Source of the DNA: Neelides folsomi
Lineage: Eukaryota > Arthropoda > Collembola > Neelipleona > Neelidae
DNA: 64,000 bases
Direction of reading: 5' to 3'
Assembly (NCBI GenBank): GCA_034687125.1
Contig: JAQGBZ010000227.1
Span: forward strand, 37,198 to 101,197
The position numbers and the translations under genes are program-made. Below are positions 1 to 64,000 of this stretch, one piece after another. The notes beneath the pieces were generated by a model that worked only from the letters and a program-made list of their open reading frames with translations, did no database searches and was not told the origin of the DNA. Positions within the stretch are counted from its first letter, which is position 1. The number at the start of each line of letters is the position of its first letter.

Positions 1-3000
1 TTTAATAACATTATCGCGGAGTGATCTTGGGGAATTTATCATCTTTTGAAAGTCCTACTTGAAAATAATTAAATAATTTAGTTAGAGAGAAAATGAGCAA
101 ACCTGAATCTCAACTTCTAACCATCTTTTATTGTTGTTACCATGGCAACGAGTATTTAACTAACTCGTTGCTAACAGAGAGATGTGTTAATGATTTTGGT
201 TGGATCTATGTGTTGAATCTACAGTATTTATATGAGATCACGTCTGGGGATTATTACAAGCATTTAAGTGTTCAATTCATGTTTGTGCATTTATTTGCTT
301 TGCCAATTTCCATCCGTCCTCCATTTTTCCCATATAGGAAGGGAAGTGTGAAAGGAATTGATTAAAAGAGAAAATGACTCGCCTCACTATTTAGAGAGAA
401 ATTATGTTGGGATGCAGCGCGAAGCTTTCCAATACATTTTCCAAACATCGTTAACGGATCTCGATGAATGGATTATTCATCTCCAAAAGTCATATGGCAA
501 ATGAAGAGGAAAATTTGTAATTTATTCTCAAACCATCAACGCTCATGCAGAACAATAAGAAATTTAAAATTCATAATTACATGTATATTATTTCCATTTT
601 ATTTTTGTATCATGAAACTTTCCTGTTTGCTTCAAAGAAATTCAAATTCCCAATATCAAACCCCCGCCTACTTGAAAATTCCATAAAGAGATTTCAGAAG
701 GTTTTATATTAAAAATGATATCACAATGCATAAATTATTGGCTTATTTATAAAAAATGATAGTAATGAGTCATTATCATTAATAATGACATTTTTAAAAA
801 TCAAGTTTTTTAATTATTTATTTTTCTAATTCTTAATGTTTTATTTAATACGGTAAGGTTTTTTTTTAAAAAACGTGGATTTTTTATATTTAAAAGTGTG
901 GAATGGCGAAGGATGAAAAATTGAGTGAGTGATGTAAGTAGGTTCCATTTTTTCACCTATGAAAATGAGTAATGGGCGAATCATTATGCTAATGGGATTT
1001 GTGATTCGAATCTTCCTCTAAGGAGTTTAAACAAATACTTCTACGTTAGATCTTTCTTATTCATTCCTTGTGTCCTTATGCGTTTCAATTCTTTCCATTC
1101 GAGATTTGCGTATTGGAACAATCAGTAGAAAAAGATGATACTTGTCTTGTCATAGTGATAACTACAAATGATGTAGGAGAATTATTATATAGATATGTGC
1201 ATTGTAAGTAATATCAAAGAGACTAAAGAGAGTTTGATATAAATGATGATCTTGAACTTGTCTGTGAAGTTGGCCCCTTTCCCCATGTAGGGAAGATCGT
1301 AATATACAGGAACTAAAGACATCACCATGGAAACATACCAAAGGATTGAAGTCACAAATCCTCTTCTTATTTCCACCATCTGCATTCACTCAATGCAGTT
1401 GATCCCATACATCCTTATAAATGTTATAAACTACAAATTCTTATAATTCTTATACTGTAAGAATCTTATACTCAATTGTAGGTATGTGTATGGACTAACG
1501 ATAAGTTAAGTATAATATGGGATTATGAAACATTTATATACAATTAGCACTCGAACATATTTTGTATAGTTGAAATAATAGGGAAATGAGGATTGGTGTG
1601 TTTGATATTCCAACGGGGAATTGAAGAAGACGGAAATGTATGAGAATGTATGTATGTTTGAATGTAAAAAGAGGTTTAACAATATGGAAATCCAATTGTC
1701 ATTTTAAATGGCCAAAATAGGAAGGTTGTTAAAAAAGAATCCTCACCTGCTCCATTTCTCCATTCAAGTTTGTAGTATTTCTTTTACACTCGTCTCGGTT
1801 CAATTAAAACCATTCGAACTACAAGAGATGTTAAATTCTCAAATATCAATGCTGAATTACTCAAACATTAACTAAGGCCGTTCAAAGTGCATTTTTCTAC
1901 TAAAAGTTCAATGTGTGTGGTTAAATAAATGTAATGTGGATCTCCTTAGAAAATTCTTTTATATTCCAAGCCATAGCAACAATTGCATATAAGAAAAAAT
2001 AGTCCTTTTATGCTTAAAACCTTATGTCTAATTCCCTTGCATAAAACAATAAAACTATCGAGTATATTTCATATACCTATATTTAAATATATTAAGAGGA
2101 ATTTGTATAAGTGGTACATGTGGAATATTTAAGAGATTTGAGGGCGAAGTCAAGTCGTGTCGTCGTGTGTGACGGTAATAAGAGACTTAAAGAGACAATT
2201 CCCATATAAAGTTACTTTTTTCCAAAAGGACATTCGACTCGAGTCGAATTCATTTCACACCGTGTGGTCTTCACATTAATGGTGAAAACACCAAAATTAG
2301 CTGAAACATTTCTCATAATATCACTTGTAGGTTACAATTGGAAGGGTCTTGAAAGATGAGTTACGTATTTTTCTAAATCGCGTACATCCCATATAAAAAC
2401 ATAAGAATATTATTTTAACGTTAGTTCAACTTTATAACATTTATACTTAAACCTATTAAGTTTAATATAAAGGTATATTGTTCAGGTATATTCCCTATAT
2501 TGTAGTATAAGGATCTGTAAATGCAGGTAGTTAGTATTGGAGTTCATGTACGAGTTTTTGTCGTATGATTTCCATCATTTGATGATCCTTATAAGAATTA
2601 GCTTTTGAATTAAGGGATTTTCATCGCCACCCCCTAAAGTGAGCTGCCATTGAGATCTCTGCCATATACCAAATAGCTGACACGGAGATTGCCATAAGAA
2701 CCTGTGCATTTTGGCAGGAGTTTGGCGAGTGAATGTAAAGTCTACTGTGGCCATAGGGGCTTGGTCGCATGGTGCAGCATGGTGGCTATGGAAGTTATGA
2801 TGGAATGAATGCGAAGGCCCAAAGCCCCAGAGAAGAAGGAGGTGGACGAGGAGGTCCAAAGTGTGTCAGACCCACATGGACAACTCATTTGCAGTGTGAA
2901 TTCAACTCTCGAGAAGAATCCTCTCATTCTTCCACTGCAACAATCAAAATCAAACGTCCTGAAGTGGACAATTCACATTGTGAATTGTGAGACATTTTTT

Positions 3001-4036
3001 ATTTTTTCCCGAGCTCATATTTTTTATACTTCGCGTGGAAGAGTTTTTGCAATCCGCGCTTCTGTTACATTTTTTAGACCTCATTGTTGTCATGGAAACG
3101 GTCTTGATTCGGTTTAACTCCCAGTGAACATACAAATATAACAGTAGGCTGCATTTCCAACCATTGTTGCTTTTGCTCCTTCGATTCCCCTCCTGTGCTT
3201 CGCTATTTATCATCCAATTCCTAACACTGTGAAGTTTGGAACGCTGAAGTGAACGTGGAAGTGTTTTTTATTTCAATGATTCATTTCACGGTGTTTGAAC
3301 TCCTTAAATCCAACTTCCTCCTTGGGAACAATTAATGAAACAATTAAGAACAATTTGCCTTTAAGACGAGACAATCAATTGATGGAAAGCAACGGGGAAT
3401 TTCGGGCTTTTGATTCAAACAGAATCGCCGCGAAACAATAAATTTAACATTAAGAACAATAAATTTAAAGTTAAGGTTCAAGTTTTCCAAAGCCCGGAAG
3501 TTTTTGAATATTTCTTTCGTGTTAATGTGGAGAAGTTGAAGGCGAGGGTTTGTAGGTGTGTGATGGAGTGATTTATTTACAAAGATCTCCGCGTATCTCT
3601 CGTGTGTGTGAAAGAAAAAACAAGGGTTTGAATCCAAGGGGAGATTGGGAGCGTTTATATGTAAATTAGAGATAGCTCAACACACCCTTTTCATCAATGG
3701 GAATTTTATGTTCATGAGATCCCCTTTTTAATACACGGTTTAATACCAACATTAAATGAATGTTAAATACAACGTTCAACTTCTACATGTTAAATTCCCG
3801 GTCATCGACTTTTAAATTGTTCTTATAAAATCCATCCAATCCTTCCCTAAATTGGACAAAACTGTGCATAATTTGTTCTAAAAAACCATGTATAAACTTG
3901 TGCTTTATTTATGCATAAATTGTTGGTAAATTGTGTATGAAGATGTGAATAACTTGTATGTAAATTTGTTCGCAAATTGGACGAAATTGGGTAAAGATTT
4001 GATATAAATTGAACATCAATTGGATAATTGGTTGTC
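1..4036. other. intergenic / 5' flank of the RasGAP gene, no gene seen
   Basis: No open frame here has a recognisable domain or a chain of plausible splice sites. Most of it is AT-rich. A stretch at about 2640-2960 is clearly less AT-rich than its surroundings and is open in more than one frame, but I recognise no protein in it. It could be an untranslated first exon or a regulatory block of the gene that starts at 4037. Confidence 0.5.
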
Positions 4037-7000
4037 ATGGATGCATCCAATGAATTCCGATTTATATCTCCGGCCATTCCCAAAAAGAAGAACAAGCGGA
4101 ATCGTAAAAATTCCAATGAGACTGAAAATAGTGAAAATTGCTCAACCGCCGATCGTCCCGTCCCCGTCTGTCTCTACAATGCGAATAAAAATGTTAAATT
4201 AAGATTCGTTTGGGACAAAGCGTTCAAACTCTTCACCTCGGCCCGTCCGGTGTACAAAGCCATTTCCGGGTTGAACCAGGAGGAAAAACATGATTTGGTG
4301 GGGACGACGCGGAGTGCTGCTGGAGGTATCGGAGCGTATGCTGGTTGCAGTGCGGGGAGTTTAAATGCGGCTGTTGCCTTGGGAACGGCGGGAGGGCTGA
4401 ATGGAGGTAATGGGCTGAGACATAGCAATTCTTTGGTTGAGCTGGGGATGAGGAAAGACGATCGTCCCCCATTTGCCCGCTCCCACTCCCAACACTTGAA
4501 GAACGAGAAGAAGACGAGGGAGGAAGAAGAAGACTGCCAATGCACCTTGTGCCGCTACGAAAAGAGGAAGTCAAATTACTCAAAAGCGGCTGCTGTGGCT
4601 AAACAACAAATTGACTCTGACTCGGGGCTTGACACGTGGAAGCAAGAGGAAATTAGCGAAGATATTCATTGTACCATTGGGCAGAAAAGTTCAGTCAATA
4701 ATATTAATTGTGATAGTGAGAATAGTGGAGATTTCGAAAACGGGAAGGAATCCGGGAGTGGGAAGTTTGGATCCGGGAAATCTGGGAGTGGGAAAGTTGG
4801 GAAATTCGAATTGAGGAAACGCCAACTGTCAAGATCGGACAAAAATTCGAAGTTGAATTCAAGAAACGGAAGTTTTAAAAATGATAAGTTTGAAGAAGAA
4901 AAAGTGACCGGTAATTTTGAAAATGTCGGAAACACCAGTGTGGTTTTGCTTAATGTCTCCAATGAGGATTATTCCTCGGACTGTTTTGAATGCATGAGCG
5001 AAATTGATTTAAATAGCGAAAGTTCAAGTGAAAACATGAAAGTTTTATTAACTGAAGTTGAAGCTCCGATGGTAATTGAAGGAGTCAAGTCGTTCAATGA
5101 GAATGAATTCGACTCTTTGGATTTAACTCTGTTTGAAACCCGGGAGCGGAAAAATGCACGGGCTTTTTTCGACCAGTTGACAAACCTTGCGGTTTTTGAC
5201 GAACAAGAGGAATTTGAATTTGACTGTGATGAATCTCATTTCTACGATTCGCTCTTACGGCCGACTGACACTTACAAAAGCTACAGAATTGGTGATGAAG
5301 AAAAGTCAAGAAAAATGTCAACTTTGGATTGTCGTCGGAATGAAGATTCCGCTTCTGGCTATTTCAATTGGAGTGATGCTGGGAGTGAATTTGAATTCAT
5401 GGGGCCAAATACCCTCACTAGTAAATTTTTAATTAATTTCATTCATTAGTTAATCAGATTTTAATCAAATAATTAATCTGGTTTTAATTAACTACAAACA
5501 TAATTACATTACACAATAGTCAGAATATGTAAAACTGGGTTTAATTTAAGCAAATTAATTAAAGTAAATTAATTAAATCAATTCTTTAATTAAATGCGTA
5601 AATTTGAACGAACGAACAAAAGCGTTTGACTAAAGAATTGGGAGTTTTATTGATTTAATCTTGGAAAATATGAATTGAGTTTTCGAGGTCTCTCCAATGG
5701 AGCAAAGCGAAGGTTCACATTTGTGAATTGAGGCAGTGAGGACACAAGAGACAATTTGGTAGCATATCTTGAGAAGTTGCTTAGGGCTCAGTTCCTTCAC
5801 CACACGTGCATTATGAATATGTCTATTAAATCTCATCTAGTTCCTTGGATACAAAAGGGCATTATTGTAACTGAGGTTAAAACTACAAGGCTTTTTTCGC
5901 AATCTCCCTCAAGCCCCTTTGGTTTAATTTTGACATCTAAATTCACGACTACGCGTTATTTATTACAATTGGGAGAATGTTACACATCCATTAGAACCAT
6001 TTATTAGAGTTAAACCAAGGAATTAATTTTTATTAAAATCACCGCACAGCAACTAATGTAAAATCACTATAAGACAATTTCTACAGCTTTAAATCTCTTA
6101 AATATATAAAAACTATAACATTCTTAAAGTAGATATATAAAAACTAATAGAAAATCATTATAAGTACATAGTTAGCAACTACTTATAAAATATAGCAACT
6201 AATGGAAAATCACTATGACAACAACTGCATAGCACCTGGCACCTTTTAGCAAAATAGACTACATTAAAATATAATTTGAATGTGTCTGGTTTTGCATAAA
6301 AAGGTTTATATGATTTAGAAGGAAAAAAATATTAAATGTGGACTTGAACATTAGTCATATGGAATTCCCAAGGTTTATATGAGATTTAAAGAAGATTTAT
6401 TATAAATCTCGTGTGACAAACTTAAAGGATTTCTTTTATGAATCTTCGGAATGAAAAAGAAATTGAGTTTCTTACAAGAACTCAAACTCTTTTAAATTTC
6501 TTCCACTTGTTTCCTTTCAGGATCTTCATAGCCCTCATTTCCACCAGGCCGAATTTTTCATTCCATTAAATGGAACAATTTAGAATTTTGACAAACCTTG
6601 CAATTTCTCCTTAGAACCTTTTTTGTATAATAAATGCACCATTTTATCAAATATGCCATTTAGGCAAAATTCATAACTTCATATATTTGAGCTGTAAATG
6701 GCCATTTGAGATGTTTGAGCACTTTAACAGCCTCTATTTTTATACATGGAATTTGTGAAGGAGCTTTAAGGCATATTTTGAAAAAATGCGCCGCGGGTAA
6801 TTTTAACTCTACTCATTAAATCCCATTAAATCCAAGGGTGCTTGGAGTGAATGTCAATTTACGAATTATGAGATCCTAATTTCGCCATATGATTAAATAT
6901 CATGAAACGGTTTAACCATAATGATCCAATTAAATAAATTAAACATTTATTAACAAGGGCATATGCTTGCAATATTTGAATTCTCCGGGAATCTTAAAGT

Positions 7001-10000
7001 TACTCAATATGCTGATTATATCTATAAGATTTATTATATTACATACAATTTAGATCTTATTTACTATAAGATCTTATTTTTTATTATTTATATAATGTTT
7101 GTGAATTGCGTAATAATTTGTTTTATTTGTCTAATAGACCGTGAGATCTCATTGGGCCAACGTCCCCGTGGTGTTGGTAGTATGGACGTTGAATGGGAGC
7201 CTTATTTCTGCGTTCTCAACCAGGCCGACCAAACCTTCACCTCCTACAGATCCGAAGACATGTCGGTAAGAAGACACGCTCCATTTAATCATACAATTAC
7301 TTATTTTGCCCCTTGCACAAAAACATTGTGTGAATTGTCGAGTGACATAAATATCCCAAGCGTGGATACCACAGGTGTATTACTTTATATGTGTATTACT
7401 TAAATTCCCAAGTGTGCTATGCACACAGTCGATCAACAACACATGCAGTTTTTTGAACCTAATTAAAATACACATGTTATTAGCAACATATCATATGACA
7501 AATGCATACAAGATAAATGAATCTGAATCTCGACAGCCATGGGTTACATTTAGTGTACATATTTAGCAACTGATCGAAATAAGTATATAATATGGTATAC
7601 TGTACATAATGTTAAAAAGCTTCACACTGCGAATAATTCCAAATATCAAAATGCTATATTTGCACAGTCTTTTCTATAATTGGCATATATTAATTGTGAA
7701 TGGGTTCATAGGTATGATAATTGGGGCGAAATCAACAGGTGGGATTTTTTATTTATCCGGATGAATTCAATTCATCATTCATAATTAGCTGCCTTATCTT
7801 AAGGAATGTCAATTATTTTCCATGGTAACTAATAGCCAACTACAGTTTCCATTTAAACTAGAGCTACACATTCCATTTGTTCCACAGTTAGTATTTATAT
7901 AAACAGTTTATAGTATAATAGTTATCATATGGGTGCAGACTATAATATGTACATAACTTTGCTTTTGGATTTTTAGATAGAAGCTATAGCATCTTAATAA
8001 TTAACTTCCATGGCAACCACAATAAGATCTGTGAGAGTTGTTGGGAAAGATTTAAATTATGATCCTTGTTGCCCATGGTGACGTGAAAATGGTGTTATAA
8101 GTTGTCTTATGCAGGAGCATAGGAGAGGTGAACCAATTATCATCACTTTTCTCCACTCCATTTTTTTCAATTGGGAAATGAGTTTTAAATAATGTTAAGG
8201 CAGAAGGAGGATTCATTTCATTTCAGTGTTTTACATGAACAAGACATGAGAACGTTAATTTCTCGTGTTCAAATGAGAGGTTTGGGCTAACGGGAGTTTA
8301 AAGAATGAGGAGCGGAAGGAGGGAAAAAGTGAGGGATTGGGCTTCAGCTTCATCTTGAACCATTCTAGTTCATTGGATCCATTCGAACCCCGACGTTCTC
8401 TTTCAATGGCCCAGAATAAATGAGGCTCATTGCATTGTTGTTTCCCACTTCTTGTTAGACTGGTTGGGACGACGGTCGTCCTTTGTTCTTTCAGTGGGAG
8501 GCAACGGCCGCTTCCACTTCCTATCCCACACACAAACCGACTTCATTCAACATCTTTACTTCCAATGCCCCTCAAAGGCCTCAAACTTGAGTCATTGCTA
8601 CTTGATTGCCATGATGGTAAACTCAGGTAACTCAGCTCATGTAGAAAATGCTTTCCAGGCTTACAATTTTACAATCCCCATCATCATCATGGTGAATTAA
8701 GTCTTAAGACTTCCTATGTATTTATTCTACAATGAGCGGAAGGAGGGAATTTCAAAACGAGAATTGACAGATCGAATAACGGTGGAAGCTGAATGAGTTG
8801 GGTCATTTATGACCTAATAGTTTATTAACATCACATTAGCTAAGAATGAATGAGCAAATATTTGATAGCGAGATAATGAGAATGGTGGATGCATATAAAG
8901 TTATTATGGATTCACTTGGATATTACATGATTCACTTGGGAGGAAGGGAAGCGTTTAATTATATCAAACAATGGGCAATTTAGTAACGTCAATTAAACAT
9001 CAAATTCCCACAGTTAAGAAGTTAAATTAACACACATTAGTTGACTTTACATTAGTCAATCGGATTAAATTGAAATATACAGTTCATATTTTTACAAATG
9101 AACCAACATATTAATTTATGTACAAATTGTTTTTTTTTTCAATTGGACAAAGAAATTTTTATGAGTCCGATATTGACAAATAGCAAATGAGCGAAATTAG
9201 ATAGAACAAAATGTTTTTAAAATTAAATATTTTGAAATAACATTACTCCAATTATCTGCATTAGCTGCATTACTACATATGGACATGGAATTAAACTTGA
9301 GTGAAAGTGTTATATAAAAATGACTTACAATTTATTACATAATGTGTGGGAATTTTAATCTGGATTGAATAATAGGGAATTAAATATCGGTAACAATAAG
9401 TAAGGATAAATTGGACATGAATTTGTGTAGGATTTCACCTTTGTCTTCCCATCAGGGATTCTTTAATTCTAATTCATATTTTCTCATGCTGTGCGTCTTG
9501 TCAAATTGAATCAAAGTTACAAGCAAATGATTTCATATTTATTGCTCAAAGATCTTCACATTTCTCATATCTCAATTTGAAGGTTTTTGAGGGATAAAAG
9601 GATGAGATTTGAATATGCCCTAAATTGAGGGTCATTTGTTTATTATTATTGCAATCCAAGTGGGAGATGTTCACTAATTGATTTACAATAACCAGAATGC
9701 CCTTCACATTTAAATTCCCTCATTTCCCAAATACATTTGCAAAATCATTAACAAAAGGATTAAATACTTGGTAAAGTGCAATGACGTGTTCGGCCTTCCA
9801 TTTTCTTCATTTTCTCATCTTCAATTGCGTTTATTAGTGACTTAGTGAGGTTATTTAGATTTTCATTAACTTAAATGTAAATAAATATTCAATTACCTAC
9901 AATGTCATTTACCCTCTAGTTAAATCCAATGACTTTCATAATTTATACGTTTAAATACTAACGGTGGTTTGTAATGGTTTTGGGCTAGCGGGTAAATTAA

Positions 10001-13000
10001 AAAAATGTAAATATTAAATTTCTTTCTCATGCTGCTTATTACATAGATATTTCCTGGAACTCCAACGAGGCCTCGAACGCCACTCGTAAGTTTTATATAA
10101 AAATCTTTGCTTGGTGAAATCCATTGCTTTGTGTATAAAATCTTCTGCTTTATAAAATAACGCATTGGGCCATAAAATGTTTTTATGCTCCTTAGCAACA
10201 AAAATGTCCGCATGGTGATAAAATGTGTTTTAGTGAACTTCCGCTTTTTGAAAAATGTTAAAAATGTTTTAAAAGTTCCCGGGTCTTTGACCTTTTTGTC
10301 GTGGCTGTCCATTTAATTTTTTATTAGTTTCGCATTTGTTGTCATGAAACGAGGGTTCTTATTGCGCTCCCACGAACCTTCAAATCTTTTACAACTCTTA
10401 ATTATTTCTTTCCTCACGACCTAATTAAATTCATGGCTCTCTTTGAAATGATCCGTTCACGCTGTTTCTATATCAACGACCATCACTTCACGACACTCAC
10501 ATTTTTTTTCGTTTTTTTGCTTTATGAAGATCATTTGTGATTTCATTATGATTTAGTACACTTTAAATAATAGGGATTTAATTAGACGTCTTAAGCATAT
10601 ACAAATAATCTTTAAATTATATTTTCTTTTATAAATGTGATATTCATGCACAAAAAGAATTAATGTTTGAATAAATGAAAAAAATGTGCAAGTATGGATG
10701 AAATCGAGTGCATGTAAATTATGTGTAATTTGAAATGGGAGAAAATCCCGCCACGTGTTTGTTATATTAATGTTAATAAATTCGTTAACCTCAAAATGCA
10801 GCTCATTTTTATGTTGACTTGATGTTTTTTTTTCATTTCTTTACATGTAGCTGTAAAACACAGCGTGTTTGGGCTCTTTATGACATTGGCTATTGTGACA
10901 GATGAAGATAAAACGAGAGATCTTTTCATTTCGCTCCTTCATTTGTATTTCTATCTTATTTGATTCACTCAAAGTGAAAGTTGAGGTTTTGCCAAATTTA
11001 TGATATTTTTTCATTAGCTAAATTTCTCAATCTTTTACTTTTGCAAGAATTTAGACCAGTTATCAGAATATTTTTATATTTAGTCAAATTTTTATGATTT
11101 GAATGAAGCAGTAAGCAGCTTATGATTAATTATTAAAAGTTATTAATTAAAAATTATAGACCATTTCAAAAATTTATTTATTATTTTTAAATTACTAAAT
11201 TAACTGCCTGAGTTTATTTAATAGTTTTGTATTCTGTGAAGAAGACAGTACAATTGTGATATGTGTGTTTTGTTATCCAAAAATGAATTTTGCTCAATGT
11301 TTAAATTTTAATTTCATTAATTTCAGTTCGGTGATGGGAATCCTGGGAGTGATATTCCTTCAGTTCGGGTTGACGGAGGTCCCGGGAACGTCAAATGTTT
11401 GTTAAGGGAAGGAAAATGGGCGATGAATCCGCTGATGGAAGAAGACGAAGACGAAGGGAGAAACAATCAAGAAAACTCAACACAGAAATTACAACAAATG
11501 CCATGTGGTAAGTTTACATTTACAATTCACTATTTTTAAATTAAACGAGGATAACTTTCGTAAAGCGCATAAAATCATAATTTATGATGAATTTGCAATC
11601 GCGAGATTGCTGGTAAGAATAATTCTCCCAACTTCAAATGATTTGCATTTAGGATCAGAATTTTGCATAACAATAAAACAGAATCTTCGTCCATCAAATT
11701 TATTTGAAGTGCAATCGTTCATTATTTCTTCCATATCCAAAAATACTGTATGGCATTTTACATTTGTATTATTAATCACAACTCGAAGAACATGTTTAAG
11801 ATTATGATTAAAGTTGTTAGTATAACTTGTAGCAAATTTTTCATATATTGGCGAACGGTTTCCTTTCAATAAAATAATTTTGCCGGTTCCACTTCCCAAA
11901 CCTATATAGAGTAGTCGGCCAGTGAGCGTAAAGTTTGTCTAGTTTGAAATTTTGTATTGCAGTCAAATAAAATCAAACTTCTATCACCATCACAATTATG
12001 ATTGGATTTAAATGAACATTGAAGAATTAAAACTTTGTTATCAAATGAAAACATTAGAAATTCTGCATAAATATGTTGACTTTCATTTTCACTTTTCAAA
12101 TCAATTCCAGATAAGAAACATTCCGATTTTATAAATTTAAACTTTGTTGAATTATTTTTGACTGGTTTCCAACGATCAAGTAAAGTTTCGCCATGAAATG
12201 TTTCATAAAAGGCAATTTCTTTTTCTGACTCCTACTCGGTTGAATTATCAATATTGCTAACGTTTGAATTACTAAAATTATTACTTTCGGTATTATTTAA
12301 ACTCGGTCGTTGAACGATTTGCACATTTTCGACTTTAAATTCCAGAGTTTCATTCGTCATTTGGTTTTTTAAATTTTTCATAATTTCAATTTTTTTCTGC
12401 AATTCGAGAGATTTTTTTTTCTATTATAGTTTTTATTGAAGTTTGTCCTTCCACAATTTTTTTAAAATGTATATTGATTGATTCACTCATTCTTTTCATT
12501 GTCCTTTTATTCAGAGCAATTGTCTGTTTCATTAATATTTCGGGGTTTTATCAAGTTTTCTTAAAAGTTCAACAATATTTTTAAGTGATTCTTCTATCTT
12601 ATCGATTCTAGCTTCCTATGAAATGCAAATATTTAATAGATTTATATGTTGTATATAACATACATATACCTTGTACTAGTAGCTACTATTATACACAATT
12701 AGTAGCTTTGAAGTCATTAAAATAAAGTTACACACGTTAAAAATACAGCTTACCAATTCCACATTGTGCATCATTCCAAAAGTCCGAGATGCCTTTAAAG
12801 TAAATTAAATGCTTTTTTGTTTATAATTCTTCAAGGTCACAAATATAATGAATTATAGCATTATAATGGAGCGTGTTATATACATATAATTTAATAGCTT
12901 GATAATAAAGTATTTTATTAACTTATTTAACTTTGCTTTATATTGGAGAAAATATGACACAAAAAATATATTAAAAACAAATTTTTAACAAAAATCATTT

Positions 13001-16000
13001 TCAGTTTAATATTCATGTAAGTACAAATATTAGAAAAATATCCCAATTTGAATAATTCGATCTTATTAAATCTTAAAAAGTAGTATTTTTATTATAATTG
13101 CGGTATTAAGTAAATTTATTTCACTTTAACTTTATTCCAAAACAAAGGAATACAATTGTATTTTAATTCTAATTTTCCTCAAAATACTTTAAGCAATTAT
13201 TTAGTTAATAGTAAGAACCTCTAAATGAATAATTTAATATGATGTAAAATATCAGTAGTAATTGATTAACCATCTTAATTTTATACTGTAGCATTTAAAT
13301 ATAGAACTTTGCGAAAAGGTTCCATTCTTGATCTCTCGTTTTTATAAAACATAGATATGAGCTAGATAAAAGTAAGTATAGAGTAAATACATATTTTGTT
13401 TAAGAATAAGGATAAAAATGATATATCAATTGGTAAATATAAAATATGTAAGAGGGGTATATAGCGAAGTTGATTCGTCAAATCGACGTTACTTTTCCTA
13501 GCGTAGCTGTAGAGAAATACTTTGTGCTATACTTCAGCTCCAGATGGCGGAAAGGAGCTTCAACAAATTTTGTTCTTCATTCATTCACAAACTCCTTTAT
13601 TTCCCTTTACTTTTTGTATTGAAACTTGGAAGTTCTCTGCGTTTATTATCTTCTTTCATATGATTTGGCACACTCGTTGTTTAAATTTACTTGAACTTTA
13701 CAAACTGATATTATCAATTTTAAATTTGCAGTTGAACCGATAAATGATCACATCTTTAAACTTTGTACTTTAGCAGTAAGCATATGAAAATTAATATTAA
13801 CTATTATTTCATTATCTCATCTAGAGAATCTTATTTCTAATAAAGCAAATGGAAGAAAAGATCCCTTTAATCCCAATGGTGTAATTCTGAGTCTTAATAT
13901 TGAGCAAACCAAGAATTTCAATTAAGTCTCTTTATGACTCCCCAAATACCATTTTAATTAAAATGTGGTCGAATTCATCAAATTTTATTCCTTTCTTCAA
14001 TCCTTTCAATTCCCCCAATCACAGCTTCTAATCAAACGTCATCCTAAATAATTTCTCCATTGGAATCAATCATTTGAACAAAATTCAATAAATCTAGAAA
14101 TCTATTCTATGCCATTGCATTTATATGAGAAAAAAGTCCTTGTTGAATTGAACTAAATGTTTTCACGCTTTGATCTTCGTATATAAGAGAATGTGAAGAA
14201 TGTAAAAAGAGGTTGAAATTGTCTTCCTACGCTGTAGGTGAATGTCACCTGCAATTAGGTTCGAATCTCGTGTCATTCTTTATACCTGTTTTCCAACTCA
14301 TGTGTTCCAAGAAAGGAATATGGGCTTTGAATTCGAACATGAACTCAATATTTCATCCCCTTTTTTCCCTCCCCGTTCTCCATATCATTCTCCATCTGAT
14401 TCTCCCTATAATTTTGGTCCCCCCAAGTTCCTCTCTTGGAACGTGGCGTTGAATGGGAGAGAATATTTAAGGTTTATGAACCTCCCAATATTCACCAACA
14501 TGCTTCTCAATTTTCCACATTCTTTATTTAACGTTTATTCCAAAAATTAATTATACAATAAAAACACACTTTCTATCTACAAAATTCCTCAGTTTGATAT
14601 TTCCAAAATTAATATATTAAATATATCCATAAAAGTAATGTATATTAATGTCTTAATATACTATACTGTACTATTCTTGTATGTGATATGTATGAATATT
14701 ATTAATTTAACTCAGAATTAGAATTTTTTATAGCGGATATGTGATACATTTTTGATATACTTTATATTTATTTATTGCAAATGTGCGTGTGCCAGAGTTG
14801 AGAAGAATCCTTTTTGAGATAAGTGTAGTGAAAGATGTGTGGAGCGTAATCTCGTCCATTTAAGAGTGCAGCGGAGCAGAGGAAGATAAAAGCACATTAT
14901 AAATGTACTTGCGATTAACGATTATCTACACAACTTGCTCACATCCATTTCCTATACATTTTACAATAATTTTTCTATAAATTGTATAGAAAGGATATTT
15001 TGAATAGGAAGGATATTATTTTCTTCATGAAACCCACCTATATATTTTCTATAGAATGTGATGGGAGTTGTATGTTGGGGTAAGTAGAGTGAAACGTCCA
15101 CGCTTCTTCTCCTGCCTCACTTCCAGTCCTCATAACTCTTCCACATCACTCTCCCCATTACGAACCATTTTACTCCAATTCTTCAACCAGGGCCCTAAAC
15201 ATTATCTTATAACTCACAAATACAAAAACTATTTCATATATCTTACACTTTGATCCTTATAAAACAACTTGGACTATATTTGATTTAATAGCAGAAATAC
15301 TAATATACCAAATAAAGTAAAGCATATTTTATAATCATAGGATACAGTACAAGTACAACACAAGTGGTGATATATGATATACTAATATAAATACATGATA
15401 TAGAGTATTTACATGTCTGATACATATCTGGTATGTATTATTGAAAAGTATATCTGGTTGAGACTCCCATAGGAAATGTATCCAAGGGAGTTTTGTATCT
15501 TTGTGTAATATAGGAATAGGAACTGTTTTACCTTCCACCCACACGTTGAAATGAAGTGGAGTTCTACTAGAGTGAGAGAGAAAGAGTTATGCAGCAGAAG
15601 TTTAGTGGCGAGGGAGCACTTGGACAAGCTCAAGCTCAAAACCACAAACTCCCTTCACAATTTACCCACTTTAGTTTATTAATCAAACAGTTTACTTAAT
15701 TATAAATCCAAGTTTATAAATTAACTCCATTTAAATCACTCCATTTAAATCTTATTAAACATTATTTATAAATTGGCAATTGCTATAAAAAATTCAATAA
15801 GATTCAAAGATTCAATTCAATTGTGATTTTTATCAACTTTAAATAAAATATAGGACATAGATTATTCAGTGTTTATATAAAGTTTATAGGAAGTTTTCTG
15901 AGAGAAATATATTTGAATAATAATTGTGCTAATAATTCAATAATTATTCATTATAAGTATTCAAGTATAGGAAAAGTTTAGTTAATAATAATGATTTTCT

Positions 16001-19000
16001 AGTATTATTATATGGAAAGTTTGTAGAGGAAATGAATAAATAGATCTCTTTTATGTCGAGAGTTTGTTTATGCGAGATAGGGAAGGATCGCGTTTGTAAA
16101 GGCCATTGATATGGAGCTTCTGCTCAATTGAGAGAGACGCACAGAGAAGGTTTATCAAGGAGATAAAAATCGCATTCATAAAAGAACACTCGCTCCGCCC
16201 GCACGTGTCCCTCTGACTCTCATGATTCAACAACAGACACACACAGGTTGCAACTTGCAAACTTGGAATACACGGAACTTTTTAATTACCAACTTCCAGT
16301 TTTCATTTATTATATGGTCAAAGTGAAAGTGATGTGATTTTAATATTTGGACTTCAGCTAATAAACGGTAATTAAATGCCTTTAATAGTTGCATAATACT
16401 TTATTAGATTTATTAGCTTATAAACAGTTAATTTACCATATTAGCTAAAATTTTACAACAGTTAAATATTTATTATGAGTGTTATTGATTTAATAATTAC
16501 ATGTTTGTTTTAGTTCAGAATTTAATGAAGGAAATAGAGAGGGAAATAGAGAAAAAGTTTATTTAATTGGAAATTGAGGGTTTTACAATTAGGGTTTTTT
16601 TGAATAATTGAAATTTGTGTAAAAGTAAGGTGAAGGAATTTCAAATATTTAATTTGATTGAGAAAAACACGAGTTTTTAGAAATTTGGAAAAAGTCCAAA
16701 AAATAAGGGAATTTATTCCTTACAAATCCCATCAGCATGTTTGAAGAACTTATAAATAAACTCCACTTGAATTCTTACATGTTTCAAATAAATACAAGTG
16801 AATAAATAAGTGAACTCACTATCAGATTTTTCACTTTAACATATTTTATCTATCTTTTTAACCGCCGCCGACTTTATCACTTTAAAGTTTAAACCATTTC
16901 TTTAACTATCTTTATAAATATTAATTTAACTACAGTAAACATTACAACCTTTGAAGTAAAACTTAAATCGCACATATCTGTAATAATTATAACTTTACAT
17001 AGATTTCGATTCAAGTGGAATTAACATAAGTATAGGAATATTACATTACTTTACAGAATACTTTATTTACAGATATATGGAATAGTATGGTACGAGAAAA
17101 TCAAATATTTATGAATTCATTTCCATATTTTGATTTTCCTAAAGAAATTAAAGAATTGGTCCAATTGTGGATTTTAATCCAATTTCCCTCCCTTTGTGAA
17201 AATTTGGAAAGTGGGGGAGTGAAGAAGATTCCTTTGTTGGATTTTATTGTTTGTATAACTTTTTTCCCTTCGATTTGATTTGACCGTGGAGGATTCTTTC
17301 AAGTTTGTTTTCCTCGATGGTTTGTTTCTTTTCAAACCTCCCACTTACTTATTTGTTCGCAAGTGAAATCTTCCTCTTTCAATCTCCCGTTGTTCTTCGC
17401 CGCTCCTCCGAAGCACAAAATCACACTTTATATTACGAACAACTTCACAACACTCAACAAATGCAAACGTATACTTTTATACTTTAAATCTCCTTATCTT
17501 TTCCTATTTAACAACAAGCAACTTCATATTGGTAACAGAATATAAAATTCTGTATATGTACCATATTGAGTTATGAATGTAGAGCAAATACATAAATTGA
17601 ATATGGTTTGGAACATGGTATATGGAGTTTATGGAGTAATATGGTATTAGAATAGATGCCTAGTAACTCCTTTGGTAGATATTAGAAGGATATGTATAAT
17701 GAATTCATTTCCTTTATTTACCTTTTGAGTCTCTTCGGCGATCTGCCAGGTTTTGTGAAAGAACCTTCCAAACTCCCACCCGTGAAATTCCCATCTTTCA
17801 CCCGCATCTTCAAATATCCCCCGCTCTCTTAGAAAAACTAACACTTTCAACACATTTACCCCATTTAAATTCCGCTTCATAAATATTTACCCATATTTTA
17901 CCTAAATAAACTATTAACTATTTTGAATTATTGCGCCTTTACTTTTCCTAAATTATTACCCATTTTACTTATGTAGTATATTCCTATATTTGAATTAATT
18001 GAACATTATTTTTTGAATTATTTCCCACTCACTTTTTCATATCGTTCTTTCATTTCTTTCCTCCCTACAAAACAACCAAAAGTTTTTTAAATTATGATAC
18101 TAAATAAAAGTTTTATAATGATACTAAATAGTGAGAAGTTTTATAATGGTACTAAATAATAAGAAGTTTTATATAACGATACTAAATAATCATAGAAATG
18201 AAAATTTTACCAGACTGATAAATAGCGGTATTTTTGAATGTCTTTATAAAGATTATTATTAATGATATTATTATGAGAAAGAATTGGAATAACCTTTAGT
18301 TTTTAGTACAAGGATTAAATGGTTGAGAAAAATGTTTAAGATGTGGAAAAAAAAGATGTTGTCAAGGTAGAGATAGATGCTGCGGAGGGAGGTAATTAAG
18401 CGGGATATTTCATAATAGATGTCATAATCATAAGGAATGCTCAAAGGGAGGTTTAAAGGCTTCATTGGGTTCTGTGGTTTCTAACGGCCGCTGGTTCCAA
18501 AACACACGTGTGGGTCTGCAATAATGAAAACGATTGTAGTTATCGTTATGCTTATATACACATCTCTCTATTATTTCACTCTCCGAATTGCGTTATTCAA
18601 CTCCCGCTACAGAACCTTTCAATTTTCTATATTCGGCTCAAACACATTTCCACAGATATCCTTCCATGAGTTCCTTGAAAAAGCATGGGAAAGGATAGGG
18701 AACATTGTGCTGGGTTCCTCATAAGCACTTTTAGAAGACTTTGAATTATTACAATTCTCCTCAACGGATTCAAGCGAATGTCTCGGGAGAAACTCAAATT
18801 CCAAGTCATTTATTATTCAACTTCTCATTACACTTCCTCATGTTTACTTGATTCCATTTCCCTCCCTCATTTTTATCCTTTTAATAACTAAAACAAATTA
18901 GATGAAGCTGTGAAACTACAAAACTCCCGGGGATTTATAATTCCCTGTCAACTGCGCAGAATTTATCTGTGAACACAGTGAACAGTATTAAAGCGATATT

Positions 19001-22000
19001 TATAAATGAGGTCATTTGTAAGGGACCAAAGGGAGAAATTTTAAAATTCGGTCTTAATTTCAAATTTTTCATTTATATTCAATATTACTTTCCAACTCGA
19101 GTTAGCTGAGGGTAAATGTAAAAGGCGGAGTTGGTCGGAATCCGGGCATTTGTGCCTTTGGAATGGTAAAGGCGGGCAGAGTGCGTGAGTTCCATTATAC
19201 ATGGGGGATCGGAGACGTTTGAAATGAGATGTTTTTTCATCTCTTTGTCCATTCCGCCGCATCTCGAGGGACTTTCCTTTCAACTCTTTCGGGACGGAAG
19301 CGGATGAGGAGAAAATCCAAAAAGTTTTAAAATCCTCTTAAAAACCTTCGCCTTCAATTCGATGGATTTCCGAAATCCCCGAATTTTTGCTCGCGATTTT
19401 CACGCGTCTTTCTTTCGTTTGCCAATTTCAAAGGATCCATTGCAAAAAGTTGTTACAACAAACCCAAAGCCTATATTTTATATTTTATAGAGATATGTTA
19501 TAGTAGTTTCATAACAACTAAAAACAAATTACTGCTTTAGTTACTTTTATAGAAAAAAGCTCAAAGGGTTTTCAAACACGTTCTTGTTTGCAATAGGATC
19601 TATGTAATTGGGATTAACAACACGGTTCGAATGTTTGATTATGATCAGAATCACATGACAGCAATTAGCCTATTAAGGAAAGTGGATTTCTATTATGCGT
19701 AGTTTGAGTTAATTGATGTTAAGGAGTGTATTTGGCGTTGGGAGCGTCGTGGGGCATGAAGTGGAAATTGGAGGATTTTTATATTAATTTTCCCATTCAC
19801 CTCACTTCCTCAGTCTGAATCCTCGTAAGAACATTTGATGAGATTAAACAACTCTTTTTTTATTTCACGGTCCATATATTAACTTACCAACCACACACTC
19901 CCAAGTTGTCCATTTCAACTCTGTTTACTCTCAGGGGGAAATTCTCATTCGGCTCAAGTGGTTATTTAAATGAAAATTGAACAAGGACATTAACATCAAT
20001 GTTATTTGTTCACTATTCATATGACTCATGTCAGTCCAATTCCAATGTGGGATATACCAATATTATTAAATAAATATACAAAATATGCATTATATCTTGT
20101 TTAAATATAGTCCAGTATAGTCTATGTATATTTTATGGTATAGCTTTGTATTATTTTCAAACGACAGGTATAAACTTTGTGTTTGTTATGTTACATGGGT
20201 AGTTAAATGGGTTGTAATGAGAGTTGAGTCATTGGTTAATTATTCTCAATGTAAGCACAAGTGGAGTTTATTTATTACGACTTCAATTTACATAAATAGT
20301 GAAACATTTATTCATCTCTGGAATATAAAAGCTCGTCGATTTTAAGGTAGATGAATTTAGTACAAAAAAGAATTTCAAAAGCAATTTTAAATAATATTAA
20401 GAGAATTAACAGATAATTTTTTATTGAATTTAAAGTTTTATTCATTTTAATAGAATTAAATATAGTGTTTATTGATTGTGGTTAATATAAATTTAAGTTG
20501 GAATAATTTTTATTAAATTGAAAATGAGTTTCATCAATTTAACTTTGAAAAAAGGGCGCGATGAATTCAGGACCTAAATGGACAGTTAGAGAAGTTAAAA
20601 AACGTTCCGAGAAGAAAAGTCGAACTCTCCCGCGACGTTTTCTATCTCCTGCCCGGACTTCCCTTTCAAATCTTCTCCGCATCGGTTCACCGCAACCCCC
20701 CTCCTTCGTCTACTCCTCTCCCGCCAATCCACCAATGTTCAATGAATTCTCTACCAATGGGTTGAGTCATTACGGTAATTTTGAATTCTCTCCTGCCGGT
20801 CTCTACGGCAACTCCTGTGAGAACGAATTCAATTCCTATGGAAACGTCATTTCAAGAATTCCTTCCCCGTTTTACAATTCAAATTCCAACATGAACACAA
20901 CTCGGAGTACCAACACAATGCGAAGCCAATCATCCCATGTGAGCCGAAAAGACGACGGTTGCTACAACAACTATTCATTGGATCGGAAGCGGAGTCGAAG
21001 TCGAGGACGAGCCCAGAAAACTTTCAAACAATGTTTTGGCGGGGAGGAGGACGCGGATTCGAATGGGAATTATGAAATACAGCAAGGATGTGGGAAATGT
21101 GGAGAAGTGAAGGAAACCTATCACGTGCATCGGAAGGTCGAAGGGCACGAAGGGGAAATTGTTTCCAAACTTGAGCCCATTTACGCCACGGTGAAGAAAA
21201 GCCCATTGTCGCCTTTTTCTATGAAGAAACGATGGGAAGAGGAAGAAGACTCTTTGTATCCATCAGGTTAAACCTTTTCCGTTCAATTGTAACTTTTTTG
21301 TCCTTTGATCCTATTTAAATTAACTTGGCGTTACCATGGTTATTATGATACTTGCCACTGCAGGTATGATTGTACTCAAATGGTTTCTATTATTTCGTCT
21401 CTCATGGTATAACCAGAATGGATCTCAATTCCTCAATGACAACGTCATGGTTTTTAATAGAAGAATTGTCACGGCATTCGTTTAATTTCTATGGTGTCAT
21501 TGGTAGAAGGGAGTTTATTAGATTTTGGGAATTAAATTGTTAAATTACGATAATTGACAATGCTAAATATTTTTATGTATGTAATATATCATAATAATTA
21601 GCAATTGTAATTGAATCATTTGGCATTTTACATGAGGTGGTTGAAAATCATCGTCTGACTCATGTGTATAAATCCTTGCTTTTTTCTATGCAGGAAGGTC
21701 AACACATAGCATTATGTAATTCTAACTAACTTTAGTTTCATTCATTTTTTGCCCTTGTTATATATTTATCATTTTCATTAATATCTCAACAACTTAAAAT
21801 TACACTCATATATCATATATGCACTATCATAAATATCATTAGCTCGTAAATGTCTCTATTTACAATATCAGTAATTCATATCAGTTTGATAAAATGTTTA
21901 AACTCTCATTTATATGAATTCAATTGGCTATCATTTATTACTTGAAAATTTAAATTATATTTATATAAATGTTAAATAATGGCACATATGACTATATAGT

Positions 22001-25000
22001 TATGTTAAATACATAATTGTTATATTTAAATATTTTTTATTGAATCGAGATTTTCACATTTTTCACCCCAATAAATTCACAATTTCCTTTTCATTTTGAG
22101 GTTTAAATTTTTACTCGTTTAAGCGTAAACATTTTTAAATCGCTTATCTAATATCTTTATATGGTAAATATCGACTATGTTAGAATAACAATCATTAGAT
22201 TGACCATTTCATAAGTTATAATGGAACATGATCCAATTTATGGGTTTTTATGATGTTGCCTATTTAGAGTATAAAGCACATTTAATATCAACATTGATAT
22301 TTTGCATACTTGCATAAAAATAAATAGAACTGTGCGGTTTGAAAGTTTCCTCGTTTGAACCTAATTAAATGAAGTATTAAAATGGCAATAAGGAATAAGA
22401 AATAATATTTATATATGTAAATTAGATACGAGCTATGACAAGGCATGTGGAAGTCAACCACGACGTGGATCCGCCCCGCTTACTCCACTACTTGGGAGGG
22501 ACACTCCTTCGAGATTTGCTGTAATTATTCAGTTTCACTTATACCACCTTTACATTGTTTAACCAAAGGGACAATTAAATTAATTGACATTAATTTCGGT
22601 AGAATTTCTTCTCGAAACGGTCTTTCAAGTCGAATCCACTTAAGAGAACCAAAAGCGTCACGAAATTGGAAAGGAAAAAGCCGTCAGGAAGCGAAACTGA
22701 AAGGTGCGATGATTTTTACAATTTATAAAAAAGATTTATTTGAATTTGTTAATTATGAATTCAACTTTTTCATTTAAGTCTTTATCTTTAATCGTTTATT
22801 AATTCAACTTATTTATATTTATTTAATTATTTAGAATTTATATAAAATTTAATTTATGTTCCTTGAAATTATTAATTTTATTAAATTTTAATTAATTAAT
22901 TTATTTTCTAATTTCAGCCCACGACTCAACGAAACAAATCGTCTCCGAAGTTCCCGATCCCACGAGAGTTTGTTGGGTTGGGGAAGCGGCGGGTTGAGCC
23001 CGAGCTCTTTTGTTAACCACGGGATGATGAACACAGTTGATTTGGCAGGGGGTGACATCACCGTCCGCCCCCTCCACGCATCAATCCTCGATGGGGATTT
23101 TGTGTTCCAAGTTGGGACCAGAAACGGGACGAAATATTATTCATGCACTTCTGCTGCTGAAAGAGATGCTTGGGTTTCTTCATTGAGAGAAGCAATCAAG
23201 CCGTATGCGGACGAAGTGCGTCGTTCTGACTCTTCTTTGAAGATTTGGGTCTTGGAAGCAAAAGGACTTGGGAAAAGGGGGAAAAGATTCTTCTGTCAAT
23301 TGTATTTGGACGATGCGCTTTATGGGCGAACATGTCCAAAAGGCCGTGGGGATCTTCTCTTTTGGGGAGAACATTTCGACTTTAATCAACTGCCCCATTG
23401 CACAAATACAATTTCGGTCCTCCTTTTTCGAGAAGCGGACAAGAAAAGGAAAAAGGAAAAACATACACTTATTGGTATATTCAAAATTTTATTCACTTTT
23501 TTTACAAAATATTTGAATTTTATTATTTAATTTGAATTTTACTCAAATTAATAATTTCTCTATTCCTAAAAACTCTTTTAAAGTTATGATGTTAAAGTTT
23601 AAGTTCATTTGCTAAAATTGAATTTATTCTAATTTTTTCTCATTTTGTGTTTTTATTATCTAATTTTCATTTTACGCATTTTATATAGTTTTGTTAAAAC
23701 ATAGGAATTTGAATTTAATTTTGTTTTAGGTCGAGTATTGATTCCAGTTGGGACTGTAAAAGGACGTAGTTTGGTGGAGAAATGGTATCCGTTGGTTTTG
23801 GAGGGGAAGGAAAATCGCGAAGGGGCGTCGTTGAGAGTTAAAGCCAAATTCTTGTCCGTGGATATTCTTCCGCTCCGATGCTACAAGCCGTTCCTTCACG
23901 TAATTCCCCTTTAAAATTCAATTTTATTTTCCATTTTCCTTCCCTTCTTCTGTTTTTCATCAAAGTGGAGAAAGATAAGTTGGAATTAATTGGCGTGGTT
24001 CTTTCCAGCATATCAAAGAAGAATACGGGCCAATTTGCGAAGCTCTCGAAGGGCTTTTGTCAGTCAAAGCCAAGGAAGAACTCGCGTCTTCGCTCGTACA
24101 CGTTCTCCATCATGAAGGAATTGCCAAAGAACTCATTGCGGATTTGGCTTTACAAGAAATTCTCAAAAGCGGTATGATTCAATAATATTTAATAAATTCA
24201 ATTGTCGAGTTTCACATTTAGAATGCAATAAGTATTATATTATATTTTAAAAATTATTAACGAAATTTATTATCGTGAGTTATTAATTTAAATGTTGTTA
24301 ATTTTTACAGGGGATGAAAAATTGACATTTAGAGGGAACTCAATCGCCACCAAAGCGATGGAATCGTTTTTGAAGGTTGCTGGAGCTGAATATCTCCACA
24401 ATACGCTTGGACCTTTCATTGAAGAATTCCAAGGGGCGGATGAACCTTTTGACTGTGAAGTTGACCCGTTGAAATTAACAGCGGCGGCTGATTTGAGCCG
24501 AAATCAAAGAAATCTGAGAAATGCTGTGGACGCAGTTTGGAAATCAATACTTCATTCTGCTCCCAATTTCCCTATGTAAGTCCAAACATTATTTTTAATT
24601 TTAATTTACTCAAAAGATTAAAAGTTTTCTAAATGTCTCGTAAATGTGATTTATTTAATAATTGTTTCTATTTGATTTTCAGCGAGCTTCGTGAGTTGTT
24701 CAGACATTGTCGGGAAAGTCTTGAAGTTGCTGGGCGATCGGAATTGGCTGACCATCTCCTTTCGGCTTCACTCTTTTTGAGATTCTTATGTCCCGCCATT
24801 TTGTCACCATCACTTTTCAACATTACTAATGGTACACTTACTAATTCTAAATAACAGAATGGCCAACAATCAATCAATATAATATTTTAGACAATATTAG
24901 ACAATTAAACAACATAGCTTAATTATTACGATAATTATTCATGTTAATAATATTGTGATATTGCAGAATATCCAAGTGAAAAAGCAGCAAGGAATTTAAC

Positions 25001-27194
25001 ATTGATGGCCAAAGTTCTTCAAACTCTTGCGAACTTCACTCGGTTCCAAGGGAAGGAAAATTACATGGAATTCATCAACGATTTCCTAATTGCTCAAGCA
25101 CCTTCAATGAAGGCTTTTCTCTCATCAATCTCTGTAAGAACTTTTTTCACACTTCCTATTTAAATTATTTAATCCTTAACCATAACTATTACAGATACAT
25201 AAATTTCCAATCTAATACTCATTATCTTCACAGAGTCCTTTAAATAACGGCGAAGTCCATGGGCGATCTCGAAGCGGAGCTGCGATTGATCTTGGCAAAT
25301 ACACTGCGCTCCTCTCAACGCTCCTTTCAGAATCAGTTGGGAAAATTATATCAAAGGTACAATTAAATAAATATCTTTACTTACATAATTATAATTATAA
25401 AATTAAATCAATGATATATTTGCATTTGCATGTATTATTAAAAATTATTAAAAATCGCCTATCATTAAAATGAATATTTTTTGTATTTTTTAGAATGAGC
25501 GATTCAAAGAACTCGGTCGCTTACTTGAAGAAATCTCAAGTTGGTTGAAACAACCCGCCAATGCCACCAACGTCGCCCTTTTCCCTTTCCCCCACGCCCC
25601 TCCGCCTTCGTGTCATCCCCCACCTGTGCCTTCGTCTTTGCCACGTGGGGAATGTGGAGTTTACGCCGTCAGTTCGCTTCTCCCTAACGGTGTGAATCCC
25701 AAAGTTTCCTCCGTTCCTCCTCTTCTGCTCAACATGGGCGGTCGAGCGGGAAGTCAAGCGTCTTCTGGCTATCATTCCCATTCACCTGTACTTGACACGG
25801 AAAAACAAGAAATTAATCAGTTGAAGAATCAAACAGAACAGCAACAATCATTATTGCAACATGTGAATGCTCAAGTGCATAGAAAAACTCCGGACCCATT
25901 GTCCCATGGGCAACAAATAGCTCAACGGATTGGTCGGAGTGGAAGTTCATCTGAAGCTGATGGCGGGAGTTGTTCTTCTTCTCCATTGGCCGTCAGCCCG
26001 GTGAAGGGAATCGGAAAGAGGAGCGGAGGTCAAAGGGGAAATCGAAGATCTTCAGCTGATCTTTTACGTCGCCCGCATCCTTATTCTTCCTCGACTGATG
26101 AGGAAAGTGAGAGAGCTGAAGAACCGCCATTGGCAGTTCCGCAATTACCTCCAAGGCGCTCACATTTAAAAAGAAAGGAACCGCTGCAAAATCCCGAAAT
26201 GAACAGCTCAAACTTTACAATCAATTGTGTACAGGTGAGTTAAATGAATTTAAATAAAATTTCATTTTCTCCCAAATAATTTGAATCGATAAAGATTGTT
26301 AAATTATGGTCAACATAGTTAAACTTCGTTAAATACTACACTTAATTATAATTTTCTATTTTACGTTATTCGATCAAATTTTGGAGAAATTGAAGTGTAG
26401 ATTTAATGGTAATTTAATGCTCCTTTTTACTTTTTTACCAATAAAGCCATGTGTATTTCAGTACGAAAGTGAAATGGTTGAACTTCGACGTGCGATGGAA
26501 GCTTTGCAAGTTAAATTAAATCGAGCGGAAGAAAGACTTTTTGGTCATGAGACGCGTGGAGAAGAAGAAAAGAACGGGAATGGGACGATGGAAGCATCGG
26601 AAAAGGAAACAAATGTGGAACAACTTCTCCAAAGGCTTCTTTGTGCTGAGGAAGAAATGAAAAGAGAACAAGAACTTTTATCAGCTTTGGATAAAAAACA
26701 AAAACTTATTGATGCTCAAGAACAAAAGGTAAAATATTCAAAATATTATCAATAATAATAATTATAAATAATTATCAATTTAATGAATAATTTTATTTGA
26801 ATTACTAAACTAAATAATAGTTAAAATTTAAAATAATCTGAATTTCCAGATTGCCCGTCTTGATGCTGTGAATGTTCAACTGCTCAGTGCCCTTGCCCAA
26901 ATCCGTGATTCCCTTCAAGCCCAGCAATTTGCTGCCCAACAGCAGAAAGTTGCTGCGGCTCTTGAAAAACAACAACTTCACCTCAACGTGTTGAATGGAC
27001 AAGAAAGGAAAGGGAACAGTTTGGGAAATCGTGCGGAGCACACAACGAAAATCTTCATTTCTTCGGAGAGCAGCGGCGCTTCGTCGCCGTCGTCACCCCC
27101 AAACATCAACAACAACAACAATCGAGATTCTGCGGCGTTCATTGGGGAACAAGCATTGAGAATGTTGGCGGATTTGAAATCCTCTTCTTGTTAA
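4037..27194 (+). CDS. raskol: SynGAP/DAB2IP/Raskol-type Ras GTPase-activating protein, long isoform
   Basis: RasGAP of the SynGAP/nGAP/DAB2IP family, which speeds GTP hydrolysis by Ras/Rap at membranes. Exons (all phases agree): 4037-5420, 7138-7265, 11327-11507, 21694-21715, 22433-22520, 22603-22703, 22918-23474, 23730-23899, 24009-24171, 24311-24575, 24683-24831, 24967-25133, 25234-25356, 25494-26234, 26462-26728, 26850-27194. They total 4851 nt, or 1616 residues. Residues 1-461 are Ser/Asn/Glu-rich and probably disordered. The PH domain starts near 475 (WEPYFCVL) and ends around 715 with SAAERDAW. The C2 domain follows ([38 protein letters not shown]). RasGAP spans about 860-1130, with arginine finger FRGNSIATK and structural motif [12 protein letters not shown]. 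Residues 1166-1413 are a Pro/Ser-rich linker, and a coiled coil runs from about 1413 to 1550. The start is the first ATG after an in-frame stop at 4025. Family assignment is firm; the raskol symbol is by family resemblance only. Confidence 0.9.
5421..7137 (+). other. RasGAP intron 1
   Basis: AT-rich intron with donor CTA|GTAAAT and acceptor AATAG. It holds imperfect repeats of a GCAACTAATG-type unit near 6049 and 6197. No other gene is seen. Confidence 0.6.
7266..11326 (+). other. RasGAP intron 2
   Basis: Donor TCG|GTAAGA, acceptor TTTCAG. It holds a less AT-rich block at about 8260-8660 with no recognisable coding sequence on either strand, and a second open but unrecognised block at 9920-10310. 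It may contain regulatory sequence; no gene is supported. Confidence 0.5.
11580..12630 (-). pseudogene. decayed copy of the calreticulin-like lectin family, inside RasGAP intron 3
   Basis: Read on the minus strand, this matches the C-terminal module of the intact gene at 31604-33211, with shared strings such as [23 protein letters not shown] and [12 protein letters not shown] frame change lies near 11900, a TAG near 12233, and further shifts upstream in a Lys/Glu-rich coiled-coil segment (12.3-12.6 kb). The first lectin module of the intact gene is absent, so the ancestor was shorter or the copy lost it. It lies antisense to its host gene. Confidence 0.8.
12640..20554 (+). other. rest of RasGAP intron 3
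   Basis: About 8 kb of mostly AT-rich sequence. Several less AT-rich blocks (about 14.2-14.5, 15.1-15.2, 17.3-17.5, 17.7-17.9, 18.5-18.8 and 19.1-19.4 kb) break the pattern. None shows a domain or a phase-consistent exon. They may be enhancers or promoter sequence for the short isoform. Confidence 0.4.
18079..18192. repeat. short tandem repeat, four imperfect copies of about 28 bp
   Basis: A unit reading AAGTTTTATAATGATACTAA followed by ATA and a few variable bases occurs four times in a row, with small changes between copies. Confidence 0.75.
20561..21266 (+). CDS. alternative first coding exon of the RasGAP gene (short isoform)
   Basis: This exon encodes 235 residues plus one base and ends at donor CAG|GTTAAA. 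It is rich in Ser, Asn, Arg and Pro, with basic runs and no known domain. Its end phase (1) equals that of exon 11327-11507, so either can splice to the microexon at 21694. Its only possible acceptor (AG at 20553-20554) gives start phase 0, which does not fit the phase-1 donor at 11507, and an in-frame TGA lies at 20546. It is therefore best read as a first exon with ATG 20561, giving a 1287-residue product without the first PH strands. Alternative N-termini from separate promoters are known for vertebrate SynGAP. No obvious TATA box lies just upstream. Confidence 0.7.
21694..21715 (+). other. 22-nt microexon of the RasGAP gene
   Basis: A good acceptor (pyrimidine-rich tract then TATGCAG) and donor (AT|GTAATT) frame 22 nt that read GRSTHSI. 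It takes phase 1 from the upstream exon and hands phase 2 to the exon starting at 22433. That exon's acceptor (ACGAG) is weak, but only this pair keeps the frame into the downstream exon with [12 protein letters not shown], a motif like the KRTKSQPKL segment of SynGAP and DAB2IP. Confidence 0.6.
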
Positions 27195-29150
27195 AATTAG
27201 TCAAGGTTTTAAATCCAATCTTGTTCGTTGTTCTTTCTCATTGACAAACATTTCCAATACAGTGTATTTAACATTACATGAATTTATTTCAATTTATTAA
27301 TTATTATGAATATGGATGAATTATGATCACCCTAACAATAAGTATTAAGTTCAGTTATTAATTTCACATTTTATGTTGGATAAATGAAGAAAATGTATTC
27401 AATTTTTTGTTATTGAATTTTGTTTCTATTTTTATGTACTTTTTATGTCTAAGTTTTCTATTTTTATGTACTTTTTAGTTCAAGTGGTAAATGTAGAATA
27501 ATTATGAAGAAATAATTATAAATGAACGAGTTAAAATAGTTACATTTTTATATCCCGCGTATTTCAAAGTTGTTAAATAATGTTAGAAAATAGCTTAGCA
27601 TAAAGATAGATTGGTGAATATTAAATGAATGATCAATATGATTTTTTTAATGAGTGAGTGAATGTCATTTAAGTTACATGAATTAAATTTATAATGTTTT
27701 GAGTAATTTCCCACAATTCCATATAAGTCTTTTCATTCATTTTAATTGTTATATAAACTTTATTGTGTCGTGTCTAATTGTAAGTTCTTTAATTAGTATT
27801 AATGAGCATATACGTATAGTATCAATATTTCATAAATCGTGTTAAATCGACGTAAATAAATAAACTTTTTCGTATTTAAAATGACTTTTAATTTCATTTG
27901 TTGGGTATTTATTAAAATTTTCATAACCACAATGAATTTAATTCTAGTGAAATAAGTTAAGGTAATTCCATTAGCATTATTTTCATAATCATAAACATTT
28001 ATATTTACTATCTTGATATTTAAAATTTTAAATCTTATGAGGTGGTTTTTTGGGAGTTCCAATTTTCCTGTTTCACATTTCGTTCTGAAATTAATTTATT
28101 CAACAATAATAAAAATCAGTCATACAAAGATTAAGATTTAAGATTAAGATTACTTTCGATATTTTAATGTTGAGATTTTATACTGATAGAAATTTTATTG
28201 TATTAATATGAAAAATTATAAATATTTCTTACTATGTGCGTTTAACCCTCCTTCATCTGAAAAAATATAATTATGTCAAAAACTTATTTTGTATTAAAAC
28301 ATTTTTTTCAAATTTTACCGTTGAGTTGAATACCCCGTCCCGCGTCTCCAAGTTCAGTGCTTGCTCCGATATCTATTTTTATAAATATTTTAAAGTAATT
28401 CTTGTGGAAATTTCTAATATTAATAGTAGTGATTTTACTAATAGTTGAATACTTTTATCTTTATACCTATAAAGATATTAAATCTTACCGTGCGAAAATG
28501 GAACTATTCCTTCATGTGGATTTCTTTTTTCTGACTCACCACCTTCAAAGTAATTTAAGAACTTTTTATTAAAGAATTTTCTAAACTTATTTTAAGTCTG
28601 ATCTTATTACTTGCAAGCGTAAAGATGACCATGGAAAAAATCAATATTGTTAATTGCATATTGCCTAGAAAAAATGAAACTTTGAATATTACTTGTTAAG
28701 ATGAAATAAATGAAAGTATTGAACTTTAATTTATATTGACAATAAGATTTGTTTGTATAAACTGAATGTTGACTAATTTCAGAGCTTAAGTTTATTCAAC
28801 CCCTTATTTTGATTCCAAGAATATTTATTATGATATTGATAAAATATGAATGTTTATTCATCATTTAAGATTCAAATATCTAATAGATAAATACTTATGT
28901 TTTAAAAAGTAAGAATTGAAATTTACAAAAATACAAAATACATTAACAGCAATGTAATAGAAATAAAATATAGGAATGAAATATAAATAATAATTAGATC
29001 AATAAATTTTAAAGGTTATTTAATTATTACTTAAATTATATGAATTACTTAATAAATTTAACAATGATAAGATTAACATTATAAGATTAACAAGAATTTG
29101 AGTAACTTACATTTTAAAAAAACATTTGCAATTTGCAAATTGATAGTGAG
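27195..29150. other. intergenic, no gene seen
   Basis: Very AT-rich sequence between the RasGAP stop codon and the next pseudogene. No coding signal, RNA gene or repeat that I can support. Confidence 0.5.
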
Positions 29151-29179
29151 AAGAATTTTCCCAATTTCAAATGATTTGC

Positions 29180-30680
29180 AAATTGAATTGGTGTTTTAAA
29201 TAGCAACAAAACAAATTCTTTGAGCAGGATCATAATTATTTGAATTAAAGCAATCGTTCATTTTTTCAACTCCGTCAAAAAATATTTTATAACATTTTCC
29301 ATTCTTATCAATTACTCCCCTAAGTACATGAGGACGATCATGTGTAAAAATATCAGCTATTTTTAAACCTCCCGTTGATTAATATTTAGGAGAATGATGT
29401 CCATTCCATAAAAATATTCTGTTTTGTGAAAACCCAAAATGAAAAATTCTACCAATGTCTGTATAGTATCTCCCAGTTTGAAATTTTGTATTGCAGTCGT
29501 ATAAAATCAAATCTCTGTCAGAATTACACACCCGAGTGGATATAAATGAAAATTGGAAAATGATCTCTTTACCATTAAATGAATAACTTGGAAATTGCGT
29601 ATAAATGGTTTGGGCCTTATCATTGTTTATTTAAATGAATTCGATTTTTTATAGTTTATAAGTGTGAAAATATTTTTTGTTGGTTTCCAGCGTTGAACAA
29701 AAGCTTCATTATCAACGTCATCAAACGAATCATAAAATGCAATGTCTTTTGATTTCAAAATATACTTATTTTGTTGACATATTCGAAATTTATTTTAGAA
29801 GTTGCATATTTTTCACTTGTTAAAACCAATTTATCAATTTCAATTTCTTTGTCATAAGTAAAAATGGAAATGGAATAAATCTCTTCATTAACTGACAACT
29901 TTGGTTCATTGCAGATTTCAGATGAATTTTTCTCGTCAATTTTGATACTAAAACATTTCCTATCTTCATCAATATATAATCGATAATAATGGGGAAGATT
30001 GTCATTTGGATGAACAATATTATAAGATTCACTTTCAGCATTAATTCTAAAATCTTCGTGGTGATCATACGCAAAATTATTGTAGATTTTCAAAGATTCT
30101 TCAAATGAGAGTTTGATTTGATATTTTGTTAAATCCTTTTTAACGCATTTATTGAAAGCAATTGACGCTGCGCGATTTCCATTTTTGTGTTCTTTATAGA
30201 TGAATTGAAATTTCATAGGTTTTCCATCAAATGAATACCTTGGAATTTTTGTGAAAACGTGCCGCTTTTGTTCAGTGTGTAAGGAATAGCCATATTTGAG
30301 AATTGTTGTATTTTTGACTAAATTGAGCGAATTTGTTAAACTGTTGCAATCCTTCCATTTTCTAAAAAATATTCCTTCCTCGTTTGGTTCAAAATCTTCT
30401 TCAAAGGCAACGTGTTCAGTTTTTCGAATAACGTTAATCGAATTCTTTACATCCATCAAATTTTGGTTAATTTTAGGCAAATATTTGTTTAGATATTTTT
30501 CGCTTGACTTATTCACACCTTCAATTTTTTAATTATATTATCCAATTTGGAATTAGAATTTAAAGTTTTCTCTTGCGAAGGATTTAAATTTTCAATCTTC
30601 AATTTTATGCTGATTGTGAGACACTTTTTCGTTTATTGAAGTTGATTCTAATAATATTTCATTTACATGAGCTCGGATTT
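29180..30680 (-). pseudogene. decayed two-module copy of the calreticulin-like lectin family
   Basis: The first module is open on the minus strand from 30516 to about 29755 (EEDFEPNEEGIFFRKW, FTKIPRYSFDGKPMKFQF, HYYRLYIDEDRKC) and matches residues of the intact copy at 31604-33211. The second module (29.2-29.75 kb) still reads FDCNTKFQT-like and HVLRGVI strings but is cut by several stops, including one near 29380 in HHSPKY. The coiled-coil start upstream of 30520 is also broken. A truncated one-module product from 29755-30516 cannot be excluded. Confidence 0.75.
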
Positions 30681-31065
30681 TCCAATTTTTTTATCCTAAA
30701 ATATTTGGTTTAATAAATTTCAAGATAATAAAAAATATTATTAACATATTGTACTATACAATGTGCAATGTATACTACTAACGTAGTGTATATCTATATT
30801 ATTCAAGCCGTCAAAGACGTAATATTTTGTTAAAATGAATTAATCTTAATATTTAAAGAGTAATAGTAATAAATAAATGTATTCAATACGTAACATGTTT
30901 TTGCCTTTTTATCTTTGGCAATCGGAAAATAATCTTAACTGACTGTAAAATGTCATTTATATAAAATCTCTTTAGGACATTAAGTTATATAATCGTATTA
31001 GAATATTTTATGTAAAACAAATAAGTGTTCTGTGAATTGCCATTAACATTAAGATTAATATGAAT

Positions 31066-31330
31066 TTACAAATATTTTTGCTTACATAATTTTAAATGGC
31101 GGCTGCCATTAACTCGAGACCCGAATATCTTACTCGACCTATATCGGCTATCGGCTAGCATTTTTCTATTTGGCACAACGTAAACCATTGGTAATCCTTG
31201 ATGATGGTGAACCATGGACATTTTATTGATTCCATGGTTCATTACTGTTAAAGCCCCAATCACCAACTCACCATTATCAATGGCTTGTGGAATGTTTTCC
31301 AGTTTCAGGATTAATAAATGAATTGAAGTT
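31066..31330 (-). other. unrecognised open frame, less AT-rich than its surroundings
   Basis: A minus-strand frame is open across this block and reads GALTVMNHGINKM and MVHHHQGLPMVYVVPNRK. It has no ATG near its upstream edge and no clear splice partner. I do not recognise the protein. It may be a coding relic or part of a mobile element. Confidence 0.2.
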
Positions 31331-31603
31331 AATAAAGTTTTTAAAATTTTTATTTATCTCTGTGCATTTCTTTGAATTTATTATTTTAGTTTTAAATAAT
31401 TATTAAAAAACTGAATATTATCAACAAATAATTTAATTATACTCCAATAGTGAATATTGAATTATGTATTTACAAGTTATAAGATAGCTATGTATGTAAA
31501 ATATTCAATATCCTATTTGTAATATTACATAACATATTATAGTTACTTATCTTTAATCAAAATTATTTAAACTATGAATACATTTTTAAAAAAACGCTAA
31601 TTT

Positions 31604-33211
31604 TTATAATGTATTTGCGATTTTCAAACTGCTCGTGAGAATAATTTTCCCAATATCAAATGCCGAGCAAGAAAAGTCCCAGATTCCTATAGCAGCATAA
31701 CAGATTTTTTGTGTGGGATCAATAATGGGTGATTTAACACAACGCTTTAATTTTTCAACTCCGTCGAAAAATACTTTATAGCATAGTCCATTATTATAAA
31801 TTACAGCCCTAAGTACGTGAGGACGATAATGAGTGAAAACGTCGGCAATATCTTGGGCAATATCAAATTCTTCCCTATTTGAATTATGTTTAGTTGTAAG
31901 CTTATAATTTGATCTCTGAAAATATATTGTGGAATTTTTAAAACCTAAGTGAAAAACGTTTCCTGATGAAGGAAAATCTTTTCCAGTTTGAAATTTAGTA
32001 TTGCAATCAAATAAAATTATACTTCTCCTAAATTCACATTCTCTGTTTGACTTAAAGGAATATTGAAGAATTAATTCTTTATCTTTGAATGAATAACTTG
32101 GAAATTCTGTGTAAATATAGGTAGAATCACCTTCGTTAACAAAACTAATTCCAGATTTGAATGAAATTGATTTTGAAAAACTATACATTGTGGATTTATT
32201 TTTTGTAGGCTTCCAACGGTTAATAAAAGTTTCATTATAAACAATGTCTTCAAAAGAATCATAAAATACAAGATCTTTAGATTTCAAAATTTCTTCAATG
32301 TTATTTGTAGAATTTTCAAGTTTCATTTTAGAATTTGCATATTTTTTACTTGTTGTTAAAACAAATTCATCAATTTCAATTACATTGTTTGAAGTTTTAA
32401 TTGAAACTGAACAAATTTCATTTTGGCTTAGCAACTTTTCTTTAAAGCAGTCTTCAAAAGTTTTTTTGTTATCAATTTCAGCATAGAAACATTTTCCATC
32501 TTCATCAATCGTAAATCGATAATAATGTTGTAAATTGTCATTTGGATAAATTGTGCGAAAAGTTTCATTCTTATTTACAATTGATCCATTTGCATTAATT
32601 TCATCATTAATTAAATTATTGATAATTGAGAGTGAGTTGTTTTCAAATTCGAGTTTAATTTGATATTTTAATAAATCGTCTTCATTACATTCATTGATAG
32701 CAATTGATACTCCATGATTCCCCTTTTTGTGTTCTTTATAATTAAATTGAAAAATCATTGGTTTTCCATCGAATGAATAGCGTGGGAAATTTGTGAAAAT
32801 GTCACGTTTTTTTTCACTGTGTAATGAAGATTCGAGTGTTCCATCTTTGACTAAACCCTGCGCATATGTCAAATTGTTAAGATTTTTCCATTTTTTAAAT
32901 ATAATCCCATCTTCATTTGGTACAAAATCATCTTCCCATGCAACATGTTCATTTTTTCTTAATATGTTAATCGAGGTTTGAAGGCCAATGAAGTTTTGAG
33001 AAATTTTAGTTAGGAATGACGTTAAAGATTTTTCTGTAGGTTGGTTAACAATTTCAATTTTTTTAATTAAATTATCCATTTTTGAAATTGAATTATAAAT
33101 TTTTTCTTGCATGGGATTTAAATCGTTTTCAATTTTTCGTTTAAACTTTTTTATATTTCTTTGATTTGATGCAAACATTACTTGTAATATTTCATCAGAT
33201 TTTTCTACCAT
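31604..33211 (-). CDS. intronless 535-residue coiled-coil protein with two calreticulin-like jelly-roll modules
   Basis: The frame is intact, from ATG at 33209-33211 to the stop at 31604. Residues 1-75 are Lys/Asn/Ile-rich and look like a coiled coil; there is no signal peptide and no KDEL-type end. Module 1 (about 78-300) reads DDFVPNEDGIIFKKW, FTNFPRYSFDGKPMIFQF and HYYRFTIDEDGKC. Module 2 (about 315-535) reads YDSFEDIVYNETFINRW, FPSYSFKDKELILQYSF and HVLRAVIYNNG. This order (an F/W-rich first strand, a KG-L-QF strand, then H-L plus a D-rich strand) is how the calreticulin/calnexin N-domain is built. The likeness is by eye, so the lectin call is tentative; the acidic C-domain and P-domain repeats of true calreticulin are absent. 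Two decayed paralogs lie at 29.18-30.68 kb and 11.58-12.63 kb. The lack of introns is unlike its neighbours. Function unknown. Confidence 0.75.
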   Translation of the reverse strand: MVEKSDEILQVMFASNQRNIKKFKRKIENDLNPMQEKIYNSISKMDNLIKKIEIVNQPTEKSLTSFLTKISQNFIGLQTSINILRKNEHVAWEDDFVPNEDGIIFKKWKNLNNLTYAQGLVKDGTLESSLHSEKKRDIFTNFPRYSFDGKPMIFQFNYKEHKKGNHGVSIAINECNEDDLLKYQIKLEFENNSLSIINNLINDEINANGSIVNKNETFRTIYPNDNLQHYYRFTIDEDGKCFYAEIDNKKTFEDCFKEKLLSQNEICSVSIKTSNNVIEIDEFVLTTSKKYANSKMKLENSTNNIEEILKSKDLVFYDSFEDIVYNETFINRWKPTKNKSTMYSFSKSISFKSGISFVNEGDSTYIYTEFPSYSFKDKELILQYSFKSNRECEFRRSIILFDCNTKFQTGKDFPSSGNVFHLGFKNSTIYFQRSNYKLTTKHNSNREEFDIAQDIADVFTHYRPHVLRAVIYNNGLCYKVFFDGVEKLKRCVKSPIIDPTQKICYAAIGIWDFSCSAFDIGKIILTSSLKIANTL

Positions 33212-33339
33212 TTTTTCTCCTAAAGAAATTTAATGTTTTTATATTTTTTACAATTCGGATTTATAAAATTATTATAGTAATTTACACATAAAAAATTCGA
33301 TAATTTTTGATAATTCGATAATTTGAATCTTTGTTTTAT

Positions 33340-33412
33340 AAACCATTTCTCTAATTGCTTCTTTTAAGTATTCATTTGAGGCTTCAATGTATGAAATAGA
33401 TTTTTCCATTTT
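33340..33412 (-). other. duplicated start region of the lectin-like family
   Basis: A second ATG on the minus strand at 33412 sits in the same context (GGAGAAA-ATG) as the start at 33211 and opens a similar short charged helix (MEKSISYIEASNEYLKEAI). The frame ends without joining the main gene. It is probably the remnant of another family member. Confidence 0.35.
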
Positions 33413-33419
33413 CTCCTAA

Positions 33420-34590
33420 AGAACCACAAATAATTATTAACGAATTGAACATCAGATATAACAATTAATACAGATAATTTAATAATAATAAAATCCTATC
33501 ACCATATCCATTTAACATAAAAGAGAAAGGTAAACTTCAAACTAACCAATTTAGTAAACAACGAAACTAAAGAAATAACATTATTGTCTCTTTCCTAAAA
33601 GTGAAATGAAAAATTGTGAAAAATTAATCGTTTAAAAATCATTTTTCATATGAATTTTGAATATATGCAAGTATATAATTTGAAAATAAAGTAACATACT
33701 TATTAGTACCAATTGGCTGACGGAATTAGAGATTTGATTTAAAAAATAAACCAAAGGTAAAAGTTTAATTAACTCCATTTGTGTTTTAGTCTAGATAATC
33801 AATAATGTATTTATTATACGGACAATTCAGTTAAATTTTTTGATTATTGTCCCCATGGAAACCTTCAAACCATAAAAATATTTGGAAAGGGAGTTTTTAA
33901 TCTTTTTATTCAGTCAGAGTCAGGAGATAGGTATATATGGATTTGAAGGAAAGATCAAAACATCTAACATGTAACCTTTAAACTTAATAATTGACCTAAA
34001 TGGCAAATAACCTTGATTAAGACGTTAAGTAATAATAAATAAGTAATTCATAATGTAAAATTAAAGAAATATTATTTGTATAACATATCTGTATTATCAT
34101 CGTATGTACTATGTATGTATACGTTTAAATGATCTATCTCTTAAAATAATAAGGTTTAACTTACATACAGGTATAATTAGTTAATTAGCATTATATATAT
34201 AAAATAATTAGTACCTATACTTAATGGTCATAACTAATAATCATAACTACTTAATGGTTATGAAATGAATGGGAATGGGTCAAATGTCAAATGGGCATTT
34301 GAATAATATTTTATATGGTAAGTTTAGTTTAGTTTTAATTTTTAATGTAAAGGGGTTTCTTATGCCTTTGTTATTGTTGAACTCGAATTGGATCAGACTT
34401 ACCTATATTATTTTGTTGAACTAAGTATTATATGCTTAATTAATAAAACGACTAAAATCTTTTTGATTTTTTACTACAAACATTTCATAGATTCCTAAAT
34501 TTTAAATTTTTGGATAAATAAATTAATGCGAAAGCCAATTGAGTCTTTGTCTGGTAATTCGATAGTGTCCCTAATTTGTTGTTAAAATAT
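33420..34590. other. intergenic, no gene seen
   Basis: AT-rich sequence upstream of the lectin-like gene and downstream of the silk-like gene's stop codon. No gene is seen on either strand. Confidence 0.45.
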
Positions 34591-37500
34591 TTACTGTCCG
34601 GCTCCAGCTCCAGCTCCAGCTAAAGATATTACATTGGTTAATTAATAATGTAATAAATAAATGAATTAATAGGATGGCAAAATGTTCTGATATAGTTTGG
34701 AAAACATATATAACTTTTAATCTGATTATCATAATTTCATAAGATTTTAATATGATATAGGATATTAGATGTATAATAAAAATGAACATAATATACAGTA
34801 TCGGAAATTGGTCTTTCCACTCTTTAAACTTTTAAATTTCAACCACAATAAATTTGTAATTAGTTATTTTATTTACACCAATTTTTTTATGACAGCTTAA
34901 TATTGGTCTAGACGTGTAACCTCTAAAATATTTTAAAATTACAACTATTAGTTTCCTAATTAAAAATGATAGAGTGGGAAAAGTGAGATTTGAGGTTGGA
35001 AATTGATCTTTCCACCCTCTTTCAATATCATTCTTTCTTATGTTAAGAATTGTACAATAAACGTTTTATGAATTTATAGGTATTTATTAGATAATATATA
35101 GTCACTATGATATGTAAATTTTATTTGGGAGGGCAAAATGCCTACCAGAAAAGAAGTTACAATTGAAGTTAGAAAAATAATAATTAAATTACACGAAAAG
35201 GGTCAAGGTTACCTTAAGATTGCCAACAGTTTGTTCTTGAATAAGTCAACAGTTGCAAAATTTGTTCAAAAGTTTAAAAAGACGGGTTTAATTGCAAATA
35301 AAAGGGGAAGATCCGGTGTCAAAAAGACAACTTCAAGAATCGACCGTGCTATTGTTGAGAAAATTAAACTTCAACCATTCAAAACTGCAACCCAAATAGT
35401 TAAAGAAATACAAAGTGATTATAATGTTTCTTTGAGTTCACGTACAATTACAAATAGATTAAAAAGTGCACAGTTTCACTCTCGAGTATAATTGAGAAAG
35501 CCCTGGATTTCTAAAAAGAACATGCAGCTTCGACTCAAATGGGTTATTGAGGATCAATTGAGCAGTGGAAGAATGTCTTATGGACAGATGAGTCCAAATT
35601 TTGTTTGTTTGATCATGGGGGACGACATCGTGTATGGCGAAAATCAAATGAAGCACTTAAACTTCAACACCTCAGACCAACTGTGAAACACGGCGGAGGT
35701 AACTAATAATAATAGCATATTAGATTCTTAATTGGGTATATATTTTTAGGATCCGTGATGGTATGGGGAGCCATGGCCTTTAACGGCGTTGGGATCCGCC
35801 AGCAGATTGAACCAATGATGACAAAAGAGATTTACATACAGATACTCGAACAAAATTTAAAGTTATCAGCTCGAATGACGGGGATGAGGAGAGACTTCAT
35901 ATTTCAACAGGATAATGATCCTAAGCATACAGAGAATGTTGTGAAAAAATGGTTTCAAAACAACAAAATTGATGTTCTTAATTGGCCATCACAGTCTCCG
36001 GATTTAAATCCAATTGAGCATTTATGGGCAAAAATGGAGTATAGTATCAGAAATCGACAACCTTCAAATAAAGTAGAACTTCTTCAAATTCTTCAAGAGG
36101 AATGGGCCAGATACGATGAAGACACAACAAGAAACCTCGTGGAATCACTTCCTAGGAGAATTGCTGCTGTAATTCAATCAAAAGGAGGACCAACAAAATA
36201 TTAAAAATTAGACTAACATTATAAATTAACTCAATTATCATTAGGGTAGAAAGACCAATTTCCAATCTCAAATCTCACTTTTCCCACTTCATTTTTAATT
36301 AGGAAACTAATAGTTGTAATTTTAAAATATTTTAGAGGTTACATGTCTTGACCAATATTAAGCTGTCATAAAAATTTGGTGTAAATAAAATAACTAATTA
36401 CAAAGTTATTGAGGTTGAAATTTAAAAGTTTAAAGGGTGGAAAGACCAATTTCCGATACTATACCTTCCATATTATTACAATGCTATTATTATTAGCGGT
36501 CAAATCACAGACTCATAAATTAGAATATAAATCTTACCAATTTCCTTCCTCTTCAAATAAACTTAATTTCTTCATTGGAAAACCGCCCAGATTAAGGTAA
36601 ATTGGCAATTTATGATTGCTTGATTTAAAATTCATTAAATACTATGGCTAGAATTTTAAAAAAGTTAAAATTTAGCAAATGAGGAAAAGGATTGAGTTGA
36701 AGGCGGTTATAGTGCATCTGCACTTACACGGAGATCGTCCTGTGAAATTAGGAAAAAGCTTTACACAACCCGATCAAATTGTACTGCGAACTTTAAAACT
36801 TTATAGAGAAACAGGATCTGTTCAAGATCGTCGGAAATCGGGACGTCCACGAACAATCAGAACCGCGAAAGTGATTAAGTCTATTAAAGAGAGAATGAAG
36901 AGAAATCCAACCCGCTCAATGAAGAAATTGGCAAAACTGATTGAAATCTCCCGTTCATCAATCATGAATGTTATTCACTGTGATTTGGGTATGAAAGAGT
37001 ACAAAATATCAAAGACCCATTTTATTTTGAAAAAGAATCAAATCAAAAGGGTAGAACGGTGTTAGAAGCTATTGAGAAGATTTCATTCGAAAAAGAGCAC
37101 ACGGAAAATTCTTTTTAGCGATGAAAAGATCTTCACAATTGAAGAGAAGTTCAATTCTCGAAACAAGAGAGTTTACAGCGTGAGCCGTAAATCAATCTCG
37201 CTTCATTTGAAGGTAAAACCGAGAATGGCATTCCCAGCTTATGTGATGGTTTGGGCCGGTGTAAGTTCAATGGGGAAAACACCTTTACATTTTGTTGAGA
37301 AAGGAGTTAAAGTAAACAAAGATAATTACATAAAAGATGTACTCGAGAACGTTGTGAAACCGCTCAACATAAAATTATTTGAAGGAGAGAATTGGGGTTT
37401 TCAGCAGGATTCTGCGACATCGCACAGTGCCAAGAAAACCCAAGAATGACTCAAAAATAATTTTTCCGACTTCATCTCTTCAGCAGAATGGCCAGCCTCA

Positions 37501-39548
37501 AGTCAAGACCTAAATCCATTGGATTATTCCATTTAGGGTCAATTTGAATCACGAGTTAACGCGAAGCATCACAAATAAATCGAATCTCTCAAAAATACAC
37601 TTGAAGGAGTGGGACAAATTTCCCATTGAGAAGATTCAATCTGCAATTGGTGATTGGCTTCCTCGTCTTCGGAAATGTATTGCTGCTAAGGGAGAAACCT
37701 TTGATACAAAATAGATCTTACGTTATAATACACATTTAATCATTACAATGTCAATTAATTTTCCAGATATTCTGTCAAACAGAATTAAATTTACTCATTC
37801 TTTTCCAAACTATATCAAAACATATTGTCATCCTATTATTTGAACATTGAAAATTACCTCCGAATCCACGTCCAGCACCAGCTCCGGCTCCAGCTCCTGA
37901 TCCAGCTAATAAAATAAAATTCGTTAATAATCCCTATAAATTTTTAAAAAGGAGTGCGAATTTCAAAATACCTCCGAATCCACGTCCAGCTCCTGCACCA
38001 GCTCCCGCACCAGATCCAACTCCTGCACCAGCTCCCGCACCAGATCCAGCTCCCGCACCAGATCCAGCTCCGAATCCACGTCCAGCACCAGATCCAGCTA
38101 TATTAAATTTTAATTATATTCTGCACTATTCAAAATATTGTATTTTAACGTTCTTCTCGAAATATCATATAAAGCAAAATAATTTTTTTAAATGCATTTA
38201 AATCAAATACGCGAAATATACTAACACAGATATTATTGACTTTTGTATATATGCATCCTTAAAGGATGATCCATTGATTTCTAAATCGCTAAATATAGAT
38301 AACTAATGAAGAAATGATATTCTATTTCTATTATCATAGAGTTAGCGTATGCAAACAAAAAACTAAATTTTGTCCGAAAGCCTTACAAATCATTGTACCA
38401 ACAAAAAGTAGTTATGAAAATCACCTCCGAATCCTCGACCTGCACCTGCTCTAGATCCGGCTATTAAACAAATATTAAAATTGCATGATTTATATATATA
38501 TATATAACATATAGTATAGTAATATAAAAAATAATGAGATTAAAAGGTATGGAGTAATAGTATGATTATACATATTTCTAATCACCTCCGAATCCTCGTC
38601 CAGCTCCAGCACCAGCTCCAGCTCCTGAGCCAGCTCCGGCTCCAGCTCCGGCACCAGATCCAGCTAAAAAATTAAATATTTTTTAGAATTGATTAATTAA
38701 AATCGATGTTATGATTCAAGTTGAAGTCGTTCACCTCCGAATCCACGCCCAGCTTCTGATCCAGCTCCTGATCCGGCTCCAAATCCACGTCCAGCTCCAG
38801 CTCCTGATCCGGCTCCGAATCCACGTCCAGCTCCAGCTCCAGCACCGGATCCAGCTTAAATTATGTCATTAGTTAACAAGTGAAATAAACAAAATTTTGA
38901 ATTTTACCTCCGAATCCACGTCCAGCTCCTGCTCCAGCTCCAGCTCCTGAACCAGCTCCGAATCCTCGTCCAGCTCCAGCTCCGGCACCGGATCCTGCTT
39001 AAATTACGAGTCATTAGCTAACAAGTAAAATAAATAATATTTTGAATTTTACCTCCGAATCCACGTCCGGATCCTGCTCCAGCTCCTGCTCCAGCTCCGA
39101 ATCCACGGCCAGCTCCCGCTCCGGCACCAGATCCGACTATTCAATATAATTAATTAGTACATTTCATATTTGTTTCTCATTTATTTGAATTTACCTCCGA
39201 ATCTTCTTCCTTCATGATGAGGATCATGCTCCTCATCTAAAAATTAAAATTATATTTTCAAAATCAAAGAATTTCAAATATCGTGAGACAAAATTTAGAA
39301 ATCAATTCCGATTGTTAAAATTAAATTACAATTAGAATTGATTTAAAAAAAGTAATATAATTTTGTAATATTTTGTTTAAGAATCTTACCTTCATTTGGG
39401 CTGCACCCTATTGGATCAAAAAAGGGGTTATTAACATTTACTCAATCAAGATTAAATAATAAATAAGTAAATATGGGCTATAATTAAGTGAAGGTATACA
39501 TGAGGATGCGAAGAGGGCGAAGAAACAGATGACGTAAAAAGAGTTCAT
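34591..39548 (-). CDS. secreted Gly/Ala-rich silk-like protein, 11 exons
   Basis: Exons in transcript order: 39548-39500, 39407-39390, 39236-39195, 39136-39053, 38997-38908, 38854-38735, 38663-38586, 38460-38425, 38097-37972, 37905-37858, 34619-34591. Every junction is phase 1 and the sum is exactly 720 nt, encoding 239 residues. Residues 1-16 (MNSFYVICFFALFASS) form a signal peptide, followed by a short WCSPNE and an acidic His-rich piece (DEEHDPHHEG). The rest is (A/S)G dipeptide repeats, and each repeat exon ends in GRGFG or a variant. The chain ends AGAGAGAGQ. Repeats of GAGAGS type are typical of fibroin-like structural proteins; some secreted Gly-rich antimicrobial peptides look similar. 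Repeat exons are all multiples of three, so they can be gained, lost or skipped in frame. The last intron hosts two nested transposons. Function is inferred from composition only. Confidence 0.8.
34796..36461. mobile_element. Tc1-type transposon with long inverted repeats, nested in the maT element
   Basis: The ends read CAGTATCGGAAATTGG (left) and TAGTATCGGAAATTGG (right, reverse strand), with TA duplications at 34794-34795 and 36462-36463. The inverted repeats are about 230 bp, and each carries an outer and an inner copy of a GGAAATTGGTCTTTCCAC-like site. This is the two-site (IR/DR) layout known in some Tc1 elements. Total length is 1666 bp. Confidence 0.9.
35138..36204 (+). pseudogene. 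Tc1 transposase (DD34E), one stop and one frameshift
   Basis: The N-terminal paired-like helix-turn-helix (35138-35491) is followed by an in-frame TAA at 35489-35491, after which the same frame continues with RKPWISKKN. A frameshift lies between about 35545 and 35560, and WTDESKFCLF then carries the first catalytic Asp. A 51-bp GT-AG intron (35699-35749) splits HGGG|SVMVWG in frame. The second Asp lies in FQQDNDPKHTEN and the Glu in SPDLNPIEHLW, giving DD34E. With only two lesions the copy is young, but it cannot encode a full protein as read. Confidence 0.85.
36679..37714 (+). pseudogene. maT transposase (DD37D), decayed
   Basis: A helix-turn-helix start (SGRPRTIRTAKV) is followed by a TAG at 37063, then FSDEKIFTIEEKFN with the first Asp, MVWAGVSSMGKTPLHF, and FQQDSATSHSAKKTQE with the second Asp. 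After a TGA at 37447 the frame goes on to AEWPASSQDLNPLDYSI, whose last Asp is 37 residues after the second. A TAG stands where Trp is expected, and more stops follow. It is older than the Tc1 copy nested upstream in the same element. Confidence 0.85.
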
Positions 39549-39600
39549 GATTAACTTGAATTCGCTGAAATTCAACTAAGGCCCTTTTCAAATTTTCAAT

Positions 39601-39611
39601 GGTTTTTATAG
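39601..39611 (-). promoter_or_regulatory. TATA box of the silk-like gene
   Basis: On the minus strand CTATAAAAACC lies about 55 bp upstream of the ATG at 39548, leaving room for a transcription start some 30 bp downstream. The position and match are good for a core promoter. It also supports 39548 as the true start. Confidence 0.6.
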
Positions 39612-40352
39612 CCATCGTAGTTTGTTATTTTGGAACAAGGAGATCTCAGAAGCCACGTTTTCTTGTTTATACACGTAAGATCTAGGTGAGAAAAATACTT
39701 TGGGTATTTGTTAATAAGAATTGATTAATATTTATAAGAAATTAAAACACATCGTTCTATTCCCCACTTTGATTTCCCCTATATGGAAAATGCTCCCTTT
39801 TAGTTAAGTTATGAAAATTCACATTTGTCATATAAACCCATAGACTCATGAATCAGTTAAATGTTCTAACTCCAAGTATTTTTTAAGGAAATTTCTTAGA
39901 AATTATTAATTTCTCTTCTTTATTTGTGTCGATAGCCGATATTCAATTCCAAGATCTAGTTTATTCAATTTATCGTTCATTCAACTTTATTAAGGAATTT
40001 ATCCTTTTTCCTATATCTTGAATAGATTCGATTAAATAAGTAAAAAGGCATAGGAAGCATTGAGATGACCCAGATGAGATTTATGACATATGGTGACAAA
40101 AAGATATCAAGATCTATACTTTTATTGAAACAATTGAGAATCCCCTTCATAAATACTGTAAGTTTAGTTTATAATAAAACTTAAAATCATGTTTTCCTAA
40201 TACAACAATAAAGTATTCTTTCACATAATTTGTATGTGCATACAGAGCATAAAATTACCATAATTAGGTAATAATCGTGAACTCAAAATAAATAAATACA
40301 AAATCAAGTGAGATAAAATAAGTAGAATTGTTGAAAATATTCAAAAACTGTT

Positions 40353-42175
40353 TTAGTAAGCACAAACTCGACCATCTTCAGAAATGTGGAGTTTGATCCA
40401 AGGCAAAAACTCTATAAAATATAAACAAATTATGTTTAATTCAAATTAAATAATCTGGCTTAAATATTTAACTGTCGCTTTTCTTAATTTGAAAAGATTT
40501 TTTTAATTTTGTATGTATGGTACATATAAATTATATATGCAAAGTTACCGTTAATCCTCGTAAAAACTCCAACTCCTTTAGGTCTTCCGTAGCAAGCTGT
40601 CCAAGAGTCAACTCCAACTTGGATTTTTTTCTCGCCAATTGAAACCAGTAATGGTCCACCGGCGTCTCCCTAAAATTACCCATTCAAAAGTTGCAACAAT
40701 TATACAATAAAAGTTTAAACTTTAATTAAAATTACCGGGCAATCATATAAAGTGTGGAGATTTGAGGAGGAATTTCCCTTTGGCGGCTCCTCCATTTTGG
40801 TGCACATTAAGGAATCAGGCATATTTGACCATTCGGTGGAATAATCATATTTTTTGCATTCACCACGGTCAATAATAACAGATTGCAATTCACTTCGTTT
40901 TTCTGGGGCCAAAATTCCATCTAAAACAGAAACACATAATTTTAAATTTTTTAAATAATTGTTTTTGTCTATGTTTTAATGGTGAAATTAGTAAGTGAAG
41001 AAAACTTGAAATTACCATAATCTTTGAACCTCCAAAAGAGCGAAGAAGCATTTCTTCCCTCATAAAAGGAATCGGATTCTGTTGGGAGACAAACCGGGCC
41101 GACTCCTCCTTTATTACCAAAAGTTGGAACTGGCCCTTGAAGTCTCAATAAAGCAATGTTGTAATCTACACCAAAACCACAAAATTTATATAGGTATTTT
41201 ACTTATATGATTATGTTGTTAATTGTTAATTAAAAATATAAATTGTTAATTTCATACCCAAATGCTTATCAGAATACTTTGGATGGATAATAACGCGATG
41301 GACTTTTTTCCTAAATAGAAACTTGTCGTTTAATTTTCCTTCATCCCCTTCCTCTTCGTTCTTAATTTTCCTTTTGAGTAAATGCGCCTTTGGCCATGAA
41401 CCAATTAAGACTTCTACGCCGCTTGAAACGCTCCTGTTAATATTAAAAAGTTAGGAGATTTAATAGCTTTATTCTTACAATTAAATAATATCCACGTACA
41501 TGTAACAAGTGCATTAAATTGTATTAACTCATGTAGATGCCTTAATGCATTTAATATTAAAAGGTAATTAATTGCGTATTTATAAATTTGTTGATTTGTT
41601 CAACCCGTCAACACATGAAGCCGCCGTGAGAACATAACGATCGTTCACAAGGGAACCTCCACAATAAGCATAGGACATTCCAGGAGAAACAATGCTCACA
41701 GACCAAGGATATTCTGTGACTCTTTTTAAACCTTCATCGGCCCAAATGTCCGTTTCTTCGCTTTCGGTCCATTCCCCACAACCTTTTAAATTAGAAATTC
41801 ATAATTAGTTAATTAATCATTTACATAGTTGTACAAGCATAGTTGTATATTCATAGTTTTACTAATAATTAGTTTTAAATGGGAAACTTACGACAATCAA
41901 TTGTGTTGTTTGTATTATTCCTTATTGAATGCCACCATTGGAGATTGTCCGGAACGTCTTCATCAAGCAAGGGAACTTTGCCTGATAAAACGGCTCGAAG
42001 TTGGCGCCCATAAGGAAGAGACAAAGATTTCTAAATCACAAAAAAACAATTTCAATTATAAAATTTCTTAAGAAAATGAAATGTTTGAGTTTACGTCAAA
42101 GGGCGATTTGAAAGCAAAGGAAAATAAGAAAAGGTTTGCGTGTAGAAACAATGGAAAAAGAGATTTAAATCCCAT
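40353..42175 (-). CDS. secreted serine protease homolog (trypsin fold, catalytic His and Ser lost)
   Basis: Exons in transcript order: 42175-42095, 42030-41892, 41782-41605, 41433-41258, 41165-41016, 40920-40736, 40669-40549, 40411-40353. Phases all agree, giving 362 residues. Residues 1-23 are a signal peptide (MGFKSLFPLFLHANLFLF). The S1 fold is clear: EYPWSVSIV, YCGGSLVNDRYVLTAASC, DYNIALLRL, VCLPTE, GDAGGPLL, GVGVFTRI. The histidine of the usual LTAAHC is Ser129 and the serine of GDSGGP is Ala306; Asp192 is kept. It cannot work as a normal protease. Such homologs act as cofactors or binding proteins in arthropod proteolytic cascades (family knowledge). No clip domain is seen. The segment between strands holds a charged insert (KRKIKNEEEGDEGK). 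It lies on the same strand as, and upstream of, the silk-like gene. Confidence 0.9.
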
Positions 42176-44110
42176 TTTTCAAAGTTTGTTAAACAAAAAT
42201 GAATTGAATGGTTTGAATTGAATTTGGGAAACCTTTTATTGGAAAATGATCTAACGGATGATTTTGTATACAGTTAATCTTTTCAAATTGATTCAACATA
42301 TGTCATTGATAGGTAAATTTTAATTAAGTTCATTGTTTTTTAGAATTTTGAATAAAAAGTGGATTATTTCTACTATTATTCTTTTAAGTTGCCATTTGGG
42401 TGATCATTCAAGCTCTATTTATTCATATTTACAATTCAATACAACTTCTAAAACTCTTAGTTTGGAATAAAAGTGTTAAAGGTGTAGAATCATGAGATGA
42501 ATAAAAGATTTTAATGAAACAAAGCAATTATTCAAATTTTGACGATTTCATTATTCCATTACTTTTTTTCCAAATTGCACCCATATTCCAGTTCCAATAT
42601 GTTCTTCATTTGATATCGTCAAATACATACAAATTATACAATATACATCATTTACATACACATATGTAATTGACAAATGATGTAAAAGATAAACGGTTAT
42701 TTTATTAATTCTCGTTAAATAATTTTTATTAATAATTCATTGATCCATTGGCTTTTCATCCTTCAGTTGAATGACTCTTGAATTTAATTGTCTGAATTAA
42801 AGGAAGCCAAATAGGAAGTCGAATTATTTAACCTAATTAATTCCCTACTCCAATTGTGTATATTTTATAGCACACACGTCAAATAACGATTTAAAGTTTA
42901 AATGTCAATGTGATGAATATGATAAAATGTATAATATTATGTACTTACATTATGAAAATTATAAAATCTTCTGAAATTCTAACTTATTTGATCAAAGTTA
43001 ATTATAAGATTTCGCCAATTATTGGTGAAAATGGAATGGAATATATAATGAGTGACGCTCGAAAGCCAAGGAACTGACATGTGAGAGGAAATTATTGTTA
43101 ATAGCAGACATACGTAGAGTATGTTAAATGTCTCGGCATTCAATAGTCGTAAGGTATTTCTATTAAAACAGTGTTTATTCAATCCATGTGCAATTAAATT
43201 GGTTTCGTTTAAATGTTAGTAAATAAAGGAAATGACTGACTGACCGAATGACCTCAGTAATTTGATGCTTAAACTTTTAAACTATTTAACTCAATTTAAA
43301 ATTTATGTTGCTAACCAACTGTGCTAATATATTATTGCATTATTTATTAATGCATATATAAAATATATTTTCTTATATCAGTATAGGTATTATGTGTTGT
43401 AAAACTACATTAGACCATGTTACATATAACGTTATAACATGCTTTAACATAATACATAATAGAATATAATAATATAATTTACATACAAGTATATATGTAA
43501 TTTATTAACTACTAATGAATGATGAATAATAATAATTTAATAATTATAAGCTATCAGCCATTAAATTTTTAATATTCTATACTAATATATGAGTGACTAA
43601 GATACCATCCACTTAAATATAGCGGCAATACATTAAAGTTTCAATGTGAAAGGGAAAGTACAAAACATGTGTTAAAAAGTTAAAAACTAACATTTAATGA
43701 TTATTTAATTACTGTCAAAAAACTTTTACACTGATATTATTATATAATTGTAATTGTAAATAAGTATTAAATGAATATAAAGTTTATACTGTTCTGAATA
43801 TATGAGAATAATTAGGTTTTAAAATTGTGTTAATGCTTTATCAAATTCAATTTTAGACTCTCTTTAAGATTTCCAATCAATTAATGAGTGTTAATTAAGA
43901 AGACGGAGGAACTTTCACAAGTGAGAATTTCTTTAAGTTCTTTCAATATAGACTCAACAAGTCCTTTGCAATACATTACTTTATATAATTGGTTTATCTT
44001 TTATGGAAAATTTTGGAAAAATGTGATTGTAATATTTATTAAAAATATTGCGTCAGCAATATTTAATTTTGGTAAGATTTTATTTTTTCTAAAATTTGTT
44101 TTATTTGCAG
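42176..44110. other. intergenic, no gene seen apart from a possible 5' leader
   Basis: AT-rich sequence. The upstream part of the decarboxylase gene probably lies in the last 200 bp: an AAAAAT|GTGATT donor near 44020 could supply the first two bases of its start codon. Nothing else is supported. Confidence 0.4.
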
Positions 44111-47100
44111 GAATCAGCAACTTCTCACCGGGAACTTGTTTCTTTCGATCTTAATAATATCTCTCAAAGGTAAAATGATAATGCTAATAGAAATAACTTT
44201 TAAAACCTTTTAAACAATTCCTATAATTTTACAATTCCATGTTTATTTAATTATAATAATTAACTTTTGCAGTTGGTGTTTTGGGAGTTGTCGAAAAAGC
44301 TCGTAAGTTTATATTTAATTAAAAGCATTGAATTCAGTTTTAGTTTTATTTTATTCCTTGTTTTTAGCGCCAATTCCACCTACTCCAAAATATGAAGATA
44401 ATTGGGTTTCAATCCCAATTAAGAAATATCACGATGAATTTTTCGATCGACTTTTCAAAATGCTTCTCGAAAAGGGCATTTTTTTCAATTCAAAAGTAAA
44501 AAGTTAAAATATTTTAGTAACACACTCTAGTACAGGAATAAAGGATTTCTATAAATTAATTAATTGTTCAAGAAAGTTTCTCCTGGCTTAATATTTTTTT
44601 AACTATTTTCATAGGCCGAACGTGAAAAATCTCCTTTTAATTTCAAAAAACCTGAAGATCTTTTAAAAATACTTGAGAAAGAAATGAGATTGGGGAAAAA
44701 ACCAGCAAGTCAAAGTGATCTCCTGAAAACAATTGAAAAAATGATTGACTTAACGCCTCACGTTTCACATCCATTTTACTTGCATCGGAGAGTTGCAGGG
44801 TTGGAAATTAAAATTAACATTTAAAAAATATTAGATAATTACTAATATATTGAATTTAATAAATAACAGGATTGACCCTTACGGAATGATGGGCGATTGG
44901 ATCGTATCCGTTATGCATGGAGTTATGTTGAATTATCTTTTCTCTCCCGTTTACACACTCACTGAATATGAAATTTACCAAAACGTTCGTGATCTCGTTG
45001 GATATCCGTCAGATGGAGGGGATGGGATAGGTTTGCCAAGTCAGGGACATTCTAACAGCTACGCAATTCAACTCGCACTGCAAAATCAATTCGCTAGATT
45101 TAAACAAGAAGGAATTTATGGAGTTAAATTCGCCATTTTTGTCTCTAAAGCTGCTCATTTTACAACTGAGAAATGGGCAGCTTTTGAAGGTAATTTAAAT
45201 ATTTATAATTCTATTAAAAAATAATTATTTTTATTAAACTATTTTATACTAATAATTGAATATTTGCTTTGTAATATTTCCATTATATTTTTTTACATTT
45301 TTGATTCACTTTCATATTATGTGATTTAAATAGTCATAATGTTTAATAGTGCAAAATTTTAACTTGAAAGATCTTGTAAGTTTAATTTAAATTATGATTT
45401 TACAGGTATTGGTACAGGCTCGGTAATTCGAGTTGATACGGGCATTAAAGGCAGAATGTGTCCATTAGCACTAAAATACGCGGTTATGAGAGCAAAACAA
45501 AATGGAACGATTCCTTTGATCATCATAGCAACTGCGGGAACACCAGTTTTGGGTTCAATTGATCCACTCGATGCGATCGGAAAAGTTGCAAAGGAATTTG
45601 GCATTTGGTATCACGTGGATGGACATTGCGGCGGAGCTTTAATGCTTAGCGATAAATACCGCGAGAAGCTCAAAGGAGTTGAGAAGTAAATAAGTAATTT
45701 AATTAATCAGATATAATTATAAAAATGACATTTTCTCAATTTATATAATTTTTAAAGGTCAGATTCATTCTCTTGGAGTCCTGATTGTCTTACATCAATG
45801 CCAATTTCTTCCAATGTCCTTGTGACCAAACAACATGGAATTCTTCAAAAAACATTTGGTCTTGGTTATGGAATGTTTTACAACACGACTGCCCTTTACA
45901 ATCGCAAAATTGATGAGGGAGATCGAACGCTTCAAACAAGTCGTAGAGCTGATTTATTCAAAATTTGGCTCGCTTGGAAAGCTAAAGTATAAAAATAATA
46001 TACAATTTTATTCATTTTTAAAAAATAAAACAATTATTGTATACATATGTTATATCTGTTTATAATAAGTACATATATTAAAATAATTGAATAAATTGTT
46101 TATTTTTTATAGGGCAAAAAGGGATTAGCTAATCATATTGATTACATTTACGAAAATTTACAATTTATGATCAAAGATATAACCAAACGGTCTAAATTTG
46201 TTCTCATTCTTTGTGAATATGATACTCCATTTATATCATTTTATTATATCCCTTCATCTTTGATGAAAGATGATGATGCGACGAATCCTTCATTCAAAAC
46301 GAATATGGATGTGGTAAAATTAATTTACAGTCATTTCCTATAAAAATATATCTTATAACTTATAACATACTTATTTTATGTAAATTAACTGTAAAATTTT
46401 TAATTAATATATGTATATCATTATAATTATTTAGTTCACAGATAAGCTTCAACAAAAATTACTTAAATTGGGTTTAATGCAAATTGGAATTTCCTCCTCA
46501 AAAGTTTTGCCATTCCCGAACAAAAACACAACACCAAATTTCTTTACAATCAATTTGAGCAATTCTGCTTTAACCAAAGAAGATCTCGTTTACATCGCCG
46601 ATAAAATTGAAGAAATCGGAGAAAATTTGGATATCAAAGACAAAGGAAAAATTAAAATTCCGGATCCTCCCAAGAAATATCCCGATTTTGTTACAGCCCC
46701 AATTGCTGATCAACACAAAAAACTCTTCACAAACACTTTCAAATTATTAAGAGAATCCGGACTTTATTTCGCAGAAAAACGAAAAGAACCGCCAATTTTA
46801 TTTTCAAGACCCAAAGAACTTAAAGGCAAAATGGATTTCCATCTTGGGAACGATTCTTTGGGTGAAGATAAAATATTCGACTTGTTGAAAAATACAATAA
46901 AATATCAAGCCCATCAAACACATCCATTTTGGTTGCCAACTGCCGGGTTGAGTTCGGGAGCTGAGCCATACACAATGGCTGCTGACATCGTTTCCTCAAC
47001 GTTGACTTCTACATTGATTACTTATGAAGATTCCCCGGTTTTCACTTTGGTTGAAAATGAAGTTGTCCGAGCTGTTCATGAAATGATTCATTATCCCAAA

Positions 47101-48740
47101 AACGCCGATGGATTTGTGACAACTGGAGGATCTTTGGGGAATATTCATTCTATGGTTTTGGCCCGGAATAAGAAATTCCCACATTTGGCTAAAGAAGGAT
47201 TGGATAAAAAAGTAAATGGAAAAAAATTGGCGGTTTTTATATCAAAAGATGCTCATTATTCTTTGTTCAAAGCAGCATATTTTACAGGTTTAATAAAAAT
47301 AAATTTTTCATATATAAATTTTTAAAGATGTTTATTATAGCAATAACTGATTTTAATAAAATGTTTTTTTAAACTAAATAGCTGATATGATAATAATCTT
47401 ATTTTTTATTTATTAGGAATTGGGAAAGACAATTGCTTTTTAGTTGAAACTGATCAAATAGGAAGAATGACTCCACTGTCACTCAAGGAATTGGTCAAAA
47501 AATCAATTAAGGATGGATTTATTCCTTATTATGTTGCTGCCACATCTGGTAATTTAATAAATACGATAATTAATAACTCTTTTGTGTATTATTGTGCTTA
47601 ATTTATAATATGTAAATAACATCAAATAGGAACATCAACATTTGGAGAAATGGACCCACTCGACGAAATTGCTGAGATTTGTAAAGAATTTGATCTTTGG
47701 CTTCACATAGACGGAGCTTTTGGAGGTTCTGTAATCTTTTCTGTAGCAGAAGCGGGAATTCTTAACGGGATTGAAAAGTAACAAGAATATTTTATAAATT
47801 ATTCATATTCTTTAATTTTCTTAGTAAATGAAGAATAGTTTTTGATGTTTAAAATGTTTTAAATTTTAGATCTGATTCCTTCCTGTTTAATCCTACAAAA
47901 ATGCTTGGAGCTTCATTCACCATCAGTGTGTTTGTCACAAGGCACGAAAATCTGCTTTCAAAAAGTTTTGGCCTTAAAAACATCATGGATTTCGATATTA
48001 AAAACGAGGTTTCTACTTTATACAATCGGGATTTTGACAATGGGGACAAACATTTACAAACAAATAGAAGGGCTGACATGTTCAAATTTTGGCTTTTGTG
48101 GAAAGCAAAGGTAATATAACAACAATACTATACCTTATGTAATGTTTTTATAAAATAGTTAAAGAATTATATACGCAAGGTATACATTTTAATGTTTTAA
48201 AATATCAAAATTGATGTATGGTTTAACTATTGTAAAAAAGGGAACTGAAGGACTTGGGAAACATATTGACCGTGGTTTTGAAAATTCCAATTTTGCTCAA
48301 GAGTTCATCATGCAACAGCCAAATTTTGAAATGATCCTACCGAGATTCTTCATGACAAATGTGTGCTTTTACTACATTCCAGAAAGGCTTCAGGACATGG
48401 ATCGACATTCACCAGAGTTCAGAAATGAAATGCTGGATGTAATCATGTTATATAAAATATGTTGCTTTTAATTGAGAAATTATGAATACGCATAATATAT
48501 GTATATATTTCCTTATATTATTGTATTTATAACTATAACCATATGAGAATATGTTTATTTGCTTAGGTGAGTATTGCAATCCAGACTCAATTATTCCAAG
48601 CTGGGATTACCTTTATTGTGATCCAATTTGAAGATGAATCAGCTTTGTTTCTCAAATTCATTTTCTCAAACAGCGGGATCCAAAAAGCTGATATTGAGTT
48701 TTTAGTGAAGTACATCGCCTTCATTGCCAAAGATCTCTAA
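44111..48740 (+). CDS. secreted tandem-fused group II PLP decarboxylase; first domain lacks the PLP lysine
   Basis: Exons: 44111-44169, 44273-44302, 44368-44495, 44615-44799, 44870-45189, 45406-45685, 45758-45986, 46113-46313, 46435-47287, 47417-47548, 47630-47777, 47870-48110, 48241-48438, 48567-48740. Phases agree throughout. With two further bases for a split ATG the sum is 3180 nt (1059 residues). Residues 1-25 are hydrophobic (NQQLLTGNLFLSILIIS), a signal peptide or anchor. Domain 1 (about 30-510) and domain 2 (about 530-1059) each show the GAD/CSAD-type order: S-x-x-AH-F/Y, T-A/S-GT, DPLD, HVDGHCGG or HIDGAFGG, the lysine loop, and LQT(S/N)RRAD-F-K. In domain 1 the lysine loop is SWSPDCL, with Cys345 at the lysine position; in domain 2 it is FNPTKML, with Lys866. 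Exon 46435-47287 joins the end of domain 1 to domain 2 without a stop, so this is a fusion, not two genes. Substrate unknown. The start codon is inferred. Confidence 0.85.
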
Positions 48741-48750
48741 ATTCAAGTGA

Positions 48751-48760
48751 AATAAATAAA
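48751..48760 (+). terminator. polyadenylation signal of the decarboxylase gene
   Basis: Two overlapping AATAAA hexamers lie 11 to 20 bp after the stop codon. Confidence 0.6.
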
Positions 48761-49173
48761 GATCATTCATTTAATTCGAATGCATATGTTATATAACTTA
48801 TATATTAAATAAATAATAACAATCCATCCATACATTACAATATGCATTTATATCACCAATATTTAACGTAGTTTATACACTGATATTAATAAGTTCATCG
48901 ATTTTATAATAATTTATTAGATCATTGTAGTATTGCACGATTAAAGATAATATCATTAATCATTATAATATGTTATATTGTTATATAATATTCTTAATAG
49001 ACAAGTAGCTTAATATTATTTACAATTTCTATTTTGTACATTTTTATTTTATTAAATTTATATCTAACCCAACCCAATTAATTTCTATACAATATTCTTA
49101 GAATCTCAAGCTATTTATAATTCATTGACTCCATTCTATGTGTTTTTCATTAATAGATAACGTTTAACTTAAC

Positions 49174-49291
49174 TATACTTTATTCCACCAACAAAAGTGC
49201 TGAGTTCGCGGAAAATATTTACATGCATTTCTATAGGGAATTTTTTCTGGGAACTTTGAACTCAACACCTTTGTTGGTGGAATAAAGTATA
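49174..49291. repeat. foldback element (MITE-like)
   Basis: A perfect-ended palindrome, TATACTTTATTCCACCAACA to its reverse complement, has arms of about 37 bp and a loop of roughly 45 bp. It lies in the gap between the decarboxylase and chitin-binding genes. No transposase is seen. Confidence 0.8.
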
Positions 49292-49597
49292 ATAGGCTCG
49301 GTTGCTTCAATAGAATTTCCTTATTGTGTCATGTGAAATTAAAAATAAAAAATCTTTGTTTTTTTATTTGATAACAAAAAATTAGCAGAAATATTGTTAG
49401 AATCTAAACTCTTTATTTCAAATATGTGTATTAAAATGAATATAATCTTATCGCGAGATTAAAGAATTACAATTAAAGAATTGTAAATTTATTATTTAAA
49501 ATTTGATTAAAAGATTGAATTTGTATTAAAGGAAGAATTGTGGATTATCGTTAACCAGCTAAATATTTTTTAAATTAAAGTAAATCAGTATTTAAAA

Positions 49598-50024
49598 ATG
49601 TTTTCTGCTGTATCTTTATCTCTCCTTGTTGCAGCATTTGCTGGGTTCAGCGGAGCAGGTAAAGAGCATTTTTCGCAAAAAATTGGAAATATTGTTTCAA
49701 TTTCAATTTATTTTTTGCTTTAATGACTTAATTTTTAGATTTTGACGTCCATCAACACAACTGGTGCGGTCGTGTTGATGGAAATTATGTCAGTACAAAT
49801 GACTGCAGTAATTTGTCAATCCAAGTACAGATCCAGAAGACTGTGGTAAAAAAATATTCCAAAATTAACCAAATTTATTAAAAAAAATTCCGTGTTGAAG
49901 AATATAACACAAACAATATATTAAATTTGGAATTATAGAAACTTTCATTGTTTGCTATAATGGAAGAACTTATATAATAGCCCTGGTGGACATTATTTTG
50001 ATGAGAATGGAAATGATCGACGGG
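49598..50024 (+). pseudogene. chitin-binding (CBM14/peritrophin-A) secreted protein, decayed
   Basis: Exon 49598-49658 encodes a clear signal peptide (MFSAVSLSLLVAAFAGFSGA) with a good donor. The next block from 49739 continues in phase with WCGRVDGNYVSTNDC. A third block at about 49942-50024 reads FIVCYNGRTYI then, after a frame change, SPGGHYFDENGN. Together these give the CBM14 order C, DG-Y, DC, FI-C-NG, P-G-FD. The domain cannot be read in one frame and its last cysteines are not found. It may also be a poorly modelled small gene. Confidence 0.55.
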
Positions 50025-51045
50025 GTATAATTCTTTTAAAATAATTTCTTTCATGAATATCTGCCTTTAAAATTGCAAAAAATATAACAATTTATTTACT
50101 TTTCAAGGGGTTATATTTTGGGCAAAAGAAACTATTCAGAACCTTACGTATCTAAATAAACATAAATCTCCATCCACAACATTGTTGATTTGATTTGATT
50201 TATTATTTCATTTTTATGTGGTATTTACAGAAATTTTAGTGATAAACGAGGCAGAACTTACCCATAAAAACTATGGTATTAAAAATGTGCATAAAACTTA
50301 AATTTTTTATGATTTAATAAAAGGTGATTGATTATATTTGTTTCTTTACTTTTATTTTATCTAAATAACGATTATTAGAGCTAAACACTTCGTTCTTATC
50401 ATTCAAAAGATTTGTTCCAACATATTTTAGCGATTTCAGTCCATAGTTATTGTTTGGTTTAAATGATGAGTTTATATTAGATTTTTTGTTTTATTTAGTT
50501 TAACGTTTTTAATGTCATATCATAATTTTATTTAAATCATTTTAGTCTAAAAGTAATTGTAGTAATTTATTTTAAGTAATATACATATATATTGTCGTCT
50601 TGTCGTATGTCATACATTGTTTCCTTGTTTGGGTTTTTTCACAACTTATGTGCCTACAACTAAATTGTAAACTGGTATAAGTATTTTTTTTTATCTAAAT
50701 CAAGTTTTATTGTATAAAATTTAAATTAAGAATAGTACATAAAAGACCATATACCAATACATAAGTGTACTTACGCATACACTTTCCCTGGTTAGTTTAT
50801 TAACCAACTTTTTTAATTCTTGTTGGCCTTGTGAAAGACAAAACAGAGATCTTTGCAAATTCAAGGTTTAAATAAAGGCTTTTATTCCTCCAATACCGAA
50901 TCCTTGCACTTATTTACTTTTAAATATCGGATGGATTAAAATAACTTTAAAACAAATATTAGTACATTTAATATTAAAGAAGTATAGACTATATTTACAG
51001 ATATATAATATTATATTTTAAATATATCGTAATCAAAATTGTGAA
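50025..51045. other. intergenic, no gene seen
   Basis: AT-rich sequence between the decayed chitin-binding gene and the GMC oxidoreductase start. Nothing recognisable. Confidence 0.5.
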
Positions 51046-53571
51046 ATGGATTTCAACTATTTAATTTTTAAATTATTCTACTTTATGGTTCCAATTTTTT
51101 TTTCCTTATCATGTTGGTTCAATTACTATACACAATATGTACAAGACATATTTATCAATTCGGATCCAGCATCGGAGCAGTACGATTTTATTGTTGGTAA
51201 TGTTTATTAAATTCTAATTAAATTTTGAAATAATTCAAATACGAAACTTCGATAGTTGGCGGCGGGTCTGCAGGGTGTGTTGTTGCAGCTCGACTTTCTA
51301 AAAACAGCCGTGTGCTTTTGATTGAGGCTGGTGGAGATCCAAACATTATGAGTTCAATTCCCGGGTTAACAGTCGATTTGCTTCATAACCCTGAAATTGA
51401 TCACATGTATCAAACTGTTCCACAAATGAATTCAAAAGGACTTATTGACAATGTATGCAATATTCACATATTCTGAGATAATTTACATATTGACAAAGAT
51501 GTCTGTACTCATACTCTATGTAAATTAACATGCAAATGTTAGCAATAAATCTCAAAAAGTCTGAATTTAAATATATTGTAAAATGTTTTGTAAGGTTAGC
51601 AAGTGGCCTCGAGGTTTTGGACTTGGTGGATCAAGTCAAATCAATTATATGGTTTATGTACGATCTCATCCCGCTGACTTTGATAATTGGGCAAATATAA
51701 CAAAAGAGCCTAATTGGAATTATGAAAATGTTGTGAAACTTTATAGGAAAAGCGCACACCATAATGAAAAATATAAGATTAATGGTTGTTATTCATTTTA
51801 AATGTAATTCAATAAAATTATAGTTTTTAAAACATTATTTGTGTTTCCAAATATTTTATCAGAGAAACATTATGGAAGCACGGGATATGAAAAATTGAAT
51901 ATTGAAGAAAGGAAATGGCGCCCGCTTTACAAATATTGGTCAGAAGCTGCACAGGAATTGGGATTTTCTGACATTGATGTTAATGGTCCACAGCGATCAG
52001 GTTTATAAAAAATATAATTAAGTTTCAAATCTCGTAAATTTATTTGTTATCATTTTAGCCGTTGGAATTGTTGATGGAACTCAAAAGGATGGGAAAAGAT
52101 ATGGAGTTTACACAGGATTTATAAAAAATTCAAAAATCGATAACCTAAGAATTGCAAAATATTCAAAAGCTTATAAAGTGACTATTATTCAATTTCGAAA
52201 AATATGAAATATATATTATGTCAATTCAATTATGTATTCAATTACATGTAAATGTTTTTTAGATTCAATTTGACAAGAATAATCGAGCAATTGGAATTTG
52301 GTTTGAACAATATGGGAAGAAAAAGTTTGTTAGAGCCACAAAAGAAATCATAATTTCTGCAGGATCAATTGATTCTCCTAAACTTCTCATGCTTTCTGGA
52401 ATAGGACCTAAAGAACATTTAAAATCAATGGGGGTTAGAAAAATAAAATTACAAATTTAACTTATCGACTTTTACTACCAATTGAATTGATAAACAACTT
52501 TATTAATTTAAATTATCTTTTAAGATTAAAGTCAAAGCAGATCTTCCAGTTGGTCAAAATTTGCAAGATCATCCATTTTCAATATATATGAACGTTATTA
52601 TCAATGAAACAATTTCATACATTTCTGAAAGAGATTTTGGAATTTCAACATTGACCGATTATTTTTTGAATGGCGAAGGTCCTTTAACTTCCCCATGTGG
52701 TCAATATGGACAATTATTTTACACGACCAAAGAAGCGTTAAAAGAAAACAATAATGTTGATTGGCCAGATATGCAAATATTTTTACTTGGAGTTGGAAAT
52801 TCTCTTACAAGCCCAGAATTTCTTTCGCGCGGTTTCAATTTGAAACTTGACGTTTTGAAGAAATTCCAACGCGAAACATTAGGAAAAGATGGTTTAATGG
52901 CAATTGTAATTGGAGGAAGGCCGAAATCAAGAGGATTTATCAATTTAAAAAGCAAAGATCCTAAAGAACATCCAATAATTGATCCAAAATATTTAGAAAA
53001 TCCCTATGATTTACGCGTTCTTGTCGATGCCCTTAAATTCATGACCAAAATGATTGAAACCACAAAAACATTTCAAAAATTAAATGCCCGCCTTTCGAAT
53101 GTTCATTTTCCCGGGTGTGAAGAATTTAAATTTAAAAGTGATGAATATTGGGAATGCTACGTGAGACATTTGACTTTTACAACTTATCATCCAGCAGGAA
53201 CATGCAAAATGGGATTAACTCAAGATAAATCATCAGTTGTGGATCCAAAGTTGCGGTAATTTTAAATATGCAATTTTATAATACACAATATACCATTTTT
53301 ACTTCTTTGAATAATTAATTACAATTAATGAATTTTTATGATTTTTAGTGTTCTTAGAACTAAAGGTCTTCGTGTGGCTGACGCTTCAATTATGCCACAT
53401 TTAGTTAATGGGAACACAAACGCAGCTACAATTATGATCGGCGAACAAGCGGCAAATTTCATCAGAGAACATTGGGCTCAACAACTCCAAGTGTCTCATT
53501 TGTTCTATCGCACATTCTTATCTAAATCTCACCATACAATGACATTTTTAGCAAATAATTATGTAATTTAA
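51046..53571 (+). CDS. GMC-family FAD oxidoreductase (glucose/choline dehydrogenase-like)
   Basis: Exons: 51046-51196, 51256-51452, 51595-51784, 51863-52000, 52059-52177, 52263-52433, 52525-53255, 53349-53571. Phases agree and the sum is 1920 nt, or 639 residues, close to the family norm. A hydrophobic N-terminus (about 7-27) is a signal or anchor. YDFIVVGGGSAG binds the FAD dinucleotide, followed by [11 protein letters not shown]. The GMC signature 1 is [17 protein letters not shown] and signature 2 is [16 protein letters not shown]. The catalytic histidine is His544 in [10 protein letters not shown] and the partner is Asn590 in NGNTNAATI. The fold uses FAD to oxidise an alcohol; the substrate cannot be told. 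Arthropods often have many of these, some used in cuticle, hormone or defence chemistry (family knowledge). Confidence 0.93.
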
Positions 53572-53579
53572 TTAATGAT

Positions 53580-53585
53580 AATAAA
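53580..53585 (+). terminator. polyadenylation signal of the GMC gene
   Basis: AATAAA 9 bp after the stop codon. Confidence 0.5.
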
Positions 53586-53713
53586 CAATAATCATAACAA
53601 TAATTATGCATTAAAATTAAATTGCAAAAATGTCAAACAATCAATCACTAATACAGTTTCTTAAATTCGCGTAATTATTTATTTCAATTTCAAATAAATA
53701 ATTGTATTTAAGT

Positions 53714-54584
53714 TGACAATTATATGCAATGATAATTACATCCCTTGGAATAATCATAACAGCAAATTGTTCCAGCTGGGAATTTTTTCTTTCATCTTCA
53801 CAAGGACTTCTCAAACAGTTCACTGCCCCCGCAATCTTCTATAGGTCATAAATATACTATTTGTATTTACCATACTTTTAATTTTGGTTTATAATTAATT
53901 AATTGATAAATAAGTCATATTTTATATGTAGTTAAAGTAACAAATAAAAGTAATACCAATGCAAGTTCTTAATGTTCCTTTCTCAGTAGATGGACATTGT
54001 CCGTTTGTTGGCGGTGCAATGGGGCGAGGATTTGAGCAGAATCTACCACATCCGTTCGGACATCAAATTTGTGAGTTTGGACATCCATTTAGGCAACCAT
54101 AGGAGCAAATTCCCATTGAACCTCGTTTGATTTTTGGACATTCGGAAGTTGAAGCTATTGGCGGACCTTGTGTTTGTACAGGATTCATGCAAACTCTGGC
54201 ATAACCATTTGAACAACAAATTTGCCCATTTTGACATCCTTGTCGGCTACACGAGTCAATACATGAGCTTTTAGTTCCGCTTGCAACTTCTGGACATTGA
54301 CCAGATGGCTGACGTCCAAAATTATCACAATTTCCTTATTATATTATAGAAATGCAAAAATTCCATTACTATACAATATATTATAATAACTTTAATTGAA
54401 AAATATCACAGAAATAACTGGTCAATATTAAATATTTCTCGAGTGTTAAAAGTAAACTTTCAAAAATAATTACATACAACTACATTTTATCATGATTTAG
54501 ATATTTATTCTTTAATATAGCTTATCGTCGATACTTACCGAAACTTGAAACTAAGAGAAACGAAAGAAGACTAATAAATCTCAT
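53714..54584 (-). pseudogene. secreted WAP-type (four-disulfide core-like) protein, decayed
   Basis: Exon 54584-54539 encodes a signal peptide (MRFISLLSFLLVSSF). Exon 54334-53957 follows in phase with two Cys-rich repeats (GQCPEVASG, CQNGQICCSNGY; then ECPKIKRG, CPNGCGRFC). In the second repeat a TGA at 54063-54065 replaces the first Cys of the expected CC pair (SQI-stop-CPNG). The last block, from 53838, has the third repeat (CIEDCGG, CLRSPCED, AGTICCYD) spread over different frames, with shifts at runs of G and A. WAP proteins act as protease inhibitors or antimicrobials. One stop plus shifts argue for a recent pseudogene; sequencing errors at the homopolymers are an alternative for the shifts but not for the TGA. 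Confidence 0.7.
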
Positions 54585-54890
54585 TTTGTTAAACTAGTTA
54601 TTGTGATAATTCCACAAACGACAATGCAGTAAATGAAAATGAAACTAATATTTGTGTATTTTTATCAATGGGCATTTGTATTTTTAATACGCATTTGTAT
54701 GGTTTGTTTTCAATAGTAAAAATATAATTGATTTAGAGTAAGAGAAATCTTTTTAACAACTAATAAAATTGATTTCGTTATCAATGCACTTAATTTACAG
54801 TTAAATATTAAAATAATAAAATGAATAAAATGGAAAGTCTTTGATTCACGACTTATTGCTGTGTAAATCATAATAGTTTAATTTGAACAA

Positions 54891-54896
54891 TTTATT
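54891..54896 (-). terminator. polyadenylation signal of the P450 gene
   Basis: AATAAA on the minus strand, 49 bp past the stop codon. Confidence 0.5.
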
Positions 54897-54945
54897 TAGA
54901 TTTAATTGAATAATCTTTAAAAATTAAAATTCACTTTAAAATCAA

Positions 54946-57434
54946 TCAGTTAATCCGAGGCTTTATTGAAAGTAAATGTTCTCTTGGAAGAAGAACACTC
55001 GAAGAATAAGAATCTTTGTAATTTGGAAAAAGATTTGATTCATCTGGAGAAACCGAGAAACGTTGAAGTAAACCAGTGATAAATATAAATAACTCATCTC
55101 GAGCCAAAATTTCTCCAATGCAGCTCCGCTTTCCAACTAATTGGCAAAAAAATTCATGAAATTTGAAAAAAACGTGTGAAATAAAAATTTACTGCAAATT
55201 TCACTTTACTTGAAAACGCAAGCAACGCGTCGTTTTTAACAAATGTTTTCTCATCTTTGGAAAGAAATCTTTCAGGTCGAAATTGTTCTGGGTCTCCCCA
55301 AATTTTTTCAGAATGATGTATGGAATAGAGATTTGGAATAATCCAAGTATCTTTTGGAATTGTAAATCCATGAAATTGAACATTTTCAGTAGTTTTATGA
55401 AATACACTTAAAGCAACAATGGAGGAATATCTCAAAATTTCATTAATTGTTGCTTCAGCATATGGCATTGAAGTTCGATCACTAAGATTCGGAAGACGAG
55501 AATTTCCAATTACTTTATCAATTTCATTTTGAAGTTTCTTTTGTTTGTCTAAAATTCAAATAACAAATTTTTATTCAAATTTAAATTGAGTTAATAAAAT
55601 ATTTTTTAAATATATTTATCTTACCTTGAAAGACTGCCATGTACAAAAATGTCCATTGAAGGGTTGTTGCCGTTGTTTCAGCTCCGGCGACAAATAAATC
55701 AAAGACAGAAAAAACCGCTGATTTAACTAAAAATATTTTCAATGATTTGAATTAATCGCTATATATTATAAGTGTAAGATATCTATATAGTAAATATTCA
55801 CTACTATTTATACATATTAACATTAAGTTAAATGATATGTTTTTTTACATCCGCCATCTCCATAAAACACTGATTTTTCATCAGTGGTACTTTCAATCAT
55901 GTCCAAATAAACGTCAATAAAATCTCGTGGTTCGTTCAATATATGTGATTTCTTATGTTCTTCTAGGTGTTTTTGAACAAATTCAATAATGGCAATGTTA
56001 GCATCAGTCGAATAATTTAATCCGCTTAAAATATGGCAGAATACAATGCATTAATATTTAACACATTTGTATTAAACATTTAATTTCCATATGATAATTT
56101 GATTCCGCAAGATAATTTTTTCTAGATTTCCAGCTAAATAAATTGTATTAATAAAACTTAATTTACCTCAGTGAGGGAGAAATCTTATTTAACCATGGAA
56201 GAAACATATGTATTCCAAGGGACACTTTTACCGCTCTATTCAAAATTAATAAATTCTTAATTAATAAAATTCTTTCAGTAATTTAAAAACGTTAAAAAAC
56301 AAAGGTTTCATAATAATTGTGTACTTAATTATTAGTAGATTGTATATTTTTAATACTCTGATAATTTATGATTGGCTTCATATAACGTAGGATCGTCAAG
56401 TTTAAATCTTTCACCCGCAACTAAAAAATTTCATTTCAAAATTTCATCTAAACTTAAATAAATAAGTTTGTGAATAACAAAAAATTTAATATTTCAAAAA
56501 TAATAATCATTATGTTGAATAACCAATTGCCCATAGAACATTTAAGGTTGATGCATTAAATAATTTAGATGTAGAAATCGGTCCTTTTTGTTTGCCAACA
56601 AGTTCCACTAAATCGGCTAACTCTAGTTGAATTAACGATTCCATTGATACTCTTCCAAATCCAAAATCTCTTAAATGTCTTAAAGTAAATCTTCGATTTT
56701 GATTCCATTCTTCTCCATTTGACAGTATGATTCCTTTTTCAAAGAATTAAAGATTAATTTTTTATTCATTAAAATTATTTAAATGGCAAAACCCTTTACA
56801 TATATTATATGTATGTTGTAATGATTTATGATAGGCATAATTATAATGATAGATTGGAATGATAAATATTTAATATTATATGTAAAAAATAAAATTGCCT
56901 TTATTTTCTCCGTTCCCTCTTGAAAGAAGAAGGTCAAATAAAGGTCTACCAGAGAAATTCAATTCCTTGAGAGCATCTTTAATAATTTGCGGATCATCTA
57001 AAACGACGCATCTATAAAAACATTGCCAATTAAGCATAATCAGAATTATAGAGTATGTATATGTGTATTTAAAAAACTTTTTGTTTTATAAATACACGTA
57101 ACGCACTCAATTCAAAATTTAATTACTTGAAGTTTCCCAGAGAAATAGAAAAAATTGGTCCGTATTTATTTCCCATTTCCTTCAATGCTTTATGAATATA
57201 CTTTCCCAAAATTGGGATACATCCTAATAATGGAAATCCAATTGGACCTAAAATTAAATTAAAATTATTCTAAAGTGATTTATAGAAATTTACAATGATT
57301 TTATAAGGTTTAATAAGTAGGTATTAATAAAAGAATTGAGTTAATTCACCTGGTGGAAAGTTTTTTGGTTTTATTTGAAACCAAAAAGAAAAAAAAATTA
57401 GCAGTAATATAATTAATATAAACTCAATCAACAT
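54946..57434 (-). CDS. cytochrome P450, CYP2-clan-like
   Basis: Exons in transcript order: 57434-57350, 57247-57127, 57011-56899, 56733-56524, 56420-56357, 56235-56167, 56024-55849, 55726-55625, 55548-55210, 55136-54946. All phases agree and give 489 residues, a normal length. The N-terminus is a membrane anchor ([14 protein letters not shown]) followed by the Pro-rich hinge [16 protein letters not shown]. The I-helix is [12 protein letters not shown] (about 293-304), K-helix EILR, then PERF, and the heme loop FSIGKRSCIG with Cys432. Such enzymes sit on the ER and insert one oxygen atom into small lipophilic substrates. The WxxxR-like [10 protein letters not shown] segment is present. Intron 3 (56898 to 56734) begins with GC rather than GT. 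A relic copy lies at 62.4-62.8 kb. Confidence 0.93.
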
Positions 57435-60025
57435 TTTAATCAACTTCTCTGTAATAAATTTTCTTTAATTTGTCTCTCTAATTTATTTTTTGATAATCTT
57501 GAATGTTATTTATGCAATTAAAGTCTAACAATAATGAATAACGTGAAGATAACTATACTACACATTACCTATATTCTATATATTATTCGTATTGATAATC
57601 ATTATTATGGTTGAAAGTAGAGTGCTGTTACGCAGTTAGTGAATGATAGCGTTCATATCATATAATATCATTCCAAGGTTATAAAACTATAAAAACTTAA
57701 AATAATTATAAATAACTTGATTATAATCAGTGGCGGATCCAGGAATTATTTACACATGTGCACCAAAATCAAAACCGATTTTACCTACAACGATTTAGAA
57801 TATTCTCTCAAAATAATACATAAGTAGTCTAAATTTAAAACATGAGTTAAAATGGTTGTTTAATAATAATGCGTACATGCAATATTAGATAGGAGATAAA
57901 TATAAATGCCATATAAGTATATCTAAAAAAAATACCAATAAGCAAATCATAAAAACAAATCATAAAAGTTAAAATGTTAATTCTATCATTCAAGCTCATT
58001 AAGTTTTGAGAAAAAGTGTCACATAATTACATTTTTATTTAGCATTTTTGGATAATATCAAGTGGAAACAATATTTTTAATTAATTTCTTTAATTTTTCG
58101 TGTGCCCTTATTTCTAAATTATATTAATTGATTTATACTAGAATCAGAATCTTTACTTCCTTTTCATGATTATTTTTTAAGCGCTATAGGACCGAAGGTC
58201 TCAAAGAATTTATTGTTGATAAATTTTTGACATATAATTACAACTGAATTAGTAGGCAGCTAAAATAATAAATAAAGCACGGATATTTATGCAAGCAAAA
58301 CCCCCAATATATGTATGCAATATGCAGCCCAAAAACGGCGAAATATACACTATATGCATATAAATATGCATATATACTTTAGGTGCTATATTAAGCATAT
58401 TATATTAATATATAATGGTAGAAATACATTGAAAAAGTTTTAATTTTAATAATAAGTTGATTCTAAACTACACATTAGAGTAAGAGTGTCTGAATATCTT
58501 GTATTCTATCTGACATTAGATATTGAATTTCCTTTACAAGTTAACTAATATGATTGTAAATCTTATAACTACAACTATTAAAAAACATTTTATACCATTC
58601 TTCAATTTTTTAATTGAATTTTTGTATTAAAACATATTATAGTATAGGGAATACCTACTACTATTTAGGACATAAATTAATATTAACATGCATCATACAT
58701 AGATACATAAACATACTATATTATGTATGTTAACCTTATAGTATGGATAGTCGATATTGATAATATGATTAATATATACTAATTAAACTAATTTTGAAGA
58801 TTATTTTGTTCAAATAGTCCGCTTGACATATTTTGTGACCTTTTTTGGATCAGGCCAATTGCAAATTGTTTTATCTTCCAACGACTCAATCCAATTAATG
58901 GGAACACTTGCTATACTGTTGTCATTCAGAAACTTAATGACTACGTATTTAAAAAGGTACATTTATAACTTTAAACAAAATTTAGGTTTACTAAATGGAA
59001 TTGAAAAAAAATGATGCAATTTGGTTTGGACGTTCGACTGACGCGACATTCTGCGTCTTTTCACACGATAGCTTGTTGGTTCAAGTTTGCAACGGCCGTG
59101 TGGTCGTTATGCGTACTTTTAAATATTTATATCGCTGCACAATAGTTGCTCAATGGTGGTCAAGTTATTGTTTAGAATTTACATTTAAAACCATGGTTCA
59201 CTGTGATGGGACAATCGTGGTTTATAGTGGCTTTGCAATCGTGGTTTTTAATAGCAAAGTATGTATTGCCCAATGAACGCATTTTCGTGGTTGGCCACTA
59301 ATCAAGTTGGCCATCTTTAGCCCTTAAATAAACATCAAGTGCCATTGATGAATTTTATGCTGGCCACCATAAGCCCTCATTTCCCTTTAAATTTCCAACT
59401 ACAGGGAGAACGGTGGCCCAATTGGCCATCAATTGCCACGGACAGGCCACATTAAAATGTTGACTTGGTATGCATTCATGATTGATGATATTATAATAAT
59501 CTTATAATATAATTCATGAAATATCAGTAATATGTACCTAATTTAATAATTCAAGTTAGTTCTATTTCTCATAACCTTCATTATAAAAGTAAATTTTATT
59601 GCGATAATATCAATAAGTATGTATGTATTAAATCTCACATTTTTAGTTAAACGCTTTCCTAAAACGAGGTTACATTTAACACAAATAATAACAATAAGTT
59701 AACAATTCTCATGCAGATTCAGTCAAACAATTGAATAAGATTATTTTTTATTATGGAATTACTTAGGTAACGTTATTATTAAATTCGAATATTTTATCAC
59801 GGAATTTAAAACTATTAAACATAAATATGTAACATGATCATCAGATAAAAATCATTTTATATAAGATATTTGGTCATCAACAAATTAAATATGATCTTGA
59901 AAATAGTTTAACATTCCTATTTAGTTTCAAGTATTTATACAAAAAAGTTTAAAATTAGTTTAATATTCAACAGATATTAGAAAAATTAATATTTTTAAAA
60001 TTTGACCATTTTTATTTTATAAAAT
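57435..60025. other. intergenic, possible hAT-type transposon end
   Basis: Mostly AT-rich, no gene seen. CAGTGGCGGATCCAGGAATT at 57728-57747 looks like the 5' terminal repeat seen on many hAT-family elements, but I find no matching right end. A block at about 59030-59460 is less AT-rich and repeats GTGGTTT-like and TTGGCCA-like words; it may be a mobile-element remnant. Confidence 0.35.
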
Positions 60026-62245
60026 ATGACTTGGAGAAAAAATGTTTTAAATTTTAATCATTTGGTTTTTGCAATACTTTTAATGCCAATTTTTTATTTA
60101 ATAATAATATTATTATCTCCTATTTTGATTTTACGTTTTGTTGTTAAACGGATATTGGCTCCAATTTTCCGCCCTGATCTTGGAAAAATTATAACAACTA
60201 AAAGTGTCCATTTTAATGATAATTTTGCATCTCCTTTACTTATGCCTGTAATTCGTTTTAATTTATTGGGTCAAATAAATTTCGCTTCATTTAAAATAAA
60301 AGTTGAAAATGTGATTATTTCAAACAATTACGAAGAAATGACCCAATATGTTGTCTCTTACTTGGGCTATTTATTTTGGAAACCAGAATCGAAATTTGAC
60401 ATTGCCGAGCATGTGATTCAAAGTGAAGAAATATTTTTAACAGAAATTGAATTTTTTGAATATATTGATGAAATCGGAAATGACCCTGTAAAATTCCAAA
60501 GAAGCCCATGGAAAATAATTATTATTAAGAAGCAAGAATGGAGTAAAGGAGATATTGTTTTATTTCTTATTCATCATGTTATTGCAGATGGATATTCACT
60601 ATTTAATTTTATCAACAAATTGTCCAACAATGTTGCACTCATGGCAAAACCCAATTTTTCCAAATACAAAAATAAATCAAAGTTTTTTCAATTTTTCAAA
60701 TATATATACATATTTGTATTAGGGGTTTATGAGATAATTAGAGTATTTTTAAAATTTTCGAGTGAAAAACTATGGAAAATTCCCCATAGCCAACTTTCAC
60801 ATTTAACAAGATCTGCGAAAACAAAACCAATTCCGATATCAATAATCAAAGACATTAAAAATAAAAGCGGAACTTCATTTGCTGCTGTTGAAATTGCAGG
60901 TAATTTCTAGAAATTTTATAAGTAAAGCAAAAATTAATAATTAATACCATTTTTAGCATATTGTGGCGCACTTCGTAGTTACATTATAGAAGAAGGTTTG
61001 AAAGTTCCTGACACTATGAGTTTTACAATGCCATTTCCAAAAAAAAATCATCCAGACAAAATGAGAAATCTGCTGTAATAAGATAATATGCAAATTTATA
61101 TAACGTATAGTGTCCATTTCATTAAAAACCTGTACAAATTTGAACCCAACTATACTTAATTACAGCCCGTTTACCTTGTAGTGTTCTTTTTTAAATTCCT
61201 AATAACTAAGGAAGTATTATAGTTGTATTATTAGGAATTTAAAAAAGAACACTGCAAAGTAAAGGTAAACGGGCTTTATAACATGTTCATAATTTGTTTT
61301 TATGTGAAGATTGCAAGAATATATAAATTACAATTATGATTATGAATCTGTCATAATACGAACGCCATTTTAAATAATTGGTAATAATTGGTAATTTTAA
61401 ATTTCAGATATCCTGTTTTTACATTTATACCAAGTAAAAAATTTAATATAGAATTCTTAAAAAACTAAGAATATTTACTTAATACTTTTAATTAATTCAC
61501 CATGTTACTTGGAATTTATGAATCTAAAATATTTTTAAAAAATTTATTGCTCTAACGTCGAGGTTTATTTCAAAATTTCAGTTGGTATTGCCGATCCAAT
61601 CGAAAGACTAAAAACAATAAATAAAGATCTTAATAATATGAAAAAATCCATCCTGCCGAAATTTTCATTGATGCTTGCAACATTTTGTGGAGGTATTAAA
61701 TAATTTAATTTAATTTATATTACTTATTATATGTTTTATATGCAATAAGGTCTGCCAAACTTTTTATCAAGAAGGCTTATGAATCATAATATTATTGGTG
61801 TAATGTCAAATTTTCCTGGATCAAAAGAAACCGGATATCTCTTGGGCGTTGAAGTTGAAAATGTGTCTTTTAAATTTGGAATCAGCGATAGAAATTTTAG
61901 TAAAATTAATTTTTAAATTTTATACATTCATTAAAATTTTATAAAACAACTTTAATTTTATATTCACCAGTTTATTTGAAATATTATTAAAATTATAATA
62001 ACTTAATATTTTAATATTATTAATACATATACAGTGTAATTTTCATGATAATTAAATTAAAAATTTCATTATTAATTTTAATAGAAACTGGGCTAACTTC
62101 TTTTAGCTACAAAAATGAAATTATATTTACTTGTTTGTTGGAAAAAGTTGTTTGCTCAAGCAGAAAAAAAATTAATTTCCTTGCGAGGCAACTCGAAGAA
62201 AATTTCCATATCCTTCAACGAGAACTTACACTCTATGAAGTGTGA
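60026..62245 (+). CDS. wax ester synthase/DGAT-like O-acyltransferase (WSD family)
   Basis: Exons: 60026-60899, 60957-61074, 61408-61433, 61582-61692, 61750-61899, 62085-62245. Phases agree, the sum is 1440 nt, and the product has 479 residues. A hydrophobic segment (about 12-45) anchors the N-terminus. The acyltransferase motif HHVIADG lies at about residues 182-188. The C-terminal DUF1298-like part reads IGIADPIERL, SNFPGSKE and TSFSYKNEI. Members join a fatty acyl-CoA to a long-chain alcohol or to diacylglycerol. Exon 3 is only 26 nt but is needed to keep the frame (YPVFTFIP joined to IGIADP). Intron 2 contains a foldback element. The enzyme looks complete; whether it makes wax esters or triacylglycerol cannot be told. 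Confidence 0.9.
61164..61275. repeat. foldback element (MITE-like) in an intron
   Basis: Near-perfect inverted repeat: AGCCCGTTTACC at the left end and GGTAAACGGGCT at the right, arms of about 44 bp, short AT-rich loop. It accounts for about a third of an unusually long intron of the acyltransferase gene, so it probably arrived by insertion. Confidence 0.85.
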
Positions 62246-62284
62246 ATTGTCAAGAATGATTTAAGAATAATATAGTACTTTTTA

Positions 62285-62290
62285 AATAAA
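62285..62290 (+). terminator. polyadenylation signal of the acyltransferase gene
   Basis: AATAAA 40 bp past the stop codon. Confidence 0.45.
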
Positions 62291-62422
62291 TGATAATTGA
62301 TTGTAAATATAAATAAAAATTGTTAGATTTTTGTGAGATTAAAAACTACTCTCACGAGAAGTTTGCCTTTATTCTTAAATCCAGATTGCTAGGAAAGTTT
62401 TAATTTAGATTAAATCTTTCAC

Positions 62423-62770
62423 CAGCGACTAGAAAAATTCATATCTTTCATTTAAACTTATATATAAAGTGCACACAACTGCATAAAATTAATTATATAA
62501 TAATATATTATATAATTAAATATATAATATATACTCGTATAAAAATAATATTCATTGTTTTCAATAATTTGAATGACCAATAGAACACTTTAGCTTAATG
62601 CATTAAACAATTTTGATTAAGAAATTTATTGAATTCTAAATACATGCCACAAGAAATAGGGCGCTATCTAATGAAATGGCACTTATCTCTCGTCGGGTAT
62701 CGGGTAAATGGGAGTTTCTCTTTTGTTTGCAAATTATAATAACTCTAGTTGAATTGACGATTCCTTTGAT
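62423..62770 (-). pseudogene. relic of a P450 gene (parts of exons 4 and 5)
   Basis: On the minus strand GCTGGTGAAAGATTTAA (AGERF) and a block matching TTATTTAATGCATCAACC and GTTCTATGGGCAATTG of the P450 at 54946-57434 occur in the same order and spacing, intron included. A further match to the ATCGTCAATTCAACTAGAG part follows near 62745, after an unrelated insert at about 62640-62730. Stops and gaps show it is dead. Because the intron is kept, it came from DNA duplication, not retroposition. Confidence 0.7.
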
Positions 62771-62789
62771 TGGCAATTTTGGAAAGAAA

Positions 62790-64000
62790 TTAATTATGTC
62801 AAACAAAAATTAAAACTTATCCTAGGTATATAAATCTAATTTAATCTAATTCTAATATAAATATTGCCTATATTAAAGAAATAATCATAATTAGAGAGAA
62901 TGTGTAATGTATTATAAGTGGAAAATATTTTTAAAAAATCAAGAAAGATAAAAGACATTCAATGTTTCTTTCATTCTGCTTTGTTCTTTGTAAATACTTT
63001 CTAGTGTGCTGTCCGCAGAGCACTACTCACAATCAGTGAGACACAAATCACAGACTTAAAAGGACCCCCGACGATATTTTTAAATTGTTGTAGAATATTA
63101 TTGAGGAACTAAATTAGAAAAAATTAATTATCAAACTATATTTTTAATGTTGTCTATTATAGTATATTATTTTAATCCGAAAGTAAGTGCCGTGCTAATT
63201 ATTAAATTATCACCACACTCACTTCCGTGTGCCAGTGTGTATTTCTGTTATAGATTATAGATTACTTATTTGGACTGTTGTTTGTTTCGTAGATTAGAAT
63301 TGGGATTTCCCCCACTTCTAATCTGATATGCTTACATCCCCGGATAAGTCCATAAGAGGTGATCAAATAAATAACAAATTTGAATTATTGGTCTTGCAAC
63401 ATGCCTAAAATTCAACCAGTACTCAATTCCTTCAAGTGGGTTTTCTATGCCGATAAGTAGAAACCAAAATCTCCTGAATATGAGTAATTTTTGAATTCAA
63501 ATTCTATAATGAGCTACTCTAAATTTTATATTAGCATATACAAGTCCAGTTTGGGGCATAGTGCCTTGAAAATTGCCCGCTCCAGAGTGGTGAGATGGAG
63601 GTTATTTTTAACTATGGAGATGCAACTAGACAGAGTTAACTATTTGTTTAACAACCGAAACTCCAACTCCGATTTTCTTTTATACTCGAGGAGAATAATC
63701 TTTTTTGATAAGTCAAAATAAATATGTCAATCAAACTAAATTTGATTAGCAATTATCTTATCTGAATAATTGGAAATTGTGTGATAAACATACTCCTGAT
63801 TAACAGTTCAAATAAATTCATTGGATCGTTACAAACCGTTATTCTATGTCTCTTCATATAAGTTATCGGCTGTACTTATATATTTATTAAATTCGGGTAA
63901 TCTTTAACTGTTATATATATATATATACAGCCGTGTTCCATATTGTTCATACAAGAGTTTTTCTAAAATTCAACTTTAAATAGCTTTATTATTATCAAAG
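62790..64000. other. intergenic, no gene seen
   Basis: AT-rich sequence with a short (TA)n run near 63911-63928. A less AT-rich block at about 63000-63070 and 63190-63350 has no recognisable coding frame. Confidence 0.45.

Follow-up and report, generated by a model that had tools for sequence, protein, structure and literature searches.

A fused two-domain relative of GAD/CSAD-type decarboxylases in Neelides folsomi, with one predicted PLP site

Results

A fourteen-exon frame joins two decarboxylase-type domains

The stretch of DNA analysed here (the window; 64,000 nucleotides, positions 37,198 to 101,197 of the forward strand of JAQGBZ010000227.1) belongs to contig 227 of the Neelides folsomi assembly GCA_034687125.1 (75.1 Mb, 840 contigs) and has a G+C content of 30%. 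The assembly includes a mitochondrial contig of 15,157 bases that bears a COX1, by profile, and a frame read by eye as COX2, each open under code 5. At 44111-48740, on the forward strand, the window carries a gene for two PLP decarboxylase-type domains fused in one chain. Fourteen exons were identified, the true first exon not being among them: 44111-44169, 44273-44302, 44368-44495, 44615-44799, 44870-45189, 45406-45685, 45758-45986, 46113-46313, 46435-47287, 47417-47548, 47630-47777, 47870-48110, 48241-48438 and 48567-48740. The introns range from 65 to 216 bases and all 13 have GT-AG boundaries. Joined together, the exons give a frame of 1,058 codons whose sole stop is the terminal TAA at 48738-48740.

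The domains meet in the ninth exon listed (46435-47287, forward strand), which follows an intron of 121 bases; here domain 1 finishes, and domain 2 begins after ~8 linker residues, with neither a stop nor a suitable Met. The 853 bases of the exon hold 284 stop-free codons, an open run expected by chance with a probability of ~6e-15 at the stop-triplet rate of 0.109 taken from the introns of the same gene. Counted in residues of this exon, the last part of domain 1 (NLDI) begins at 64 and domain 2 opens at 75 with IPDPPKK; no Met occurs between 46477, inside domain 1, and 46831, inside domain 2. Since both domain ends lie on a single exon, an ordinary gene boundary does not fit between the domains, and because the junction sits within that exon, the fusion is independent of splice choice. 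An exon-joining mistake was rejected for the same reason. A DNA search of the 75-Mb assembly with the fusion exon returned one match, the exon itself.

At codon positions 1, 2 and 3, domain 1 has a G+C content of 0.46, 0.35 and 0.31 and domain 2 one of 0.45, 0.33 and 0.33, compared with 0.16 in the introns, as expected for coding sequence. The open frame, the splice sites and the base composition led us to reject a decaying pseudogene. Two claims of an earlier note on this DNA, that 14 exons chain in frame and that exon 46435-47287 runs from one GAD/CSAD-type domain into the next with no stop, are thus borne out, and the observation of one fused two-domain decarboxylase-type chain is confirmed. 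AATAAA motifs follow the stop codon at 48751, 48755 and 48808; the same motif occurs at 46896, within the fusion exon, and eight times in the introns, so that judged from the sequence the message could still end earlier.

Both domains belong to the Pyridoxal_deC family

Domain 1 (44368-46635, exons 3-8 plus the opening part of exon 9) and domain 2 (46636-48740, residues 545-1058), both on the forward strand, score 185 and 238 bits, respectively, against the Pfam profile PF00282 (Pyridoxal_deC), far over its curated cut-off of 27 bits. The best solved relative of domain 1 is glutamate decarboxylase 2 (GAD65, 2okk; E 1.1e-79) and that of domain 2 is GADL1 (6enz; E 8.7e-87). Identity between the two domains is 35.5%, and that of either to five animal GAD/CSAD-type sequences is 27-34%.

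Two paralogues in the same genome, a GAD of the ordinary kind (contig 548) and a CSAD-like protein (contig 170), were modelled by hand, one intron of the GAD gene being modelled as GC-AG. Both paralogues keep the PLP lysine, the loop Tyr, the Gln and the Arg considered below. Of the paralogues in the genome, these two were the ones modelled and placed in the tree, leaving aside the AADC-like genes on contigs 75, 212, 326 and 368. A second fused pair was looked for among the PF00282 matches in the genome (at least 38, on at least 9 contigs), and two series of profile positions occurred only on the contig of the window.

Domain 1 has lost the PLP lysine

Residues were compared with a set of 82 homologous sequences, made up of 77 bacterial or archaeal frames, the two in-genome paralogues and three sequences of solved structures; three of 80 bacterial or archaeal loci had been dropped because the frame fell outside 420-620 residues or touched the end of the fetched stretch. 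A column was taken as conserved if at least 95% of the 82 homologues keep it, which gave 48 columns, numbered here as in GAD65. Domain 1 keeps 29 of these. At the position of the Schiff-base lysine (K396), which is Lys in all 82 homologues, domain 1 has Cys, in the motif SPDC (residues 341-344) that stands for NPHK. The exon that encodes it (45758-45986, forward strand) also carries the catalytic loop GYGMFYN (residues 370-376), with Met at the place of the Tyr and a Tyr two residues to either side. In addition to the changes common to both domains, domain 1 alone differs at L182, T206, G242, G243, 244, R255, S284 and K396, and it departs from the conserved column at 283, where it has Phe as does GAD65.

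The absence of the lysine from domain 1 was as the earlier note had read it. That reading would have fallen with a spliced form restoring the residue. When 43001-49000 was scanned in its three forward frames for [N/D]-[P/A]-x-K, no match came up that could restore it; of the three matches, one is the NPTK of domain 2, one (DPPK, 46663) belongs to the linker and one (DARK, 43054) precedes the gene.

Domain 2 keeps the cofactor cage and changes the substrate side

Domain 2 keeps 37 of the 48 conserved columns. It retains the lysine that had been attributed to it, in the motif NPTK at residues 862-865, and the residue previously counted as Lys866 is Lys865 in the present count. This motif and the altered catalytic loop of the domain are encoded by the exon at 47870-48110 (forward strand). 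The domain keeps the equivalents of 242, 243 (Gly), 244, N247, H282, T335, D364, S389 and K396, of which all but the lysine are positions that we take to have PLP-cage roles; the GGS motif is thus intact, and position 244 is Ser in 81 of the 82 homologues and Ala in GAD65. Of the nine PLP-cage positions, all are kept in domain 2 and four differ in domain 1.

The 11 conserved columns at which domain 2 differs are M204 and ten that differ in both domains, namely 178, N180, Q181, N201, T339, H395, Y425, C446, G447 and R558. At column 178, where Phe is commonest, domain 1 has Tyr, which matches GAD65, so that nine of the ten shared differences are clear. Several of the residues changed in both domains are close to invariant elsewhere: the loop Tyr (Y425), His395 and Asn201 are kept in 82 of 82 homologues, Arg558 in 81 and Gln181 in 79. 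The loop Tyr is replaced by Met in domain 1; in domain 2 the replacement reads as Thr or as Met according to how the sequences are aligned. The equivalents of Arg558 and Gln181, which presumably have substrate-side roles, are Lys and Thr in domain 2. With these five equivalents changed, the proposal that domain 2 is the working decarboxylase finds no support in the form in which it was put. Judged by its residues, domain 2 is no ordinary decarboxylase, having kept the PLP cage and lost several substrate-side residues, and with so many conserved residues lost its activity may be nil.

The tandem arrangement probably arose by partial duplication

Four introns are common to the two domains in alignment column and phase (265/1, 359/2, 442/0 and 511/0). 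Of these, the GAD paralogue has 359/2 and 442/0, the CSAD-like paralogue has 359/2 and 511/0, and 265/1 is in neither. Introns without a partner in the other domain are 30/1, 44/1, 87/0 and 152/2 in domain 1 (four of eight placed) and 309/1 in domain 2 (one of five placed). The start of domain 2 aligns to domain 1 just past the leader described below, with a score of 102 against a shuffle mean of 27, a value reached by none of 2,000 shuffles. In a tree of 33 rows, which took in 26 of the 77 retained bacterial or archaeal frames, domains 1 and 2 pair with support of 100/98 and lie within the animal side (100/99). Their branches are long (2.28 and 1.85, respectively) and the tree program flags a possible false join; because of these branches, the pairing in the tree is unsafe by itself. 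When either domain was left out in quick trees, the remaining one joined the other five animal sequences as their sister.

From this comparison, the gene probably originated when part of it, exon 3 through to the final exon, was duplicated in tandem, leaving the second copy without the two leader exons. The ten changes found in both domains could be parallel, being mostly different replacements in each. Other sources of the arrangement were tried and rejected. As to a viral origin, the search patterns hit 14 stretches of viral contigs, and no relative is encoded in any of them at E 1e-3. As to a bacterial double-domain precursor, the longest frame in the best 80 of 336 bacterial or archaeal matches has 641 residues, and no second domain was found at E 1e-10 in these 80 loci of ~4-7.4 kb each.

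A hydrophobic leader precedes domain 1

The two small exons ahead of domain 1 (44111-44302, forward strand) encode a hydrophobic leader, residues 9-26, LFLSILIISLKVGVLGVV, which resembles a signal peptide or a membrane anchor. Of all 12-residue windows in the chain, the six that rank highest in hydrophobicity fall in this stretch, in agreement with the signal-like N-terminus noted before, and alignment revealed no equivalent of the leader in domain 2. Exon 1 contains no ATG and its frame is shut upstream by a TAA at 44073, which places the true start on a further exon. An unproven candidate for this exon lies at 43128-43153 (forward strand); it encodes MSRHSIVVR, ends in the donor AAG/GTATTT and fits exon 1 in phase. 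Its donor score of 6.7 is the second among several candidates in 40901-44100, the best (6.8) belonging to a stretch of two codons at 42677-42681; the 13 donors of the gene itself score 4.8-10.2.

Domain 1 has four N-glycosylation sites and domain 2 has one, with 2.7 expected in each, and the paralogues have two and three against an expected 2.8. The domains contain four and three cysteines, respectively, and the paralogues nine and ten. A start codon was not found and N-glycosylation sites are not clearly enriched; going by the leader, the fused protein may plausibly be secreted or anchored.

Discussion

The reading that we favour, with a probability of about one half, is that a single gene encodes a fused GAD/CSAD relative that would act as a one-chain pseudo-heterodimer with one re-purposed PLP site. 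The fused frame, the shared introns and the residue changes are observed. For the order of events, we infer that a one-domain ancestor with a leader would have lost the active-site residues for acidic amino acids; a tandem partial duplication (exon 3 to the last exon) would then have let the second copy be read on from the first, and the loss from domain 1 of the PLP lysine and of the phosphate-binding motif would have come last. Domain 1 would now be the structural half of the dimer and would supply a loop over the domain 2 site, and PLP would be bound by domain 2 on Lys865, in the sole remaining site, with a changed substrate or reaction. We expect domain 2 to bind PLP in this altered role. 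For GADL1, PMC5947694 describes the lysine that holds PLP, the Tyr of the loop and the covering of the site by the loop of the opposing monomer, which makes an intramolecular pseudo-heterodimer reasonable. If the halves pair like the subunits of GADL1, the only PLP site would be that of domain 2, under the loop of domain 1. The fuller version, in which the chain is also secreted or lumenal, keeps the group II fold with one live site and has its pocket rebuilt away from acidic amino acid decarboxylation, is tentative and, taken as a whole, rather doubtful.

The main rival to the pseudo-heterodimer is a wholly non-catalytic protein. Both domains would then be pseudo-enzymes forming a scaffold, a binding protein or a secreted factor, and any PLP in domain 2 would be structural. 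The loss of the loop Tyr, His395, Asn201, Arg558 and Gln181 from both domains argues for this, and so do the long branches, as signs of relaxed or redirected constraint. However, nine cage positions intact in domain 2 and four changed in domain 1 suggest selection for PLP binding in domain 2, and we hold the non-catalytic reading to be unlikely, while giving it real weight. The opposite view, a conventional group II amino-acid decarboxylase in domain 2 with domain 1 as a helper, draws on the retained Lys, Asp, stacking His and phosphate-binding motif, but it is improbable given the missing residues that are near-invariant in the 82 homologues and the lack of a Tyr at the conserved loop place in either domain. 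In DOPA decarboxylase, according to the portion of PMC7497351 that deals with the matching loop position, a change from Tyr to Phe there is already sufficient to yield an oxidative deaminase.

The linker, merely ~8 residues past the homologous ends, also invites a reading with pairing between molecules, be it between like domains (two copies of domain 1, two of domain 2) or between chains arranged head to tail. Such pairing would equally leave a site formed by two copies of domain 2 with no loop Tyr, and a tandem fusion would be the simplest hold on unlike partners; we accordingly give it little credence. The remaining explanation is an artefact: the assembly could be in error, exons could be wrongly joined, or the gene could be a decaying pseudogene. 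The start exon not found in the search of the upstream 40901-44100 and the internal AATAAA motifs would fit it, but 1,058 stop-free codons, 13 of 13 GT-AG introns, coding-type composition, a unique locus and a fusion that owes nothing to splice choice make it very improbable.

The group II PLP decarboxylase family is cytosolic. If the pseudo-heterodimer reading is true, a possibly extracellular PLP protein would join this family, and the gene would be a natural experiment on obligate dimers in which one half drops the cofactor and the other keeps the single site. The contributions of each half to cofactor, loop and interface would be testable within a single chain, and a route would be indicated from neurotransmitter-type decarboxylases toward new functions.

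Animal GAD, CSAD and GADL1 are fold type I enzymes of PF00282, a family that both domains match over its length, and their PLP lysine and cage are likewise present in domain 2. Working members are single-domain chains that act as homodimers; here, two domains lie in one frame. Unlike GAD, CSAD and GADL1, the fused gene thus has two domains per chain and a hydrophobic leader, the lysine is lost in domain 1 and several substrate-side residues are altered in both domains. The earlier note knew of no described enzyme of this form, and a tandem pair of group II decarboxylase domains was found neither in keyword searches of open-access papers nor in the best 80 bacterial or archaeal loci or the viral contigs. 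Pyridoxal_deC (PF00282) domains embedded in longer NRPS/PKS chains, as presented in the relevant part of PMC3870968, sit among unrelated domains; residues essential for catalysis are reported conserved in one of them, and that part mentions no tandem pair.

The ODC antizyme inhibitor is a dead relative of ODC, whose fold is other than that of the group II decarboxylases, and LCB1 of serine palmitoyltransferase lacks the PLP lysine. ODC and its antizyme inhibitor resemble the two domains in that a decarboxylase has a dead paralogue as partner, but they are separate chains. The same difference applies to trypanosome AdoMetDC, which, according to PMC5201418, is activated by pairing with a catalytically dead paralogue, the prozyme, and carries a pyruvoyl group instead of PLP. 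The closest analogue is the serine palmitoyltransferase of Emiliania huxleyi viruses, which, according to PMC5371807, has both subunits of a PLP enzyme, LCB1 and LCB2, on one chain; in two of these viruses the subunits are separate genes, a form not seen for the fused decarboxylase gene. The viral enzyme differs in family, in reaction and in its setting of virus and alga. In principle, then, PLP enzymes that fuse unlike halves do exist.

Genomic surroundings of the fused gene

Upstream of the fused decarboxylase-like gene, the interval 35111-37446 (plus strand) holds the remains of two DNA transposons, Tc1/mariner in appearance. A Pfam profile match to DDE_3 (PF13358, 50 bits) lies at 35716-36201 on the plus strand. 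The Pfam profile search gave no match at 37066-37446 (plus strand), and this segment, judged by eye from its frame, looks like the second Tc1/mariner-like remnant. Frame reading also gave an open frame with many Ala-Pro and Asp-Pro repeats at 37851-38198 (plus strand) and, on the minus strand, one of 541 residues at 31607-33229, for which the Pfam search returned no match at all. The latter is neighboured by a shorter minus-strand frame (29758-30528) that resembles it by eye, and the two possibly represent a lineage-specific repeated family.

Among the neighbouring genes, Pfam profiles placed a RasGAP PH domain (22892-23527) and the C-terminal part of a GMC oxidoreductase (52507-53256) on the plus strand, and a WAP-type domain (54066-54335) and a cytochrome P450 (55157-55555) on the minus strand.

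Other contigs of the assembly

On the mitochondrial contig (contig 742), the frames of COX1, assigned by profile, and of ND2 and COX2, assigned by eye, all lie on one strand. The spacing between COX1 and COX2, with the frames as listed, is 28 bases, which is too short to hold a tRNA gene. The model of the ordinary GAD paralogue (contig 548) requires one GC-AG intron, 5' of the phosphate-binding motif.
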